DNA from: Shouchella miscanthi
GTDB lineage: Bacteria; Bacillota; Bacilli; Bacillales; Bacillaceae_D
Reading direction: 5' to 3'
Assembly: GCF_007725405.1 (NCBI RefSeq)
Contig: NZ_CP042163.1
Coordinates: 806,001 to 870,000 of the forward strand
Length of the DNA stretch: 64,000 nucleotides
The notes under the pieces were generated by a model. It did not search any database and had not been told where the DNA came from. It worked only from the letters and a program-made list of their open reading frames with translations. The translations under genes and the position numbers were made by a program. Below, piece by piece: positions 1 to 64,000 of the stretch. Every line of letters begins with the position of its first letter. Position 1 is the stretch's first letter.

Positions 1-511
1 TAAGAGGGTTATCAAACAAAATTTCATCATCTTTAACAAGGTCAACGCCACCACAGGCTTGCGCATAAAGCTGTTGTTCAAATTCATCAAGCCCCTTGCC
101 GATCATTCCTTTAAAAATACTCATGACGAGCGGACGGTCATAAACACCAATTAGCTCACGAATACCTTCTATTCCAAAGGATGGTCCGGGGAATTGGCGA
201 GCAACATCTTCGCTAAACGAGAGATCAATGAGCTTAATTGTGCCATCTAGTGACAGTTTCCCAAAAACGGTTGTTAATATAGCGGGAATGTCATGGCTAA
301 AATTGGCTGAGGGGTAGCGCACTGTAAGAATTCCACTTTTACCGTCGTCTTGAACATCTACAACTACACCTTTATGCTTGTGAAGTTGTTGCTTTTCAAG
401 TGTTGGCAAGTTCGTCCATGAACCAACCGTTAGTCCAAGAGCAATGTTTTCTGCTTTTTTATGTAAATCTCCACCACTTGGAACAAGGTAAGTCGCTGTC
501 ACATCGCTCAT
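1..511 (-). CDS. mtnW: 2,3-diketo-5-methylthiopentyl-1-phosphate enolase, N-terminal part (runs off the left edge)
   Basis: MtnW is the RuBisCO-like enolase of the methionine salvage pathway in bacilli. It enolises the diketone phosphate made from 5-methylthioribulose-1-phosphate in the cytoplasm. About 170 codons are present, starting [15 protein letters not shown]. The family-typical run with [11 protein letters not shown], a Q-KHKG stretch and [16 protein letters not shown] is visible. The ATG at 511 is preceded by GAAAGGGG. The C-terminal catalytic barrel lies outside the window. The gene is read leftwards behind a SAM-I riboswitch, divergent from mtnK-mtnA, so both arms of the pathway share one control region. 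Further salvage genes are likely to the left. Confidence 0.93.
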
Positions 512-540
512 CGAAGTAGCCCCTTTCGTTATGCTTACAA

Positions 541-575
541 ATAAAAACGTCCCCTTCGTATGAGGAAGAGGACGT
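541..575 (-). terminator. Rho-independent terminator of the mtnW SAM riboswitch
   Basis: On the minus strand ACGTCCTCTTC pairs with GAAGGGGACGT (one G-U pair) and is followed by TTTTTAT. Its left arm overlaps a segment able to pair with the closing strand of the aptamer P1 helix, the usual S-box arrangement: SAM bound means terminator formed and mtnW off. Confidence 0.85.
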
Positions 576-603
576 GTCGCGTGTATACAACAAAAGTCGT
601 GTC

Positions 604-717
604 CTCTTATCTGCCACGCACAATGCGCGAGAGAATTAGCACCTTGAATCAGTCTAGGGACTGAAACAGGTTGCCGGGCTTCAACGGGCTCGTCCCTCCA
701 CCTGCTCTTTATAAGAG
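604..717 (-). promoter_or_regulatory. SAM-I (S-box) riboswitch controlling mtnW
   Basis: On the minus strand the P1 strands CTCTTAT (711-717) and ATAAGAG (604-610) enclose canonical S-box blocks: AGAGCAGGTGGAGGGA, a GCCC...GAAGCCCGGCAACC core, GGTGCTAATTC and GGCAGATAAGAG. Established knowledge: SAM binding to this aptamer favours transcription termination of sulfur and methionine genes. The mtnW start is about 90 bases downstream, after the terminator. Confidence 0.95.
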
Positions 718-753
718 TTGTATCTTTCATTCAATTATGAATCGTTGGAATAG

Positions 754-782
754 ATTATGACAGGGTTCTTGTGGCACGTCAA
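754..782 (-). promoter_or_regulatory. Sigma-A-type promoter for the mtnW riboswitch transcript
   Basis: On the minus strand TTGACG (777-782), a 17-base spacer and CATAAT (754-759) lie about 37 bases before the aptamer P1 strand. Position and spacing fit a housekeeping promoter. Confidence 0.65.
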
Positions 783-858
783 TCTTTTTTTCTTCTTTAT
801 TAAGATTCCAACAGACGGTTCTTTTGTAAACCGTTTGGATTTTTTTGAAAAAAGAGTA

Positions 859-888
859 TTGACAAATAACGGAGCTGCATTTTATGAT
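859..888 (+). promoter_or_regulatory. Sigma-A-type promoter for mtnK-mtnA
   Basis: TTGACA at 859-864 and TATGAT at 883-888 with an 18-base spacer, about 25 bases upstream of the S-box P1 helix. It points away from the mtnW promoter. Confidence 0.8.
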
Positions 889-912
889 TACTCCCAACAC
901 AATAAAATATTG

Positions 913-1050
913 CTCTTATCGAGAGTTGGCTGAGGGATTTGGCCCTTTGACGCCCAGCAACCGACCTTCCGTATATTATTTTATGGAAACCTCTTAGAAG
1001 GTTCAAGGCACGGTGCTACATCCAACAGGTTATCACCTGAGAGATAAGAG
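913..1050 (+). promoter_or_regulatory. SAM-I (S-box) riboswitch controlling mtnK-mtnA
   Basis: P1 strands CTCTTAT (913-919) and ATAAGAG (1044-1050) enclose GAGAGTTGGCTGAGGGA, GACGCCCAGCAACC, AAGGCACGGTGCTACATCC and a GGTTATCACCTGAGAGATAAG end, the conserved S-box elements. It is a diverged second copy of the aptamer type found on the opposite strand, with a longer internal arm. Confidence 0.95.
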
Positions 1051-1069
1051 ACGGATCAAGTATGCTACC

Positions 1070-1103
1070 GCCTCTTTCTTGTACATGAAAGAGGCTTTTT
1101 ATA
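1070..1103 (+). terminator. Riboswitch terminator upstream of mtnK
   Basis: GCCTCTTTC (1070-1078) and GAAAGAGGC (1087-1095) form a perfect 9-bp stem with loop TTGTACAT, followed by TTTTT. It lies between the aptamer and mtnK, so it is the expression platform. Confidence 0.9.
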
Positions 1104-1165
1104 TGAAATGATGGCGTTAGGTGCAAGGAGAGTTGATACAAGCAAACGAATGAGGAGGAAAAAAG

Positions 1166-2386
1166 ATGACGAAACAAGAATGGCCGGCAGCCATTATGAC
1201 AGAAACAGAAGTGGTTACGTATGTAAAAGAAGCGTTTGGTTTTTTTAATAAGGATGCTCGCCTTGTCTGCAAGGAAATTGGAGATGGTAACTTAAATTAT
1301 GTGTTTCGTGTGCATGATGAAGAGAGTAAGCAGTCATTAATTGTTAAGCAGGCAGGACCCGTTTCGCGTCTTTCGGATGAATTCGTTGTCTCTCCAGATC
1401 GCAATCGAATTGAGACGGATATTCTTCGGTTGCAAGGAGAGCTTGCTCCTGGCTTTGTTCCGAAAGTATACCACTATGATCGGGACAAGAACTGTGTTGT
1501 TATGGAGGATTTATCGGATTATACAATTTTACGAACCGCTTTATTAAACAGGCAACAATTCCCTCAGCTTGCTGAACACCTCTCAACGTTTCTTGTGGAA
1601 ACCCTTGTTTCGACGTCTGATCTTGTTCTTGATCACAAAGCGAAAAAAGAGCTAGTGAAATCTTATACAAATCCAGAATTATGCGAAATTACAGAAGATC
1701 TTGTTTACACGGAACCATTTTTTCCACATCCCCGAAACGATGTTTTTCAAGGAACAAAGTCTTTTGTTGAAAAAGAAATTTGGGGAGATCGACAATTAGC
1801 TCTGGAAACAGCGAAGCTTAAATTCCAGTTCCTGACGAATGCGCAAGCGTTACTCCATGGTGATTTACACACAGGCTCCATTTTTGTTACATCATCAGAA
1901 ACAAAAGTCATTGACCCTGAATTTGCTTTTTATGGACCAGCTGGCTATGACATTGGCAACATTATCGCAAACTTTATTTTTGCGTATACGAACAGTGTCT
2001 ACACAAGTGAAGGAGAAGAAGCATTTCAACACTATCTTTTAGACACAATTGAAACATTAGTTGATCAATTTAAAAAGAAGTTTATTACGGCGTTTCAGGA
2101 GAAAACAACAGAAAGAGTGGCTCACTATGAAGGGTTTCTAGAACATTACTTACAAAGTGTTTTAGAAGATGCGGTAGCGGTTGTTGGTTTGGAACTATGT
2201 CGCCGAATCATTGGCATTGCAAAAGTCGTTGACATAACAAGTATTGATGACAGTCAAGCCCGTAGTGAAGCTGAAATCGCATGCTTAACTCTAGGAAAGA
2301 CGTTTATTTTGAATCGTAGCGATTATCAAACAGGCCATGGGATTGTCGAAGCGATTAGAGGAGTCGGAAGCTATGTCAGCCATTGA
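1166..2386 (+). CDS. mtnK: 5-methylthioribose kinase
   Basis: This kinase phosphorylates 5-methylthioribose to methylthioribose-1-phosphate, the entry step of methionine salvage. The 406-residue protein has the choline-kinase/APH fold: an N-lobe with [11 protein letters not shown] near residue 41, the catalytic loop [10 protein letters not shown] near 231, the metal-binding IDPEF near 251 and the typical GYDIGN motif. Length matches the family (about 400). The ATG at 1166 is preceded by GAGGAGGAAAAAAG. It is the first gene of the SAM-riboswitch operon, and its end overlaps the mtnA start by 14 bases, implying translational coupling. Confidence 0.96.
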
Positions 2387-3422
2387 ATCAGTGAAGCTAA
2401 CGAGTGAAGATACACTCGTCATCCTTGATCAAACGCTTCTGCCAGGTGAAATCGTGTATCGAACATTAACAACACAAGAAGATGTTTGGCAAGCCATTGT
2501 TGCCTTGCAAGTGAGAGGAGCACCAGCCATTGGGATTGCCGCGGCTTATGGTGCCTACGTGGAACTTGTCCGGCATCCTTACGATACAGTGGCTGAGCTT
2601 CGGCAGACGTTTGCTAATGTAAAAGCATACCTTCTTTCATCTCGTCCGACTGCGGTAAACTTGGCATGGGCGCTAGAACGGTTGGAGAAGATTGTTCAGC
2701 AGTCGTGGGGAAGAGTAGAAGACGTACTACAAGCGGTTCGTGCAGAAGCGGAAGCCATTCGTACAGAAGATGCACAAGTTTGCGAAGCCATTGGCAGGCA
2801 TACCCTTACACTACTAAAAAAAGAAGATGGGATCTTAACCCACTGTAATGCAGGTGGCATTGCAACAGCAAAATATGGAACTGCCCTTGCACCACTTTTT
2901 CTTGGGAATGAACAAAACTATTCCTTTCGTGTGTATGCTGATGAAACACGGCCACTCCTTCAAGGAGCACGGCTTACCGCTTGGGAACTTCAGCAAGCGA
3001 ACATTGATGTGACATTAATTTGTGATAATATGGCGTCAATTGTTATGCAGCAAGGCAAAATTAATGCTGTACTTGTCGGCTGTGACAGAGTCGCTGCTAA
3101 TGGGGACACAGCAAATAAAATCGGCACGTCAGGATTAGCGATACTCGCCAACCATTACGGCATCCCCTTTTACGTCTGTGCACCCACATCCACCATTGAT
3201 TGGAGCTGTCGAACAGGAGCGGACATTGAAATTGAAGAGCGTTCAGGTATAGAAATAACCGATTCTTGGTATGAACAGCCGATGGCGCCACCGGCTGTAA
3301 AGACATACAACCCAGCTTTTGACGTAACAGACAACGCGTTAATTACAGCCATTATTACGGAGCATGGCATTGTTCGACCGGCATATAAAGAAAACCTTGC
3401 CGGACACCTTCAAGTGACCTGA
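2373..3422 (+). CDS. mtnA: 5-methylthioribose-1-phosphate isomerase
   Basis: MtnA converts methylthioribose-1-phosphate to methylthioribulose-1-phosphate and belongs to the eIF2B-alpha-like fold. Visible signatures are [30 protein letters not shown], the catalytic cysteine in [10 protein letters not shown] (near residue 158), [16 protein letters not shown], and the catalytic aspartate in [18 protein letters not shown] (near residue 238). I chose the ATG at 2373 (MSAIESVKL, 349 residues) because GAGGAG lies just upstream. An in-frame ATG at 2337 would overlap mtnK by 50 bases and has no good ribosome binding site. No terminator of its own is seen; the leader-like hairpin at 3475 onwards may serve. 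Confidence 0.95.
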
Positions 3423-3474
3423 TAGGGTGTATGATAGAGAAAAAGCACAAATAAAAAATACGTAGCACTGTGAA

Positions 3475-3637
3475 AATGGTGCGGGCCCGAAGCAAACATA
3501 ACATGCCTAGGAGACCTGCACCATTTTTTTCGACTCAACATGTAACAATGTGTATAGCTATTGCTGGAAAGCCTTTCTGAAGGATGAATGTATGGTAATA
3601 TTTAGGGGTATGAAGATGACGTTAGCCTTTTTTCGTG
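3475..3637 (+). other. Relic CRISPR leader, second copy of the leader at 11015-11177
   Basis: This stretch aligns along its whole length with the sequence just upstream of the CRISPR array. Shared landmarks are GGTGCG, AAGC-AACATAA, a C-GCACC arm plus T-run, TGTAACAATGTGTA, TTGCTG-AAA, CTTTCT-GAAGG and TGGTAATATTTAGGGG. The distance from GGTGCG to the first base of the following repeat is 160 bases in both copies. No cas gene is adjacent; it sits 52 bases after mtnA. The GGTGC/GCACC hairpin plus T-run may also terminate the mtn transcript. Confidence 0.85.
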
Positions 3638-3669
3638 ATCGCAATTAATAGAAGTGCGTGAATTGAGAT
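3638..3669 (+). repeat. Solitary degenerate CRISPR repeat
   Basis: This 32-base element starts ATCGCA, keeps AGTGCGTG and ATTGA, and matches the array consensus at 25 of 32 positions by hand alignment. It sits exactly where the first repeat should follow the relic leader. The decay resembles that of the last repeat of the intact array (both have AGAAGTGCGTGAATT). It lies just before the ribosome binding site of the first lipoprotein gene. Confidence 0.8.
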
Positions 3670-3695
3670 AAGAGATTTTTAAGGAGTTGAGCAGA

Positions 3696-4409
3696 ATGAA
3701 CAAAAGCAAGCTATTGCTGGTGGTTGTTCTTTCCATGCTGGTAGGAGGATGTGGCCAAATGGATAGCTCACTAGAAGAAGAAGCAGAAAAAACGCCAGCG
3801 GAAATGGATCCCGCAGATGTGCCACAAATTGATGCGTTTCAAAATGAGTATTCCCGAGAACTGATGGTGTCGACAGAGCCAGTAGCGGAAGGCTTTTATT
3901 TAATGCGTTCAAAAATTGACGCCTTTACAATATGGGCTCCAGAAGAGGCTGTGTTTATGGACAATGCTTCTGGTGTGGATGGGGATCATTATGAAAAAAT
4001 TAGTTTTGCTTATGAAAGTGAAGAGGAAAACAGAGGGTATTTAGTTGGTTTTCAATATAATTATAGTGGGTATGCAGAGAGGCCAGATATGATACTGAAT
4101 AATTTAAGAGGCCGTTGGGATTATGAAGAGGAATGGAAAGAAGCTGAAGATGAACATGGTCTCACGTACTTTGGTTCAAAAGTTGAAGACATGGATGGTT
4201 ACCAGCGATATGTCGTCATAGGCTATAAAGTTTCTTCCAAAGAAGCGCCTCAAGGAATGGAATTTCTCTATATCGCATCATGTGTGGATAAAGAGTCTGA
4301 AAGTTGCCAGATGGATCTTGAAGAGGAAGAAAGTTATGTACTACAGTGGGTGAAGTCGATTCAGTTTTCAGGTACTCGTGGCCACGGAGATGAGACAAAT
4401 GGTGACTGA
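3696..4409 (+). CDS. Paralogous lipoprotein, copy 1
   Basis: A 237-residue exported lipoprotein of unknown function. A short N-terminal basic region (MNKSK) is followed by a hydrophobic stretch and a lipobox LVGGC, predicting lipid attachment at Cys near residue 19. A Glu/Asp-rich linker precedes a conserved domain with Ser-Arg-Glu, MRSKIDAFTI and GVDGDHYEK motifs. Two late cysteines (ASCVDKESESC) may form a disulfide. The ATG at 3696 is chosen because AAGGAG lies 9 bases upstream; the in-frame TTG at 3687 touches that site. It is the first of four close paralogues in this island. I do not recognise a characterised family. Confidence 0.8.
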   Translation: MNKSKLLLVVVLSMLVGGCGQMDSSLEEEAEKTPAEMDPADVPQIDAFQNEYSRELMVSTEPVAEGFYLMRSKIDAFTIWAPEEAVFMDNASGVDGDHYEKISFAYESEEENRGYLVGFQYNYSGYAERPDMILNNLRGRWDYEEEWKEAEDEHGLTYFGSKVEDMDGYQRYVVIGYKVSSKEAPQGMEFLYIASCVDKESESCQMDLEEEESYVLQWVKSIQFSGTRGHGDETNGD

Positions 4410-4518
4410 TGAACTGTTAAAAAAAGACATATCGATAAGAAAGCAGAATCTAGTAGTTTTTTCACTCTCTAATCACTTTCCGGTAACGTCCATAGGAAAA
4501 GTGATAGCGGAGATCTAA
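4399..4518 (+). pseudogene. Decayed 5' end of the lipoprotein partner gene, copy 1
   Basis: An ATG overlapping the lipoprotein stop by 11 bases opens with a MVTDELLKKD peptide, nearly identical to the start of the intact 664-residue partner at 8236 (MTNDELLKKD). Similarity then stops and the frame ends after 39 codons. I read it as the remnant of a lipoprotein-partner pair truncated when the tandem array expanded. Confidence 0.6.
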
Positions 4519-4542
4519 GGAAGTTGTAAGGAGTCGAGCAGA

Positions 4543-5259
4543 ATGAACAAAAGCAAGCTATTGCTGGTGGTTGTCCTTGCCATGCTGGTAGGAGGATGTG
4601 GCCAAATGGATAGCTCACTAGAAGAAGAAGCAGAAAAAACGCCAGCAAAAATGGATCCGACAGATTTGCCGCAAATTGATGCGTTTAAAAGCGAACATTC
4701 CCGAGAACGGATGGTGTCGACAGAGCCAGTAGCGGAAGGGTATTATTTAATGCGCTCGAAAATTGACGCCTTTACGATTGGGTTTCCAGAAGAGGCTGTG
4801 TTTATGGACAATGCTTCTGGTGTGGATGGGGACCATTATGAAAAAATGCGTTTTGCTTATGAAAGCGAAGAAGAAAATCGGGGATATTTGGTTGACTTCC
4901 AATATAATTATAGCGGGTATGCTGAAAGGCCAGATTGGATACTGGATAATTTAAGAAAGCGCTGGGATTATGAAGAAAACTGGAAAGAAGTTGAAGATGA
5001 ACATGGTCTCACGTACTTTGGTTCAAAAGTTGAAGACATGGATGACTACCAGCGATATGTCGTCATAGGCTATAAAGTGTCATCTCAAAAAGAACCTCAA
5101 GGAATGGAATTTCTTTATATTGCATCATGTGTGGATAAAGAGTCTGAAAGTTGCCAAATAGATTTAGCGGAAGAAGAAGAATACTTGCTCCAGTGGGTAA
5201 AGTCGATTCGATTTTCCGGAACTCGTGGCGACGGAGATGAGACAAATGGTGACTGGTGA
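4543..5259 (+). CDS. Paralogous lipoprotein, copy 2
   Basis: A 238-residue lipoprotein nearly identical to copy 1 over the signal peptide, lipobox (LVGGC) and most of the mature domain. Differences cluster in the linker and near the C-terminus. The ATG is 9-10 bases after AAGGAG. The upstream 130 bases (4410-4540) closely resemble those upstream of copy 3, showing that the duplicated unit includes the intergenic region. Surface location is inferred from the lipobox; function is unknown. Confidence 0.8.
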   Translation: MNKSKLLLVVVLAMLVGGCGQMDSSLEEEAEKTPAKMDPTDLPQIDAFKSEHSRERMVSTEPVAEGYYLMRSKIDAFTIGFPEEAVFMDNASGVDGDHYEKMRFAYESEEENRGYLVDFQYNYSGYAERPDWILDNLRKRWDYEENWKEVEDEHGLTYFGSKVEDMDDYQRYVVIGYKVSSQKEPQGMEFLYIASCVDKESESCQIDLAEEEEYLLQWVKSIRFSGTRGDGDETNGDW

Positions 5260-5383
5260 ATTGTTAAAAAAACACATACCGATAAGAAAGAAGAATCTAG
5301 TATTTTTTTCAATCTCTAATCATTTTTCGGTAACGTCCTTAGGAAAAGTGATACGGAGATCTAAGGAAGTTGTAAGGAGTTGA
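5246..5383 (+). pseudogene. Decayed 5' end of the lipoprotein partner gene, copy 2
   Basis: The ATG lies 14 bases inside the end of lipoprotein copy 2. It encodes MVTGELLKKH and then an unrelated basic tail, 45 codons in all, running to the ribosome binding site of copy 3. Same interpretation as the remnant after copy 1. Confidence 0.55.
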
Positions 5384-5388
5384 GCAGA

Positions 5389-6099
5389 ATGAACAAAAGC
5401 AAGCTATTGCTGGTGGTTGTTCTTGCCGTGCTGGTAGGGGGATGTGGGCAAATGGATGGCTCACCAGAAGAAACAGAAAAAACACCAGCGGAAATGGATC
5501 CGGCAGATTTGCCGCAAATTGATGCGTTTCAAAATGAGTATTCCCGTGAACTGATGGTGTCGACAGAGCCAGTAGCGGAAGGGTATTATTTAATGCGCTC
5601 GAAAATTGATGCCTTTACGATTTGGTTTCCAGAAGAGGCTGTGTTTATGAACAATGCTTCTGGTGTGGATGGGGACCATTATGAAAAAATTAGTTTTGCT
5701 TATGAAAATGAAGAGGAAAATCGGGGATATGTAGTCGGTTTTCAATATAACTATGGGGGAAATGCAAAAAAACCAGAACGACTTTTGGATAACTTAAGAG
5801 AACGCTGGGATTATGAGGAGGAGTGGGTAGAAGCTGAGGATGACCACGGTCTTACATACTTTGGGTATACAATAGAAGATTTTAAAGGCTATCAAAATTA
5901 CGTTTTTATGGGGTACAAGGTGTCATCCCAAGAAGAGCCTCAAGCAATGGAGTTTCTTTATGTCGTTTCATGTTTAGATAAAGAAGCCGAAAGTTGCCAA
6001 ATAGATTTATCGGGAGAAGAAGAATACTTACTCCAGTGGGTGAAATCTATTGAGTTTTCCGGAACCCTTAGCAATGGAGATGAGACCGATGGCAAATGA
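5389..6099 (+). CDS. Paralogous lipoprotein, copy 3
   Basis: A 236-residue paralogue with the same signal peptide, lipobox (LVGGC), MRSKIDAFTI and GVDGDHYEK blocks and late cysteine pair. The linker is shortened by two residues. The middle part (NYGGNAKKPERLLDNLR) is closer to copy 4 than to copies 1 and 2, suggesting gene conversion between copies. The start at 5389 follows AAGGAG; the in-frame TTG at 5380 is too close to it. Confidence 0.8.
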   Translation: MNKSKLLLVVVLAVLVGGCGQMDGSPEETEKTPAEMDPADLPQIDAFQNEYSRELMVSTEPVAEGYYLMRSKIDAFTIWFPEEAVFMNNASGVDGDHYEKISFAYENEEENRGYVVGFQYNYGGNAKKPERLLDNLRERWDYEEEWVEAEDDHGLTYFGYTIEDFKGYQNYVFMGYKVSSQEEPQAMEFLYVVSCLDKEAESCQIDLSGEEEYLLQWVKSIEFSGTLSNGDETDGK

Positions 6100-6166
6100 C
6101 GAACTATTAAAGAAAGACAAACCGATAAGAAAGCAGATTCTAGTGATTTTTCCAATTGCTTTCTAG
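6089..6166 (+). pseudogene. Decayed 5' end of the lipoprotein partner gene, copy 3
   Basis: The ATG overlaps the end of lipoprotein copy 3 by 11 bases and encodes MANDELLKKD before diverging; it stops after 25 codons. It is the third partner-gene remnant, placed exactly as the intact partner is after lipoprotein copy 4. Confidence 0.6.
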
Positions 6167-6319
6167 TTAATTTCATTACCGTAATAAGAAGAGAATATAA
6201 AAAAACACCAATAATTTATTGAAAAAATTTCTGTATCTACAAATGCGTAATCTTCATTGCTATCGGCTTCATAACGAGATTACGTAATTTATTAATATTA
6301 TTAAAAGGAGATATTCACG

Positions 6320-6445
6320 ATGGAAGAGTGTTTTATTTGCAAAAAGCACGTTGGGAACATTCAAACTTCAGGAATGAAAATCTTTGAAGATGATTTTGTA
6401 TATGTTGGTCATATTGATAGAAATGGAAATAATGTTAATGAATAA
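6320..6445 (+). pseudogene. HIT-family protein, N-terminal fragment
   Basis: A 41-codon reading frame with AAAAGGAG 9 bases upstream. It begins with a CFICKKH zinc-knuckle-like motif and FEDDFVYVGHID, typical of the first third of HIT (histidine triad) nucleotide hydrolases. The HxHxH catalytic triad is absent because the frame stops and runs into the next gene. Either a truncated gene or a short leader protein; truncation is more likely. It lies in markedly AT-rich DNA inserted within the lipoprotein array. Confidence 0.55.
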
Positions 6446-7253
6446 TCCTGTTGAAGACTTTAGCTGGATAGGAAGCCAAGAAAATTTCGTAGATAAACCA
6501 AATATTCTTCAAATCAATCATATAGAAGTAGGACGATATGGTGGTAATTCGAATGTAGGACAATACAAGAATGAAGATGGGTGTTTGGTATGGGTAAATG
6601 AAAAGGAAGATTGGGAATTCGTTATTCTTTTGGATGCGCACAATACATCCGAGAGTGCTGAAATCATTTTAAAACAATTCAAAAATGAAAGTTCTCAGAT
6701 AAAACATTTATTATCTTTGCCGATAACTCGACAAACTTTTAAAAGTGTAGAAGAAAAGACATTAAATATGCTTCAATCTGAAGAATTTTTATCTGCTTGC
6801 CAAAATGTTAATGGAGAAGCTGCTTGTTTAATTGTGGTAAGAAAAGATAAATATGTATGGTGGTTTTCAGTTGGGGACTGTATTCTTTATTTACTGCACC
6901 CAGAACTAGCTGCACTAGGACAGTATCAGTTAAATCAAAGACAATTCTCCGAATGGATAGGACAAAATAATACTTTTGAACAGGAAGTTCCATGTTACAG
7001 TGTGGGGATAAAGGAACTAAGAAAAGGAAAAAGTCGCATTTTCCTAACTACTGATGGTTTAATTGAATGCCCTAATGAACCGTATTCAAACCCGATAAAC
7101 ATTTATAATACTTTCTTTAAATCTAATGATGATGAATGTATTGTTTGGTCCATGCTAAAGAATATCCAAGGTAATGATGTCAGAGATAGCACTACCATAG
7201 TTTCTTGGAAAGTAAATATTTTGAAGGAAGCGACAAGACCAAGCGACCATTAA
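6438..7253 (+). CDS. PP2C-like serine/threonine phosphatase
   Basis: A 271-residue cytoplasmic protein with PP2C landmarks: GGNSNVGQYKNEDG near the N-terminus (metal-binding Asp), FVILLDAHNTS (equivalent of the DGH motif), SVGDCILYLL, and FLTTDGLIE near the C-terminus. Glycine of the usual DGHGG is replaced (DAHNTS), so activity may be altered. The start at 6438 (MNNPVEDFSW) overlaps the HIT fragment; an ATG at 6432 is also possible. GC content is visibly lower than in flanking genes, and it separates lipoprotein copies 3 and 4, so it looks acquired with the HIT fragment. Confidence 0.7.
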   Translation: MNNPVEDFSWIGSQENFVDKPNILQINHIEVGRYGGNSNVGQYKNEDGCLVWVNEKEDWEFVILLDAHNTSESAEIILKQFKNESSQIKHLLSLPITRQTFKSVEEKTLNMLQSEEFLSACQNVNGEAACLIVVRKDKYVWWFSVGDCILYLLHPELAALGQYQLNQRQFSEWIGQNNTFEQEVPCYSVGIKELRKGKSRIFLTTDGLIECPNEPYSNPINIYNTFFKSNDDECIVWSMLKNIQGNDVRDSTTIVSWKVNILKEATRPSDH

Positions 7254-7298
7254 GCAAAAAGATAAGGAGGTACTGTCCAATGATGAAAACATAGTAAA

Positions 7299-7347
7299 AG
7301 AAAATCTACAATTTAATTAACCTAGGTATTAAGTATGTAGATTTTCT
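7299..7347 (+). terminator. Inverted repeat after the PP2C-like gene
   Basis: AGAAAATCTACA (7299-7310) and TGTAGATTTTCT (7336-7347) form a perfect 12-bp stem with a 25-base loop. No long T-run follows, so this may be a weak terminator or an insertion boundary. The remaining gap up to lipoprotein copy 4 holds nothing else I can recognise. Confidence 0.4.
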
Positions 7348-7541
7348 CTATGTTCTATTAATTGAATAAATGATAGAGGTTATATAAAAAAATGATTCTA
7401 CTTATTATCAACTAGTTATAATATTCATGAATACTAACCTTAATAGGTATAAACTCACAAGCCTTATGTAGGTGTCGCTATTTTCATAATTATGTTAAGA
7501 ATGATAAAAAAGCGGTAGTGAGGCCTAAGGAGTCGAGTAGA

Positions 7542-8246
7542 ATGGTCAAAAGCAAGATATTGTTGGCAATTGTTATTGCCTTGATAGTAGGAGGATGTGG
7601 CCAAATGGATAGCTCACCAGAAGAAGAAACAGAAAAAACACCAGCGGAAATGGATCCGGCAGATTTGCCGCAGATTGATGCGTTTCAAAATGAGTATTCC
7701 CGAGAACTGATGGTGTCGACAGAGCCAATAGCGGATGGGTATTATTTAATGCGCTCAAAAATTGATGCCTTTACGATATGGTTTCCAGAAGAGGCTGTGT
7801 TTATGGACAACGCATCTGGTGTGGATGGGGACCATTATGAAAAGCTTAGAATTTCCTATGAAAATAAAAATGAAAATCGAGGATATACAGGGAATTTTCA
7901 ATACCAGTATGGAGGAAACGCTAAAAAACCTGAACGTATCTTAGATAATTTAAGGTGGAGATGGGAATTTGAAGAAGAATGGAATGAAGTTGAAGAAGAA
8001 GAGGGTACGATATTTTACGGAATAAAAAAAATGGCCACAAATGAATATGTTGTAATGGGATATAAAGTCTCTATAAAACAAGCCCCCCAGGTTATAGAAT
8101 TTGTGTACGATGTTAGCTGCGTAAACAAACAAGCTGATGGATGTGAGATTAATCTAGAAAAGGAAAAAGAATTTGCTCTTGAATGGGTGAAATCCATTCA
8201 GTTTTCCGGAACTCGTGGCAACGGAGGCGAGACGGATGACGAATGA
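7542..8246 (+). CDS. Paralogous lipoprotein, copy 4 (paired with intact partner)
   Basis: A 234-residue lipoprotein with lipobox IVGGC and the same mature domain start, but more diverged after residue 105, where the sequence becomes Lys/Asn-rich and matches its AT-rich surroundings. The start at 7542 follows AAGGAG; the in-frame GTG at 7518 is rejected for lack of a site. Its last 11 bases overlap the start of the 664-residue partner, and GGAGG inside its 3' end serves the partner, so the two are translationally coupled. Confidence 0.8.
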   Translation: MVKSKILLAIVIALIVGGCGQMDSSPEEETEKTPAEMDPADLPQIDAFQNEYSRELMVSTEPIADGYYLMRSKIDAFTIWFPEEAVFMDNASGVDGDHYEKLRISYENKNENRGYTGNFQYQYGGNAKKPERILDNLRWRWEFEEEWNEVEEEEGTIFYGIKKMATNEYVVMGYKVSIKQAPQVIEFVYDVSCVNKQADGCEINLEKEKEFALEWVKSIQFSGTRGNGGETDDE

Positions 8247-10230
8247 CGAATTATTAAAAAAAGACGAAGTTTGGCTTCGTATTACTCAGTTGGAATACAA
8301 GATGAAAGATGGAATGTCAAAAGAGGAATTTGAAAAAGAAGTGCGGCGAATTTATATAGAGGAAACGGGCGAAGAGCTCCCAGCAGACATGAAAGTGTAC
8401 ACTTCAAATGAAAGTAACGATTTGGAATCAGATTACGATGGAACAGCAATTTATTTTGAGAACGAAGAGAAAAACATCAATCAGCTTTACGTAATATCAC
8501 AAGGCTCTAATGATCAGGGGGATTGGCTGTATAATGCGATTGGCCTGTTCCAAGGAAAAGACGCATCTCAGGCAATTGATACCGATACTTTTGTTGATGA
8601 AGCAAAAAGGGCGTTTAATATAAACGATGAAGAAATGTTGACAGTCGGTCTAGGTCATTCGCTCGCCAATAATAATAATTTAACGGCTCAAGTGTTGAAT
8701 GAAAGTTTTGACAAGATTTATGGGGTTAATGGCGCGCAAATAAATGCATATCAACTTTACAATATTGATGACCATTTTTATAGAGAAGTCAATCAAAACT
8801 TCAATCTACCAAGAACAAACAAAAATGCCATCTACACCCTTCCCCCTCATGAATTCGAACAATTTGCCATCGAGTACATAGAAGAAAAAATCGACACCGG
8901 TTCCATTTACCAACTTCGTTCGATTAATGACCCCCTTTATGCGTTGATGGAAAATACGCGAGGATTTGTGACGGTTCCGATCGACGCGAAAGAGGGGATT
9001 GTAACGAACAACAATTATGCAGGGCTGTCGCCGCTTTTTGCCAATTTGCCAGATGAGGAAATCGCTAAGTGGCAAACGATTTTTATGCCGGCCGCTGATG
9101 CGTATGTAACTGATGGGGTAGATGGTGCACTTGGAGTGCTAGAAGACATGACGGGTCTCAAACGGACGGTGTTTGATGATGTTAGCGAGTTGCAAGCTGA
9201 TTTTCAAAAGTTAATGGAATCGGAAACGATTGATTTAGATGAGTACCCTGCCTTTATGCGGGGAGAGATGGCTCGTTCCCATGCGCTTGGGCAAGTAGGG
9301 GCGAAAATTCCACAAGCTTTTGATTTGTTAAGCAAGGCATTGACAGAGTTTGACCATATCAAACAATTCCAGCGGAACATAGGGCCGATCATAGAGACAG
9401 TTCAAGGCTTAAACGATTCGGCTGAAGAGGTGTTCGGGTATTTGGTTGAGGCTGGCTACATTGATGAGACTTCGAAAGACAACATTGTCAAAGAATTGAA
9501 TGGATTGACCGAGTCTTTGGAAATCCTTAATGATTATGAGCATCTTGAAGATGTGTATAAAGAATATCCGCATTTAATGCGAGATGGCGGAAGTGGGCTA
9601 TTAGGAAGTGACTTGGCTTTTTTGCTGCTCTTAATTGAACATGGCGAAAAATTATCTGGCCATTGGCAGGCGCTAGAAAAGGAATTGCAGGAAGTCATGA
9701 GTGAAATTGGCCATAGCCACAGTATCCATGAATTGTTGAATGCGCTGAATGCAGAAAACGGAGTTTCGTACTCGAACAATGAAATGATCTTGAGCACTCA
9801 GCATGGAGGCGAGGAGATCCGTGTTAATTTAAGTACTACGGTCGAAGCGTATTACAACGGTCTAACGATTGTTGAGCAACAACAAGAACAAGTACAAGCG
9901 TTTGTGCGTCTGTATGAGCATGAGGTCGTAGAGGATGTCGAAACCCGAAAAAAGGTGCTTGTCCAAGCGTTTGATGATATGGAAAGCAATCCTAAGGGCT
10001 ATCAGCACTTGTTAAATAAAAGCCATGCGCCTGTAGGCAGCCGTATGGAGCGAATTGTCGTGCATGACCAAATTGGCGGAATCGCATTACCTGAAGGACC
10101 AGTGTGGGAAGCGGCTTTGGTGGAGCAACTGGAAAAGCAACGCACTTTCCTTGAAAAGATGCGCGAAGGGATCGAAGAGATTTTTGATGAAGAACATAAC
10201 GTTGCCGCGATTTTTACACTTTCGGGGTAA
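8236..10230 (+). CDS. Large uncharacterised protein with lipase-like nucleophile elbow (partner of the lipoproteins)
   Basis: A 664-residue acidic protein without signal peptide or membrane segment. The N-terminal 200 residues contain YVISQGSNDQGDW and then VGLGHSLANNNNL near residue 140, resembling the RGT/SxG and GHSLG elements of alpha/beta-hydrolase lipases. The rest is long amphipathic helices with coiled-coil character, as in secreted effector-like Bacillus proteins (DUF6792-like by recollection; not searched). The start at 8236 is preceded by GGAGG; the in-frame upstream ATG at 8215 lies inside the lipoprotein. Candidate roles: lipid hydrolase or contact-dependent effector with the lipoprotein as partner. 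Function unproven. Confidence 0.75.
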   Translation: MTNDELLKKDEVWLRITQLEYKMKDGMSKEEFEKEVRRIYIEETGEELPADMKVYTSNESNDLESDYDGTAIYFENEEKNINQLYVISQGSNDQGDWLYNAIGLFQGKDASQAIDTDTFVDEAKRAFNINDEEMLTVGLGHSLANNNNLTAQVLNESFDKIYGVNGAQINAYQLYNIDDHFYREVNQNFNLPRTNKNAIYTLPPHEFEQFAIEYIEEKIDTGSIYQLRSINDPLYALMENTRGFVTVPIDAKEGIVTNNNYAGLSPLFANLPDEEIAKWQTIFMPAADAYVTDGVDGALGVLEDMTGLKRTVFDDVSELQADFQKLMESETIDLDEYPAFMRGEMARSHALGQVGAKIPQAFDLLSKALTEFDHIKQFQRNIGPIIETVQGLNDSAEEVFGYLVEAGYIDETSKDNIVKELNGLTESLEILNDYEHLEDVYKEYPHLMRDGGSGLLGSDLAFLLLLIEHGEKLSGHWQALEKELQEVMSEIGHSHSIHELLNALNAENGVSYSNNEMILSTQHGGEEIRVNLSTTVEAYYNGLTIVEQQQEQVQAFVRLYEHEVVEDVETRKKVLVQAFDDMESNPKGYQHLLNKSHAPVGSRMERIVVHDQIGGIALPEGPVWEAALVEQLEKQRTFLEKMREGIEEIFDEEHNVAAIFTLSG

Positions 10231-10249
10231 TTAGGAAGGAGGATGAGTC

Positions 10250-10588
10250 ATGATTCCTGATGATACAGGAGTGGTTGTGATATCACACCAATTTAAAGAA
10301 CCACCAAGCTATATGTGGAAACGACTTCAGCTTGAACTATCAATAAATCAGCTTTATTTCCTTCAAGCCACTTTAGGCCAATCCCTTCGAGCCAGCTTAG
10401 GTACGAGCAGCGGCGCGTTTATTGACGCCCTTGAAGAGAAGGAAACAGAATTGACAAGAGATATGACAACACGAATTGAAATGGTTTCTTCTGAAGCAAA
10501 ACAAGCGACACAATTAGCTGAAAACTATTTGGAAAATATCTCTACGCAGCGAGTATCCCTCCATTATAGGCGCATGCTTACCGATTAA
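10250..10588 (+). CDS. Small helical protein downstream of the large effector-like gene
   Basis: A 112-residue protein with GGAGG 7 bases before ATG, 19 bases after the large gene, so the same operon. The body is predicted mostly helical, with a Gln/Glu-rich C-terminal half (EEKETELTRD, SEAKQATQLAENYLEN). This is reminiscent in size and style of WXG/LXG-accessory proteins of type VII secretion loci, but no WxG motif is visible. Not recognised with certainty. Confidence 0.7.
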   Translation: MIPDDTGVVVISHQFKEPPSYMWKRLQLELSINQLYFLQATLGQSLRASLGTSSGAFIDALEEKETELTRDMTTRIEMVSSEAKQATQLAENYLENISTQRVSLHYRRMLTD

Positions 10589-11014
10589 AAGTAGGTCTTT
10601 AAAACGCGCTGGTCGTGATCAGGGTGTTTTTGTTTTAAAGCAGTCTTTTTGATGTATGTAGATGATGCACGTTTGTCTAACTTAATGTAATAAAACAAAT
10701 AATAATACTTAGCATAATTAAATTCTTTATTTATTTAATGAATGTCATAGAATAAAAATATTACTTGTTACCGTTCTGAAAAATGGTCGCTGTCATCAAC
10801 CACGCGCCATATGACCTTTTTTACAATTAGATGAACTCTATTAAATTTTCTTTTATAAAGATCATCTATCAGAGGTCAAATAATAGATTTTTATTGTATG
10901 AAAAAAGGAAATCAGTGAATTTATTCAAACAATTAATAAAGAGCCAATTTCAAGTCAAAAGCTACAAAGAGGTTATCTTCATTTAGGAGAACCTTTTTTG
11001 AGAGTAATTTCACA
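10589..11014. other. Intergenic region before the CRISPR leader
   Basis: 426 bases. It starts with an imperfect hairpin around 10599-10630 ending in GTGTTTTTG, a plausible terminator for the preceding operon. It then becomes AT-rich without a credible gene. From 10902 one frame stays open for about 150 bases (EISEFIQTIN, then RGYLHLGEPF) without a start codon, possibly a gene remnant. No cas2-like sequence is visible, although cas genes would normally precede this leader. Confidence 0.5.
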
Positions 11015-11177
11015 ATTGGTGCGAACCCTAAGCGAACATAAAAACCCTGGGTGACCCGCACCGCTTTTTTGACTTAATATGTAACAATGTGTAATTGGTT
11101 TTGCTGAAAATCTTTCTTGAAGGCTAATTTGTGGTAATATTTAGGGGGAGAAAGGTGCTTTTAAGCGTTCTCCCGCT
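11015..11177 (+). promoter_or_regulatory. CRISPR leader
   Basis: An AT-rich leader directly upstream of the first repeat. It has a GGTGCG...CGCACC hairpin with a T-run (11018-11070), then TGTAACAATGTGTA and TGGTAATATTTAGGGG about 30 bases before the array. The terminal repeats at the other end are degenerate, so new spacers would be added at this side and transcription should run rightwards. A second, relic copy lies at 3475-3637. Confidence 0.8.
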
Positions 11178-11738
11178 ATCGCACTCTATATGAGTGCGTG
11201 GATTGAAATCCAAATGTCCTTATAATGAATTGGTGTATGTGCATCGCACTCTATATGAGTGCGTGGATTGAAATAGCCTCTTCCTGCTCTTTTGCCACTA
11301 TATACCCTTATCGCACTCTATATGAGTGCGTGGATTGAAATTTTTAGGCACATTACTAGGGACTTTAACACCAAAATCGCACTCTATATGAGTGCGTGGA
11401 TTGAAATAATTAAATCACATTGGCTTGAACAAGGTTACGGAATCGCACTCTATATGAGTGCGTGGATTGAAATCCTGACGGTCCGGGCAATCGAAAGCCG
11501 TTTTATATCGCACTCTATATGAGTGCGTGGATTGAAATTTGTGAAGGTTGGCGAAGAAACAATTTATAAAAAATCGCACTCTATATGAGTGCGTGGATTG
11601 AAATATAGAACCACATCTCCAATTTTAATATTCATTATATCGCACTCTATATGAGTGCGTGGATTGAAAACTCTTTGATCTTAGTCTCAATTGCTAGCAC
11701 CGAGTCATCGCACTCTCTAGAAGTGCGTGAATTCATAC
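11178..11738 (+). CRISPR. CRISPR array, 9 repeats and 8 spacers, type I-C-like repeat
   Basis: Repeats of 32 bases start at 11178, 11243, 11310, 11376, 11442, 11507, 11573, 11639 and 11707. They begin ATCGCACTC, contain an inner GCACTC/GAGTGC hairpin and end GTGGATTGAAAT, the signature of type I-C repeats. Spacers are 33-36 bases and all different. The eighth repeat has a changed last base and the ninth is degenerate (CTCTAGAAGTG, ATTCATAC), marking the trailer end. No cas gene occurs anywhere in the window, so any activity would rely on Cas proteins encoded elsewhere. Confidence 0.97.
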
Positions 11739-11778
11739 TGCAGAAATTAAGGGAATATGTTTAAAAAGGGTGGAAGGT

Positions 11779-12861
11779 ATGTCTACAACTGACATGAAAG
11801 CAAGTATCAATCAAGATACGCTAGTGAAATGTGTGAGTCAGAAGCTTAAGCGCTCTTTAACAAAAGGAGAGCTTGAATGGAACGTACAAGCTTTATCGGG
11901 AGAAGTGAATTTTACAACGCAAGGCATTTACCGTGTTTTTGGCTCGGCCCTTAAAAAGATAAAATGGTCGCTTATAATAAAAGTGATTCAAGAAGTAGAG
12001 GATAAACGGAACCCGCAGCACCATAATTATTGGAAACGAGAGGCTCTTATCCATCAAACTGGTATTCTTAATCGTTATTCGAATGTCATAAAAAGCCCAA
12101 CCTGTTATGAGGTCGAGGACAAAAGTGATGGTACGATTTGGATTTGGATGGAAGAAGTGAATGGGGCTCATAAGCAGTTCTCAAAGGAAGATTTTGCTGT
12201 TATAGCGAAATCAATCGGACACTTTAACGGAACGTACGTAAATGGTCCTGCTCACGACGAGGAATGGATTTGTCGGTCTTGGCTGGCATCTTGGATTAAA
12301 AGCAGTCAGAAGTACGCAATGCAGGTGGACGGTTTTGTCGATTCAAATCGGTTGAGTGAACAGGTGAACGATAGGTTACGAGCGTACCTCTCATTAACTT
12401 CTAACATGGATAAACAGTTGAATGTATTGAAAGCGCTTCCTAGAGTGCTTGCCCATCAAGACTTGAGTAAAGGAAATATATTTGTTAATCAGGAGCAAGT
12501 GACACTGATTGATTGGCAGTTTATGAGTCTTTCAGGAGTAGGAGAAGATTTAGGGAAGTTGTTTGGCGTTATGCTGAGTCAAGAGGCTATTCCTATTCAA
12601 GAAGCGGAAGAATACCAAAAGCTTTTGCTTCGTTCTTACGTAGATGGATTGGCAGAGACAGGTAATCAACTAAACGAAGCACTTATTCGATATGGCTTTT
12701 TTACGTCATTTGCTTTGAGATGTGTATGGGAAGTACCGAAACTTGTTGAACTTCACATAAAACAGCAAAACAACTGTAGCGAATATGAGCGTTTATTGAG
12801 CCTAACGAGCTATCAGCTAAAGGTTTATAGAGAGATTATGCGATTTCCTCTAGTCATCTAG
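11779..12861 (+). CDS. Aminoglycoside phosphotransferase (APH)-family kinase
   Basis: A 360-residue cytoplasmic protein with the catalytic loop HQDLSKGNIF near residue 226 and the metal-binding LIDWQF about 20 residues later, as in APH/choline kinase-fold enzymes. The N-lobe is less conserved. The start at 11779 (MSTTDMKAS) is preceded by AAGGGTGGAAGG; an in-frame GTG at 11770 falls in that site. The substrate is unknown: antibiotic resistance, small-molecule kinase or CotS-like roles are all possible. It stands alone just after the CRISPR array. Confidence 0.75.
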   Translation: MSTTDMKASINQDTLVKCVSQKLKRSLTKGELEWNVQALSGEVNFTTQGIYRVFGSALKKIKWSLIIKVIQEVEDKRNPQHHNYWKREALIHQTGILNRYSNVIKSPTCYEVEDKSDGTIWIWMEEVNGAHKQFSKEDFAVIAKSIGHFNGTYVNGPAHDEEWICRSWLASWIKSSQKYAMQVDGFVDSNRLSEQVNDRLRAYLSLTSNMDKQLNVLKALPRVLAHQDLSKGNIFVNQEQVTLIDWQFMSLSGVGEDLGKLFGVMLSQEAIPIQEAEEYQKLLLRSYVDGLAETGNQLNEALIRYGFFTSFALRCVWEVPKLVELHIKQQNNCSEYERLLSLTSYQLKVYREIMRFPLVI

Positions 12862-12942
12862 TATCACTGGTGGAAATAGGGTGAGAATGCACGATGACTC
12901 CCCCTACTTCCTGGTAAAACAATCTGAGGGTTACCAACAATG

Positions 12943-13722
12943 TCATGAAGGAATAAGGGAAAAATACTTTAATGCATGCTCAATACCGTTTTCTGAAGAA
13001 GACTTAGTAATGTAATCGGCAACTTGTTTTATCCCATGAGAACCGTTTTCCATTGCAACTCCAACGGAAACATAAGATAGCATTTCTATATCATTGTCCC
13101 CATCTCCAAAAGCAATTGCACGAGAACGGTCAAGGTGAAAGTAATGTAACACGCTTTCGATAGCCCGTGCTTTACTAATATCTGTTTCCAACACATTTAA
13201 AATGTAAGGATGCCAGCGCTTGAACTGCAGCAATGGGAACGCTGTCTTGTAGAGCTGTTCAATTCGTTCATCTCCAAATAGACAAAGCAAATGGACAGGT
13301 AAAAGAGTATCTTTTTGTCGGATTGGTGGATTGGTAGCGAGTGATAGAGTTTCCTGTAAGGCTTGTGTTATTTTCTCATTTTGAAAACCATTCATATGAA
13401 ACGTGTGACTGTAAAACGACAAGGCGTGCTGGTGTTGCCGTGCGAAGTTTTCAATCGCCTGCACCGTCTTTACATTCATGCATTGACTGTAAATGACGTC
13501 GTTTTGATGTGTAACAAGCCCTCCATTTGCAGTGATAAACGTCGTGATACCGAGCTTCTTTAACTCTTCACACATAGATAATGGTCGACCAGTGGCAGCC
13601 ACGACGCGTGTCCCTTGATTTAGTAATGTGTGAATTGATTTTTTGGAAGACTCAGGTATGCATCCGGTTTGATTGTTCGTGAGCGTCCCATCAACGTCAA
13701 AAAAGACGATGTCGTAAGTCAT
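12943..13722 (-). CDS. HAD-superfamily phosphatase, Cof type
   Basis: A 259-residue protein of the Cof/YkrA class of HAD hydrolases. Motif I is DVDGT at residues 9-13, motif II lies in VVAATGRP, and the late acidic motif is GDGDNDIEML near residue 206. Such enzymes dephosphorylate sugar phosphates or cofactors. Its start codon overlaps the stop of the upstream APH gene in an ATGA, so it is the second gene of a two-gene operon. Confidence 0.88.
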   Translation of the reverse strand: MTYDIVFFDVDGTLTNNQTGCIPESSKKSIHTLLNQGTRVVAATGRPLSMCEELKKLGITTFITANGGLVTHQNDVIYSQCMNVKTVQAIENFARQHQHALSFYSHTFHMNGFQNEKITQALQETLSLATNPPIRQKDTLLPVHLLCLFGDERIEQLYKTAFPLLQFKRWHPYILNVLETDISKARAIESVLHYFHLDRSRAIAFGDGDNDIEMLSYVSVGVAMENGSHGIKQVADYITKSSSENGIEHALKYFSLIPS

Positions 13723-14609
13723 TTAAACCCTCCCAATTTTTTTAATTTAAGAAAACGGTTAACAAAAGGGCTAGCTTTGTCTAGCTCTTTTTGTTCGTGC
13801 AAGTAAAGTAGATGGTGGAAAAGTGGTTGAAGTCCATAAAACCGTTTTACTCGTTCAACGATGCCTTGCTTGCATTCATCTGTTTTGTAATAGCGTAATA
13901 CAGAAAGAACCGTATCAAGACCATATGTCCAATAAAGACCAGCAAAATCAAAAGCGGGATCACCTATTTGCGCATCTGTATAATCAATGATTCCGACTAA
14001 CTTTTGTTCGCTTTGGCTATAGATCATGTTAGCCGTTGTAAGGTCTCCGTGAATGGGCACTAATAGCCGAGTGTCTGTTGATAATGTTTCTAAGAAAGTC
14101 TCAAATACAACGTCTATCGCACGGATGATGTTGGTTTCGAGCTGTGGAAAGATGATCTGTTGCAAGTGATTATACAGAGTCTTCCAAAACGAATGACTAT
14201 GAATGGCATGTAAATTAGGCAGTTCATCAACAGTGATATGATGTAAAGCTGTTAAAAAATTCCCTATGTGCTGACAATCCGTTGTTGAAAGTGTGACTTG
14301 TTCTTCAATGGTTTTGACTGGAACACCAGCAATAAGAGGATAGGAAAGGCCAACTAAAGTCTCTTCTATAAAGAGTGGAGTCAGTTTTGGAACAGACAAG
14401 CTAGGTTGTCTTGCTTGTAAAGCGCGGTTTAACTCTAACTCCTTATGTAGTGCCGTCTCTAAACCTCTTTTTTTAGGAAAACGAAATACAAGGTTGTCGT
14501 TTACAATCAAGATGGTATGATCCCACCCTGATTGTATATGTTCTAGCTTATGAATTAGTAGGGTAGGAACGCATTGTCTAATGCGTTCCTTCCATATGGA
14601 TTCAGTCAT
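13719..14609 (-). CDS. APH-family phosphotransferase
   Basis: A 296-residue member of the aminoglycoside phosphotransferase family. The catalytic loop is HGDLTTANMIY at residue 187 onwards, followed by IIDYTDAQIGDPAFDFAGL, the metal-binding and structural motif. Length is family-typical. It is co-transcribed with the HAD phosphatase through an ATGA overlap. The substrate cannot be told from sequence; it is not close to a resistance enzyme that I recognise. Confidence 0.85.
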   Translation of the reverse strand: MTESIWKERIRQCVPTLLIHKLEHIQSGWDHTILIVNDNLVFRFPKKRGLETALHKELELNRALQARQPSLSVPKLTPLFIEETLVGLSYPLIAGVPVKTIEEQVTLSTTDCQHIGNFLTALHHITVDELPNLHAIHSHSFWKTLYNHLQQIIFPQLETNIIRAIDVVFETFLETLSTDTRLLVPIHGDLTTANMIYSQSEQKLVGIIDYTDAQIGDPAFDFAGLYWTYGLDTVLSVLRYYKTDECKQGIVERVKRFYGLQPLFHHLLYLHEQKELDKASPFVNRFLKLKKLGGFK

Positions 14610-14821
14610 TTTTGAATGGTTCCTCCCAGTCTTCTAGAAATCTCTATAGAGCTTTAAATGGCCACCGATCGGTACGCAATGATTGAAAAGTAAAGTTCTT
14701 ATTCAGCAAAGAAAGCGGTGGCAAGCTGTTTGAGTTTCATAAAACATCCTTCTTAAACGTAATTTCGACATTTATGCTTTAAATCCTCGTTGAGCGATGG
14801 AAAAGAGACAATATAAAACGG

Positions 14822-14851
14822 TTGACATTGTATATATAGTATATGTACAAT
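14822..14851 (+). promoter_or_regulatory. Promoter with overlapping GntR-type palindrome
   Basis: TTGACA (14822-14827), an 18-base spacer and TACAAT (14846-14851). The spacer and -10 form a 25-base palindrome at 14827-14851 centred on a G, with outer arms ATTGTA/TACAAT matching at 11 of 12 positions. It lies 31 bases before the GntR gene, so autorepression of the operon by its first product is the natural reading. Confidence 0.75.
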
Positions 14852-14881
14852 AGTTACAAAGATAACAATTGAGAGGTACCT

Positions 14882-15259
14882 ATGAATATTATCTTATCAA
14901 ATGCGTCACAAGAACCAATCTATGTGCAAATTAAAAATCAAATTAAACAAAGCATATTGAGAGGGGAGTTGATGGAAGGCGACCCGCTACCTTCCATGCG
15001 AAAACTAGCTAAAGAATTACAAATTAGTGTCATCACGACAAAGCGCGCATACGAAGAATTAGAGCGAGACGGCTTTATCATTTCGTATGTTGGAAAAGGG
15101 TCATTTATAGCAGGACAAAATCAAGATCTCATTCAAGAGAGGCGTTTGCAAATGGTTGAACAAGGCTTGGCGGAAATTGTGAAAGAAAGTAAAAATCTAG
15201 ATATTTCTCTTCATCAACTTCAAGAATTACTGGTAATGCTATATGAGGAGGAAGAGTAA
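14882..15259 (+). CDS. GntR-family regulator, YtrA subfamily
   Basis: A 125-residue protein consisting of an N-terminal winged helix-turn-helix (residues about 10-75, with MRKLAKELQISVITTKRAYEELE) and only a short helical tail. This is the YtrA-type architecture normally encoded at the head of ABC exporter operons as their repressor. Its stop codon abuts the ATG of the ABC ATPase. The palindromic promoter upstream is its likely target. Confidence 0.9.
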   Translation: MNIILSNASQEPIYVQIKNQIKQSILRGELMEGDPLPSMRKLAKELQISVITTKRAYEELERDGFIISYVGKGSFIAGQNQDLIQERRLQMVEQGLAEIVKESKNLDISLHQLQELLVMLYEEEE

Positions 15260-16120
15260 ATGGAAGAAGTCGTCACGTTTCATCATGTTCATAAAACGTA
15301 TAAAAACTTTTTGTTAAGAGATATCTCTTTCTCCGTTAAAAAAGGGTTTATTACGGGGTTTATTGGACCAAATGGTGCGGGGAAAACAACAACAATTAAA
15401 CTGATGCTTGATTTAGTGCAACCTGATTCAGGCGAAATCAAGTTGTTTAATCAGACATATCAGTCTAATAGGGAAGAATTAAAGCAACGGGTAGGAGTTG
15501 TTTTCTCCGATCACCATCTTTACCAGCACTTGACCATTGAAAAAATGAAGAAAATTGTCTCGAACTTCTACATTAAATGGGATGATGATCGATTTGAACA
15601 CTACTTAAAAAAGTTCAACTTGCGTTCCAATCAAAAGATTGGTCAATTGTCAAAAGGGATGGGAATGAAGCTTTCGATTGCGATTGCGTTATCCCATCAC
15701 GCTGATTTGATTGTATTAGATGAACCAACAGCAGCCCTTGATCCAATAAGCCGCAGAGAAATTTTGCAGCTGTTAATGGACATCATTCAAGATGAAGAAA
15801 AAGCCGTATTTTTTTCAACGCATATTACGACTGACTTAGAGCAAATTGCCGATTATATCCTGTTTCTCCATAATGGAACGGTCATTTTAAATGATGAAAA
15901 AGACGCGATTCTTGATCAGCATGTTATTGTAAGAGGTGCTATCGACTTGCTTGATCCAGATACTCGGAAATTGTTTTTACAAGTGAAAGAGACATCGGTT
16001 GGCTTTGAAGCGTTGACCAATCAAGCTAGTCTTGTAAGACGTCTAATGGGAGAAGAAGTGGTGATGGAGAAGGCGTCTTTAGAAGAGATTATGGTGTATA
16101 CGATCGGTGACATGTCTTAA
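15260..16120 (+). CDS. ABC transporter ATP-binding protein (exporter operon, first ATPase)
   Basis: A 286-residue ATPase: Walker A GPNGAGKTT near residue 38, signature LSKGMGMKL near 132, Walker B LIVLDEPTAALDP near 153, and the switch His in FFSTHIT. The Gly-poor signature (LSKGM) is typical of YtrB/YhcG/BcrA-like exporters. Directly after the GntR gene with no gap. Organisation GntR-ATPase-ATPase-permease resembles the B. subtilis yhcF-yhcG-yhcH-yhcI operon. The substrate is unknown, possibly a peptide antibiotic or membrane stressor. Confidence 0.9.
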   Translation: MEEVVTFHHVHKTYKNFLLRDISFSVKKGFITGFIGPNGAGKTTTIKLMLDLVQPDSGEIKLFNQTYQSNREELKQRVGVVFSDHHLYQHLTIEKMKKIVSNFYIKWDDDRFEHYLKKFNLRSNQKIGQLSKGMGMKLSIAIALSHHADLIVLDEPTAALDPISRREILQLLMDIIQDEEKAVFFSTHITTDLEQIADYILFLHNGTVILNDEKDAILDQHVIVRGAIDLLDPDTRKLFLQVKETSVGFEALTNQASLVRRLMGEEVVMEKASLEEIMVYTIGDMS

Positions 16121-16202
16121 CTATGTATAACCATAGTTGTGAAAACAACGAAGATACAAAGAGACTATTGTTAGAATATTAGGGTAAAAGGAGATTGCAA
16201 TT

Positions 16203-17039
16203 GTGAATGCTTTAGTGGAAGTAAATGAACTAAATAAAACATTTAAGCAAGGTGGCTTTGGTTTAGAAAATATTTCGTTTACCATAAAACCAGGCTCTAT
16301 TGTTGGCTTTATTGGGGAAAATGGTGCAGGTAAATCCACAACCATTGGTTCTATCATTGGTTCCATTCGTAAGGACCATGGTGTTGTGCGTATATTTGGT
16401 CAGGAAATGCAAGATGGAAAAGACTTTGTTAAAGAAGATATTGGGGTTGTGTTCGATACTGTTCAACTCCCCGAAGAACTAACCATTGTGAAACTAGAAC
16501 GTGTGTTTAATGGAATTTATCGCAATTGGAATAAAGAGATGTTTTATTCATATGTAGAGCAATTCTCTTTACCAAGGAAAAAGAAAATACGCTCTTTTTC
16601 AAGAGGGATGTCGATGAAAGTATCGGTTGCTGTGGCGCTCTCCCACGATGCAAAGTTGCTTCTTTTAGATGAAGCAACGGCAGGGCTTGATCCCAGTGGA
16701 CGCGATGATCTTCTGAACGTATTACGTACGTTTGTCAGTGATGGAAAGCGATCCATACTTCTTTCTTCTCATATAACGAGTGATATTGAGAAGATTGCCG
16801 ATTCGCTTATTTTCATTAAAGGTGGCAGGATTTTATTTGATATTGAGAAAGAATCATTGCTTTCGACTTACCGCATACGATCGTGTACGAAGAAGGAATT
16901 TGATTCTTTACCAAAAGCGGAGATTGTCGCGTATCGAGAACAAGAGACGTTTGTTTCCGTTCTTGTTAAAGGGAAAGAGGGCAAGGCGCCATCTATTGAT
17001 GAAATCACAGTATTGCTAATGCGAGGTGTTCATGTATGA
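16203..17039 (+). CDS. ABC transporter ATP-binding protein (exporter operon, second ATPase)
   Basis: A 278-residue ATPase with GENGAGKST (near residue 39), FSRGMSMKV signature and LLLLDEATAGLDP Walker B, paralogous to the preceding gene. It starts at a GTG with AAAGGAG 8 bases upstream, 82 bases after the first ATPase. Its end overlaps the permease start (ATGA). Presence of two distinct ATPases suggests a heterodimeric motor for the single permease gene that follows. Confidence 0.9.
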   Translation: MNALVEVNELNKTFKQGGFGLENISFTIKPGSIVGFIGENGAGKSTTIGSIIGSIRKDHGVVRIFGQEMQDGKDFVKEDIGVVFDTVQLPEELTIVKLERVFNGIYRNWNKEMFYSYVEQFSLPRKKKIRSFSRGMSMKVSVAVALSHDAKLLLLDEATAGLDPSGRDDLLNVLRTFVSDGKRSILLSSHITSDIEKIADSLIFIKGGRILFDIEKESLLSTYRIRSCTKKEFDSLPKAEIVAYREQETFVSVLVKGKEGKAPSIDEITVLLMRGVHV

Positions 17040-17692
17040 AAGGGTTATTATTAAATCAATATTATAGTGTGCAAAAATCGATATGGGTATATGCGTTGCT
17101 TGCATTCGTCATTCCGGTCGTTATCCTTATATTTTTTGAAGGGGGTATGCTCGATCGATTAGCGGCTTTTGTTGCGATTGGTTTTATGGTTTCACCGGCG
17201 TTAGAGGTGTTAAAGCATGAAGGGAAGTCAGGTTGGAGTAAATATATGGCTACACTTCCAATAAGTCGCGCCAAAGTTGTTCAAAGTCACTATTTATTCT
17301 TTGTTCTATTACTTCTAGTTGGTGTTGGTCTTGCTGGAGCCGCTTATTTCATCGCAACTCAATTATTTAACCAGGTGCCTACTGATTATTTCTTTGTTGG
17401 AATCTTGTCGATCATTGGCATTGTGTTAACCTCTGGAGTTATTACGTACCCCTTAACCTACATCCTTGGTGCCGAAAAAAGTGACATGATTTTGCTTTTA
17501 GGAATGGGTGGCTCAATTGGTGTTTACTTATTGACTTTTACGGTTTTTTCAATGGTATTTAATAAAGAGGGAACTTATTTTGGATCCGATGCCGATTTAT
17601 TTTTTGGCTTATTGTTTATTGGCATCACCCTCATCGTGTTTGTCCTTTCCTATATCGTGTCACTCATCCTGTACAAACGAAAAGAATTTTAA
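17036..17692 (+). CDS. ABC-2-type exporter permease
   Basis: A 218-residue membrane protein with about six predicted transmembrane segments (hydrophobic blocks near residues 15-35, 38-52, 85-105, 118-142, 150-172 and 188-212). It has the MATLPISRAKVVQSHY linker typical of the ABC-2/YhcI-like permease group. It overlaps the second ATPase by 4 bases and is followed by a terminator, closing the operon. Confidence 0.85.
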   Translation: MKGLLLNQYYSVQKSIWVYALLAFVIPVVILIFFEGGMLDRLAAFVAIGFMVSPALEVLKHEGKSGWSKYMATLPISRAKVVQSHYLFFVLLLLVGVGLAGAAYFIATQLFNQVPTDYFFVGILSIIGIVLTSGVITYPLTYILGAEKSDMILLLGMGGSIGVYLLTFTVFSMVFNKEGTYFGSDADLFFGLLFIGITLIVFVLSYIVSLILYKRKEF

Positions 17693-17697
17693 AGGAA

Positions 17698-17724
17698 GCG
17701 CATCTAATGCAGATGCGTTTTTTC
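17698..17724 (+). terminator. Terminator of the GntR-ABC operon
   Basis: CGCATCT/AGATGCG around the short loop AATGC, followed by TTTTTTC, immediately after the permease stop. Confidence 0.75.
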
Positions 17725-17782
17725 ATGTGAAGTGGGTATACAATGGATAGTGACGCTCAACTTGTATAGGGAGGCGAACAGA

Positions 17783-17962
17783 GTGAAGGTGCTAGTATTT
17801 TGTGAGAAATGCGGAAACCCTAAAAGGTTATCAAATTATGTGTTAAAGGCGTATATTGCAACCGCTCATCATGTTTATTGTGACGTGTGCCAGCACGAAA
17901 ACGAAGTAACCTCAAACTTAAGACGCTATGCGTTTCAATTAAGGAGAAAACAAGGGTATTAA
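17783..17962 (+). CDS. Small zinc-ribbon protein
   Basis: A 59-residue basic protein with two CxxC knuckles, CEKCG near residue 7 and CDVCQ near residue 41, fitting a single zinc ribbon. The GTG at 17783 is preceded by GGGAGG at a spacing of 8 bases, and a hairpin terminator follows the stop. Function unknown; nucleic-acid binding or a structural role is possible. Confidence 0.6.
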   Translation: MKVLVFCEKCGNPKRLSNYVLKAYIATAHHVYCDVCQHENEVTSNLRRYAFQLRRKQGY

Positions 17963-17970
17963 TCATTTTA

Positions 17971-17993
17971 AAGCCTAAAAGGCTTTTTTTATT
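17971..17993 (+). terminator. Terminator after the zinc-ribbon gene
   Basis: AAGCCT/AGGCTT stem with loop AAAA-type sequence, followed by seven T residues. Confidence 0.7.
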
Positions 17994-18051
17994 TTGCCTA
18001 TCGTTCATGATAGAGTAAGGGTGAGTGAATAGAAAGGGAGGGGAAATTGGA

Positions 18052-18582
18052 GTGGGAAAAGTAGTTTTTTCAGAAGCAGAATTCGATTTAGCAGAAGTGG
18101 TTTATGAAGATTGGAAAGACATTCATAGTTATGCGTCTCTTCCAATCGTTAGTCAATACCAACCATGGGAAACGATGAGGGAGAAAGATACGACCGGTTA
18201 TGTAAATGGAATTGTAGAGGCTGCTCAGCAAGTGCCACGTACCCGTTATGCGTATGCCATTCAAAAAGGTGGTCGAACGATTGGCGTTACAGAATTAAAT
18301 GTGCGAGATAAAACAAATGGCGAGATTTCGTACATTTTACATCCTGATTACTGGGGACAAGGTTTAGCAACGAAAGCAGCAAAAAAGATGCTTCAATACG
18401 GATTTGAAGCACTAGATTTACATCGTATTTATGGAACATGCGATCCGGAAAATCATGCCTCAGCTAAGTTACTACAACGTCTTGGCATGCAACAAGAAGG
18501 GAGATTACGTGAAAACCTCTGGTCAAAAGACCATTGGCGGGATTCATTATTGTTTAGCGTGCTCGTGCATGAATGTGGATAA
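18052..18582 (+). CDS. GNAT acetyltransferase, RimJ/RimL type
   Basis: A 176-residue N-acetyltransferase. The acetyl-CoA loop is in HPDYWGQGLATKAAKKML (Q/R-x-x-G-x-A type), followed by HRIYGTCDPENHASAKLLQRLGMQQEGRL, characteristic of the RimJ/RimL group that acetylates protein N-termini or small amines. The GTG at 18052 has GGGAGGGG 8 bases upstream and is preferred to the GTG at 18025. Its stop codon lies inside the first DnaA box of the following cluster. Confidence 0.85.
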   Translation: MGKVVFSEAEFDLAEVVYEDWKDIHSYASLPIVSQYQPWETMREKDTTGYVNGIVEAAQQVPRTRYAYAIQKGGRTIGVTELNVRDKTNGEISYILHPDYWGQGLATKAAKKMLQYGFEALDLHRIYGTCDPENHASAKLLQRLGMQQEGRLRENLWSKDHWRDSLLFSVLVHECG

Positions 18583-18693
18583 CCATCACAGACAATCAGG
18601 AATTGATAAGCAAAGAGGTTAATATGTGTATAAAAAATGTAGATAAGTCGGAAAACTGTGGAAAATGAATTCGCTTTCGTTTAGTTATCCACA
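18574..18693. promoter_or_regulatory. Cluster of five DnaA boxes
   Basis: Consensus DnaA boxes (TTATCCACA) occur at 18574-18582 (minus strand, perfect) and 18685-18693 (plus strand, perfect). One-mismatch boxes occur at 18625-18633 (TTATACACA), 18639-18647 (TTATCTACA) and 18656-18664 (TTTTCCACA), all minus strand. Five boxes in 120 bases, in a gap with no gene, is unlikely by chance. B. subtilis has non-origin DnaA-box clusters that modulate initiation; this resembles one. Confidence 0.7.
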
Positions 18694-18708
18694 GATCTTT
18701 TGAAAAGT

Positions 18709-18738
18709 AACAGCCTTACGAGCATTCGGAAGGCTGTT
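18709..18738 (-). terminator. Hairpin terminator after the amidohydrolase
   Basis: AACAGCCTT (18709-18717) and AAGGCTGTT (18730-18738) form a perfect 9-bp stem with a 12-base loop, just past the stop of the minus-strand amidohydrolase. The T-rich tail is weak (TTACTTTTC). Confidence 0.6.
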
Positions 18739-18748
18739 GTGTTCGTTA

Positions 18749-20095
18749 CTATACTTTTGTATGAGCAAGCACATGCTTTTGCGCGTCCGATAACTGACTA
18801 CGAAGTGAGTCAAGATTATTGAATAACAGCTGACCGTGTCGTTTAACCGCCTTACCAGCAACGAATACAGAATCAACATTGCCTGGATGAGCTGTTTGGA
18901 CGACAGCACCGATTGGATCCGTAATCGGACTTAAGTTTAGATCACTCGTGTTTAGTAATAGAATATCTGCTTCTTTTCCTACTTCAAGACTACCAATTTT
19001 GTCGTCAAGTAAGAGTGCTTTAGCTCCTTCGATCGTTGCACACTCTAGTATTTGGTTGGCAGAAAGATGGAGTTCTGGTCCGGGCATGACGCCTTCATCA
19101 AGAAGTTTTTCATTGACTCGCGCTCTCTCTGCTTGTAAGGCAAATTTCATTTGAGCAAACATATCTCCACCTGTAGAAGTAACGACATCAACACCGAGAG
19201 TAGGCTTCACACCATTTTCAAGAGCGAGACCTGTAGCCGGGTAGCCGTGGCCCATCATCATTTCGACTTCTGGTGTGACGGATACACTTCCTCCTTTAGC
19301 GGCAATCCGTTTCATTGCCTCATCGGTTACTCGATTCATGTGCGTGAAATTCAAGTCTTTTCCAAGAAGATGCTGCTCGTCTAGGCGTTCGATGGAATGG
19401 GCTGTACGTCCCCAAGTACCAAACCCTAAATGCATGGTAGCCAAGATTCCCATTTCTCGAGCGGTGTTGATTTCTTTTACCGCTGTATCCCATGAACTAA
19501 ATTCAGGGCCGCGAATAGCAAGACCTAATGTAAGCAGCTGGTTTGGAGATTGGAAGTAAGCCGATTGAATGGTTTTCGCATCATCGGTATGCGTTAATGT
19601 ACTATCATTGTTCCAAAATGCCTCGTCTCCAGGTGCACCATATGCAAATACAGCTCGAATCCCAGCATCTTGTAATCCGCGAATGCCTTCTTCAGCGTGT
19701 TCAATCGAATTAATCATGGTCCAATCAAGGATGGTTGTCACACCAGCATCTAATGCTTCTAACGCGCCAAACAAATTGCCTATATAATCGTCTTGAGGTC
19801 TGCGCTTTGAGCCGATCCCACCGTAATAGAGTTGACCCAAGTAGGTTTGTAAGGACCAATCAGCACCAATATTTCGAATCATAGATTCCCAAGTATGTCG
19901 ATGACTGTCAACAAAGCCAGGCATCACAATCCTATTACTCGCATCAATGATGTCGGCATCTTCATCGTGTATAGAAGGTTCAATTTTACTTATTTTCGTC
20001 CCCTCTATTAAAATATCAGCTTCTATGTAAGAAGTTCGCTTGGTTACTGGTAGGACTGTCCCACCTCTAATAAGTGTCTTTTTCATAATCATCAT
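18749..20095 (-). CDS. Amidohydrolase-superfamily deaminase (TrzN/AtzB/cytosine deaminase-like)
   Basis: A 448-residue metal-dependent hydrolase. Metal ligands are visible as HRH in DSHRHTWES, His in ATMHLGFG, His in FTHMN and Asp in TLGVDVVTST. The C-terminal GSLEVGKEADILLL is typical of subgroup III amidohydrolases, which deaminate or dechlorinate pyrimidines, purines and s-triazines. Substrate not determinable. It overlaps the upstream GNAT gene (TGATG); the ATG at 20086 with AAAGG upstream is an equally good start. Possibly related in role to the heterocycle cluster at 47 kb, but unlinked. Confidence 0.85.
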   Translation of the reverse strand: MMIMKKTLIRGGTVLPVTKRTSYIEADILIEGTKISKIEPSIHDEDADIIDASNRIVMPGFVDSHRHTWESMIRNIGADWSLQTYLGQLYYGGIGSKRRPQDDYIGNLFGALEALDAGVTTILDWTMINSIEHAEEGIRGLQDAGIRAVFAYGAPGDEAFWNNDSTLTHTDDAKTIQSAYFQSPNQLLTLGLAIRGPEFSSWDTAVKEINTAREMGILATMHLGFGTWGRTAHSIERLDEQHLLGKDLNFTHMNRVTDEAMKRIAAKGGSVSVTPEVEMMMGHGYPATGLALENGVKPTLGVDVVTSTGGDMFAQMKFALQAERARVNEKLLDEGVMPGPELHLSANQILECATIEGAKALLLDDKIGSLEVGKEADILLLNTSDLNLSPITDPIGAVVQTAHPGNVDSVFVAGKAVKRHGQLLFNNLDSLRSQLSDAQKHVLAHTKV

Positions 20096-20586
20096 CCTTT
20101 CCCATTTAGTTTCTTTTCCATTTCAATGAGGGTGACTGGATAACCAAAAAAATCGCCAGTACGCTCACCAGTTATCTCAAACCCTTCCTTTGTGTAAAAG
20201 TAAACGCTTTTATTGCCTTTATAAACAATCAGACGGCAGTGGTCGGGCTGTTCAAAACGTCTCAGCCCTGTATGAAGCAAGGATCTGCCAATACCTCGAC
20301 CCTGTTCAGCAGGATCGACATAGAGTGATTCAAGGTAAGCATTGTGCTCAGAATATTTTTCGGGTGAAAAGAACGCATACCCATGAATGCGACCATTTTC
20401 CTCGGCAACAAGTGTAATAGAAGACCGAAAACGACGATTCATCTCATGAGAAGAATAGGCATCGCGAATGACTTTTTTCTGGATGTCATCTGGAATTTGC
20501 GGTGTATAGGTTGCTTTCCACGTCTTAGCTGCTAGTGCACGGATAGCGTGAAGATCACGTCTTTTCATATCTCGTATGTGCATCAC
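20092..20586 (-). CDS. GNAT acetyltransferase
   Basis: A 164-residue GNAT protein with LESLYVDPAEQGRGIGRSLL, the acetyl-CoA binding motif A (Q-x-x-G-x-G), and a C-terminal YFYTKEGFEITGE typical of motif B. It is translationally coupled to the downstream amidohydrolase, hinting at modification of a related small molecule, though this is only contextual. Confidence 0.85.
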   Translation of the reverse strand: MMHIRDMKRRDLHAIRALAAKTWKATYTPQIPDDIQKKVIRDAYSSHEMNRRFRSSITLVAEENGRIHGYAFFSPEKYSEHNAYLESLYVDPAEQGRGIGRSLLHTGLRRFEQPDHCRLIVYKGNKSVYFYTKEGFEITGERTGDFFGYPVTLIEMEKKLNGKG

Positions 20587-20692
20587 ACATTCCTCCCTTA
20601 GTGAAGGCTCTAGATGGTTATTACTGTTAGCTTACCAAATAGTTTCAAAAAAGCGTATAATAATGCTTACTTAGATTCAAAGAGGTGAAAGA

Positions 20693-21262
20693 ATGAAAAA
20701 TGACGTCCTTGAATATGAAAAGCATGGCATGACCATTACAATTCGCTTAGCCGAAATGGAAGATGCTACCACGCTTGGTAGATTACGAGCAACCTTAGAC
20801 GGAGAAACAGACCATTTTGATCGAGTATATGGAGAAAATGTATTAACAGAAGAAGAATGTAAGGCGATGATTGAAGCGTGTACATCACCTGAAAACTTGC
20901 TTCTCGTTGCTGAAGCAGAAGGTCGTATTGTGGGATATTTACGAGCACAAGGAAGTCAGCTAAGGAAGCTTGCACATCGGGTTGAATTCGGTGTAGGTGT
21001 CAGTAAAAAGTATTGGGGTTATTCAATCGGCAAGTCGCTCATTATTAAGCTACTACGTTGGGCAGACGAAAAACAAATACATAAGGTAATGCTACAGGTT
21101 CTTGAAACAAACGTAACAGCTATTCAATTGTATGAGAAGCTTGGTTTTAAAAAAGAAGGACTGTTAATCGACGATAAAAAACACGGGGACACCTATCAAC
21201 ATACAATTATAATGGGGAGAGTGAAGCAAGAAGGGGAAGCTTTACGGTTCCCCTCCCTTTAA
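20693..21262 (+). CDS. GNAT acetyltransferase
   Basis: A 189-residue GNAT protein. Motif A is degenerate (VSKKYWGYSIGKSLI; Q/R-x-x-G reads Y-W-G-Y-S-I-G), and motif B LQVLETNVTAIQLYEKLGFKKEG is well conserved. AGAGGTG lies before ATG. The stop overlaps the convergent AEC transporter gene by 4 bases. Substrate unknown. Confidence 0.85.
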   Translation: MKNDVLEYEKHGMTITIRLAEMEDATTLGRLRATLDGETDHFDRVYGENVLTEEECKAMIEACTSPENLLLVAEAEGRIVGYLRAQGSQLRKLAHRVEFGVGVSKKYWGYSIGKSLIIKLLRWADEKQIHKVMLQVLETNVTAIQLYEKLGFKKEGLLIDDKKHGDTYQHTIIMGRVKQEGEALRFPSL

Positions 21263-22176
21263 AACAGCACAGCTGACAAAGCAATAACAGCTGTAACCGT
21301 AAGGCAGCTAAAGAGTGTTGTATAAAGGACAACTTGTGCATGTAAATCAGGCTCAATATTGTATTGTAGCGCAAGTGTTGCTGTATTCCTTGAAGTCGGA
21401 AAAGAGCTGGCAATAAATAGAGATTGTGCAACAATGCCATCCAGGTTTAAGAGTAAGATAATACCTAATGCAACGGAAGGTCCAACGAGCAGCCGACCAA
21501 TAATAGAAAAGAGAACAACACGATGAAACAAACCAAATTGAATGGTAGCTAATTGCGCTCCTAAAAGGATAAGAGCAAGCGCAATGAAACCATTTGCAAG
21601 ATAACTAAGAGGTGTTTCAATAAACGTAGGAAGTGGAATACGAAACAATTGAAAAAGCAGACCAAGAATAAGCGCATGAATAATTGGCATTTTTAAGAAT
21701 GAGAGAAGAATACCCTTAAGGGATTTAGTCGCTGATAAAAGATTATACAATCCATATGAATAGGTAAGTAAATTTTGAAAGATTAGTACAAAGATTTGAA
21801 TAGTCACGCCAAGAGGGTTAGCGCTGAAGATCATTTGACTGACAGGTAAACCATAGTTTCCTGAATTCATTAAGGAGACACTGTTTTTCAAAACGGCTGC
21901 TTCGCCACCTGAAAGGTGAAGCATTTTAGTAATCACTGTACTAAATAGGATCATCACTAGTGTAAATAAAAGAAGATAGCCAAGAATTTGCGATAGAACC
22001 ACTATATCCATTTCAACGTAATAGAGATTTAAAAAAATAGATGCAGGCATAAAACATACAGTTAAGAGAGTGGAAAAAGGTTTTAGCTTAAATTCATAAT
22101 GGCGTTGTAAAAAGAGACCTAACGTCATAAGGGCAAGAATAGGAAAAATGACTTCAAGAAAGATGGCACTAAACAT
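21259..22176 (-). CDS. AEC-family transporter
   Basis: A 305-residue integral membrane protein with about ten hydrophobic segments, of the auxin efflux carrier (AEC/YfdV-type) family. The family-typical NSGNYGLPV stretch after segment 4 and SSFPTSRNTATLA near the C-terminus are visible. Members export or import organic acids and amino acid derivatives. Transcribed alone. Confidence 0.85.
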   Translation of the reverse strand: MFSAIFLEVIFPILALMTLGLFLQRHYEFKLKPFSTLLTVCFMPASIFLNLYYVEMDIVVLSQILGYLLLFTLVMILFSTVITKMLHLSGGEAAVLKNSVSLMNSGNYGLPVSQMIFSANPLGVTIQIFVLIFQNLLTYSYGLYNLLSATKSLKGILLSFLKMPIIHALILGLLFQLFRIPLPTFIETPLSYLANGFIALALILLGAQLATIQFGLFHRVVLFSIIGRLLVGPSVALGIILLLNLDGIVAQSLFIASSFPTSRNTATLALQYNIEPDLHAQVVLYTTLFSCLTVTAVIALSAVLF

Positions 22177-22284
22177 GTGGAATCACTCCAATCGTGATGA
22201 GAATCAATCTTTATTGTACCGTGTAAACAGTGATTAACCTAATACACCTTTTTGATCCTATATGATAAGAAATTCAAATCACGA

Positions 22285-22308
22285 TAAAAAAGGATGGTTT
22301 CTCCATCC
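22285..22308 (-). terminator. Terminator of the XRE-ABC operon
   Basis: On the minus strand GGATGG-agaaa-CCATCC is followed by TTTTTTATC, directly after the stop of the ABC permease. Confidence 0.85.
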
Positions 22309-22310
22309 AA

Positions 22311-23045
22311 TTATTGCACGTACCGCATATTTCGTTTAAAGACAAAGATAGCCATTATACTCGTACCTATTGCGTAAAGAAACACCCAGCCTAAGTGCGG
22401 AAATGTACTGGTGAGATGACCAGATAGTGCCTCTCGGCTCGCTTCAACTGCATGTAGAAAAGGAAGAGAGTAGGCAACAGCTTCAAACCAGCCACCAATA
22501 AGAGAGACATCAAACCAAGCACCACTAAGCCATGCACATAGGTTCGTCAAAAGAGCCCCACAAATACCCCCAACTTGCTTATTCGTAAAGACGCTGCCAG
22601 TCAGTAACCCAATCGCAATAAAAAGTAGAGCCGCCGGAAGTAGAGTTAGAATAGACCAAAAGGTGTTACTAGAAAGTGGGAGACCAAGAAAGAAAGCGAC
22701 AAGATAGCAAAGAGTCATTTGCACGATGGCAAATAAAAGGAGCGGTAACGCGTAACCAAGAATAAAGTGCTGGGAACGTAAAGGCGTTGTAAATAATCTA
22801 AGCAAAAAAGAACTCTCCCGATCGCTTGCTATCAGCATTCCCGAGAATAGAGAAATAAAGGACAAGCCGAACATAGCAATGCCTGGGGTCAGACGTTCAA
22901 TGTGAAATTGTTCATTTGGAATATTCGATTGTATAAGCGAGAGTAAGAAAAGAAGAAGCAGAGGAAAAGCAAGCCCGAATAAAAGCGTGAGCCAATCTCG
23001 CGTCATTTCTTTATAATTTCGAGATGCGAATGCCATCGTCTTCAT
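22311..23045 (-). CDS. ABC-2-type exporter permease
   Basis: A 244-residue membrane protein with six predicted transmembrane segments and a LFTTPLRSQHFILGYALPLL linker typical of the ABC-2 (DrrB/NodJ-like) permeases of drug or lipid exporters. It overlaps the ATPase gene by 4 bases (ATGA). Third gene of the XRE-AbrB/ATPase/permease operon. Confidence 0.87.
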   Translation of the reverse strand: MKTMAFASRNYKEMTRDWLTLLFGLAFPLLLLFLLSLIQSNIPNEQFHIERLTPGIAMFGLSFISLFSGMLIASDRESSFLLRLFTTPLRSQHFILGYALPLLLFAIVQMTLCYLVAFFLGLPLSSNTFWSILTLLPAALLFIAIGLLTGSVFTNKQVGGICGALLTNLCAWLSGAWFDVSLIGGWFEAVAYSLPFLHAVEASREALSGHLTSTFPHLGWVFLYAIGTSIMAIFVFKRNMRYVQ

Positions 23046-23776
23046 TCATATCCCTCCTCTAATTGTACAAAGGATACGAATGCATCCTCTAAAGAGTGTG
23101 TATGCTTCTGCTTTTTTAATTCGGCAGGTGTACCTGTTTTAATAAGTTGTCCATTTGCCATAATACCAACCCGGTCGGCAAGTGCATCCGCCTCTTCCAT
23201 GTGATGGGTTGTTAAAACAATCGTCATACTCCCTTTTAATTCATTAATGACGTTCCAAAGCTCTCTACGAGCAATCACATCAACTCCTGCAGTTGGTTCA
23301 TCAAGGAAAAGTACGTTTGGTTTCGTGACGAGGGCCATTCCCATACTTAAACGTCTCATCATGCCGCCAGATAAGTGCTTCGCTTTTTTTGTTCTCTCCT
23401 TTTGTAAATCCAATTGCAAGAGTATTTGATTACACTGTTTCGTTGCTTCTTTATTAGATGCTCCATAAATAGTAGCAAGTAAAAGAATATTTTCTTTAAC
23501 GGTCAAGTTAGGAGCAACCGCACTTTCTTGTGGTGAAACACCAATGAGTGGTTTTATTTGTTGAGGATTCGTTTGAATTGAAACGTGATGAATGGTTGCT
23601 TCACCGCTTGTTGGGGAAAGCACGGTGGTTAGCATGTTAATCACCGTTGTTTTTCCTGCCCCGTTTAAGCCAAGCAAGGCGAAAAGCTCTCCTTCTTTAA
23701 TGGAAAGATTAAGCTGATTGACAGCTATATGTGTAGAATAATGCTTGGTTAAATCGACCGTCTCAATCGCCTTCAT
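23042..23776 (-). CDS. ABC exporter ATP-binding protein
   Basis: A 244-residue DrrA/NodI-like ATPase: Walker A GLNGAGKTT near residue 35, Q-loop SPQE, signature LSGGMMRRL near 133, Walker B VLFLDEPTAGVD near 153 and switch His in TTHHMEEADALADR. It starts within the stop of the regulator gene (ATGA). The substrate is unknown; drug, bacteriocin or lipid export is typical of the family. Confidence 0.92.
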   Translation of the reverse strand: MKAIETVDLTKHYSTHIAVNQLNLSIKEGELFALLGLNGAGKTTVINMLTTVLSPTSGEATIHHVSIQTNPQQIKPLIGVSPQESAVAPNLTVKENILLLATIYGASNKEATKQCNQILLQLDLQKERTKKAKHLSGGMMRRLSMGMALVTKPNVLFLDEPTAGVDVIARRELWNVINELKGSMTIVLTTHHMEEADALADRVGIMANGQLIKTGTPAELKKQKHTHSLEDAFVSFVQLEEGYE

Positions 23777-24210
23777 TCGTCGTCGTTCCTTTCTTTTTGT
23801 GCGGCGAAGATGTCGTCTGCAAATGTTAAAAAATGCTCATTTTTAACAAGGGCTAATCCTTGCTCTTCATCACCAAGAATTAATAGTTTATCACCAGCTT
23901 GCAATTGAAAAAGGTCACGGGCTTTTTTAGGTATCACAATTTGACCACGTTCACCAATCGTTGTTAAGCCGAAAATATGTTTACCTTTTGGCCCAATACC
24001 GTACTCGGTCGCTTCACCAGCCAGGTCGTCTAAACGAACGTTAAATAGACGTGCAAGAGCAATCGCATGGTTCAAGTCAGGGACCGTATCGCCACTTTCC
24101 CACTTTGCGACGGCTTGCCGGGATACATGTAGCTGTTCCGCCACATTTTCTTGTGTGAGCTTGTTTTTCTTTCTTAGATTCTTTAAATGCTCATTCATCC
24201 TATTTTTCAT
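23773..24210 (-). CDS. XRE-AbrB fusion transcriptional regulator
   Basis: A 145-residue protein fusing an N-terminal XRE helix-turn-helix (residues about 8-60, with QENVAEQLHVSRQAVAKWESG) to a C-terminal AbrB/SpoVT swapped-hairpin domain (about 80-125, with GQIVIPKKARDLFQLQAGDKLLILGD). It heads the ABC exporter operon and probably controls it. The ATG at 24210 touches GGAGG, so the second ATG at 24198 may be the true start. A perfect inverted repeat lies about 60-80 bases upstream. Confidence 0.88.
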   Translation of the reverse strand: MKNRMNEHLKNLRKKNKLTQENVAEQLHVSRQAVAKWESGDTVPDLNHAIALARLFNVRLDDLAGEATEYGIGPKGKHIFGLTTIGERGQIVIPKKARDLFQLQAGDKLLILGDEEQGLALVKNEHFLTFADDIFAAQKERNDDE

Positions 24211-24271
24211 CCTCCTTTTCTTTCATTATAGCGGGATTAACAGGCTTTTCTACCAACTAAAGGTAACGTAA

Positions 24272-24293
24272 GATGTTAACGAAGGTTAACATC
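24272..24293. promoter_or_regulatory. Inverted-repeat operator upstream of the XRE-AbrB gene
   Basis: GATGTTAAC (24272-24280), spacer GAAG and GTTAACATC (24285-24293) form a perfect 9-bp inverted repeat. A further half-site GGTAAC lies at 24262. Position, 62 bases before the regulator start, suggests autoregulation. Confidence 0.6.
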
Positions 24294-24495
24294 ATTAATA
24301 AAAAGGGAAGGGATTACATTGAATGCTTTCTAGTAAACATTGAATTCGATTGTACACACGTTTAATTAGAGAACGCTTGTAATGGCTGTTTGTCTAAATG
24401 ACTATTAATTAGACGTGAAGTGAATAGGGGTTCAATGTGTCATTTATTTTTGTTGTTTAACCTCATGCTATAATGCGTTAAAAGGGGTTGGGCTT

Positions 24496-25485
24496 GTGAA
24501 TGGTAGACGAATTATTTACCGACAGTTTGGTTCTCCTGCTTCTGTTCTATCTGTTGAAGAAAGACCGTCTATGGCATTAAAGAAGGATGACGTACTTGTA
24601 AAAATGACGATGATGCCGATTAATCCGTCTGATCTTATTCCAATACGTGGGGCATATGCTCATCGCATTTCACTGCCTGCTATACCTGGATATGAAGGTG
24701 TAGGTATTGTTGAAGAGGTAGGGAGCAATGTGTCATCTACTCTTATTGGAAAGCGCGTTCTTCCGTTAAGAGGAGAAGGGACTTGGCAAGATGCTGTTCA
24801 AACAAAAGCAGCTCATTTAGTTACAATTCCATCTACAATCAATGACCGAACTGCTGCTCAGCTTTATATTAATCCATTAACAGCCTTTGTCCTATGTACA
24901 GACATTTTGGATCTTACACGAAAAGATGTTGTTGTGATGAATGCGGCTAGTTCGGCACTCGGAAAAATGGTCGCACAGATGTCAAAAATAAGAGGGTTTT
25001 CATTCATTGCCGTCGTACGAAATGACGTTTACAAAGAAGAACTTCTGCAATTAGGTGCAGCAACCGTTGTGAACGATGTCGATGAATCCGTGTATGATGC
25101 AGTGCGGGCATACACAGCAGGAGCTGGTGCTACGGTAGCGATTGATTCCATTGGTGGTGAAGCAGGGAACCGGCTTGGTGCTTGTGTGCAAAGAAATGGG
25201 GTGTTTTTGGCTGTTGGCTTGCTATCAGGACAACAGGTAAATTGGCAAGGGTTATCAAGTCGTTTACAGACAAAGCTTTTTCATTTAAGGCAGTGGAATA
25301 AAACGGTTACTGTCACCCATTGGCATCAAGTGTTCAATACACTGATTACGTATGTAAGTGAAGGTATACTGACTATTAGTAATCATGGGACGGCTTATGA
25401 ATTGGCAAATGTTCAACAAGCAGTCAAGGTAGCAGAACAAACGCCGAGTTTTAATGGGAAAGTGTTTTTACTAGGTCAGAAATAG
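24496..25485 (+). CDS. Medium-chain dehydrogenase/reductase, quinone oxidoreductase or enoyl reductase type
   Basis: A 329-residue zinc-free MDR protein: N-terminal GroES-like fold with PINPSDLIPIRGAY and IPGYEGVGIVEEVG, then a Rossmann domain with VVMNAASSALGKMVAQMSK in place of the usual GxGxxG and AIDSIGGEAG. This pattern fits the MECR/QOR branch that reduces enoyl-thioesters or quinones with NADPH. GTG start with AAGGGG upstream. Single gene. Confidence 0.85.
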   Translation: MNGRRIIYRQFGSPASVLSVEERPSMALKKDDVLVKMTMMPINPSDLIPIRGAYAHRISLPAIPGYEGVGIVEEVGSNVSSTLIGKRVLPLRGEGTWQDAVQTKAAHLVTIPSTINDRTAAQLYINPLTAFVLCTDILDLTRKDVVVMNAASSALGKMVAQMSKIRGFSFIAVVRNDVYKEELLQLGAATVVNDVDESVYDAVRAYTAGAGATVAIDSIGGEAGNRLGACVQRNGVFLAVGLLSGQQVNWQGLSSRLQTKLFHLRQWNKTVTVTHWHQVFNTLITYVSEGILTISNHGTAYELANVQQAVKVAEQTPSFNGKVFLLGQK

Positions 25486-25688
25486 CGATAGAGCAAGGGG
25501 ATAAATGGACTGATAATCAATAGTCCAATAAGAACCGGAATAGAGAATAGTAAACTGAAGAGAAAAAGATTTTGTAAAAATGGATGGTCAATAAATAGGA
25601 ATGTGAGCGTTGAGAAGATCATAAAGAGAATGAGAGAAAGGGTTATTCCTTTTATGAGTCCTTTTAAAAAAGAGTTGAGGGCAGACAT
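25476..25688 (-). CDS. Small two-helix membrane protein
   Basis: 70 residues when started at the ATG at 25688, which has GGAGG 6 bases upstream (a longer frame to 25718 lacks a site). Two strongly hydrophobic stretches (residues about 12-33 and 38-62) predict two transmembrane helices. It overlaps the end of the convergent oxidoreductase gene by 10 bases. Not recognised. Confidence 0.55.
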   Translation of the reverse strand: MSALNSFLKGLIKGITLSLILFMIFSTLTFLFIDHPFLQNLFLFSLLFSIPVLIGLLIISPFIPLLYRYF

Positions 25689-26022
25689 ACGAATCCTCCA
25701 TTTTGCTATTTTTTTCAATTTATTTCTATTTAACTAGAATAGATCTTGCAAGAGAGCAGTCGTTAACCTTAAACAGAGACTTTACAAACGGAAGGGAGCT
25801 TTTAATGTTACCGTTTGATCCTCTTGGTGTAGATCTGATTTTAATTTATTTACAACCCCCCCCTGAAAATTCACTATGTTCCAAAATGACAAAAGACCTT
25901 TCTCTGAAGACGACACTATTAAAGCTCGCTTCCCCCTCTCACTACGAGGTCATGCACCTCTATAGCTAGGAATTGTTAAATTAATTAGTTTGAAATAAAT
26001 CCCAGAAGTTGAGGCTATTAAA
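25689..26022. other. Intergenic region without a convincing gene
   Basis: 334 bases. A 54-codon plus-strand frame at 25805-25969 has GGAAGGGAG upstream but a composition unlike a conserved protein, so I do not annotate it. No hairpin or repeat of note. Confidence 0.4.
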
Positions 26023-26181
26023 ATGACAATTGAAATAAATGGTCTATTGCTAGTAGTCATTATGGCAGTGTTCTTTCTCTTTCTATTTATGGTCGTGGAA
26101 AAAGCCGTTCAAAGAGGAGTGGACGCATCAAAACTAAAAGAAGATGTTGAAAAGATTGCCAATGAGAACCGCAAGGAATAA
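26023..26181 (+). CDS. Small single-pass membrane protein
   Basis: A 52-residue frame: a short N-terminus, a strongly hydrophobic helix (residues about 8-27, LLLVVIMAVFFLFLFMVV) and a charged, helical cytoplasmic tail ending ANENRKE. The upstream GAGG at about 12 bases is weak. The amphipathic layout looks like a real small membrane protein, but the function is unknown. Confidence 0.5.
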   Translation: MTIEINGLLLVVIMAVFFLFLFMVVEKAVQRGVDASKLKEDVEKIANENRKE

Positions 26182-26249
26182 AGAGAGTCATTCTTATTTG
26201 TAAGGTATGTATGAAGATGTTGTAACCTAAGTATGGATGATATCATCGT

Positions 26250-26441
26250 TTAAAGTTCATTTCCTATATCTGATTTAGGAAGCAAGACAAATGATGTTGT
26301 TGGTGCATTCTGGTTGTTTGATTGCATTCGCAGAAGGATTTCCTTTTTAAGAATGAGAACGAAATCCTCAGGCAGAGATAGCGAGAGAGCGTGAGTGTAA
26401 GCTTCTAAAAGGCAATGGTTCGGTAAGCTTTTTAATGACAT
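26250..26441 (-). CDS. Sda-like sporulation checkpoint protein
   Basis: A 63-residue protein whose first 40 residues match the Sda helical hairpin: L-x-x-L-L-x-x-A-Y-x-x-A-L-x-L-x-L, DFVLILKKEI and LR. Sda binds the KinA dimerisation domain and blocks sporulation phosphorelay when replication is perturbed. The C-terminal 23 residues are an extension not seen in B. subtilis Sda. GGAG lies 9 bases before ATG. A one-mismatch DnaA box (TTATCGACA, 26453) overlaps the leader region; B. subtilis sda is itself DnaA-controlled. Confidence 0.7.
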   Translation of the reverse strand: MSLKSLPNHCLLEAYTHALSLSLPEDFVLILKKEILLRMQSNNQNAPTTSFVLLPKSDIGNEL

Positions 26442-26581
26442 AAATGCACTCCTTATCGACAGTATTTCACTTATATCCCTTAATTTCTAGAATAACGTTG
26501 CAAATCCCTACACAAATTGTCTTTTTTTCTATAAAATTTGTAGAAAAGAGAGTTGGCGAAGATGTGTGGAGAGGTGAGAAG

Positions 26582-27676
26582 ATGGCAGAGCCATTAAAAA
26601 ATATGTATAGTAGACCACTATTAGAGGATTTGGCTACGCGAATAAGCGCTAAAGATGATCATTTCGATAAAGTAAGTTTTATTGAAGCCGTCTTTAATGG
26701 GCAGTGGGAATCACTGTCTTTAAAAGAACGAATGCGAAAGATTACATTGGCTCTTGGTCAAACCCTGCCTAAGGATTATCGGAACGCACTTCGTATTTTA
26801 CAGTCATTAGGAAATGATGCTCAAAAAGGGTTATTTGTACTATTTCCCGATTTTGTCGAAGTGTATGGATTAGAGCATTGGGAAGAGTCCATCCAAGCGC
26901 TTGAATATTTTACGAAGGGTTCAACAAGTGAGTTTGCCGTGCGACCATTTATTAAGAAAGACCCTGATCGTATGATGGAACAAATGAAGAGATGGGCAAC
27001 AGATAAGGACGAGCATGTTCGTCGTTTGGCAAGTGAAGGCTGTCGTCCTCGCTTACCGTGGGGAGCGGCATTGACAGACTTTAAGCGCGATCCAAGCCCG
27101 GTTTTGGAAGTGTTAGAGCTCTTGAAAGAAGATCCTTCTAAATACGTCCGAAAAAGTGTCGCCAACAATCTAAATGATGTTTCGAAAGATCATCCTGATG
27201 TTGTGCTAGCAGTTGCCAATCGGTGGAAAGGACAGCATGAGCATACTGATTGGATTATTCGCCATGGTTGTAGAGGGTTATTAAGGCTAGATGTACCTGA
27301 GGCTTATGCGCTATTTAATTATGTAAACAGTAAAGAATGCCCTCAAATTTTTGTAGACGCGAACTTAGAGGCTTCTGCAAACGAAATTAAGATTGGTGAC
27401 TCTGTTACGCTATCTTGGGGTGTGGCGATTAAAGAGCCTGTGAATGGAAGAGTTCGGTTTGAATATGCAATCGACTTTATGAAAGCTAACGGAAAAAGTT
27501 CACGAAAGAAATTCCTTCTTCTTGATCGAACATTCACGAAAAAAGAGACGTTAACGCGTCATCGAATGCACCACTTTGCTGATCTATCCACTAGAAAGCA
27601 TTACCCTGGTGAGCATGCCGTTTCCTTATTAGCAAATGGTGTTACGCTAGCACAAACGACAATAAATGTAACATAA
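26582..27676 (+). CDS. DNA alkylation repair glycosylase, AlkC-like
   Basis: A 364-residue HEAT-like-repeat protein: helical repeats across residues about 20-250 with VRRLASEGCRPRLPWG and KYVRKSVANNLND, typical of AlkC/AlkD DNA glycosylases that excise N3- and N7-alkylated purines. Residues about 265-360 are beta-rich (GDSVTLSWGVAI and similar), matching the C-terminal Ig-like domain known for some AlkC proteins. The ATG at 26582 follows GGAGAGGTGAGAAG. Single gene. Confidence 0.83.
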   Translation: MAEPLKNMYSRPLLEDLATRISAKDDHFDKVSFIEAVFNGQWESLSLKERMRKITLALGQTLPKDYRNALRILQSLGNDAQKGLFVLFPDFVEVYGLEHWEESIQALEYFTKGSTSEFAVRPFIKKDPDRMMEQMKRWATDKDEHVRRLASEGCRPRLPWGAALTDFKRDPSPVLEVLELLKEDPSKYVRKSVANNLNDVSKDHPDVVLAVANRWKGQHEHTDWIIRHGCRGLLRLDVPEAYALFNYVNSKECPQIFVDANLEASANEIKIGDSVTLSWGVAIKEPVNGRVRFEYAIDFMKANGKSSRKKFLLLDRTFTKKETLTRHRMHHFADLSTRKHYPGEHAVSLLANGVTLAQTTINVT

Positions 27677-27740
27677 TGGATGCGAAACGAACAGATGAAG
27701 AATAGGCTAATGTTCCTGTTTTTTGCCTTTTTTAACAAAT

Positions 27741-27770
27741 TGATTTTCATTCTCAAGTCATTTGTACTAT
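27741..27770 (+). promoter_or_regulatory. Promoter with candidate Fur box
   Basis: TGATTTTCATTCTCA at 27741-27755 matches the Bacillus 7-1-7 Fur box (TGATAAT-n-ATTATCA) at 11-12 of 14 positions. It overlaps a -35-like TTGATT (27740), with a TACTAT -10-like hexamer at 27765-27770. It lies 34 bases before a small reading frame. Confidence 0.5.
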
Positions 27771-27803
27771 AGTGAAGATACTAGGCAAAAGGAGGGTATT
27801 AGC

Positions 27804-27941
27804 ATTTATTCTTCAGACGTTTTACAGAGACTAATAGATGATTTTGAAAACGGTCTCAATCGCCCCCTGTTAGAGGAAGAACGTATTTTTTTAGAACATA
27901 TTCTTATGGACATGGATGATAGAGAGATATTCATGCCTTAA
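27804..27941 (+). CDS. Possible small acidic protein with ATT start
   Basis: A 45-codon frame with AGGAGGG 7 bases before an ATT codon; no ATG, GTG or TTG is available in frame near that site. The product is acidic and helical (DVLQRLIDDFENGL, LLEEERIFLEHILMDMDD). An iron-responsive role would follow from the upstream Fur box. B. subtilis Fur-regulated small proteins (Fbp) are basic, so this is not one of them by sequence. Confidence 0.35.
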   Translation: MYSSDVLQRLIDDFENGLNRPLLEEERIFLEHILMDMDDREIFMP

Positions 27942-28057
27942 AATGCTTTTTAATGAAAACAACCTTATATAAAGATCGATCAAAGGAGCTCCTATCATAC
28001 TAGAGGGCTTCTTTTTTATGCGTGAAAAACCGCTAATGGTAGGGCTTTATCCCGTTG

Positions 28058-28077
28058 ACTATGACACTTATCATAGT
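28058..28077. promoter_or_regulatory. Candidate DesR-binding region upstream of des
   Basis: A perfect inverted repeat ACTATGA-cactta-TCATAGT about 70 bases before the des start, followed by AATGACAGTTGTGTC. The -10 candidate TACAAT (28121-28126) has no good -35, consistent with activation by phosphorylated DesR. Identification rests on position and on the linked desKR genes. Confidence 0.5.
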
Positions 28078-28146
28078 TGGTGAATGACAGTTGTGTCTTA
28101 CGCTTGCAAAGGTCAGTCGGTACAATAACGTTTGAGGTGGTCGGAG

Positions 28147-29190
28147 ATGAGTAGGGAAAAACAACGAGCGTTAAAACAGAGTGTCGCACCGTATGCTAAA
28201 TCGAATACAAAGATTGGCGTCTTTCAATTAGTAAATACACTATTACCTTTTTTTATCATGTGGTTCTTAGCGTATCAGAGCTTAAAGCTTTCTATTGTAT
28301 TAAGTCTTGTTTGTTCCGTGATCGCAGCAGGGTTTGTGGTTCGAACGTTTATTATTTTTCATGATTGTACCCACGGAAGTTTTCTGAAATCACCTAAATG
28401 GAATCGATTAATAGGAAATATAAGTGGCGTGCTGACGCACTTTCCATTTGAAAAGTGGAAGCACAGTCATTCGATTCATCACGCGACGAGTGGGAATTTA
28501 GACAAACGTGGCACAGGGGATATTTGGGTAATGACCGTAGATGAATATAAAGAAGCATCATCATTCGAACGTTTGAAGTATCGCTTGTACAGAAACCCAT
28601 TGGTTTTATTCGGATTAGGTCCGCTTTATTTATTTTTAATCGAAAATCGCATTAATTGTAAGGGTGCAAAACGGAAGGAACGGTACAACACGTATCTAAC
28701 AAATGCATGCATTTTACTGCTCTATGTAGGAATGGGTATGCTTGTTGGTTGGGAAGCTTTCTTAATTGTTCAACTTCCTATTATGTATGTATCAGGCGCA
28801 GCAGGAATTTGGTTATTCTATGTACAACATCAATTCGAAGATTCTTACTTTGAAAATGATCATGAGTGGGACTTTGTAAAAGCAGCTGTTGATGGAAGTT
28901 CTTACTATAAATTACCTAAGATCATACAATGGTTGACTGGGAATATTGGGTATCACCATGTGCATCATTTAAGTCCAAAAGTGCCAAATTATTATTTGGA
29001 AAAAACACATGAGAATACACCACCGTTACAGACAGCAACGACGATTACACTGAAAAAGAGTCTTGAATCCATTTCTTTCCGGTTATATGATGAAGAGAAC
29101 CAAACGTTCATTAGCTTTAAAGAAATGAAAGTTGCTGATCGATTACAGTCCATTCGACGTTCACGAGGTAGAACAAATCGAGTAGGATAA
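28147..29190 (+). CDS. des: Fatty acid desaturase
   Basis: A 347-residue membrane desaturase acting on phospholipid acyl chains. The three histidine boxes are visible: HDCTHG near residue 78, HSIHH near 114 and HHVHH near 275. Hydrophobic blocks on either side give the usual four transmembrane helices. It is linked to DesK and DesR, the cold-sensing two-component system that induces it in B. subtilis. The ATG at 28147 follows GAGGTGGTCGGAG. Confidence 0.93.
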   Translation: MSREKQRALKQSVAPYAKSNTKIGVFQLVNTLLPFFIMWFLAYQSLKLSIVLSLVCSVIAAGFVVRTFIIFHDCTHGSFLKSPKWNRLIGNISGVLTHFPFEKWKHSHSIHHATSGNLDKRGTGDIWVMTVDEYKEASSFERLKYRLYRNPLVLFGLGPLYLFLIENRINCKGAKRKERYNTYLTNACILLLYVGMGMLVGWEAFLIVQLPIMYVSGAAGIWLFYVQHQFEDSYFENDHEWDFVKAAVDGSSYYKLPKIIQWLTGNIGYHHVHHLSPKVPNYYLEKTHENTPPLQTATTITLKKSLESISFRLYDEENQTFISFKEMKVADRLQSIRRSRGRTNRVG

Positions 29191-29201
29191 AATGAAAATG
29201 G

Positions 29202-29231
29202 GGAAGCTCTCGGGAAAGAGAGCTTTCTTTG
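29202..29231 (+). terminator. Terminator between des and desK
   Basis: AAGCTCTC-gggaaa-GAGAGCTT followed by TCTTTG. It should separate the strongly induced des transcript from desKR, or reduce readthrough. Confidence 0.65.
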
Positions 29232-29265
29232 CTGTATACCAAATCGGATGTAAGGAGTCTTTAGG

Positions 29266-30399
29266 ATGTACCATTGGTTTCATATTTTCCCGAAGAATAC
29301 GGGGTTAAGTCTCTATGCATGGATTGTCTTTTGCTTATTGCCTTTTTACTTTATTATTCGTTCATCTACTCTTTATGAAATCATTGTAGGTGTGGCAATG
29401 ATTATGCTTTTTTTCACTACCTATCGGTTGTCTTTTATAAAAAGAGGCTGGACTGTTTATGTGGCGCTTAGTATTGAAATGCTTATTAGTGTTGGCATGA
29501 CCATTTATTTTGGCTATGTCTACTTCGCCTTATTTATCGCCTTTTTTATAGGGAATTTAAAAAGCCGAGCAGGTTTTATCAGTTTATATGTGGTGCATCT
29601 TTCTACGACTGTCATTGCGTTTACCATTGGTTCCTTATTAGAGAATGAAGGGTTCATGGCTCAACTTCCTTTTAATGTACTTAGTATATTAGGCGTTATT
29701 TTGTTACCATTTACCATTTACCATCGTAATCGTAGAGAAGAGTTAGAAAGTCAGCTTAAGGTAGCAAATGAACGAATTTCCCAGCTGATGGTTGTGGAGG
29801 AGAGGCAGCGTATTGCCAGAGATCTACACGATACATTGGGACAAAAGCTATCTTTAATCGGGTTGAAAAGTGACTTGGCACGTAAATTATTAAAAGTAAA
29901 GCCAGATTTAGCTGAGCAAGAGCTTGAAGACATTAATCAGACGTCAAGAACAGCACTTCGTGAAGTGAGAGAGATCGTTTCAGATATGAGAACAGCGCGA
30001 TTGAAAGACGAAATTGGGCATGTTCAAGCACTCCTAGCTTCGAGTAATATGACGTGTGAGATTTCAGGAGAAGGGTCATTCAAACACCTCCCTCTGCTAA
30101 TTGAAGACGTATTTTGTATGTGTTTAAAAGAATCTGTGACAAATGTAGTCAAGCATAGTGACGCTACTACGTGTACCATTCAATTAGAAAATCATCCGAA
30201 TGAATGGCGAATGATTGTAAAAGATGATGGCGTCGGATTGCAGCATGAGCTACCGGTAAGAAAGAAAAGTGGATTAATTGGGATGAAAGAAAGACTAGAA
30301 TTCGTTAACGGGGAATTGGACATAACGTCTAGTCAGGGGACAGTACTGACATTTGCTATACCAAGAATTATTTATCAAAATGAAGGAGAGGTACTATGA
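29266..30399 (+). CDS. desK: Thermosensor histidine kinase DesK
   Basis: A 377-residue kinase with four to five N-terminal transmembrane segments (residues about 12-150), a coiled-coil linker, the phosphoacceptor His188 in ARDLHDTLGQK, and a HATPase domain with KESVTNVVKHSD and DDGVGL. The NarL-type kinase class and the His position match B. subtilis DesK, which senses membrane thickness. AAGGAG upstream; the end overlaps desR by 4 bases. Confidence 0.94.
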   Translation: MYHWFHIFPKNTGLSLYAWIVFCLLPFYFIIRSSTLYEIIVGVAMIMLFFTTYRLSFIKRGWTVYVALSIEMLISVGMTIYFGYVYFALFIAFFIGNLKSRAGFISLYVVHLSTTVIAFTIGSLLENEGFMAQLPFNVLSILGVILLPFTIYHRNRREELESQLKVANERISQLMVVEERQRIARDLHDTLGQKLSLIGLKSDLARKLLKVKPDLAEQELEDINQTSRTALREVREIVSDMRTARLKDEIGHVQALLASSNMTCEISGEGSFKHLPLLIEDVFCMCLKESVTNVVKHSDATTCTIQLENHPNEWRMIVKDDGVGLQHELPVRKKSGLIGMKERLEFVNGELDITSSQGTVLTFAIPRIIYQNEGEVL

Positions 30400-30995
30400 T
30401 TCGAATTGTGATTGCAGAGGATCAAGGAATGGTATTAGGTGCACTTGCATCCTTGTTAGAATTGGAAGCGGATATGACGGTTGTGGGAAAAGCCAAAACA
30501 GGTGTTGACGCCGTTGCGCTTGTGAAGCAGGTCCAACCTGATATTTGTATTATGGATATTGAAATGCCACTTATGACCGGAATAGAGGCTGCTGAACAAT
30601 TAAAAGAAGAAGCATGCAAAATTATTATTCTCACGACATTTGCACGAACCGGTTATTTTAATTATGCCCGGGCTGCTGGAGTCAGTGGGTATTTGCTAAA
30701 AGATAGTCCAAGTGATGAATTAGCACGAGCCATTCGGACAATCCTAGATGGACGCAAAGTCTATGCACCTGAACTAATGGATATGATCGACGACAGCACA
30801 AACCCGTTAACCGATCGAGAAGGTCAAGTGATTCAACTAATCGCAGAAGGAAAGAGCACAAAAGAAGTAGCCGATCATTTAAACATAAAAACAGGAACCG
30901 TCCGAAATTATGTATCGGTTATTTATGAGAAGTTAAACGTTACTAATCGGATTGAAGCCATTTCGCTTATCCAAGAAAAAGGCTGGTATAAATAA
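30396..30995 (+). CDS. desR: Response regulator DesR
   Basis: A 199-residue NarL-type regulator: receiver domain with phosphoacceptor Asp54 in CIMDIEMP, conserved Thr and Lys (LTTFAR, YLLKDS), then a LuxR-type helix-turn-helix (LTDREGQVIQLIAEGKSTKEVADHL). It activates des in bacilli. Co-translated with desK through an ATGA overlap. Confidence 0.95.
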   Translation: MIRIVIAEDQGMVLGALASLLELEADMTVVGKAKTGVDAVALVKQVQPDICIMDIEMPLMTGIEAAEQLKEEACKIIILTTFARTGYFNYARAAGVSGYLLKDSPSDELARAIRTILDGRKVYAPELMDMIDDSTNPLTDREGQVIQLIAEGKSTKEVADHLNIKTGTVRNYVSVIYEKLNVTNRIEAISLIQEKGWYK

Positions 30996-31040
30996 GATCA
31001 AATAAATGTGCATAGTTAAGTAAATGAGTTTTTTTAAGTT

Positions 31041-31367
31041 GTGAACCAAAGTGAAAAAATGATCTTGTTGGAAGGGGCTCATGAATGGAAACGAAAAAAG
31101 CTTCTACAGTATGTGGCGTTAATCGTTAGCATTGTTTGTTTCCTTATGACGTTCATCACCCCAACAAGAATAGTAGGGTCGTTAGTGGGTGACTATAGTG
31201 TATATGCACTTACAGCAGTTGGTGTCGTTCTATCCAGTTATTCGTTACGCAAAGCGAAAAGAAAACATGTGCCAACCCTGTCGTTAGTTTTCTCCTTATC
31301 TTTGCCTATCTATATCGTGCTTACAATGGTTTTATTGTTTACCGGCATCATTGATGTTGCTCCTTGA
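31041..31367 (+). CDS. Small membrane protein
   Basis: A 108-residue protein with three predicted hydrophobic segments (residues about 24-42, 50-66 and 82-103) separated by basic loops (RKAKRKH). GTG start with only a weak site; an ATG at 31059 is possible. Not recognised. Followed, beyond a convergent frame, by a terminator at 31675. Confidence 0.5.
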   Translation: MNQSEKMILLEGAHEWKRKKLLQYVALIVSIVCFLMTFITPTRIVGSLVGDYSVYALTAVGVVLSSYSLRKAKRKHVPTLSLVFSLSLPIYIVLTMVLLFTGIIDVAP

Positions 31368-31387
31368 TTGGTACCTCGAAAGAACAA

Positions 31388-31618
31388 TTACATTCCAAGA
31401 AGTAAGCTTGCCATTACAGTAATGATGAAGGCAATAACGATTGAAGCGACAAACCATGATTTTACGGTTCCTTCGTTTTTTAACAAAGCATCAAATATCC
31501 CATTGAGAATAAAAACAATAACAAACACAATGATAAAAAGTAAGATAATGATCACAGTGTTATCCTTCTTAAAAAAAATAGCGGTTTCTTTATTATAAAG
31601 TAATGCAAAAGGATACAT
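31388..31618 (-). CDS. Possible small membrane protein
   Basis: 76 residues from the ATG at 31618 (the frame continues to a TTG at 31669). Two strongly hydrophobic segments (NTVIIILLFIIVFVIVFI and SWFVASIVIAFIITVMA) look like genuine transmembrane helices. No clear ribosome binding site, and it lies between a plus-strand gene and that gene's terminator, which weakens the call. Confidence 0.35.
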   Translation of the reverse strand: MYPFALLYNKETAIFFKKDNTVIIILLFIIVFVIVFILNGIFDALLKNEGTVKSWFVASIVIAFIITVMASLLLGM

Positions 31619-31674
31619 AAACCTATTGTCGAAATGAATTTCTTCTTTCTCACATTTCGTTTTGAACAACTTGC

Positions 31675-31702
31675 TTTCTTATCAGGAAGAAAGCTTTTTT
31701 GA
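31675..31702 (+). terminator. Rho-independent terminator
   Basis: GCTTTCTT-atcagg-AAGAAAGC followed by TTTTTTG. It terminates plus-strand transcription coming from the small membrane protein gene. Confidence 0.75.
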
Positions 31703-31764
31703 GTTTAAGGGTTAGTAACAAAAAAATGAATGTAATAGTGCTTAAACAATGTCAATAAAGCACA

Positions 31765-31794
31765 AAAGAACCTATCACTTTGCATAGGTTCTTT
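31765..31794 (-). terminator. Terminator of the sulfate transporter operon
   Basis: AAAGAACCTAT and ATAGGTTCTTT form a perfect 11-bp stem with an 8-base loop. On the minus strand it is followed by TTTGTGC; it lies about 20 bases after the cysA stop. Confidence 0.8.
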
Positions 31795-31813
31795 GGCATG
31801 AAACTTAATTTGG

Positions 31814-32881
31814 CTAAATGACATAGTCATTCACGTGGAAAACGCCAATTTTTTCAGGTCGAATATAAGCTGTATCGCCAACTTGTAGGCCAAGCTCGGC
31901 AATCGTTTTTTTCGGTTGTTGAATGTCAATCATCTCCGGGTGACCTTCATGTTTCGCTTCAATAAAAACAATGGGTCCAACTGGATGAATGGATGTGATC
32001 GTTATTTTTAAGTCGGCTTTTCCCTCATAAGTCGTCGAAATGGAAAATTCGTGTGGGCGAGCAAATCCGATTGCTTCCACTTCTTCCAGTGTTGAAGCGG
32101 TTTCCCAGTCAGCGCCTTGAATGTGCAACGTTCCTGCTTTAGCTTGACCGGAAAAGCGGTTTGCATTTCCTAGAAATTCATAGACAAATGGTGTCCGAGG
32201 TTCTTCATAGACGTAAGTAGGTGTCCCCACTTGTTCGATTGTACCATTCCGCATGACAACTACTTTATCAGCTACATCAAGTGCTTCTTCTTGGTCGTGT
32301 GTAACAAAGACAGTTGTAATACCAGTCTGTTTGTGCAACGTCCGTAACCACCGGCGTAGCTCTTTACGTACTTGAGCATCAAGTGCCCCGAACGGTTCAT
32401 CTAGTAGTAATACATCTGGATTAATAGCTAAGGCACGAGCGAGTGCTACACGTTGCCGCTGTCCTCCTGATAATTCAGATGGATACCTTTGCCCAAGGCC
32501 GTCGAGCTTCACAAGAGAAAGAAGTTCATCGACACGCTTTGTAATCTCTTGCTTAGAGGGCCGTTCGCTACGTTTTAAAACCGTTAAGCCGTATGCAATG
32601 TTCGCTGATACCGTCATGTGAGCAAATAGGGCATAGTGTTGAAACACGAAGCCAACTTTTCGCTCACGTGGGGATCGGTGAGTGACGTTTTTTCCTTTAA
32701 TTTCAATTTCGCCACCATTGGTTGTCTCTAATCCAGCAATCATGCGCAGTAGCGTCGTTTTACCAGAACCAGAGGGGCCGAGTAAAGCGAACAATTCTCC
32801 CTGTTCCACTTCCAGATTAATATCCTTTAAAATCGGTGTGGTACCGAATGATTTATAGAGGCTCGTCATTTTAATGGTCAT
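31814..32881 (-). CDS. cysA: Sulfate/thiosulfate ABC transporter ATP-binding protein
   Basis: A 355-residue ATPase of the CysA class: Walker [10 protein letters not shown] near residue 36, signature [15 protein letters not shown], Walker [13 protein letters not shown], switch His in [15 protein letters not shown], and a C-terminal TOBE-like regulatory region that binds the sulfate transporter type of partner. Its ATG overlaps the cysW stop. Energises sulfate import with the two permeases and the binding protein encoded upstream. Confidence 0.93.
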
Positions 32882-33696
32882 TTCGTTTTTACCTTCCTTT
32901 GACGGGATTCCACCAATTGTTTTACAACGATGGTAACAATGGCAAAGAGGGACATTAAAGCAGCAATGGCAAACGACGCCGTGAACTGGTATTCGTTGTA
33001 TAAAATTTCAACGTGAAGCGGCATCGTATTGGTGCTGCCCCGAATACGGCCTGACACAACAGATACTGCACCAAATTCACCAATTGTGCGGGCTGTACAG
33101 AGAATGACGCCGTAGAGAAGTCCCCATTTAATAGCAGGTAACGTCACACGAAGAAAGGTTTGCCAGCCGCTGGCACCAAGGGTAACGGATGCTTCTTCGG
33201 CTTCTGATCCTTGTGCCTCCATTAGTGGAATGAGTTCTCTCACTACAAAAGGTAACGTGACGAACATCGTCGCGAGAATGATTCCTGGTAAGGCAAAGAT
33301 CACTTGAAAACCATTCGCTGTAAGCCATTCACCAAAAAAGCCATAAACACCATAAAGCAAAATAAAGAGTAGCCCTGCAATAACAGGAGAAACCGCAAAA
33401 GGGATTTCAATAAGCGTTATGAGAAACTGTCTACCTTTAAATTGAAATTTGGTTAATGCCCAAGCGGCAGCTAGACCAAACAATGTATGTAAAGGAACGG
33501 TAATGACTACGACTAATAGTGTTAATTGAATCGCAGATAATGCATCGGGTTCAGTAATGGACGCAACAAACACTTGAAATCCTTGTGCAAAAGCGCCGGA
33601 AAAGATGACAATTAGTGGAAGAAACAGAAACAACAATAAGAATAAAAACGCAACACTAATTAATGCATAGCTTAACCATGTTTTTTTTGTTTGCAT
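32878..33696 (-). CDS. cysW: Sulfate ABC transporter permease CysW
   Basis: A 272-residue permease with six transmembrane segments and the cytoplasmic EEA loop ([25 protein letters not shown]). [11 protein letters not shown] is typical of CysW. The ATG at 33696 shares one base with the cysT stop (TAATG) and follows AGGAGG at 7 bases; a longer frame to 33738 overlaps cysT and is rejected. Confidence 0.92.
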
Positions 33697-34523
33697 TACG
33701 TTATCCTCCTTTGTCCAAGTTTCCTTGAAATAAGCCACTGAAGCGCGTTAACAGACAAAAGAAGTGCAAACGAAAGTGTTAGCATGACAACGGCAATAGC
33801 TGTAGCGCCACCATAATCAAATTGCTCGAGCTTCGTCATAATAAGCAAAGGTACGATCTCGGTTTGCATCGGCATATTACCGGCGATGAAAACAACAGAA
33901 CCGTATTCTCCGAGTGCTCGTGCAAATGCCAGCGTCATTCCTGCTAGTAACGCAGGAATGAGCACAGGGAAAATCACGGTCCGAAATGTTTGGAAAGGTG
34001 TAGCACCGAGCAGTGCTGAAGCTTCTTCCGTTTCTTTATCAATTGTTTTTAAAACCGGTTCCACCATACGAACGACAAATGGGAGTCCGATAAAGGTTAA
34101 CGCAATGGTAACTCCAATTGGTGTGAAAGCGACTTGAATGCCAAGAGGAGCAAGTAGTGACCCAATCCATCCACTTTCTGTGTAAAGGCTTGTCAATGCT
34201 ATCCCTGCTACCGCAGTAGGTAAGGCAAAGGGTAAATCAATCATGCCGTCCATGATCCGTTTACCTGGGAACGTGTAACGCACCATGACCCAAGCAATTA
34301 AAACGCCGAACACACCATTTATTAATGCAGCAATTAACGAGGCTGTAAAAGATAAGCGAAACGCTGCGTATACACGTGGGTCATTTAGCGCGTTCCAAAA
34401 CGTATCCCAGCCATTATAAACAGTAAAAACAATCAATGCGGCAAGGGGAATGAAGACAATAAAACTCATATAGAGCATCGTAAAGCCTAAGCTTAACCCA
34501 AAGCCAGGTAATATTCGTTTCAT
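33696..34523 (-). CDS. cysT: Sulfate ABC transporter permease CysT
   Basis: A 275-residue permease with six transmembrane segments, the EEA loop EEASALLGATPFQTFRTVIFPVL, and ALGEYGSVVFIAGNMPMQTEI, the CysT/CysU signature. It forms the membrane heterodimer with CysW. 16 bases after the binding-protein gene. Confidence 0.93.
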   Translation of the reverse strand: MKRILPGFGLSLGFTMLYMSFIVFIPLAALIVFTVYNGWDTFWNALNDPRVYAAFRLSFTASLIAALINGVFGVLIAWVMVRYTFPGKRIMDGMIDLPFALPTAVAGIALTSLYTESGWIGSLLAPLGIQVAFTPIGVTIALTFIGLPFVVRMVEPVLKTIDKETEEASALLGATPFQTFRTVIFPVLIPALLAGMTLAFARALGEYGSVVFIAGNMPMQTEIVPLLIMTKLEQFDYGGATAIAVVMLTLSFALLLSVNALQWLISRKLGQRRIT

Positions 34524-34539
34524 AATCGACTCCTACGTA

Positions 34540-35541
34540 TTAAGGTTGATAAATCGTATCGAAAATGCCTCCGTCAGCGAAATGTTTTTCCTGTGCTTCT
34601 TGCCATGAACCAAATTTCTCGTCAATGGTAAATAGCTCAAGTTCAGGGAAGGAATCACTATATTCAGACAAAATCTCCTCGTTTCTTGGACGATAATGAT
34701 GCTCCGCAATTAACCGCTGTCCTTCATCGGTATATAAAAATTCTAGGTAAGCCTCAGCTACGTCTCGTGTTCCTTTTCGATCTACAACTTTATCAACAAT
34801 GGCTACTGGTGGCTCTGTTAAGATCGATATGGAAGGTGTTACAATATCGAACTCATCTTCACCCAATTCGTTTGCAGCAAGAATCGCTTCATTTTCCCAA
34901 GCAAGGAGAACATCCCCAATATTTCGCTCAACAAATGAAGTGGTTGCCCCGCGTGCACCTGAGTCTAAGGCGACCACATTTTTATAGATGTCACTCACAA
35001 ATGCTTGTGCTTCTTCTTCAGAGCCATACGCTTCTTCTGCAAACCCCCATGCAGCTAAATAATTCCATCGAGCACCACCAGATGTCTTCGGGTTTGGCGT
35101 GACGACTTCAACGTCCTCACGAATTAAATCATCCCAATCTTGAATGTCCTTTGGATTGCCTTTTCGGACGAGAAAATTAATAGTTGATGTGTAAGGGGAA
35201 GAGTTATCGTCGAACTGTGATTGCCAATCCGAGTCGAGCAATTCTCTTTCCTGTAGAACATCGATATCGTAAGCCAGTGCTAATGTAACAACATCTGCAT
35301 CAAGACCATCTAAAACCGAGCGTGCTTGACTTCCAGAACCACCGTGAGATGCGTTAATTTTAATTGTTTCACCAGTTTCTTCTTCCCAATAAGCAATAAA
35401 GGCATCATCCACATCCGTATACAGTTCGCGAGTAGGGTCATAGGAAACATTCAATAACTCCACTGTCGATCCAGAACTAGAGGTGGTATTGCAAGCCGCA
35501 AGCACACCTAATGATAGTAGGGGAAAGAGAATTTTTTTCAT
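34540..35541 (-). CDS. Sulfate-binding lipoprotein
   Basis: A 333-residue solute-binding protein of the Sbp/CysP family. A lipobox LAAC anchors it at Cys16. Family motifs [35 protein letters not shown] and [19 protein letters not shown] are all present, defining the sulfate/thiosulfate pocket. First gene of the operon; a promoter with a CymR-like element precedes it. Confidence 0.93.
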
Positions 35542-35617
35542 GTCAACACTCCTTTTATGTATTCCTATGTATTTAGTTGGAATTAAGACTAAAAAAATAG
35601 TGTGCTAATGTGTTCTT

Positions 35618-35646
35618 ATATTATTCTTATAATTCCGATCTGTCAA
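35618..35646 (-). promoter_or_regulatory. Promoter of the sulfate transporter operon with CymR-like element
   Basis: On the minus strand TTGACA (35641-35646), a 17-base spacer and TAATAT (35618-35623). The spacer contains ATCGGAATT, matching the 3' half (ATnGGAATT) of the published Bacillus CymR motif. A second ATAGGAAT lies nearer the gene. Repression by a CymR-type cysteine regulator is an inference. Confidence 0.5.
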
Positions 35647-35755
35647 TAAGTTTTTTGTGAATGAAACATCCTTTTAATTGGAATGATTGATAAGGAGAAG
35701 AAAGTGAGTACAGCTTCATATGGGTTAAAATAGCGGGGCACAAGGAATGGTGATC

Positions 35756-35792
35756 AAAAAGAGCTTGTCTCGAATCGAAACAAACTCTGGGC
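35756..35792 (-). terminator. Terminator of the aldo-keto reductase gene
   Basis: On the minus strand AGAGTTTGTTTCG pairs with CGAGACAAGCTCT (two G-U pairs) around a 3-base loop and is followed by TTTT. Confidence 0.8.
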
Positions 35793-35825
35793 ATTCTAGT
35801 TTACATTGTGATGCTCTGAACGAAA

Positions 35826-36815
35826 TTAAGATGTTAAAATCCTATCAATCGTTTCTAGTTCGCTCTTGCTAAACGCTAAATGATCAAGCGCTTTTACGTT
35901 CTCTTCAATTTGTTCCACCTTACTTGCGCCAATTAATGCTGATGTGACTTTCTCTTCACGCAGTACCCAAGCTAAGCTCATCTGGGCTAGGGACTGGTTG
36001 CGAGTTTTTGCTAGTTCATTTAATTGATTTAGCTTTGAGATGGTAGCATCTGTGATCTCTTCTTGAGACAAACTTGTCCCTTTAGTAGCGCGAGATCCTG
36101 TAGGAATTCCATTTAAGTACTTGCTTGTTAGCAAACCTTGGGCAAGCGGTACAAATGCAATGGAGCCAACTCCATTCTCCTCTAACACTTTTTGCAGACC
36201 GTCTTCAATCCAACGGTTCAACATGGAGTAAGCAGGTTGATGAATGAATAATGGTGTACCCAAGTCATTGAGTATCTTCACGGCTTCAGAGGTTTGCTTT
36301 GCATCATAGCTCGAAATGCCAATATATAAGGCTTTTCCTTGGCGAACAAGCAAATCCAATGCATGCATCGTCTCTTCAAGTGGTGTATCAGGATCAGGAC
36401 GATGGTGATAGAACACATCCACATACTCTAAGCCCATTCTTTTTAAGCTTTGATCCAAGCTGGATACGAGGTATTTTTTTGAACCCCAGTCTCCATAAGG
36501 GCCGTCCCACATCTTGTAACCGGCTTTGCTGGAAATAATGAGCTCGTCTCTGTAAGGCGCCAAATCTGTCTTGAGCATCTCTCCAAAAAATTCTTCTGCA
36601 GAACCTGGTGGCGGTCCATAATTATTTGCCAAATCAAAATGTGTTATCCCTAAGTCAAAGGCTTTTCGTATCATTTCTTTACCCGTTTCCCTTGCATCGA
36701 CACCGCCGAAATTATGCCACAAACCAAACGAAATAAGTGGAAGTTTTAAACCAGAATGTCCAGACCGACGATACTGCATGTGTTCGTATCTATTACTAGC
36801 TGCTACGTATACCAT
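35826..36815 (-). CDS. Aldo/keto reductase, YghZ (glyceraldehyde-3-phosphate reductase) type
   Basis: A 329-residue NADPH-dependent reductase. The catalytic tetrad is recognisable: Asp and Tyr in THFDLANNYG, Lys in ISSKAGYKMW and His in FYHHRPD. The YghZ group is defined by the NNYGPPPGSAE insert. AAGGAGA lies before ATG. The enzyme probably detoxifies aldehydes; substrate assignment follows the family only. Confidence 0.88.
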   Translation of the reverse strand: MVYVAASNRYEHMQYRRSGHSGLKLPLISFGLWHNFGGVDARETGKEMIRKAFDLGITHFDLANNYGPPPGSAEEFFGEMLKTDLAPYRDELIISSKAGYKMWDGPYGDWGSKKYLVSSLDQSLKRMGLEYVDVFYHHRPDPDTPLEETMHALDLLVRQGKALYIGISSYDAKQTSEAVKILNDLGTPLFIHQPAYSMLNRWIEDGLQKVLEENGVGSIAFVPLAQGLLTSKYLNGIPTGSRATKGTSLSQEEITDATISKLNQLNELAKTRNQSLAQMSLAWVLREEKVTSALIGASKVEQIEENVKALDHLAFSKSELETIDRILTS

Positions 36816-36953
36816 AGAATCTCTCCTTTATCGTCATTCTTCACATTGTAAACGTTTTCTTCGTTTCCTTCCACTTTTAGAATCACGAGTTATATTGTAA
36901 GCTAAATGATAATGGGACATGTTTATTTTGTATAAGAGTTTACTTACTCTTAG

Positions 36954-37466
36954 CTAAGAAGACTCACACAGACTATAAACGAAAATTTCTTTCCCCCACG
37001 TGAGAATACGCTTTTCTCTAGTCATGCCTATTCGCTCAGCGACTCGAATGGAAGGGGAATTGAGTGGAGCAATTAAGGAAATGAGTCGTTTCTGTCCTAA
37101 ATCATGAATGGCAAAATCGCGACAAGCCGATGCTGCTTCGGTTGCATAGCCATTCCCCCAGGCATGTCTTGCGAACAAATACCCAATTTCTATTTCATCT
37201 TTTCCGTCTATATGTTGGGGGACTAGACCACATTGACCTAAAAACGTTTTTGTCTCTTTCTCTTCAACGATCCAAAGACCAGCTCCGGTTTGTTGATAAA
37301 GATCTAGCTGCCAATGAATCCATTTTTTTGTCTCACTTTCATTTTTGGTTGCAGGGTAATGAGCCATTGCTTCTGGATCAGCAAATATGGTCATTAAATG
37401 ATCTACATCAGCAAGTGTCATTTGTCGTAAGGCTAGTCGATCGGTTACGAGTACATGCTCCTTCAA
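36954..37466 (-). CDS. GNAT acetyltransferase, RimJ/RimL type
   Basis: A 170-residue acetyltransferase with TDRLALRQMTLADVD at the N-terminus, IGYLFARHAWGNGYATEAA (acetyl-CoA loop) and NSPSIRVAERIGM, the RimJ/RimL layout. It starts at TTG: GGAGG lies 8 bases upstream and no better start exists. Single gene. Confidence 0.83.
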   Translation of the reverse strand: MKEHVLVTDRLALRQMTLADVDHLMTIFADPEAMAHYPATKNESETKKWIHWQLDLYQQTGAGLWIVEEKETKTFLGQCGLVPQHIDGKDEIEIGYLFARHAWGNGYATEAASACRDFAIHDLGQKRLISLIAPLNSPSIRVAERIGMTREKRILTWGKEIFVYSLCESS

Positions 37467-37873
37467 TTCGTTTCCCTCCTCCGTGATTTCAACGATTCAC
37501 ACTTACTAGTCTAGCCCAGCATTTGTTCCAGTTTGAAGCCTATTTTTCTTGTCATGCTTGTGATCGTTTGTTTGTTAGTTGTATAGGAATTACATTCTCT
37601 TTTTCTATCATTTCTTTAAAAGTGTAGAAAGTGGGTATTGGTAATAGAATTCATTCTTTTATGGATAAATCCTGCGAATAAAGTTGAACTCACTCAAAAT
37701 TGTAGCTACATGGTGAGTTGTTGTCATGATTATAGAAACTTAAACGAGGTTAGTTACACAATATATAAGCAAACGCTTAGTTGGTCAACCAACACCCGTT
37801 CTAGACACTCACAAAAGTCTAATGAGATGAGACACTTTGCATTTTTTTACGTAAAACGAGTGGAGGTGATTAA
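37467..37873. other. Intergenic region with a short palindrome
   Basis: 407 bases. A near-perfect palindrome GTTGGT-CA-ACCAAC lies at 37780-37793, about 80 bases before the next gene, possibly an operator. A frame across 37638-37877 has no site and a composition unlike protein. Nothing else recognised. Confidence 0.35.
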
Positions 37874-38467
37874 GTGAAAAAATGGATCGTAGGAGCTGCT
37901 ACTTTAGGTACAATTCTTATCGTAAGCCTATTCTTTTTCCAAATTCAAACCATAGCACCTGAAGAAAATGAGCAGTTCCAACAGCCGCTTCTAGAAGCGA
38001 TTGTACAAGCGCGAGAAGATGTCGCTGCTATAGATGGACTAAGGGACAAAGGAATTGAGAAATGGGCAATAAGGCTAAGAATCAATCAACTTACTACTGG
38101 TGATGTGCAGTCTGAAGAGGATTTAGTCGCACAAGCTAAACAGGCGTATGCAAAAAGAAACGATCTGCTGATCGTAGCGGAAGAAGTGTACGATGTGGAT
38201 ATGAGCGAAATTCAAATTCACACCTTCATAAATGAAGAATTGGAACAAGTCGACGACGCGTTTATGGAACCCATTGCTTCCGCTCATGGGATGTCACTTG
38301 AAGCATTTATGTTTGAATGGGAATATGACCATTTTGCTTACAATTATGCGTGGCGTGAAATCGGGAGCCAGCTTGAAGAAGAATTTCCTATTCAAGAGGG
38401 AGAAACAACAGAGGAATACAATGAACGCTTACGTGAAGAATGGCGTTCGAAAATAGAGAAGATGTAG
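37874..38467 (+). CDS. Membrane-anchored protein of unknown function
   Basis: A 197-residue protein with one N-terminal hydrophobic helix (residues about 4-23) and an acidic, largely helical extracellular domain rich in Glu. GTG start with GTGGAGG 6 bases upstream. The stop codon lies within the following terminator stem. No family recognised; orientation (basic MKKW before the helix) predicts an external C-terminus. Confidence 0.65.
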   Translation: MKKWIVGAATLGTILIVSLFFFQIQTIAPEENEQFQQPLLEAIVQAREDVAAIDGLRDKGIEKWAIRLRINQLTTGDVQSEEDLVAQAKQAYAKRNDLLIVAEEVYDVDMSEIQIHTFINEELEQVDDAFMEPIASAHGMSLEAFMFEWEYDHFAYNYAWREIGSQLEEEFPIQEGETTEEYNERLREEWRSKIEKM

Positions 38468-38490
38468 CGCATCGTTGCTACATCTTTTTT
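38461..38490 (+). terminator. Terminator overlapping the stop codon
   Basis: GATGTAGC (38461-38468) and GCTACATC (38477-38484) form a perfect 8-bp stem followed by TTTTTT. The gene's TAG is inside the first arm. Confidence 0.85.
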
Positions 38491-38510
38491 CTTTACATTT
38501 GTTTCATAAG

Positions 38511-38661
38511 TTGGCGAAGATTTCTCTAGAAACAGAGAACTGAAGTCGGAATGAAAGTTTGAACGGAAATGGCTGGAGACGTGCACGAGGCTAGTAAACA
38601 CGGCAACTGGCATATCCCAGCTTTAAGCCCTGCCCTTATGCACGTTGTGAGCGTTCGCCAA
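38511..38661. other. Candidate structured RNA or small mobile element
   Basis: A 151-base non-coding stretch closed by a perfect inverted repeat TTGGCGAA (38511-38518) / TTCGCCAA (38654-38661). Nested inside are TTCTCT/AGAGAA (38522-38539), GACGTGCA/TGCACGTT (38578-38585 with 38639-38646), GGCT/AGCC and CTGG/CCAG. It lies between two converging genes. It could be a folded RNA on either strand or a MITE-like element; no promoter is obvious. I do not recognise a known RNA family. Confidence 0.4.
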
Positions 38662-38689
38662 TCTAATGAAAGCTGTTATAAAAGGGGCG

Positions 38690-39559
38690 TTAGTATGAAT
38701 GAACATAATACCAGATCATGTTAATAAACGTTTGAATAGCGTCTTCCATTGTCGTGTCTTGGGCTGATGCTTGAAACGGTTTTAATAAGGGTAAAAGAAC
38801 GCCTTTTCGTATGCGCTCTTTCTGAAGCTCCTCTAAAATGGCGTCAAATAAGTCTTTTTGCTCTTCGTAAAAGTGTGCTACATCAAATGACTCTGCGTAA
38901 GACAACACATCTTTTTTTGTAATCGTTCTATGTTCAACTTGGGAACGGAATTGCTGAATGGCACCATCGTTCAACAATAGATGCTGATCTTGCTCCATTT
39001 TTTCCAGAATGTCTTCTAAATAGGAAAGAAGGATGTCTATGACTGTCTCAAGATGGTAACTACTATTTGTATAGCGATGAACAAATAGTGTGTGTTGCAT
39101 CATACCTGTAAAAAGAACGACTCCTTCAAATGCATATGGGCGCACGGATTCACCTCTTACTTCAATTAAGCGTTGGGTGAGCCATTCCATATCATGTACG
39201 CGATGCTTGAGAACTAACTTCTTTAAATCGGCTTCGTTTGAATGAAGAATGGCTTCAAATAGCCGGTAGAGGTGTTTTTCTTCTTGCAATTTAATGAAAA
39301 TCGCAATTTGCTCTATAAAAATTGTTCGATCATTTCGCGCTTTACCGATTTGAGCAGCAATGCGGCGTTGACTAGCTTCATATCGTAGATCCTCTAAAAT
39401 TTCAGCCACACAATCATTTTTAGATGTAAAATAATTATAAAACGTACCTTTTGAAATAGATGCAGCTTTTACTATATCTTGAATCGATGTATGTTGAATA
39501 CCTTTCTCTTGAAAAAGTTTTAAAGCCGTTTCTGCGACATGTTTCTTCCGTTCGTTCAT
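38690..39559 (-). CDS. TetR-family repressor
   Basis: A 289-residue regulator: N-terminal TetR helix-turn-helix (residues about 5-50, with QEKGIQHTSIQDIVKAASISKGTFYNYFTSK), then a ligand-binding helical domain longer than usual for the family. The ATG at 39559 follows GAGGAGGC; an upstream extension to 39619 is rejected. Divergent from an MFS efflux gene, so it probably represses that gene and itself through the palindrome at 39620. Confidence 0.9.
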   Translation of the reverse strand: MNERKKHVAETALKLFQEKGIQHTSIQDIVKAASISKGTFYNYFTSKNDCVAEILEDLRYEASQRRIAAQIGKARNDRTIFIEQIAIFIKLQEEKHLYRLFEAILHSNEADLKKLVLKHRVHDMEWLTQRLIEVRGESVRPYAFEGVVLFTGMMQHTLFVHRYTNSSYHLETVIDILLSYLEDILEKMEQDQHLLLNDGAIQQFRSQVEHRTITKKDVLSYAESFDVAHFYEEQKDLFDAILEELQKERIRKGVLLPLLKPFQASAQDTTMEDAIQTFINMIWYYVHSY

Positions 39560-39619
39560 TGGAGCCTCCTCGATAGATTCCGATGTGCTTAGTATAAATT
39601 CTAGAACGAAAAAAAACAA

Positions 39620-39638
39620 TTTATACAGTGAGTATAAA
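39620..39638. promoter_or_regulatory. Palindromic operator between TetR and MFS genes
   Basis: TTTATAC-AGTGA-GTATAAA is a perfect 7-bp inverted repeat. A half-site GTATAAA recurs at 39592. TTGACT (39643) and TATAAT (39664-39669) for the MFS gene follow directly, so a bound repressor would block it. Confidence 0.65.
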
Positions 39639-39708
39639 TATATTGACTATATTGTACCATAGGTATAATATAGCGTAGTGTTGAATTTCTGATTAGAGGT
39701 GACGATGC

Positions 39709-41181
39709 ATGAACGAAAGCATGCAGCTAAAAAGACCTCCCTACTTGATGATAGGGATTTTATTTGTTGGTGCGTTTGTAGCATTCTTAAATAATTCATT
39801 ATTAAATGTAGCTTTACCAAGTATTATGGTGGATTTAGGCATTGAAGATTACTCCACAGTTCAATGGCTAGCAACTGGCTATATGCTTGTCAGTGGTGTA
39901 CTCATTCCGGCTTCTGCCTATTTATTAACGCGGTTTACAAATCGGAATCTTTATATAGCAGCAATGGCCATTTTTACAATTGGAACAGCTCTTGCGGCAT
40001 TTGCGCCAAACTTTGGTCTTTTGCTAACAGGAAGAATGGTGCAGGCAATCGGAGGCTCCGTTATGGGACCATTGCTGATGAACGTGATGCTTATTAGTTT
40101 TCCTCGAGAAAAGCGGGGGACGGCTATGGGTGTATTTGGTCTTGTTATGATTACGGCACCTGCGATTGGGCCAACGTTGTCAGGTTTTATCGTGCAAAAC
40201 TACGATTGGCGCTTACTATTTGAAATGATTTTGCCACTCTCTATTATTAGTCTTGTTTTGGCGATATGGAAATTAGGGAATGTGATGCCTCAAAATAAAG
40301 AGGCTCACTTGGATTACACGTCAGTGGTTCTTTCTAGCTTAGGGTTTGGTGGGTTGCTTTATGGATTCAGCTCAGCAAGTTCAGATGGATGGACAGATTT
40401 TTGGGTATTGGTGACATTAATTGTTGGTGTGATTGCGCTCACTGCCTTTATAATAAGGCAATTACGAATGGATGAGCCGCTCTTAGATTTACGAGTGTAT
40501 AAGTACCCCATGTTTGCATTAGCATCGGTGATCGCTGCTGTCAATGCAGTGGCCATGTTCTCAGGTATGATTTTGACACCTGCATATGTACAAAGCGTAC
40601 GAGGCATTTCACCGCTAGACTCTGGGCTACTTATGTTACCAGGAGCCATTATTATGGGATTAATGTCTCCTGTAACAGGGAAGTTATTTGATAAATTTGG
40701 GCCACGAACCATCTCTGTACTTGGTCTCGTTATTTCGGCAATATCCACTTATATGTTGGCGAACCTTCAACTTGATACACCATATGCTACGATCGTTGTG
40801 ATTTACAGCATACGAATGCTTGGGATGTCTCTTGTTATGATGCCCATTATGACGAACGGATTAAATCAACTACCAACACGTCTGAATCCGCATGGAACCG
40901 CAATTAACAATACGGCTCAACAAGTATCTGGATCCATTGGAACAGCTATTCTTGTGACGATTATGAACAGTGTTGCTGCTAGCGAAGCAGAAAGTATTTT
41001 AAGTCAAACCGATCCGGCTGCTGTCAATGAAGCTGTATTAATGCAACAATCGCTATTAGCGGGAATCCAGTTTTCTTTCTATGTCGCATTTGGGATGACA
41101 CTTATTGCATTACTGCTCTCGTTCTTTGTGAAAAGAGTTGATACAAGTATGGAAGCTGTACGGAAAATCGAAGAGGAATAA
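39709..41181 (+). CDS. MFS multidrug efflux transporter, DHA2 (14-TMS) family
   Basis: A 490-residue membrane protein with fourteen predicted transmembrane segments. The DHA2 signatures are present: FLNNSLLNVALPSIMVDLG in helix 1 and the motif C-like GLVMITAPAIGPTLSGFI in helix 5. Homologues (LmrB, EmrB) exchange drugs for protons. Controlled by the divergent TetR repressor; closed by a strong terminator. Confidence 0.92.
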   Translation: MNESMQLKRPPYLMIGILFVGAFVAFLNNSLLNVALPSIMVDLGIEDYSTVQWLATGYMLVSGVLIPASAYLLTRFTNRNLYIAAMAIFTIGTALAAFAPNFGLLLTGRMVQAIGGSVMGPLLMNVMLISFPREKRGTAMGVFGLVMITAPAIGPTLSGFIVQNYDWRLLFEMILPLSIISLVLAIWKLGNVMPQNKEAHLDYTSVVLSSLGFGGLLYGFSSASSDGWTDFWVLVTLIVGVIALTAFIIRQLRMDEPLLDLRVYKYPMFALASVIAAVNAVAMFSGMILTPAYVQSVRGISPLDSGLLMLPGAIIMGLMSPVTGKLFDKFGPRTISVLGLVISAISTYMLANLQLDTPYATIVVIYSIRMLGMSLVMMPIMTNGLNQLPTRLNPHGTAINNTAQQVSGSIGTAILVTIMNSVAASEAESILSQTDPAAVNEAVLMQQSLLAGIQFSFYVAFGMTLIALLLSFFVKRVDTSMEAVRKIEEE

Positions 41182-41185
41182 AGGA

Positions 41186-41222
41186 AAAGAGTATGGATGA
41201 ACACATCCATACTCTTTTTTCT
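41186..41222 (+). terminator. Terminator of the MFS gene
   Basis: GAGTATGGATG-aaca-CATCCATACTC, an 11-bp perfect stem, followed by TTTTTT. Confidence 0.92.
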
Positions 41223-41295
41223 TATAAATCATTTACCCGTTCTTTACACTACCTTAACCAAAGGGCTTTACAGTGTAAGAAAGGAGTTGAGATTA

Positions 41296-41394
41296 TTGGC
41301 GCTATTTCTCTTATCCGTCTGTCTTTATTTATGTGTGACAACTGTTGCATTGCGAAGGGTACAATCACCGTTTGGGGAGAAAGACAGAAGCTAA
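41296..41394 (+). CDS. Possible 32-residue membrane peptide
   Basis: A TTG codon with AAGGAG 9 bases upstream opens a 32-codon frame: a hydrophobic helix (residues 1-18, LALFLLSVCLYLCVTTVAL) and a basic, polar tail. The stop codon is inside the first arm of a perfect hairpin followed by a T-rich run, so the frame has its own start signal and terminator. Too short for a homology-based call. Confidence 0.4.
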   Translation: MALFLLSVCLYLCVTTVALRRVQSPFGEKDRS

Positions 41395-41412
41395 ACCGGG
41401 TGCCCGGTTTGG
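41394..41412 (+). terminator. Hairpin after the small peptide frame
   Basis: AAACCGGG-tg-CCCGGTTT followed by GGTTTCTT. It also lies just past the end of the converging amino acid transporter operon and may serve both strands. Confidence 0.6.
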
Positions 41413-41416
41413 TTTC

Positions 41417-42214
41417 TTAAAGAATTTGTGACAAAAATAACTTTGTCCGCTCGTGCTTAGGATTTTGGAAAAGTTCAGTCGGTGTACCTGTTTCAATAAT
41501 TTCGCCTTGATCAAATAAAACGATTCGATCCCCAACCTCTTGCGCAAAATTCATTTCATGCGTCACGACAACCATCGTCATACCCGTTTTAGCGAGCTCT
41601 TTCATAACATCTAGCACTTCCTTAATCATTTCTGGATCTAGTGCAGATGTAGGTTCGTCAAACAACATGATTTTTGGCTCCATCGCAAGAGCTCTAGCAA
41701 TCGCAACACGCTGTTGCTGTCCTCCTGAAAGTTGGCCAGGATATTTGTTCGCTTGTTCAGGTATGCCGACCCGCTCAAGTAATGCTAACGCCTTTTTTTC
41801 CACTTCAGCTTTAGGCCATTTTCTTACCCACATGGGAGAAAGCATAATGTTCTTTTTAATGGTCATGTGCGGAAACAAATTAAATTGTTGAAAAACCATA
41901 CCTGTTTCCCGGCGAATTTTGTCCATTTCTTTAATGTCATCTGAAAGACTTGTGCCGTCGATTGTAATCGTACCTTGTTGGATATCCTCAAGTCCATTTA
42001 GCGTTCGGATAAAAGTTGATTTCCCTGAACCCGATGGTCCAAGGACGCAAATTACTTCTCCCCGCTTTACTTCTAAATTGACATCTTTCAGTACATGTAA
42101 ATCTCCAAACCATTTATTCATACTGTCACATGTGATAATCGGTTCTCTCTCAACTAAAGGGATATCCGAATCAAATGCATCAAGCGCTGTTGTCGTTTCT
42201 TTCGTCTGTGACAT
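41417..42214 (-). CDS. Polar amino acid ABC transporter ATP-binding protein (AapP/BztD-like)
   Basis: A 265-residue GlnQ-family ATPase: Walker [10 protein letters not shown] near residue 55, Q-loop FQQFNLFPH, signature [15 protein letters not shown], Walker [15 protein letters not shown] and switch His in VVTHEM. An extra N-terminal arm of about 25 residues is present. Last gene of the Aap/Bzt-type operon, 26 bases after the second permease. Confidence 0.93.
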
Positions 42215-42240
42215 AAATTCATATCCTTTCTATTTTTAAA

Positions 42241-43443
42241 TTATCGATCTCCTACACCAAGGGAATGTTCAATTCGTCTTGAGGCGTAAGAGAGTATAGA
42301 GCAAAAGATAAAGAAGACGAGAGCGACGAATAGAAAAAGCTCCATTTGATAGCCAATAAATTCAGGGTTTGCAGCAATATTTCGTGCCATACCAAGTAAA
42401 TCAATTAAGCCAACAATGGCAACAAGAGAGGTATCTTTGAAGATGGCGATGAACTGCCCGACCATACTTGGAATGACCGCTTTCAACGCTTGCGGTAAAA
42501 TGACAAAGCATGTGGTGACAGGTGTTCCTAGGCCAAGTGCATGAGCCGCTTCAAATTGCCCTCTTGGTATGGATTGAAGACCACCCCGAATATTCTCTGC
42601 AAGGTACGCAGCGTTAAACAGAGTCAACCCAATCATGGCTCGAACGATATGGTCAATCGTTACCGACCCACCTAATAAGAGTGGTAGCATGATTTGAGCA
42701 ACGAATAAAATCGTAATAAGTGGTACACCACGAATGAGTTCAATATAGAAGATACAGAAGTATTTAATGGCTGGTAGCTTACTCCGTCGTCCCAACGCAA
42801 GGAGCAAGCCAAGCGGGAACGAACAGATAATGGCGACGGATGCGAGTAATAATGTCAGTAAGAAACCACCCCATAGATTCGTGCCAACACTAGGCAATAG
42901 ACCGAATCCATGTAGTAGAAATCCAGCAAGAGGTATAAAACCAATCCACAACAGAAGAGTAGGTTTTTTTATTTTAAAATAATGTCCAAGCCCAAAACCA
43001 GCTCCCATTATGAGGATGGCACCACTAAGCCAAAGCCTTGTTTCAAACGCGACAAAAGGAAGAACGAGACAAACAAGAAAAATAAGACTGAGAAAAAAGG
43101 CTACATGTTTCATCACACCTTTCCAGCTGCCTGCACTCAGGCCGAGGAGGAGTGCAAAAAGGAGTATTCCTGTCCATAATCGCCAAAGCTGATCTACTGG
43201 ATATTGACCAGAAAGAAGGAGCTTAAAGTTTGGTGGGATGACAGACCAATCCGCTGTGATGAAAACCCAATGACCAACTTGGTATAAAAGCCAGCTGGCA
43301 AAGCTAAGTAAGGCTAAAGTGAATAACGTTTGCCGCCAGTTCGTAAATAAGTTTTCTTTTAACCAGTTTGCTAGTGACGTTGTATGTTTAGGCGGAGGAA
43401 GGGGTGTCTTCAATCCACTAGGCTGTATGTCTGACTGTGCCAT
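42241..43443 (-). CDS. Amino acid ABC transporter permease (AapM/BztC-like)
   Basis: A 400-residue permease, much longer than the 220 residues of GlnP-type proteins. It has several extra N-terminal transmembrane segments before the canonical domain with the EEA-like loop in EAAHALGLGTPVTTCFVILPQALK. The long form is characteristic of AapM/BztC. Pairs with the upstream gene product. Confidence 0.9.
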   Translation of the reverse strand: MAQSDIQPSGLKTPLPPPKHTTSLANWLKENLFTNWRQTLFTLALLSFASWLLYQVGHWVFITADWSVIPPNFKLLLSGQYPVDQLWRLWTGILLFALLLGLSAGSWKGVMKHVAFFLSLIFLVCLVLPFVAFETRLWLSGAILIMGAGFGLGHYFKIKKPTLLLWIGFIPLAGFLLHGFGLLPSVGTNLWGGFLLTLLLASVAIICSFPLGLLLALGRRSKLPAIKYFCIFYIELIRGVPLITILFVAQIMLPLLLGGSVTIDHIVRAMIGLTLFNAAYLAENIRGGLQSIPRGQFEAAHALGLGTPVTTCFVILPQALKAVIPSMVGQFIAIFKDTSLVAIVGLIDLLGMARNIAANPEFIGYQMELFLFVALVFFIFCSILSYASRRIEHSLGVGDR

Positions 43444-43447
43444 GAGC

Positions 43448-44623
43448 TCACCTCTCTTTTAGTTGCGTGAATTTGTTAAATAGATTCATAAAAATAGAAG
43501 TTAGAATGCTAAATAGTAAATAGCATGCAATCATTACGATAATCATTTGTACAGCACGACCAGATTGGGATAACGTAATGTTTCCAATCGTTACAATTTC
43601 CGGATACCCTACGGCTACGCCGAGGCTTGAGTTTTTGGTCAGATTTAAATACTGGTTCGTCATCGGCGGTATAATAATGCGATAGGCTTGTGGAAAAATG
43701 ACAAGACGCAGCGCTGTTGACTCTTTTAAGCCAAGGGAATAAGCAGCTTCTCGCTGACCTTTATTCACACCGAGTATGCCTGCCCGTACAATTTCGGCAA
43801 TAAAAGCGGCTGTATACATTACAAGGGCAATGAGAATGGCGCCAAAACTAGGTGAGAGGATAAAGCCCCCTACATAACTTCGACCGTTTTCATTTATAGC
43901 TGGAATGCTAAGTTGAAACGGTCCTTGCATAGTGATAAGAAACGATGCGATCCCGGCAAAGAGAATGGCACCGATCAACCAGAGATACGGTCGCTTATTT
44001 TGTCCAAGTGCCATCTGTTGTTTTAATTTAAATCGATAGAGTAAAAGACCGACAATAAATCCGATCAGGAGAACAGAGCCCCAGATCCATGTGGCAGAAG
44101 TGGCATCACCTACCCAAGGAATGGCGACACCTCGATTACTGAAATAGAGTGCGTTGCCGAGAGTGACTTCTGATTCAATGAGCGGCAACGTAAGAAATAC
44201 AGCTGAATACCAAATAATCATTTGGACGAGCAATGGCGTGTTTCGAAAGATTTCAACATATACTTTAGCGATCGTGCGAGCGAGCCAGTTTTTACTTAAC
44301 CGGGCAATGCCAATGATTGTTCCTAAAACTGTTGCGAGTATGATACCGATAAAGGCTACTCGCAATGTATTCAAAATTCCTACTAATATAGCTCTCGCGT
44401 ACGAATCAGTTGCTGAATAAGAGATTAACTTATCGCCTGAAATATCAAACGATGCCGTACGGCTAAGAAACGAAAAATCAAGAGACATGCCAAGTCGATT
44501 CATTCCAACAATGACGTTATTGACAATAAATGCGATCGCTGCAAAAACAACGACGAGAAAAATCACTTGGATGGTCGTATCTTTAGCGCGTCGGTTGTTC
44601 CAGATTCGCTTCATTGTTTCCAT
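43448..44623 (-). CDS. Amino acid ABC transporter permease (AapQ/BztB-like)
   Basis: A 391-residue permease with an N-terminal hydrophobic region, a large insertion and the canonical segment containing REAAYSLGLKESTALRLVIFPQA. The NNRRAKDTTIQ opening is typical of AapQ/BztB. Four bases separate it from the AapM-like gene. Confidence 0.9.
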   Translation of the reverse strand: METMKRIWNNRRAKDTTIQVIFLVVVFAAIAFIVNNVIVGMNRLGMSLDFSFLSRTASFDISGDKLISYSATDSYARAILVGILNTLRVAFIGIILATVLGTIIGIARLSKNWLARTIAKVYVEIFRNTPLLVQMIIWYSAVFLTLPLIESEVTLGNALYFSNRGVAIPWVGDATSATWIWGSVLLIGFIVGLLLYRFKLKQQMALGQNKRPYLWLIGAILFAGIASFLITMQGPFQLSIPAINENGRSYVGGFILSPSFGAILIALVMYTAAFIAEIVRAGILGVNKGQREAAYSLGLKESTALRLVIFPQAYRIIIPPMTNQYLNLTKNSSLGVAVGYPEIVTIGNITLSQSGRAVQMIIVMIACYLLFSILTSIFMNLFNKFTQLKER

Positions 44624-44642
44624 AAGTTCACCTCAAATATGT

Positions 44643-44670
44643 GAAGGCCTGACTGATGAGACAGGCCTTG
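44643..44670 (-). terminator. Intercistronic hairpin in the amino acid transporter operon
   Basis: AAGGCCTG and CAGGCCTT form a perfect 8-bp stem between the binding-protein gene and the permeases. Such attenuating or stabilising hairpins usually raise binding-protein expression over the membrane parts. Confidence 0.6.
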
Positions 44671-44687
44671 TTAATAGTATTAACGAA

Positions 44688-45734
44688 TTAACGGAATGGT
44701 GGGGAATAATGTAGACCGCCATTTGTCCATAAATGATTCATTTCTCGCTCTAAGCCAAACGATGTATCTGGTCCGATGTGGCGATTGTAAATTTCCTCAT
44801 AGTTGCCGACTTGCTTAATAATGTTTACAGCAAAATCATTCTCTAAACCAATCTGTTCACCGAGAGCGCCCTCCAAGCCTAAGAATCGACGAATCTCTGG
44901 GTCTTCTGAATCCATAAAGGAATCAATATTGGTGGAATCAATACCGAACTCTTCCGCTTGAATGGTCGCATAAACAGACCAATTCATAATGTCAAACCAA
45001 GTAGCGTCTGTTGATTTTACGACAGGTGCAAGAGGTTCTTTTGAAATGACATCTGGTAAAATAACATGATCATCTGGATTCGATAATGTGTCTAAGCGAG
45101 AGGCAAGCCCCGATCGATCCGTTGTCCATGCATCTGCACTCCCGCTTTCGTACGAATCAACAACTTGATCTTGGCCGTCGAATGGAAGGGGTTCATACTC
45201 AATGCCTAATAAGCGGAATTGATCGGCTAGGTTCATTTCTGTGGTCGTGCCAGTGTCAACACCAATTCGAGCACCTTCAAGATCTTCTAATGATGTAATG
45301 CCGCTATCTGCACGTACCATAATGCCTTGTCCGTCATAAAAGATCGTTGGTCCAAAGTGTAAGCCCATAGCATCTCGCTCTAACGTATTTGTAGTATTTC
45401 GTACTAGAATATCGACTTCGTCTGTCTGTACAGCGGTTAAGCGATCTTGGGCAGATAATGGGCGAAAGGATACGGCATCTGCATCCCCAAAAACGGCTGC
45501 GGCAATGACCCGTGCAAAATCAACGTCAAAACCTTGGTAGTCTCCATTGGAATCTAAGTACCCGAACCCAGGTAAGTCTCCGTTGACACCAGCAATGACT
45601 TCTCCTCGGTCTTTGACACGATCTAGAATGGGCGTACCTCCACTATTTTCATCTGCATCTGCGCCTTCGTCACTACATGCTGTAAAAGCTAGAAGAGACA
45701 GTACGGCCGCTGAGCCGATTAGATATTTTTTCAT
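44688..45734 (-). CDS. Amino acid-binding lipoprotein (AapJ/BztA-like)
   Basis: A 348-residue solute-binding protein with lipobox FTAC (Cys near residue 19) followed by an acidic linker. Family motifs VKDRGEVIAGVNGDLPGFGYLD, GFDVDFARVIAAAVFGD, VRNTTNTLERD and WTTDRSGLASR are the AapJ/BztA pattern (general L-amino acid or glutamate/aspartate uptake). The ATG at 45734 has GGGGG 6 bases upstream; the ATG at 45740 touches that site. Confidence 0.92.
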   Translation of the reverse strand: MKKYLIGSAAVLSLLAFTACSDEGADADENSGGTPILDRVKDRGEVIAGVNGDLPGFGYLDSNGDYQGFDVDFARVIAAAVFGDADAVSFRPLSAQDRLTAVQTDEVDILVRNTTNTLERDAMGLHFGPTIFYDGQGIMVRADSGITSLEDLEGARIGVDTGTTTEMNLADQFRLLGIEYEPLPFDGQDQVVDSYESGSADAWTTDRSGLASRLDTLSNPDDHVILPDVISKEPLAPVVKSTDATWFDIMNWSVYATIQAEEFGIDSTNIDSFMDSEDPEIRRFLGLEGALGEQIGLENDFAVNIIKQVGNYEEIYNRHIGPDTSFGLEREMNHLWTNGGLHYSPPFR

Positions 45735-45965
45735 AAACATCCCCCTGATTGAATATTTTCAAAAATTAAAATAGATTGTACATACGTTTCATCATACAGA
45801 AAGTAAGGACCAAATTAGTGATGATCGGTACATTATCTGACAAATTTTTTGATTTGTACGTTGTACGTGTTGCCTTTCAGCATCCTCCCTGTGTGTTTGT
45901 CTTACTCGTATTTATGCATATCTCGATCAAAATATTCCGTTAAGATTTGTATTTTCTAGCACAAT

Positions 45966-46003
45966 AAAAAAACCGTAAATCCAAGGGTTTACTTGAATTC
46001 ACG
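45966..46003 (-). terminator. Probable terminator of the glucanase gene
   Basis: On the minus strand GTAAACCC and GGATTTAC (one mismatch) form a short hairpin followed by GGTTTTTTTATTG, about 20 bases after the glucanase stop. Confidence 0.55.
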
Positions 46004-46020
46004 ATTCTATAAACATAGCA

Positions 46021-46875
46021 TTACCGCTCATATACGCGCACATAATCAACTGCCATAGAGGATGGAAAAGGCGTTGAACCGTCTGGGTTCCCACCATACC
46101 AGCCACCAACAGCTAGGTTGAGAATTAAATGGAAATCTTGATCAAATGGAGCAGGGTAAGATCCGCCGGTAGAGTACCAGTCGTTAATCGTTTGATAGTG
46201 ATTTCCGTCAACATACCAACGAATTTCTCCTGGCTCCCACTCTACTGCATATTCGTGGTAACCTGTCGCATCAGTACCAGCAGGAAAATAGTAATCACCA
46301 GCTTGGAATTGATTCTCTGGCCAAGGACCACCGTAATGAATAGCGCCGCCTATTTTGTAAGGCGACCCCCCTGCGTTTTCCATAATATCAATTTCGCCAG
46401 ACGCTGCCCACCCACCATACCGGTCATTTTCAGGCATCATCCAAAAAGCTGGCCAGAACCCTTGTCCAGCCGGTAAACGCATTCGCGCTTCAAATCGACC
46501 ATAGGTTTGACTAAAGCGACCTTCCGTTAATACTTTTCCAGATGTATACCCGTATGTTCCATATTGATCCGAAACCGATTCTTGGTGTGCTTCAATGATT
46601 AATTCCCCATTTTGCACACGAACGTTCTTCGGATCATCACTATAGTACTGAAGTTCTTCATTTCCCCAGCCAGGCAAATTCGGCTGTCCATTGCCAATAT
46701 CATGCCGCCATTTAGACGGATCAAGAGAATTTCCGTCAAATTCATCACTCCATACTAAGTTCCAACCTTCTTGTTCAATGGATGGTTCACCTTGAGTCTC
46801 TTCTGCACTAGCATATGAAGTTGCGAACAAAGTGGCGCATGCAGCCATCGATAGTGCTCCAATTACTTTCTTCAT
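46021..46875 (-). CDS. Secreted GH16 beta-glucanase (laminarinase type)
   Basis: A 284-residue exported enzyme: Sec signal peptide with a likely cut after ASA near residue 24, then a single GH16 beta-jelly roll. Catalytic residues lie in GEIDIMENAG (Glu161 nucleophile, Asp163, Glu166 acid/base). WSDEFDGNSLD and FHLILNLAVGGWYGG are typical of beta-1,3-glucanases with the extra Met in the active-site motif. Degrades laminarin or fungal beta-glucan outside the cell. Confidence 0.93.
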   Translation of the reverse strand: MKKVIGALSMAACATLFATSYASAEETQGEPSIEQEGWNLVWSDEFDGNSLDPSKWRHDIGNGQPNLPGWGNEELQYYSDDPKNVRVQNGELIIEAHQESVSDQYGTYGYTSGKVLTEGRFSQTYGRFEARMRLPAGQGFWPAFWMMPENDRYGGWAASGEIDIMENAGGSPYKIGGAIHYGGPWPENQFQAGDYYFPAGTDATGYHEYAVEWEPGEIRWYVDGNHYQTINDWYSTGGSYPAPFDQDFHLILNLAVGGWYGGNPDGSTPFPSSMAVDYVRVYER

Positions 46876-47214
46876 GTCGTCTCCTCCTTAATGAAATAAG
46901 GTGTCTGCTTTCATGAGAAGTTGTTCTAGTTATAAGTATAAAAGCTAGAGGTTTCTTGCACAGTTGGGAAAAAAAGAACGAGGTTGGGAAAATCATGGCG
47001 AATCAGAATGGCTAATGTAGAAAAATGGTTTTTGTCTGTTCGATCGTTAGATTTTATAACGTACTTGTAGTTTGGATATAACAAGGTGCGCTACTATTAG
47101 TGAAACTTCCTAAGAATGAATCGATAAATTTGGAAATGGTTCACCATTACTTCGTTTCCTCGTGTTGCTAGAATGAAAGAAATTCAACCAACAGCTAAAA
47201 AAGAGGTGACTGGA
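46876..47214. other. Divergent control region between the glucanase and the heterocycle cluster
   Basis: 339 bases. The direct repeat GTTGGGAAAA occurs twice with a 20-base period near 46960-46997. No clear promoter consensus or palindrome is seen. Regulation of the rightward cluster would be expected here, given its PucR gene. Confidence 0.35.
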
Positions 47215-48258
47215 ATGAACTACGATATGATTCGATGTGATATGAGACATCCAGGAGATGTGACGGCTTTAGAAGCGTTACTTGATACAAATCAGGTAAA
47301 TGCGAAAGAGATTAAAGCGATCATAGCTCAAACCGAGGGAGATGGCTACGCACGAGGCTATGCAACCCTTGCTTTCCAACAATTATTATCAGAACGTTTA
47401 GACATTAGCAAGGAAGAGGTATTTGCTTCCATTCCTATGATGATGATTGGAAAGACAGGGGGGTTAATGACGCCGCATTTTACCCTTTTCTTAAAGAAAG
47501 AAAGTGAGCAAGTAGGTGACGGTACGAAGCGATTTAGCTTTGGCGTCCAATCAACACGACCACTACGTAAAGAAGAAATTGGAACATTAGCCCAAGTGGA
47601 TCTTGTATGTGAAGCAGTAGAAGCGGCTATAAAAGAAGCGAATATTGAACAGCTAGAAGACGTTAAATGTGTTGAAATTAAATGCCCCTGGGGCGAAGGT
47701 GGAAGCTTGTCAAAGGCTGCTGCAGCATTAGGTTCTGCCGTCGCACTAGGTGAGGTTGACCGTTCCAAATTAACAGAAGCAAGTGTAAACAGGGATCATT
47801 CACTTTATTCAACAAAAACAAGTGTCTCTGCAGGACAAGAGCAAGTCGCGGCAAGAGTGATTGTCATGGGGAATTCAGTCACTTCTGTAAGTGAGCTAAA
47901 GATTGGTGCCGGTGTGATGGATGATGCACTTGATTTAGTCGGCTTGCAACAGGCATTTGAAGATGTTGGATTAAAAGCAGACGGGTTTCTTACAAAAGCA
48001 CAGCAAGAAAAAGTGATACAGGTCTTTGTGAATGCTGGAGCAGATGCGCTTCCAGATATTCGTGGTCAACGCCATACCATGCATACCGATGCATTAAGCA
48101 TGCATGCCGGAATTTTAGCAAAAGCCGTTGCCAATGCGGTTGTCGGCAGCTATGTAGGCGAAACGAGAATTCTTTGTTCAGCAGGATCAGAGCACCAAGG
48201 TCCTCAAGGTGCTAATCTCATTGCCCCCATTGTTCGAATTGTAGGAGGTGTAGCATGA
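47215..48258 (+). CDS. Ring-opening amidohydrolase (cyanuric acid hydrolase/barbiturase family)
   Basis: A 347-residue protein of the AtzD/TrzD/barbiturase family, which hydrolyses cyanurate to carboxybiuret or barbiturate to ureidomalonate using Ser-Lys pairs in three related domains. Family motifs: KTGGLMTPHF, IKCPWGEGGSL, SAGQEQVAARVIVMGNS, and SAGSEHQGPQG near the C-terminus. Which substrate is used cannot be decided by eye. The ATG at 47215 follows AGAGGTGA; the upstream frame to 47173 is rejected. First gene of the cluster, overlapping the next by 4 bases. Confidence 0.88.
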   Translation: MNYDMIRCDMRHPGDVTALEALLDTNQVNAKEIKAIIAQTEGDGYARGYATLAFQQLLSERLDISKEEVFASIPMMMIGKTGGLMTPHFTLFLKKESEQVGDGTKRFSFGVQSTRPLRKEEIGTLAQVDLVCEAVEAAIKEANIEQLEDVKCVEIKCPWGEGGSLSKAAAALGSAVALGEVDRSKLTEASVNRDHSLYSTKTSVSAGQEQVAARVIVMGNSVTSVSELKIGAGVMDDALDLVGLQQAFEDVGLKADGFLTKAQQEKVIQVFVNAGADALPDIRGQRHTMHTDALSMHAGILAKAVANAVVGSYVGETRILCSAGSEHQGPQGANLIAPIVRIVGGVA

Positions 48259-49268
48259 AGACCATTCAAACAGGCTGGAAAAACTATCATGCCCATCTTG
48301 ATAAAGGCTTTCTTATTCCACCGAATCGGTACGAAGATGCACCTGCCTCAGTAAGGGCGGAGTGGACACGTGACGCAAAGGTGATGATGACGAAGCAAGA
48401 TATGAAACGAGCGGCAAATCAAGCGCTAGAAAAAATGATCGCACACGGCACTACGTACGTGCGAACCCATGTAGATGTCGATCCGTTAGTTGAGCTTCGA
48501 GGGATTGAGGCGATGCTAGAAGTACAGCAAGAATGGAAGGATCGAGTGGTTCTCGACATTATTGCATTTAACCAAGAAGGATTTGATCGCTTTCCTGAAA
48601 CAAAGTTGTTGCTAGAAGAAGCGCTTAAGCTAGATGTGAATGGCATAGGCGGCCATACGAGCATGGATAAGGATGCAAAAGCTCATATTCATAACATTTT
48701 TGCACTAGCAGAGAAGAAGAATCTTAATTGGATAGAATTCCACACTGATGAAACAGGCAATCCGCAAGATTTTAATCTTCCCTATTTAGCAGATATTACG
48801 AACCGCCTCGGCTATAAACAGAAGGTGACAGCTATACATTGTTGTTCGCTTGCAAATGTAGAAGATGAGCTCGCTAAACAAACGATTGAAAAGGTAGCGG
48901 ATGCTGGTATGACGGTGACCACTTGCCCAACGGCTATTGCGACTAGGAAATTGACAAGAGTAAAGGAGTTGGCAAAAGCAGGTGTACCCATACAGGTTGG
49001 TTCTGACAATCTACGAGACTACTTTAATCCTTTAGGTAGCGGGAATATGTTGCAATACGGCCAATTGCTTGCTTATGTTCAGCGTTTCTACGAAAAAGAA
49101 GAAATCGAACAGTTGCTATCTTGGTTAAGCGCTAATCCAATGAATCAACAGGTAGCGCTAGCGATTGAGGGGCTTAATCGGAACGTGGCTTACGAGGTGG
49201 ACCGCCTCAGTGATTTGCTCGCAGATGTGCCAGTGATTACGTCAACGGAAAAAACGATTTACTCATGA
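48255..49268 (+). CDS. Cytosine deaminase-like amidohydrolase
   Basis: A 337-residue metal hydrolase close to the CodA type. Metal ligands: HAH (residues 12-14), His in IEFHTDE, His in AIHCCSLAN and Asp in GSDNLRD, followed by FNPLGSGNMLQ as in CodA. Probably deaminates an amino-substituted pyrimidine or triazine to the substrate of the adjacent ring-opening enzyme. Shorter than CodA (about 427), lacking much of the flanking beta-sandwich domain. Confidence 0.85.
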   Translation: MKTIQTGWKNYHAHLDKGFLIPPNRYEDAPASVRAEWTRDAKVMMTKQDMKRAANQALEKMIAHGTTYVRTHVDVDPLVELRGIEAMLEVQQEWKDRVVLDIIAFNQEGFDRFPETKLLLEEALKLDVNGIGGHTSMDKDAKAHIHNIFALAEKKNLNWIEFHTDETGNPQDFNLPYLADITNRLGYKQKVTAIHCCSLANVEDELAKQTIEKVADAGMTVTTCPTAIATRKLTRVKELAKAGVPIQVGSDNLRDYFNPLGSGNMLQYGQLLAYVQRFYEKEEIEQLLSWLSANPMNQQVALAIEGLNRNVAYEVDRLSDLLADVPVITSTEKTIYS

Positions 49269-49282
49269 GAGGTGGAGTGACG

Positions 49283-50110
49283 ATGCAATCAAAAACAGAG
49301 ACAACGTGGATGAAACAAGCAAAACCAAAAAGCGTCAAACGTATTCAAGTACCACATTCATTGTGGGCAGGATTTACATTAATCGGTTTCTTCCTTGTTT
49401 GGCAGTTAGCAACGATGCTGTTAGCCATTCCCCAATACTTACTGCCATCGCCAATAAGTATCTTCACGCGTGTGCTAAGCGAATCACAATTATTACTCTC
49501 TCATGCGCTGACAACACTTGCAGAAGTAGGATTAGGCTTTGCACTAAGTCTATCTATTGGCATTCCTCTCGCCATTGCAATTGTGTACTCTCGTTATTTG
49601 GCAAACGCCCTATACCCAATTTTGATTGCGATTCAATGTATTCCTATGGTATCGATTGCGCCCATTCTTGTCATCTGGTTTGGCTATGGGTTAACGACAA
49701 AAATTTTGCTCGCTTGTCTAATCTCTTTTTTTCCTATTGTCATAAATGCTGTAACTGGCTTTCGTTCATTAGATAAAGACATGCATGATCTCGGACGTTC
49801 AATTGGCATTTCAGAGTGGAAAAATTTCTTCTATTTACGATTACCGAATGCTCTTCCTCATCTATTCGGAGGAATAAAAGTAGGCGTCACATTAGCCGTT
49901 GTGGGAGCCGTTGTCGGGGAGTTTGTCGCTTCGGAACGGGGTCTTGGTTATTTGCAACTCACTGCAAACGCAAGACTTGATACACCCCTTGTGTTTGCGA
50001 CATTATTTACCCTTGCGCTTATAGGAATGTTGTTGTTCGGAGCAGTTCAATTACTTGAAAGATGGATAATGCCTTGGTATAGCGCCAATAAAGCGGGGAG
50101 TGAGCGGTAA
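49283..50110 (+). CDS. ABC transporter permease (SsuC/ThiX-like)
   Basis: A 275-residue permease with six transmembrane segments and the EEA-like loop DLGRSIGISEWKNFFYLRLPNALPH. GEFVASERGLGYL is typical of the nitrate/sulfonate/taurine/pyrimidine-precursor family. The ATG at 49283 follows AGAGGTGGAG. Forms an importer with the next two genes. Confidence 0.9.
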   Translation: MQSKTETTWMKQAKPKSVKRIQVPHSLWAGFTLIGFFLVWQLATMLLAIPQYLLPSPISIFTRVLSESQLLLSHALTTLAEVGLGFALSLSIGIPLAIAIVYSRYLANALYPILIAIQCIPMVSIAPILVIWFGYGLTTKILLACLISFFPIVINAVTGFRSLDKDMHDLGRSIGISEWKNFFYLRLPNALPHLFGGIKVGVTLAVVGAVVGEFVASERGLGYLQLTANARLDTPLVFATLFTLALIGMLLFGAVQLLERWIMPWYSANKAGSER

Positions 50111-50892
50111 TGACTACGAGCCTTGAACTAAATCATATCGGTAAAGTGTATCAAACGAGAACAGGTGAAGTACAAGCGCTATCTCATGTGCATCTGTCGA
50201 TTGCCTCTCGTTCGTTTGTTTCCATTGTTGGTCCGAGTGGTTGTGGGAAAAGCACAGTGATGCGTATTATCGCAGGCCTTGAACAGCCGTCAACAGGATC
50301 CATTAAAAAGAATGGAGCAAATCTTGAAAACCATCGTGACGATATGGCGGTCGTATTCCAAAAAGATGTCTTGTTAGCTTGGCGATCGGTTCTTGATAAC
50401 GTGTTGTTTCCAATTGAAATCAAGCATGGGAAGAAACAAAAAAAAGCAACTGTTGATAAAGCCATGCAGCTACTGAAAAGCGTCGGGTTAGCAGGGTTTG
50501 AACAGAAATATCCGCATGAGTTATCGGGTGGAATGAAACAGCGAGTAGCGATTTGTCGGGCACTTATTCAAGATCCACAGCTATTGCTAATGGATGAACC
50601 CTTTGGTGCTCTTGATGCATTAACACGAGAGCAAATGATGTACGATTTGTTGCGCTTGTCCGATACGTATCAATTTACAACCGTTTTTATTACTCACAGC
50701 ATTGAGGAAGCTGTGTTTCTATCAGATAAAGTGGTTGTGATGTCTGGACGACCGGGTTCCATTGTAAAAGAAATTCCATCTACACTTTCTCGTCCACGGA
50801 ATGGTGATACAAGAAAAGAGCCTGAATTTACTGGACAGGTATCCACCATCCGATCCATTTTCCAAACGCAGGGCATTTTGGCGGAAGCTTAA
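50110..50892 (+). CDS. ABC transporter ATP-binding protein (SsuB/ThiZ-like)
   Basis: A 260-residue ATPase: Walker A GPSGCGKST near residue 41, signature LSGGMKQRVAICRAL, Walker [18 protein letters not shown] and switch His in FITHSIEEAVFLSDKVVVM. Its ATG overlaps the permease stop (TAATG). Energises the importer of this cluster. Confidence 0.93.
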   Translation: MTTSLELNHIGKVYQTRTGEVQALSHVHLSIASRSFVSIVGPSGCGKSTVMRIIAGLEQPSTGSIKKNGANLENHRDDMAVVFQKDVLLAWRSVLDNVLFPIEIKHGKKQKKATVDKAMQLLKSVGLAGFEQKYPHELSGGMKQRVAICRALIQDPQLLLMDEPFGALDALTREQMMYDLLRLSDTYQFTTVFITHSIEEAVFLSDKVVVMSGRPGSIVKEIPSTLSRPRNGDTRKEPEFTGQVSTIRSIFQTQGILAEA

Positions 50893-50911
50893 GCAGAAAA
50901 GGAGGAAAAAA

Positions 50912-51949
50912 ATGAAACGATTTATTCCTTATACAGTAGCAGGGTGCTTCGTAGGCTTACTGGCGGGTTGTGGAAATGAAGGAGGGAGCTCCTTAGCTAA
51001 TCCAACGGTAAATGCTGACACAGGTGAAATTGGAGAGCCAGAGGTGGAAGATATTACGCTCCGCTTAAACTGGCGTTTTAAAGGGGAGTTTGCTCCTTTC
51101 TACGTTGCACAAGAAAAAGGTTTTTTTGAAGAATACGGGTTAAATGTCGACGTACTTGAAGGAAATGGCTCGACAAGTGTGATGCAAACAGTGGCTCAGG
51201 GTCAAGATGATTTAGGAATTACATCAACTGTTGAACCAGCTCAAGGAGTAGAAGAAGGGATGCCTATTACAATGATTGCAACGTACATGAATTCTTCTCC
51301 GATAATGATTGCTTCACACCCAGATGCCCCAGTGGAAACTCCGACAGATTTAGAAGGAAAATCAATCGCAATGGCCATTGCATCGACCTTTACGAATATT
51401 TTTCCGCGCTTTTTGGAAGAAGAGAATGTAAATGCCAGTGAAGTAGAGGCCGTGCAAGTAGAAGCTTCTGCTCGGAACGGTCTGTTCTTAGGAAAAGAAG
51501 TCGATGCTGTAGCGATCTTTTCAACAAATGAACTGCCGGTATTTGAGAAAGAACTGGGCTATGAATTGACTTCACTTTATTTAAGTGAGTATCAATTTGA
51601 TTTAGCGGGATTAACAGTGATCGGCAATAATCAGTTTCTGAATGACAATCCAAATACGGCAGCGCGTTTTCTTGCAGCGATGGATGAGGCATTCCGTTAT
51701 ACATTGGAACATATAGACGAAGCTGTCGCCATATCTGCAGAGCGATTTCCAGATGCTGTTGATGAAGAGATCGTCAGAGAACAATTGACGTTGCTTGAAG
51801 AAATTGCTCAATTTGACTCAGTACCGTTTGGCTGGATAGCAGAAGAGAATATTGCTGAAACATTAACCATTTTAGAGGGCAGTGGGTTAATTTCAGACAA
51901 ACAAGAAGCAGAAGCGTATTTTACGAATGAATTTTTTCAGCTTGATTAG
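50912..51949 (+). CDS. NMT1/THI5-like substrate-binding lipoprotein
   Basis: A 345-residue lipoprotein with lipobox LLAGC near residue 18 and a SsuA/NMT1-type fold: LRLNWRFKGEFAPFYVAQEKGFFEEYGL is diagnostic of proteins that bind pyrimidine precursors, sulfonates or aromatic N-heterocycles. AAGGAGG upstream. Paired with permease and ATPase; its ligand is presumably the cluster's heterocycle. Confidence 0.9.
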   Translation: MKRFIPYTVAGCFVGLLAGCGNEGGSSLANPTVNADTGEIGEPEVEDITLRLNWRFKGEFAPFYVAQEKGFFEEYGLNVDVLEGNGSTSVMQTVAQGQDDLGITSTVEPAQGVEEGMPITMIATYMNSSPIMIASHPDAPVETPTDLEGKSIAMAIASTFTNIFPRFLEEENVNASEVEAVQVEASARNGLFLGKEVDAVAIFSTNELPVFEKELGYELTSLYLSEYQFDLAGLTVIGNNQFLNDNPNTAARFLAAMDEAFRYTLEHIDEAVAISAERFPDAVDEEIVREQLTLLEEIAQFDSVPFGWIAEENIAETLTILEGSGLISDKQEAEAYFTNEFFQLD

Positions 51950-51966
51950 TAGCGGGGTGGATAAAG

Positions 51967-53592
51967 ATGAGCACCTTTCATAAAAGAGGACTAACGATTG
52001 AGCGCCTGCTTGAGCTTGAGCCTTTACATGGTGCTCAGTTAATAACGGGTGAACAAAATAAGCGAAACCGAATTTCAAGAATTAACATCATGGGTTCACC
52101 GGATATTGATCAATTTGTGCGTCCAGAAGAATTTGTTATGACAACAGGCTATTTGTTTAAGGACAATACCATCCATTTAAAGAAGCTGATCGATGCCCTT
52201 CATGACAGAGGGGTAACCGGAATGGGTATTAAAGTGGAGCGTTTTATTGATGTCATTCCAGAAGATCTTTTGAGCCGTGCGCGCGAGTTGTCTTTCCCAG
52301 TCATTGAAATCCGTCCACAAACCATATTTTCTGATGTCGTGAGGGTAGCAATGGAAGAAGTGTTTTATCAGGAATCTGAGCATCTAGTCACTTTGTATCA
52401 TCGCGTACAAGTCTTTATGGATCAACTAAATCGTGATCATTCTTTACCTGATTTATTGGCAGGAATTGAACAGATGATTGGCAATCCAATTGTGGTACTG
52501 GATTTTGAGGAACAGCTTACTGCACCACTGTTTGAGCAAGTGTTAGAACCGAAAGAGTGTCTCCACCTTAACCATACGTTAGAAGCAAAAGCAGGCATTG
52601 GTAAAACAACGATTACGATTAGAGACGAATCGTTTCAATGTTACTGTGTGCCTCTTGTATCGGAAGGTCTTATTCACTTTGTTCCCTATATAGCATGTAT
52701 TGAGACGAATGTTGATCTCACGGAAGTGGATTGTATGACACTAGATAAAGTGAGTTCAATGTTAAGTATCGAGCTGACCAATCAAACGGCTAGAAAACGA
52801 ATTGAACAAAAATATTTAAACCAATTTGTTAAAGAATTAGTTGTTGGAGACATTGTTTCGGATTATGAAATTGATCTACGCGCCCATTCATTCGATTTAG
52901 ATTTAAAAGATAAGTGGTTCCAAACCGTTATTTTAGATCTGGAAGGAGGAGTATTTTCTGATGTTACGGCATTTCAACTTTTCTTAAAGAAAATGACAAT
53001 GCAGTCACACGGTCAAGTAGTAGGAACATCATTAGATAAGGCGTTTGTCATGCTGCTATGTGTGAAACAAAAAGCAAGCATACCGAACATGCTTCAGATC
53101 ATCGAAACGGCTGTTAACCGAATCGTCAAGAAAGACGGTCAACGCCCCCTTTATCAACTTTACGGGGGAAGAGCTGTTCAAGACATTGCTCACATTAAGC
53201 AAAGCTTTAATGAAGCTTATCATGTAAAGACCATCGCAAAACATAATCAGTTAACAGCGCCTGTAGTGAACTATGACGATTTACATGTCTATCAGCTCCT
53301 ATACCATTTACCACAAACGCCTGAAGTCGCTCATTATCTTGAAGAAATAATTGGTCCATTACGAAGCACAAGAAATGATGCCCTTTATTTCGAAACATTA
53401 GATGTTTTTTTTAAGAATAACAAGAATGTTCGCGCCACTGCTGACACCTTATATGCTCACTACAATACGATTGTGTACCGTTTGGAGAAAATTTCAACAT
53501 TACTTGGAATCGATTTGCAAGATGCAGAAGCATGCTTAGAACTTCAGCTAGCTTTAAAACTTCGATTTACTCATTTATTTAAAGGAGGATGA
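51967..53592 (+). CDS. PucR-family transcriptional regulator
   Basis: A 541-residue regulator: N-terminal PucR sensory domain (residues about 10-130, with VRPEEFVMTTGYLF), a GGDEF-like/CdaR middle region, and a C-terminal PucR-type helix-turn-helix (about 480-535, with NVRATADTLYAHYNTIVYRLEKI). In B. subtilis PucR controls purine catabolism. Its position inside the operon points to control of this pathway by its own substrate. Confidence 0.92.
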   Translation: MSTFHKRGLTIERLLELEPLHGAQLITGEQNKRNRISRINIMGSPDIDQFVRPEEFVMTTGYLFKDNTIHLKKLIDALHDRGVTGMGIKVERFIDVIPEDLLSRARELSFPVIEIRPQTIFSDVVRVAMEEVFYQESEHLVTLYHRVQVFMDQLNRDHSLPDLLAGIEQMIGNPIVVLDFEEQLTAPLFEQVLEPKECLHLNHTLEAKAGIGKTTITIRDESFQCYCVPLVSEGLIHFVPYIACIETNVDLTEVDCMTLDKVSSMLSIELTNQTARKRIEQKYLNQFVKELVVGDIVSDYEIDLRAHSFDLDLKDKWFQTVILDLEGGVFSDVTAFQLFLKKMTMQSHGQVVGTSLDKAFVMLLCVKQKASIPNMLQIIETAVNRIVKKDGQRPLYQLYGGRAVQDIAHIKQSFNEAYHVKTIAKHNQLTAPVVNYDDLHVYQLLYHLPQTPEVAHYLEEIIGPLRSTRNDALYFETLDVFFKNNKNVRATADTLYAHYNTIVYRLEKISTLLGIDLQDAEACLELQLALKLRFTHLFKGG

Positions 53593-53599
53593 TGATGAA

Positions 53600-54784
53600 A
53601 TGATGGAATCACGAGCATTTATACAAAGAGGTTGGAGCGTGAAGGAGAACAAAAGGGAAGGAAGTTTACATACGTATACATTTGCTGTGAAGGATGTGTT
53701 TGATATTCAAGGGCACACGTCTAGTGCTGGGAATCCTGACTGGCTTGCTACGCATGAAACAGCGACCACCTATGCCCCGGCTATTAAGCAACTCTTACAT
53801 GAAGGGGCAACCCTTGTTGGTACAACGTTAACAGATGAATTAATGTTTAGTTTAAATGGAGAAAACGTTCATTATGGAACGCCAATTAATCCTGTGGCAA
53901 ACGACCGTATACCAGGGGGATCTTCTAGTGGATCGGCTGTTGCTGTAGCAGACGGTTCCGTTGATTTTGCTCTTGGTACAGATACAGCTGGTTCGGTTCG
54001 TATTCCGGCAAGCTATTGTGGTATTTATGGTTTTCGGCCTACTCATAACGCTGTCTCGATAGAAGGTGTTATTCCACTTGCTGCTCGTTTTGATACAGTT
54101 GGATGGTTTGCACGCTCTGCCTCTTTGCTAGAAAACGTAGGAAACGTCCTGTTACCAAAAAGTGATAAACAGCCAACGGCCTTTTCAACCGTATATGTAC
54201 CTGAAGAAGCATTACAACTTGTGCAGCCTCAAGTGGCAGAAGCCTTCTTAGCAGCGTTAAAAGCAATGGTAGGAGAGTTAACCATTGTCTCAATTCGTTT
54301 AACAACAGATCGGCTAGACACTTACATGGAGACTTTTCGCACGTTGCAAGGCTACCAAATATGGCAAACACATAGGGAATGGATCGAAACGCAGCAGCCA
54401 ACATTTGCAGATGACATTGCTACTCGATTTCGGTGGACTAGTACGATAACGATAGAAGAGCAAAGGCGTGCAGAAGAACAAGCCCTCATCATTAAATCCC
54501 AGCTACAAGAACGATTAAAAAACGGTGGTTTGTTAGCAATTCCAACTTCACCAGATGTGGCGCCGCTGGTTGGGACAGACCCGAGCGACCTAGAAGTGCA
54601 TCGGACGAATACATTTAAACTGACGGCTATTAGTGGGTTGGCTGAAAGTCCACAAGTAACAATGCCGCGCTTAACCGTTCATGGCTTACCAGTAGGTCTG
54701 TCTTTTCTAGCACACAAGCACAATGATTTGGCACTTTTGCAATTTGCACGAAGCGTACAAGAAAAAGAAGAGGTGTTGTTATGA
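53600..54784 (+). CDS. Amidase signature-family hydrolase
   Basis: A 394-residue amidase with the Ser-cisSer-Lys triad visible: Lys31 in AVKDVFDI, Ser108 in PGGSSSGSAVA and Ser132 in GTDTAGSVRIPAS (the 24-residue spacing between the serines is the family norm). In context it could be a ureidomalonase, biuret hydrolase or allophanate hydrolase acting on the ring-opened product. Shorter than AtzF and without its C-terminal domain. Ends in a 4-base overlap with the FAH gene. Confidence 0.88.
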   Translation: MMESRAFIQRGWSVKENKREGSLHTYTFAVKDVFDIQGHTSSAGNPDWLATHETATTYAPAIKQLLHEGATLVGTTLTDELMFSLNGENVHYGTPINPVANDRIPGGSSSGSAVAVADGSVDFALGTDTAGSVRIPASYCGIYGFRPTHNAVSIEGVIPLAARFDTVGWFARSASLLENVGNVLLPKSDKQPTAFSTVYVPEEALQLVQPQVAEAFLAALKAMVGELTIVSIRLTTDRLDTYMETFRTLQGYQIWQTHREWIETQQPTFADDIATRFRWTSTITIEEQRRAEEQALIIKSQLQERLKNGGLLAIPTSPDVAPLVGTDPSDLEVHRTNTFKLTAISGLAESPQVTMPRLTVHGLPVGLSFLAHKHNDLALLQFARSVQEKEEVLL

Positions 54785-55656
54785 AACTTGTATCCTATAA
54801 AACGAATGAAGAAGAGCAAGGAGCGATTGAGCTTGATGGGAAACTAATTCCGCTCCTTGCCTTGAACGACCATTTTCAATTTCATTACGAAACAACGGTT
54901 TTTTCCTTACTGGAAAAAGGACAGTATGAGTCTCTGAAAAACTGGTATGTACATGAGGGAAAAGAAGCGCTAGCAAATTCTTCTTTGCCTTTTCTAGAAG
55001 AATGGGCACCTGCCCCCCTCTATAGACATCCACGAAAAATATGGGGAATTGGTATGAACTACAGGAAAGGTGATGAGGATCAATTTGCTTCAAATACGGT
55101 TGCTCCTGTTAGCTTTATGAAACCAGACACTAGTTTAATAGGGGCGGGAGATCTCATTCAAATACCTCCTTTATCTAAAAATACGACGGCAGAAGCAGAA
55201 CTGGCACTCGTCATAGGAAAAACGTGCAAGGAAGTGTCAGAAGCTGATGCACTTGACTATGTAGCTGGGGTTGCAGCCGCCCTTGACATGACTGAAGCAG
55301 ACATCCACGCCGAAAACTTACGCTATCTGACACGAGCAAAAAGCTTTAACACGTTCTTTAGCTTCGGTTCAGAACTTGTTAGTTTAGATGAATATCCATG
55401 TTTAGATGATATTCACGTTACGACACTACAGGACGGGGAGGAGCAGCATACCAATCGGATAGGAGCCATGCGGTATAGCCTAGCCTATATTGTTTCTTTT
55501 CATTCAGAAGTGATGACCCTTTTGCCAGGTGATATCCTACTAACTGGTACACCTGGAGCGGTCGTCTTGCGGGATGGCGTTGTAGTGTCTTGTCGTATTA
55601 GTGGGTTCAGTAAGGAGTTAGAAAACAAGGCTGCGAGCAAAGGGATACTTTCTTAA
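54781..55656 (+). CDS. Fumarylacetoacetate hydrolase-family protein
   Basis: A 291-residue FAH-family enzyme. The metal-binding acidic residues are in TAEAELALVIG and ALDMTEADI; the catalytic region includes RAKSFNTFFSFG and GDILLTGTPGAV. Family members cleave or decarboxylate beta-keto acids or hydrolyse acylpyruvates. Its role at the end of this operon is unclear; it may process the acyl product of the amidase. Confidence 0.88.
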   Translation: MKLVSYKTNEEEQGAIELDGKLIPLLALNDHFQFHYETTVFSLLEKGQYESLKNWYVHEGKEALANSSLPFLEEWAPAPLYRHPRKIWGIGMNYRKGDEDQFASNTVAPVSFMKPDTSLIGAGDLIQIPPLSKNTTAEAELALVIGKTCKEVSEADALDYVAGVAAALDMTEADIHAENLRYLTRAKSFNTFFSFGSELVSLDEYPCLDDIHVTTLQDGEEQHTNRIGAMRYSLAYIVSFHSEVMTLLPGDILLTGTPGAVVLRDGVVVSCRISGFSKELENKAASKGILS

Positions 55657-55702
55657 TCCTCATCTTTCTTAGCTATGTATAAAGAATACTAAAGTGGCAA
55701 AT

Positions 55703-55752
55703 GACAAACTTCACAGAAAAAGGAAGGTAGTCCTGATTTCTATGAAGTTTGT
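55703..55752. repeat. Long imperfect hairpin between converging genes
   Basis: ACAAACTTCA (55703-55712) and TGAAGTTTGT (55742-55751), extended by AGAAA/TTTCT after a mismatch, form a long stem with an unpaired loop. No T-run follows, so a bidirectional terminator is only possible. Confidence 0.45.
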
Positions 55753-55800
55753 GTCATCTCCCTGTTATGAGAAATAGGGATCTCCTAAGTGCTTGTACGA

Positions 55801-56694
55801 TTAGCGCTTCGTATATGTAATTTTTGCGACTGCATCATGCAGATGGATGGATTCTTGATTTTGACAGGTGACCTTAAAGGCGGTTACCCAGTCATACTCA
55901 TAAAGATCGGCAGCAACAAGTCTTACTAAATCTTCAACGAAGCGAGGATTCTCAAATGCTTGCTCCGTGACTACTTTTTCGTCTGGCCTCTTTAAAATGG
56001 GGTGAATCTTCGCACTAGCATTTGATTCCGCTGCTCCTAACAATTCATTCTTCCAATCTATTTTGGCTTCGTCAAAGTCTTCACATAGTTCCACACTCAT
56101 TTTTACTTCCCCACGCTGGTTATGAGCGCTATACTCACTGATTTCTTTTGAACAAGGGCAAAGAGTCGTTACTAAGCATGTTAGGGTTAATTCTGTTTTA
56201 AACCCTAGTGTTTTAGAGTAGTTTAGCGAGATCTCGATCTCAGAATGATTATAAGCAGATTGTAATGAGGTCGGCGCCTCTCTTGAATAAAACCATGGAA
56301 AAGCAACGTGAATATCAATCATGTCTTGATTTAAACGATCAGCTAACGATCGTGCTAGATTTTTTAGTGACTCAAGAGATAAGGTTTTGTGTTGACCATT
56401 GAATTCTTCAAGGCCTGTTATCAAACGACTCATATTGGTGCCTTTTGCATATCGATCTAATTGTGCACCTATTGAAAAAGTAGCTACGGTTGTTTGAATG
56501 CCTGGGCTTGATGTGCTTTTTATTTGTATAGGTTGTTTAACATTGGCAACCCCTACAAAATGAACGTCGAATAGAAAGTCCTTATGTGTATTTTGTATAT
56601 CCTGCATATGTTCTTTTTCAGTTGGCTTGGTTTTAACGCTTGGTGAAACAGAACCAAATAACTTATGACGTTCTGCTTTCAAAGGTATTTTCAT
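55801..56694 (-). CDS. folE2: GTP cyclohydrolase FolE2 (type IB)
   Basis: FolE2 makes 7,8-dihydroneopterin triphosphate for folate synthesis using a metal other than zinc, so it replaces zinc-dependent FolE under zinc starvation. The 297-residue protein shows the family N-terminus (ERHKLFGSVSPS, KPTEKEHMQDIQNT) and the active-site cysteine region TLCPCSKEISEYSAHNQRG. Zinc control is shown by the Zur box at 56839 upstream. The start site is weak in ribosome binding consensus. Confidence 0.95.
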   Translation of the reverse strand: MKIPLKAERHKLFGSVSPSVKTKPTEKEHMQDIQNTHKDFLFDVHFVGVANVKQPIQIKSTSSPGIQTTVATFSIGAQLDRYAKGTNMSRLITGLEEFNGQHKTLSLESLKNLARSLADRLNQDMIDIHVAFPWFYSREAPTSLQSAYNHSEIEISLNYSKTLGFKTELTLTCLVTTLCPCSKEISEYSAHNQRGEVKMSVELCEDFDEAKIDWKNELLGAAESNASAKIHPILKRPDEKVVTEQAFENPRFVEDLVRLVAADLYEYDWVTAFKVTCQNQESIHLHDAVAKITYTKR

Positions 56695-56838
56695 AATAAG
56701 CGCTCAACTCACTTTCGTTCTACATTGTTTGTTTCTTAATTGTATCTACAGACATCCGTTCGTTCGAAGGTTATGTCTCTATCGTATCATTAACCATGGA
56801 GGAATCTTAATTGTTAGCATGTCATAAATGCACCTTTC

Positions 56839-56859
56839 AAACCGTAATCGTTACGATTT
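56839..56859 (-). promoter_or_regulatory. Zur box of folE2
   Basis: AAACCGTAAT-C-GTTACGATTT, 19 of 21 positions matching the Bacillus Zur consensus (AAATCGTAAT-n-ATTACGATTT). It lies about 145 bases before folE2. Confidence 0.88.
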
Positions 56860-57162
56860 AATTATAGGATAAGTCTCTTTGGAAAAGCAAGAAGAATCTA
56901 GATTTTTCGAAGTAGAGAAAGAAATAGATGAAATAGACTACTAGAATATGGGGAGGACGTCTGTTGCTTGGATCATAACCGTTTGAAGCACAAAAGGTTT
57001 TACCATATTTTTTAGCTATCTACAGGGTAAGTAGTCTGCTAATGGTTCTAGAGGGAACGATCATCTCAAAAAAATGGTACTTCTTGCTTTCAGACGGTTT
57101 AATCCAATTCATTCAAAAGAAATAGTGATGAATCGAGTGACAAATAAAATTAAAAAACGATC

Positions 57163-57215
57163 TTGACAAAGTGTATGCCAACAATATAATCTATAAAACG
57201 TAATGATTACGATTA
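57163..57215 (+). promoter_or_regulatory. Promoter with Zur box for the zinc lipoprotein genes
   Basis: TTGACA (57163-57168), a 16-base spacer and TATAAT (57185-57190) with a Zur box centred on 57205 (CGTAAT-g-ATTACG, 19 of 21 consensus positions) covering the start-site region. Zur with zinc should block initiation. Confidence 0.9.
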
Positions 57216-57236
57216 ATATTGAAAAAGGGAAGGGTG

Positions 57237-58223
57237 ATGAGGTTGAAGAAGTCATTTATATTGGTTAGTGTTTTAGCGCTAAGTACAACTTTAGCTGCTT
57301 GTCAGGATTCAACTGAACAAACAAATAATACTGGATCCAATCAAGAAGATACTACAAACAATTCTTCTGATGATGCTGAGGCAAATGAAACAGGAGAGAT
57401 TGCTATAGAAGGTTTAGGTCATCACTATCATACAGGTGACACCATCGAATTAACGGCATCAACTTCTGAAAATGTTGATTATGACCATTGGCACTGGTAT
57501 ACAAAAGAACCTGGTCAAACAGAATGGGAAGTAGCGTCTGGACAACAATCTGAAACATTTAGCGATGAAGCAGCTACTGATGGCTTAGAGATTAAAGCAA
57601 CTCTCTATGACGATGATCACAATGTGTACGCAGAATCAGAAGCTGTAACCATTGTAATTGACGACCACCACGGTCATGACGAGGAGAGTCGACAAATTTA
57701 TCAAGGCTATTTTGATGATGAGCAAGTTCAAGATAGAGAATTATCAGATTGGGATGGCGATTGGCAATCCGTTTATCCGTATCTTGTGAGCGGTGATTTA
57801 GATGAAGTCTTTGAACATAAAGCAGAAGAAGGAAGTATGACTGCAGAAGAGTATAAAGACTACTATACAACTGGATATGAAACAGATGTAGAAAGAATTA
57901 TTATTGATAATGGCCACGTTACATTCTTTGAAAACGATGAAGAATACTCTGGTGAGTATGAGTATGATGGATACGAAATTTTAACTTATGAAAAAGGAAA
58001 TCGTGGTGTTCGTTTTGTATACGAACTAGCTGAAGGGGATGACGAGATGCCTCAATACATTCAATTCAGTGATCACATTATTTTTCCAACACCTTCAAGT
58101 CATTTCCACTTGTATTGGGGAGATGACAAAGAGGAACTCTTCGAAGAGGTAACCCATTGGCCAACGTATTACCCGTCTGAATTAGATGCGGATGGCATTG
58201 TACGTGATCAACTAGCGCACTAA
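57237..58223 (+). CDS. ZinT-domain zinc lipoprotein with His/Trp-rich N-terminal domain
   Basis: A 328-residue lipoprotein: signal peptide with lipobox LAAC near residue 22, a Ser/Asn/Asp linker, then an approximately 85-residue domain (residues 49-132) starting HYHTGDTIELT and containing DHWHWY and KATLYDDDHNVYAES. The C-terminal part (about 140-328) is a ZinT/YodA zinc-binding domain with WDGDWQSVYPYL. In many Firmicutes ZinT is fused to AdcA; here it is separate and combined with this extra domain. The start at 57237 is chosen over the TTG at 57219. Zur-controlled promoter directly upstream. Confidence 0.88.
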   Translation: MRLKKSFILVSVLALSTTLAACQDSTEQTNNTGSNQEDTTNNSSDDAEANETGEIAIEGLGHHYHTGDTIELTASTSENVDYDHWHWYTKEPGQTEWEVASGQQSETFSDEAATDGLEIKATLYDDDHNVYAESEAVTIVIDDHHGHDEESRQIYQGYFDDEQVQDRELSDWDGDWQSVYPYLVSGDLDEVFEHKAEEGSMTAEEYKDYYTTGYETDVERIIIDNGHVTFFENDEEYSGEYEYDGYEILTYEKGNRGVRFVYELAEGDDEMPQYIQFSDHIIFPTPSSHFHLYWGDDKEELFEEVTHWPTYYPSELDADGIVRDQLAH

Positions 58224-58232
58224 TAATCTTTG

Positions 58233-58270
58233 AGAAGAAAAGCGTTTCGCTTTTCTTCCTATTTTTGTTT
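58233..58270 (+). terminator. Hairpin between the two zinc lipoprotein genes
   Basis: GAAGAAAAGCG-ttt-CGCTTTTCTTC, an 11-bp perfect stem, followed by CTATTTTTG. It would limit readthrough from the ZinT lipoprotein gene into the ZnuA-like gene, which has no obvious promoter of its own. Confidence 0.7.
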
Positions 58271-58286
58271 AAAAGGAGTAGCAGGG

Positions 58287-59828
58287 ATGAATAAAAAAGT
58301 ATATCGACCGATACTGGCAAGTTGCGCAGCAATAGCGGTTCTCTCCGGTTGTCAATCGCAAGACGGGCAAAACAACACTAGTGACGATTCTCGAATTTCA
58401 GTAGTAGCCTCTTTTTTGCCAATGTATGAGTTTACAAAACAAGTGGCTGGTGACCGTGCGAACGTTCAATTAATGGTATCAGAAGGCCAAGATGCGCATC
58501 ATTATGAACCAAGTGCTCAAGATGTTGCAACCATGAACGAAACAGATGTGTTTGTTTATAGCAGTGAGGAAATGGAATTCTGGGTTAATCGTTTATTTAA
58601 TGCGATAGAAAATGATGATCTAATCGTTGCTCGTGCAGCAGATGGGCTTGATTACGGAGAGCAACATTACGAAGAGGCCGAGGTGACGATGAACGGCATA
58701 GCAGATCACTATCACACAGGAGACACGATTGAAATCACGGCCACTCTTTCTGAGGATGTAAACTTGGATCACTGGCACTGGTATGAACGAGAGTCTCCTG
58801 ATGAGGAATGGACTGCTTTGTCGGGTCAATATTCAGAAACTCTAAATCTTGATGCGCCTGAGGAGAGTTTTGAAGTAAAAGCAGTAATCTATGATAATAA
58901 CCACAATGTGTATGCTGAATCGCAACCGGAAGAGATTCGTATTGATAATCATGAAAATGACGATTCAAACCACGAGGACCACAATCACGACCATAGTGAA
59001 GAAGATAATGAGCAGGTAAATTCGAACGAAGAGATTGATATTATCGGTTTAGCAGATCATTATCATACTGGAGATGTGGTTACATTAGTAGCAGACGTGC
59101 ATAAAAACACAAGTTTTGATAAGTGGAAATGGTTTATTAGGGAAGAAGAAAGTCAGGATTGGGAAGCTGTACAAGACCAAGATACCGATCATTTCGAATA
59201 TAAGACAACTGGGGAAAGTTTTGAAGTGAAAGCTGTTCTCTATGATGAGGAAGACAATGCTTATATAGAATCACAACCTGTTTCTGTATTAATTGATGAT
59301 CACGATGATTTGGATCCACACATTTGGCTTGATCCAGTGTTAGCCCAAGATCAAGTTCTTGTCATTCGTGACGCATTGATTGAAGCTGATCCTGATGGTC
59401 AGAATGTTTATGAGGAAAATGCAGAGGCGTTTATTGAGGAGCTGAAAAGCTTGGATGAAGATTATCGCTCCACCTTGGAAGGGGCTGAAAATCGTGTTTT
59501 TGTTGTACAGCATCAAGCATTTGGTTATCTTGCCGAACGCTACAATTTAGATCAAATTGCCATAGGGGGATTATCTACTGAAGTTGAGCCGAGCCCTTCC
59601 CGTATGTCAGAAATTGCTGACTTAGTACAAGATCATGGTGTGCCAGTTATTTATTATCAACAAGGAGCTAGCTCTGCAATTGCGCAAACCGTAGCGACTG
59701 AAACAGGAACAGATACGGCTGTACTTTATGACTTAGAAGTGTTATCAGAGGAATTACTCGAAAATGACTTAGGTTACATTGAAGCGATGCGACACAATTT
59801 AGAGTCATTGCAAATAAGTATCTACTAA
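58287..59828 (+). CDS. znuA: Zinc ABC transporter binding lipoprotein with two inserted His/Trp-rich domains
   Basis: A 513-residue lipoprotein (lipobox LSGC at residue 22) of the ZnuA/AdcA family. The N-lobe (30-128) has the metal-binding AHHYEPSA near residue 71; the C-lobe restarts at DPHIWLDP near residue 343 and continues through VVQHQAFGYLAERYNL. Between them, where relatives have a short His-rich loop, lie about 210 residues with two copies of the HYHTGD domain (131-222 and 248-338) separated by a DHNHDHSEED stretch. The same domain occurs in the preceding lipoprotein. The ATG at 58287 follows AAAGGAG. Confidence 0.9.
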   Translation: MNKKVYRPILASCAAIAVLSGCQSQDGQNNTSDDSRISVVASFLPMYEFTKQVAGDRANVQLMVSEGQDAHHYEPSAQDVATMNETDVFVYSSEEMEFWVNRLFNAIENDDLIVARAADGLDYGEQHYEEAEVTMNGIADHYHTGDTIEITATLSEDVNLDHWHWYERESPDEEWTALSGQYSETLNLDAPEESFEVKAVIYDNNHNVYAESQPEEIRIDNHENDDSNHEDHNHDHSEEDNEQVNSNEEIDIIGLADHYHTGDVVTLVADVHKNTSFDKWKWFIREEESQDWEAVQDQDTDHFEYKTTGESFEVKAVLYDEEDNAYIESQPVSVLIDDHDDLDPHIWLDPVLAQDQVLVIRDALIEADPDGQNVYEENAEAFIEELKSLDEDYRSTLEGAENRVFVVQHQAFGYLAERYNLDQIAIGGLSTEVEPSPSRMSEIADLVQDHGVPVIYYQQGASSAIAQTVATETGTDTAVLYDLEVLSEELLENDLGYIEAMRHNLESLQISIY

Positions 59829-59999
59829 TCTTGTGAAAAACGAAACCATTCTAGCGTATGGATTTTTGTAAACAATCGTGGAGTCAGTAAATGGATAATG
59901 CGTCTGCCTCTTTTTATACCGATGTTCCTCTTTTGCAAATCCATTATTCTAGAATGGTGTTTCTGTACGCCGTTACTGAAAAAAGAAAGGTAGATAAGC

Positions 60000-60716
60000 A
60001 TGGTCTATATTAAAGTCGACAACCTCACTTTTCATTATGAGAAAGAACCAGTGTTAACCAACATTTCATTCGAATTAAGTCCAGGAGATTTTGTTATGCT
60101 TACTGGAGAGAATGGTGCTGCGAAAACCACGTTAATTCGCAATATGTTGGGCTTACTAAAACCATCGATAGGCAACGTAACGTTATCTCCTACTAACCAT
60201 TTAGGGGAAGAATTAATCGTTGGCTATGTTCCTCAGCAAGTCGCCTCCTTTAATGTTGGGTTTCCTAGTACAGTATGGGAGTTAGTTAGTTCGGGTCGAT
60301 ATCAAAGAGGCAAATGGTTTACAAGGTTAACTAAGAACGATAAAGCCCAAGTTGAACGTTCCCTTAAATCAGTTGGAATGTGGGAGATGCGTCACAAAAA
60401 AATAGGAGAGTTATCTGGAGGGCAAAAGCAACGCATATCGATCGCTCGTGTTTTTGCTACCGATCCAGATCTATTTATTCTTGATGAACCAACTACGGGA
60501 ATGGATAGTCAATCAAGAGAAGAATTTTATAAACTGCTTAAGCACAATTGCGAAAAACATGGTAAAAGTATTCTAATGGTTTCGCATGATCATGAAGAAC
60601 TTAGGAAATATTGTAACAAACATATTGAGTTAGTTCGGAAGGAGGGATTACCTTGGAGATGTTTTTCTATGGATTCATGCAAAGAGCTTTCCAAGCCTCA
60701 CTTCTCATCTCATTAA
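60000..60716 (+). CDS. znuC: Zinc ABC transporter ATP-binding protein
   Basis: A 238-residue ATPase resembling Bacillus ZnuC/AdcC: PQQVASFNVGFPSTVWELV, LSGGQKQRISIARV signature, LFILDEPTTGMD Walker B and a Cys-containing C-terminus (DSCKELS). Walker A reads GENGAAKTT, with Ala where most ATPases have Gly; B. subtilis ZnuC has Ser there, so this is family-normal. Its 3' end overlaps the permease gene by 64 bases. Confidence 0.93.
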   Translation: MVYIKVDNLTFHYEKEPVLTNISFELSPGDFVMLTGENGAAKTTLIRNMLGLLKPSIGNVTLSPTNHLGEELIVGYVPQQVASFNVGFPSTVWELVSSGRYQRGKWFTRLTKNDKAQVERSLKSVGMWEMRHKKIGELSGGQKQRISIARVFATDPDLFILDEPTTGMDSQSREEFYKLLKHNCEKHGKSILMVSHDHEELRKYCNKHIELVRKEGLPWRCFSMDSCKELSKPHFSSH

Positions 60717-61489
60717 TTGCACCACTATTAGGTCTCCTTCTTATTTTAAGAAGGCAATCTCTAATGGCAGATACACTTGCTCATGTTTCTTTAGCGGGAG
60801 TCGCATTAGGCTTATTACTTAGCATTAATCCAACATGGACGAATATATTCATGGTAATGGTCATTGCGATTGTTTTAGAGTATTTGCGAATGCTTTATCG
60901 TAGTTATTCGGAAGTCTCCATTGCGATTTTAATGTCTGCTGGAATGGCGTTAGCTCTATTTTTAATGAGTCTCAATCAAGGTGGTACCACGTTGAACATC
61001 AATCAATTTTTGTTTGGATCGATTGTAACCATTAGTTCACAACAAGTATGGATGTTAGTGGCGTTGGCAAGTATCATTTTAATTCTATACGCTTTACTGC
61101 GCAAAGCCATGTACGTAATGGTTTTTGACGAAGAAACCGCCTTTACAGCAGGGCTACCAGTGAAAACAATGTCTATAATGTTTAATGTCTTAACAGGAGT
61201 TACGATTGCTATTATTATGCCTATCGTTGGAGCTCTATTGGTGTCGGCAATCTTAATTTTACCAGCTGCGATTTCTATGAGACTAAGTAAACGTTTTTCA
61301 AGCACCATCTTATTAGGTATTCCTGTTGCTTTAACAGGAATGCTTAGTGGTCTGTTCACTTCATATGAATATGGAACGCCTCCAGGAGCAACCATCACGT
61401 TAATTCTCATAGCAATATTAGGATTCGTGATTGTTTTTCAGCGAGCTTTAAGGCTTTTTAGATCTAGTCGTCATTCACTTCGTCGTTAA
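60653..61489 (+). CDS. znuB: Zinc ABC transporter permease
   Basis: A 278-residue ABC-3 family permease with about eight transmembrane segments; LRRQSLMADTLAHVSLAGVALG and the metal-pathway region around VGALLVSAILILPAAISM are typical. TTG start at 60653 with AGGAGGG upstream; the ATG at 60659 is an alternative. Completes the ZnuABC importer. Confidence 0.93.
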   Translation: MEMFFYGFMQRAFQASLLISLIAPLLGLLLILRRQSLMADTLAHVSLAGVALGLLLSINPTWTNIFMVMVIAIVLEYLRMLYRSYSEVSIAILMSAGMALALFLMSLNQGGTTLNINQFLFGSIVTISSQQVWMLVALASIILILYALLRKAMYVMVFDEETAFTAGLPVKTMSIMFNVLTGVTIAIIMPIVGALLVSAILILPAAISMRLSKRFSSTILLGIPVALTGMLSGLFTSYEYGTPPGATITLILIAILGFVIVFQRALRLFRSSRHSLRR

Positions 61490-61499
61490 GTTGTTACGT

Positions 61500-61545
61500 A
61501 ACCTAAAGAATGGACTTGTATGCGTTCATTCTTTGGGTTTTTCTT
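61500..61545 (+). terminator. Terminator of the zinc uptake genes
   Basis: AACCTAAAGAATG and CATTCTTTGGGTT form a 13-bp stem with one G-U pair, followed by TTTTCTTTT. Confidence 0.9.
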
Positions 61546-61671
61546 TTCTTACAGGTATAACGTGTTTTTTTGAAGGGGATTCTTATTGACTCTCATTGTA
61601 AAAGAATAAGAAGTGTGGTGAAACTAGTTTATCTATTGGACCGTATAAGAGGTTGAAAGAGGGTGCTATAG

Positions 61672-62109
61672 ATGAAACGAACGGTTGTTATTGTTCTTAT
61701 CGTTTTTTTTATTGTTCTTGTTGGCTATTCTCAATATTTAGAGAGGGGGCCAGGACCGACAACGATTGGTGAAGAAATGGCTGAGCTATTTAACGAAATC
61801 CAGATTGAGCAAATTGAGATTAATCACTACAAAGATAACGTCATTCATGTAGGTTATTTGCGCAACGCCAACGATATTGGAACATTGCTTGAAAAAGTAC
61901 ATGCGTTAGATGTACAAGAAACGAGACAAGTAGTAAATCAAAAAGCGCTAGACTCTTATTTGGTCTATGTAAAAGTTGATGGAGGAGGGAGCTTTTCGAT
62001 CGATTTTAATGATCCGAGAGTGACATTGCCGTCAGGTGTTTATACGTTACTTGAGGATAACGAAGCGACCGCTTACATCGAAAGTTTAGGTTCGATTGAA
62101 TGGTATTAA
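61672..62109 (+). CDS. Membrane-anchored protein of unknown function
   Basis: A 145-residue protein with one N-terminal hydrophobic helix (residues about 4-20) and an external domain of mixed alpha/beta character (IEINHYKDNVIHVG, SYLVYVKVDGGGSFSIDF). AGAGGGTG precedes ATG. Followed by a strong terminator, so transcribed alone. No family recognised. Confidence 0.65.
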   Translation: MKRTVVIVLIVFFIVLVGYSQYLERGPGPTTIGEEMAELFNEIQIEQIEINHYKDNVIHVGYLRNANDIGTLLEKVHALDVQETRQVVNQKALDSYLVYVKVDGGGSFSIDFNDPRVTLPSGVYTLLEDNEATAYIESLGSIEWY

Positions 62110-62153
62110 AATCACTAAATCTTTGACTCTCGTTATATATGTTCTAACCCGAG

Positions 62154-62181
62154 AAAGGCAGCCGATTTGGCTGCCTTTTTA
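62154..62181 (+). terminator. Terminator after the anchored protein gene
   Basis: AAAGGCAGCC-gattt-GGCTGCCTTT, a 10-bp perfect stem, followed by TT and further pyrimidines. Confidence 0.92.
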
Positions 62182-62275
62182 CATGCTTATAATAAATTGA
62201 TTTATTCACTCATCTCATTTTAACTTAGTGAAGAAGAATCAATAATGAAAATCATAAAGAGACCGTAAAGCCCAT

Positions 62276-62390
62276 AGAAAAAAGCTTGCTCAGGGGGAAG
62301 AGCAAGCTTAAAGAGTAAGTATGTAGTACTATTCCCATTCTGTCATGATTTAAACCCCGAATTAAATAGGTCGTACATTTTCTCATCTTT
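62276..62390 (-). ncRNA. Candidate minus-strand small RNA
   Basis: On the minus strand AAGCTTGCTC-ttccccct-GAGCAAGCTT is followed by TTTTTC, a strong terminator (62276-62309). Upstream on the same strand TTGCAA, an 18-base spacer and TACTAA (about 62395-62425) resemble a promoter. No reading frame with a ribosome binding site lies between them, so a transcript of about 110 bases is possible. Confidence 0.3.
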
Positions 62391-62507
62391 TTTCATTAGT
62401 AGCAGTACGAATGCTTATTTTGCAATCATTCTTTAAGATTCTTAAGGTTTTCTTTTCTCCTTCTTATGGTTTGGTAGGTAGACTTCTTTTAGAAGGAGTT
62501 GATGGAA

Positions 62508-63368
62508 ATGATGAAAAAATGGGTAGCAGTTGGAATGATTCCTATTAGCTTATTTTTACTAGCCTATAGCCTTTTATTTTCTACAGTTGAAAAAACATTG
62601 CTATTAGATGTAAATCAGAATAAATTATTAATTGACTCAGGCATTGATGAAGCTGTTCCTGTTGCAAGCATATCAAAGATGATGACAGAGTATCTCATAT
62701 TGGAAGAGATCGAAAAGGGTACCGTTGATTGGAATGATCTTGTCCAAATAAGTGGTGAAGCAGCAGCGAAAGAAGGTGCGAACATTTCTCTATCAAAAGG
62801 AGATAACGTCCCCGTTCATGATTTATACATGGCGATGCTACTTCCATCCGCTAATAATGCAACAGTTGCGTTAGCTGAACATTTAGCAGATAGTGAAAAA
62901 GAGTTTGTGAAAAAGATGAACGAAAAAGCGAAAGAAATTGGGTTAACAAATTCCACGTTTGTTAACGCAACAGGACTGACAGAGTCAAATACAAAGAGCA
63001 ATCAAATGAGTGCGCGGGATATTGCTGTGTTGGCGCAGTTGTTAATTACTCAATTTCCTGAGGTTCTGCAAGATACAGCAAAGTCATCTCACACCCTTAC
63101 ATTTTCAGGTGAACGTGTTCATACAACCAATCATATGTTGACGACACCAGACCTTGCTTTTGATGGGTTGGATGGTTTTAAGACAGGCTATACCAATGAA
63201 GCGGGATATTGCTTTGTAGGGACGGCAAGTAGAGATGGACAGCGGTTTATTACAGTTGTATTAGGAACTGAAAACTATAATGCGCGTTTTGTAGAAACAC
63301 AGAAGCTCTTATCTCTTGCTTTTGATGAGCCGTATACACCTCCTTTAGAAGCATCTCTTGACAGATAA
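62508..63368 (+). CDS. D-alanyl-D-alanine carboxypeptidase, DacF/PBP5 type without C-terminal domain
   Basis: A 286-residue low-molecular-weight penicillin-binding protein (S11 peptidase). Active-site motifs: SxxK as SISK (Ser54-Lys57), SxN as LPSANNAT near residue 122, and KTG as GFKTGYTNEAGYC near 222. It trims stem pentapeptides of peptidoglycan. An uncleaved-looking N-terminal helix (residues 4-26) anchors it; the beta-rich C-terminal domain of DacA/DacF is missing, so it is a minimal form. The ATG at 62508 has GGAG 9 bases upstream. Confidence 0.88.
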   Translation: MMKKWVAVGMIPISLFLLAYSLLFSTVEKTLLLDVNQNKLLIDSGIDEAVPVASISKMMTEYLILEEIEKGTVDWNDLVQISGEAAAKEGANISLSKGDNVPVHDLYMAMLLPSANNATVALAEHLADSEKEFVKKMNEKAKEIGLTNSTFVNATGLTESNTKSNQMSARDIAVLAQLLITQFPEVLQDTAKSSHTLTFSGERVHTTNHMLTTPDLAFDGLDGFKTGYTNEAGYCFVGTASRDGQRFITVVLGTENYNARFVETQKLLSLAFDEPYTPPLEASLDR

Positions 63369-63509
63369 TGGCATGTGTAGCAAGCAGTATGGTACGAATC
63401 GCTACATGCTCTATAAAGTGAAAAACAATGCGTTCGTAATGGTGAGCGTGATTAAGGTTATAATGAAATATGCTGGTGTCTTGGACACAACGGATCTAAA
63501 AGGAGGAAA

Positions 63510-64000
63510 ATGGCGTTGACTAGTCGGTATGTGGCTTTAGTTTTTAAAATGGTGATGTTGTTATTTATAAGTGGTTTTCTTACAAGCGTAGCTATTGCAG
63601 GGCTTTACTTCACGTATCAAGTGTCAGATTTAAACTACTATATAAATGTATTTGATCGAATTGCAGCAGCTTTTAACGCAACACTTAATTTTTATAGTTA
63701 TGAATTATTCAATCTGATAAATGTATTATTCTTTGTCGGAATCGTCCTATCTATATGGTTCATTGGACACAGGTACATACACTACTTCGTGAAGATTGAA
63801 AAAGATCTTGGGCAGATGGCAGGTGGCGAGCTTTCGCAACGGATCGAGGTAAAAGAGAATCATGAACTAGGTCAATTAGCTAGACAAGTGAATCAATTAA
63901 TTGAAAGGCTAGAAAACACTGTGCATGAAGAAAGAATTGCTGAGCAATCGAAAACAGAATTAATTACAAATGTATCACATGACTTACGAACACCTCTTAC
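63510..64000 (+). CDS. Sensor histidine kinase, N-terminal part (runs off the right edge)
   Basis: About 163 codons: two transmembrane segments (residues about 10-33 and 68-90) with a short external loop, a HAMP region (KIEKDLGQMAGGELSQRIEV), and the start of the dimerisation domain with the phosphoacceptor His in NVSHDLRTPL at the window edge. The short sensor loop resembles VanS/BceS-style cell-envelope kinases. AGGAGG lies 3 bases before ATG (63510); the TTG at 63516 has better spacing. It lies downstream of the carboxypeptidase. Confidence 0.88.
   Translation, partial: MALTSRYVALVFKMVMLLFISGFLTSVAIAGLYFTYQVSDLNYYINVFDRIAAAFNATLNFYSYELFNLINVLFFVGIVLSIWFIGHRYIHYFVKIEKDLGQMAGGELSQRIEVKENHELGQLARQVNQLIERLENTVHEERIAEQSKTELITNVSHDLRTPL

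What the first reader, a model, noticed from the sequence alone, without database searches (positions are those of the whole stretch)
47215..55656. Putative complete pathway for uptake and hydrolysis of a nitrogen heterocycle
Eight contiguous, mostly overlapping genes combine a cyanurate/barbiturate ring-opening enzyme, a cytosine-deaminase-like enzyme, a pyrimidine-precursor-type ABC importer, a PucR regulator, an amidase with an intact Ser-Ser-Lys triad and an FAH-family enzyme. I infer the order: import, deamination, ring opening, amide cleavage, and processing of the acyl remnant. The combination with FAH and PucR does not match the known atzDEF, Rut, Pyd or classical barbiturase sets.
Basis: inference. 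Interest (0 to 1): 0.72.

Follow-up and report, generated by a model that had tools for sequence, protein, structure and literature searches.

The report
Operon for degrading a nitrogen ring
A Bacillus relative carries a conserved eight-gene operon that probably imports and breaks down an unidentified nitrogen-containing ring compound, using a ring-opening enzyme related to, but clearly different from, the enzymes that open cyanuric acid and barbituric acid.

Summary
Eight intact + strand genes (47215-55656) lie at the stated coordinates, tightly packed, in a Shouchella-like genome. Of 18 relatives' loci, 18 keep ring-opener and deaminase, 17 the binding protein, 16 the amidase, 17 the FAH gene.

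Relatives supply missing logic: 15 of 18 clusters add an isochorismatase-family hydrolase, and a sister clade has AllFGH-like ureide-phosphorolysis genes instead, so the ring probably opens to a ureide. A Paenibacillaceae cyanurate operon has the same layout.

Best reading: a re-specified variant of the Gram-positive cyanurate operon, acting on an amino-substituted, probably pyrimidine-type ring. Substrate unknown. 'Complete' is not shown: this cluster lacks the isochorismatase, and the FAH step is unexplained.

The parts
47215..48258 (+). AtzD-family ring-opening amidohydrolase, one-dyad (Group V-like) type; Ser205, Lys156, Glu209, Arg47 kept
   Evidence: Pfam 331.6 bits; residue counts; tree; model and fold match
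48255..49268 (+). AtzC/cytosine-deaminase-like amidohydrolase, short form (337 aa)
   Evidence: Best solved match AtzC 2qt3, 122.2 bits; motifs HAH, HTDE, HCCS, GSDN conserved in 18 sequences
49265..50110 (+). ABC importer permease
   Evidence: Pfam BPD_transp_1 108.2 bits
50110..50892 (+). ABC importer ATPase
   Evidence: Pfam ABC_tran 112.3 bits
50912..51949 (+). Substrate-binding lipoprotein, NMT1/THI5-like (ORF opens at 50801; likely start 50912)
   Evidence: Pfam NMT1 151.6 bits; solved matches 4nmy 71, 3ix1 51.2 bits; Shine-Dalgarno
51967..53592 (+). PucR-type transcriptional regulator
   Evidence: Pfam PucR 93.1 and HTH_30 73.9 bits
53600..54784 (+). Amidase-signature enzyme, PRK08310 type
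   Evidence: NCBIfam PRK08310 463.9 bits, cut-off 391; triad
54781..55656 (+). FAH-family enzyme with metal ligands but no canonical lid histidine
   Evidence: Pfam 146.7 bits; alignments
55704..55757 (+). Stem-loop after the last gene, possible end-of-operon structure
   Evidence: Folding z -3.69, 1 of 200 shuffles as good; no strong T-run, not listed by the terminator scan

Best explanation
The eight genes form one catabolic operon with its own PucR-type regulator, built on the plan of the Gram-positive cyanurate operon but re-specified for another ring. Proposed order: the NMT1-type ABC importer takes up an amino-substituted six-membered cyclic ureide, most likely a pyrimidine. The AtzC-like enzyme hydrolyses off the exocyclic amine to give an oxo ring. 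The one-dyad AtzD-like enzyme (Ser205 nucleophile, Lys156 base, Glu209, Arg47) hydrolyses one ring amide to a ureide. In most relatives an isochorismatase-family hydrolase then cleaves the ureide; here the amidase or a distant paralogue would have to. The amidase frees the last nitrogen, and the FAH protein acts on the carbon remnant (decarboxylation or tautomerisation). Shown: gene content, packing, conservation, modelled fold, residue pattern. Inferred: every reaction, the order, the substrate class.
Against: No substrate was identified. The isochorismatase gene is missing here and in S. oshimensis (L011), and the genome has no hit for urease alpha or AllG and no AtzF over cut-off, so the nitrogen route in this species is open. 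The amidase is absent from 2 of 18 clusters (L020, L025). FAH has no obvious role on a barbiturate or cyanurate remnant. Peat et al. 2013 proposed dyad A (Ser85-Lys42 of AtzD) as catalytic; if so, this enzyme, which lacks it, would be inactive on ring amides. The pyrimidine reading of the isochorismatase is weak: an unnamed hydrolase (3hb7) scores as well as RutB (88.5), a true BiuH (L067) scores 122.2 on the RutB model, and L016's protein prefers BiuH over RutB (73.1 against 67.5). The best match of the binding protein is 4nmy, not 3ix1. No transcription data.
Confidence: 0.55

Rival explanations
1. It is a divergent cyanurate (s-triazine) operon: AtzC-like makes cyanurate from an amino-triazine, AtzD opens it, amidase takes biuret or allophanate.
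Against: Dyads A and C broken, both arginines and motif changed in 22 of 22; R188K cost a cyanuric acid hydrolase 5,000-fold (passages); no AtzF over cut-off; FAH has no use for a carbon-free remnant.
Confidence: 0.12
2. It is a barbiturate-type route: 6-aminouracil or similar to barbiturate, then ureidomalonate, malonamate and malonate.
For: Ureide and amide hydrolases in the right order; amidase matches malonamidase E2 among others (82.7 bits); Lys in place of the domain-C Arg as in barbiturase.
Against: Barbiturase (L047) keeps three dyads and has other signature residues; a Group V member from Azorhizobium was inactive on barbiturate (section read); FAH unexplained.
Confidence: 0.18
3. A carboxylated pyrimidine such as orotate is opened to a ureidofumarate-like acid and ends as oxaloacetate, with FAH as an oxaloacetate tautomerase- or decarboxylase-like enzyme.
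For: PDB entry 5hy0 of the same fold is titled orotic acid hydrolase; RutB-like ureide hydrolase in relatives; new invariant Lys80 beside the lost dyad A in 19 of 19 window-type sequences; acid-type transporters beside the sister clade.
Against: 5hy0 is 31% identical and keeps three dyads; I recall that its paper reports no identified substrate; the amidase and deaminase have no clear role; the sister clade has Leu, not Lys, at 80.
Confidence: 0.13
4. The ring-opener no longer opens rings; the operon degrades a linear ureide or amide with the AtzD homologue in another or no catalytic role.
For: Loss of dyad A, of the dyad C lysine and of the metal Glu; Peat 2013 favoured dyad A as catalytic.
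Against: Ser205, Lys156, Glu209 and Arg47 invariant in 19 of 19 and the gene in 18 of 18 clusters.
Confidence: 0.08

Closest known systems
Gram-positive cyanurate operon in a Paenibacillaceae genome (L067: BiuH, binding protein, ATPase, permease, AtzD, PucR, AtzF)
   Same: PucR regulator, ABC importer of the same families, AtzD-family ring-opener, amidase-signature enzyme, and (in relatives of the window) an isochorismatase-family hydrolase
   Different: L067 AtzD, BiuH and AtzF pass curated cut-offs; the window has a one-dyad AtzD, no isochorismatase in the cluster, a PRK08310-type amidase, and adds AtzC-like and FAH genes
Cyanuric acid hydrolase AtzD/TrzD/Moorella CAH
   Different: Lys/Ser of dyad A are Gln/Ile, Lys of dyad C is Asn, both CAH arginines are Lys, metal Glu is Gly, 21 residues of domain 2 missing
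Barbiturase (5hwe; L047, 575 bits to it)
   Different: Barbiturase keeps three dyads and has other signature residues
Peat 2013 'Group V' of the AtzD family
   Same: Gly at the 321, Lys at the 325, Ala at the 345 and Gly at the 346 equivalents, as published; the group includes alkaliphilic Bacillus species
   Different: Entry 5hy0, which I recall as a class V enzyme from Frankia, keeps three dyads in the HMMER alignment and is 31% identical, so the group looks mixed
Sister clade with AllFGH (L051-L053)
   Same: One-dyad AtzD, AtzC-like deaminase, PucR
   Different: AllF, AllG (two copies) and AllH genes in place of isochorismatase, amidase and FAH; other transporters; no 21-residue deletion

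Membership tests
AtzD/TrzD (Toblerone) family | Pfam PF09663 and TIGR02714 over cut-off | tested here: met
   331.6 bits (cut-off 25) and 243.8 (153.1)
AtzD/TrzD (Toblerone) family | Ser-Lys dyad B, Glu at +4, Arg52 equivalent | tested here: met
   Ser205, Lys156, Glu209, Arg47; kept in 19 of 19 distinct window-type sequences
AtzD/TrzD (Toblerone) family | Toblerone fold | tested here: met
Cyanuric acid hydrolase | Three Ser-Lys dyads | tested here: not met
   Gln39/Ile78 (dyad A) and Asn273 (Lys of dyad C; its Ser322 is kept) in 22 of 22 clade members; Lys, Ser, Lys in 16 of 16 others
Cyanuric acid hydrolase | Two arginines (R194, R324 of AtzD) and motif SGGxExQGPxGGGP (PMC9118981, passages) | tested here: not met
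   Lys167, Lys303; motif reads SAGSEHQGPQGANL
Cyanuric acid hydrolase | NCBIfam equivalog NF052395 over cut-off 360 | tested here: not met
   283.7 bits; 245.6 to 297 in five relatives
Barbiturase | Asn195, His321, Lys325, Val345, Ser/Ala346 signature (Peat 2013, section 12) | tested here: not met
   Lys, Gly, Lys, Ala, Gly at the equivalents, so one of five agrees
Peat Group V | Gly/Arg/Trp321, Lys/Arg325, Gly/Ala345, Gly346 | tested here: met
   Gly299, Lys303, Ala323, Gly324
Peat Group V | Residue 195 equivalent absent | tested here: inconclusive
   A 21-residue deletion lies just before; my alignment places Lys167 there
Amidase signature family | Ser-cisSer-Lys triad | tested here: met
   Lys31, GGSSSGS at 106, Ser132
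AtzE or AtzF (atzDEF operon) | Curated cut-offs TIGR02715 and TIGR02713 | tested here: not met
   174.2 of 425.75 and 163 of 511.05; none over the AtzF cut-off in the genome
Cytosine deaminase / AtzC | Metal and catalytic motifs HxH, HxxE, H, D | tested here: met
   HAH, HTDE, HCCS, GSDN; key residues conserved in 18 sequences
Cytosine deaminase / AtzC | A curated NCBIfam cut-off | tested here: not met
   Six families matched, none over its cut-off; best 192.5 of 408, best equivalog 153.5 of 403
RutB or BiuH (isochorismatase of relatives) | Curated equivalog cut-offs | tested here: not met
   67.5 to 121.4 of 377.95 and 73.1 to 85.4 of 370 in the three relatives scanned
FAH family | Metal ligands ExE...D | tested here: met
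   Glu138, Glu140, Asp169; kept in 17 of 17 sequences. That these bind the metal is recalled
FAH family C-C hydrolase | Lid His-Glu pair | tested here: not met
   HpaG match has NYADHASE, the window NYRKGDED; no conserved His there in 17 sequences. That this pair is catalytic is recalled

The most novel reading that the evidence does not exclude
A previously undescribed hydrolytic pathway for an asymmetric, possibly carboxylated, aminopyrimidine, in which a Toblerone enzyme reduced to one complete Ser-Lys dyad opens the ring without reduction or oxygen, and the carbon ends as oxaloacetate or a similar acid through an FAH-family enzyme. It would stand beside the reductive (Pyd), oxygenase (Rut) and oxidative barbiturate routes of pyrimidine breakdown.
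Probability: 0.15. Interest if true: 0.75.

Novelty: new variant of a known kind. Interest (0 to 1): 0.5.

Why it matters
The AtzD family has sequence groups with no known substrate. This cluster ties one of them to a stable set of partner genes, so the substrate becomes searchable by growth tests and enzyme assays. The residue pattern (one of three symmetric dyads intact) is a natural experiment on how a threefold-symmetric active site is adapted to an asymmetric ring. The sister clade and at least 7 of 16 other AtzD-family sequences lie beside AllFGH-type genes, which suggests that ring opening can feed carbamoyl phosphate formation.

Tried and rejected
Cyanurate operon: not accepted as membership, because dyads, arginines, motif, curated cut-off and AtzF were tested and not met. 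Classical barbiturase: signature not met. Urea route: no urease alpha hit in this genome, while the same search rang in B. subtilis among 4 of 14 controls, so released urea would go unused. AllFGH in window-type clusters: 0 of 18 loci. Regulatory sites, patterns recalled: a TnrA-like pattern gave 8 hits (chance mean 13.9), a PucR-like pattern 75 hits (chance mean 62.8; 4 of 100 shuffles reach 75); nothing to build on. Promoter and terminator scans were at chance level. Plasmids: 131 records hold an AtzD relative, all under 60% identical. Plasmid neighbours of the closest amidases and FAH proteins (six regions, one without annotation) gave mixed contexts (HpxZ, molybdenum hydroxylases, SDR-FAH pairs) and no substrate. 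Ten genes outside the core in relatives gave no common theme. Structure: pLDDT is under 50 in residues 277-293, 325-327 and 345-347, near the third active-site strand, so the model says little about that side of the pocket. In both fold lists the rows below the AtzD family (chorismatase-type and others) are far weaker. Literature: ten answered searches; none listed a paper on this cluster, and 'ring-opening amidohydrolase' occurs in one paper, on Slackia and deoxynivalenol. That the cluster is undescribed rests on these searches of an open-licence library only.

Papers, what I saw: PMC4051656, PMC12625717, PMC11326118, PMC7948467 and PMC9118981, passages (and listings); PMC3758960, passages and sections 12 and 16; PMC6557486, passages, outline with abstract, and section 26; PMC6219798, outline with abstract. 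Seffernick 2012 (PMC3415516) and Peat 2017 (10.1128/AEM.03365-16) were not held; what I say of the latter is recalled.

Full report
What is there. Eight ATG-started, intact ORFs run on the + strand from 47215 to 55656 with junctions of -4, -4, -1, +19, +17, +7 and -4 bases. Pfam assigns ring-opening amidohydrolase, amidohydrolase, ABC permease, ABC ATPase, NMT1 binding protein, PucR regulator, amidase and FAH. The binding protein most likely starts at 50912. Opposite-strand genes flank the set, and a stem-loop follows it. The window lies in a 4.25 Mb single-contig genome; Shouchella oshimensis carries the same cluster with 95% identity in the ring-opener (L011).

Conservation. The scan of one genome per species found 17 loci that encode a relative, in Shouchella, Halalkalibacter, Bacillus sp., Alkalihalobacillus, Gracilibacillus, Saliterribacillus, Paenibacillus and Cohnella (close relatives only are within reach of that tool). 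Nine of 41 genomes of the family have the ring-opener, the window's own included, but only the window's own genome among 398 drawn from the class at E 1e-60. In 18 loci (L011-L027 and L054; L020 and L026 are short contigs, L015 ends within the amidase) the tblastn tally at 1e-8 is: ring-opener 18, deaminase 18, permease 17, ATPase 16, binding protein 17, isochorismatase 15 (L013 and L016 supplied the queries), amidase 16, FAH 17. PucR is 15 of 18 by that search; the three misses (L018, L020, L026) show weak PucR matches of 57, 62 and 39 bits by phmmer. Gene order varies between genera, so the set is not held together by recent descent alone.

Published grouping. Peat et al. 2013 define six groups. 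The window protein fits the Group V signature at four of four scorable positions; that group includes alkaliphilic Bacillus species and has one tested member, from Azorhizobium, inactive on cyanurate and barbiturate. Their remark that the dyad residues are conserved throughout the family does not hold for this clade. Entry 5hy0, titled orotic acid hydrolase, keeps the dyad residues in the HMMER alignment and is 31% identical, so it is not a close guide.

Chemistry suggested by neighbours. Fifteen of 18 loci have an isochorismatase-family hydrolase; Asp, Lys and Cys of the presumed triad are invariant in 12 aligned members. The one member compared with solved structures is nearest to RutB, ureidoacrylate amidohydrolase (88.8 bits), level with an unnamed hydrolase (88.5), and further from biuret hydrolase (46). 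On curated models the picture is softer: L013 and L018 prefer RutB, L016 prefers BiuH, none reaches a cut-off, and a true BiuH scores 122.2 on the RutB model. Three of three sister-clade loci have AllH, AllF (FdrA) and two AllG genes with the deaminase and PucR. AllFGH of E. coli splits oxalurate, a ureide, into oxamate and carbamoyl phosphate (PMC11326118, listing and passages). Both kinds of enzyme act on ureides, so I infer that ring opening yields a ureide. Of the 16 other AtzD-family sequences at least 7 lie beside FdrA or AllG genes (L028/L065, L029, L030/L066, L031/L056, L032/L068, L033/L064, L050); wide flanks were not searched for all. A Paenibacillaceae genome holds a full cyanurate operon with the layout of the window (L067).

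What remains open. This cluster lacks the isochorismatase; in a congener it lies between binding protein and PucR (L054, 14796-15437), where the window has 17 bases. The genome has three isochorismatase-family genes elsewhere, none close, no hit for urease alpha or AllG and no AtzF over cut-off. The amidase is of PRK08310 type (463.9, cut-off 391); one 46% identical lies beside a distant Group IV-like ring-opener and an FAH gene in L055, which hints that amidase and FAH form a module with ring-openers. The FAH protein keeps the metal ligands but lacks the lid histidine of its best solved match; the FAH of L055 has NYRRHVEE there.

Verdict. The cluster is real, conserved and catabolic in design. 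I rate it a new variant of a known kind with an unknown substrate.

Noticed in passing
L028/L065, L029, L030/L066, L031/L056, L032/L068, L033/L064, L050: AtzD genes with all three dyads, in Bacillota genomes and on a Klebsiella plasmid, lie beside FdrA or AllG genes (with carbamate kinase in L050), suggesting phosphorolytic use of the ring-opened ureide.
   Followed up: partly
L067:6021-14327: Gram-positive cyanurate operon in a Paenibacillaceae genome: BiuH, binding protein, ATPase, permease, AtzD, PucR, AtzF; AtzD, BiuH and AtzF over curated cut-offs.
   Followed up: yes
L055:3831-13859: Group IV-like AtzD in a cluster with an NCS1-like permease, xanthine-dehydrogenase-like subunits, an AllA-like protein, FAH, PRK08310 amidase and a 5'-deoxyadenosine-deaminase-type enzyme (permease, XDH and AllA names by eye or by match to L063); L063 (Acidithiobacillus caldus) has a similar set with AtzE and HpxZ.
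   Followed up: partly
L025:6094-9676: The amidase is not found and an 835-aa asparaginase with S-layer domains lies directly upstream of the FAH gene.
   Followed up: no
L022:6726-7982; L012:12279-13037; L016:5721-7235: Extra enzymes inside or beside single clusters: a second AtzC-like amidohydrolase, a nitrilase-family hydrolase, and a TRZ/ATZ-type amidohydrolase.
   Followed up: partly
window 47045-47061: Short palindrome CGTTAGATTTTATAACG about 150 bases upstream of the first gene; two mismatches from a recalled TnrA-box pattern, not above chance.
   Followed up: partly
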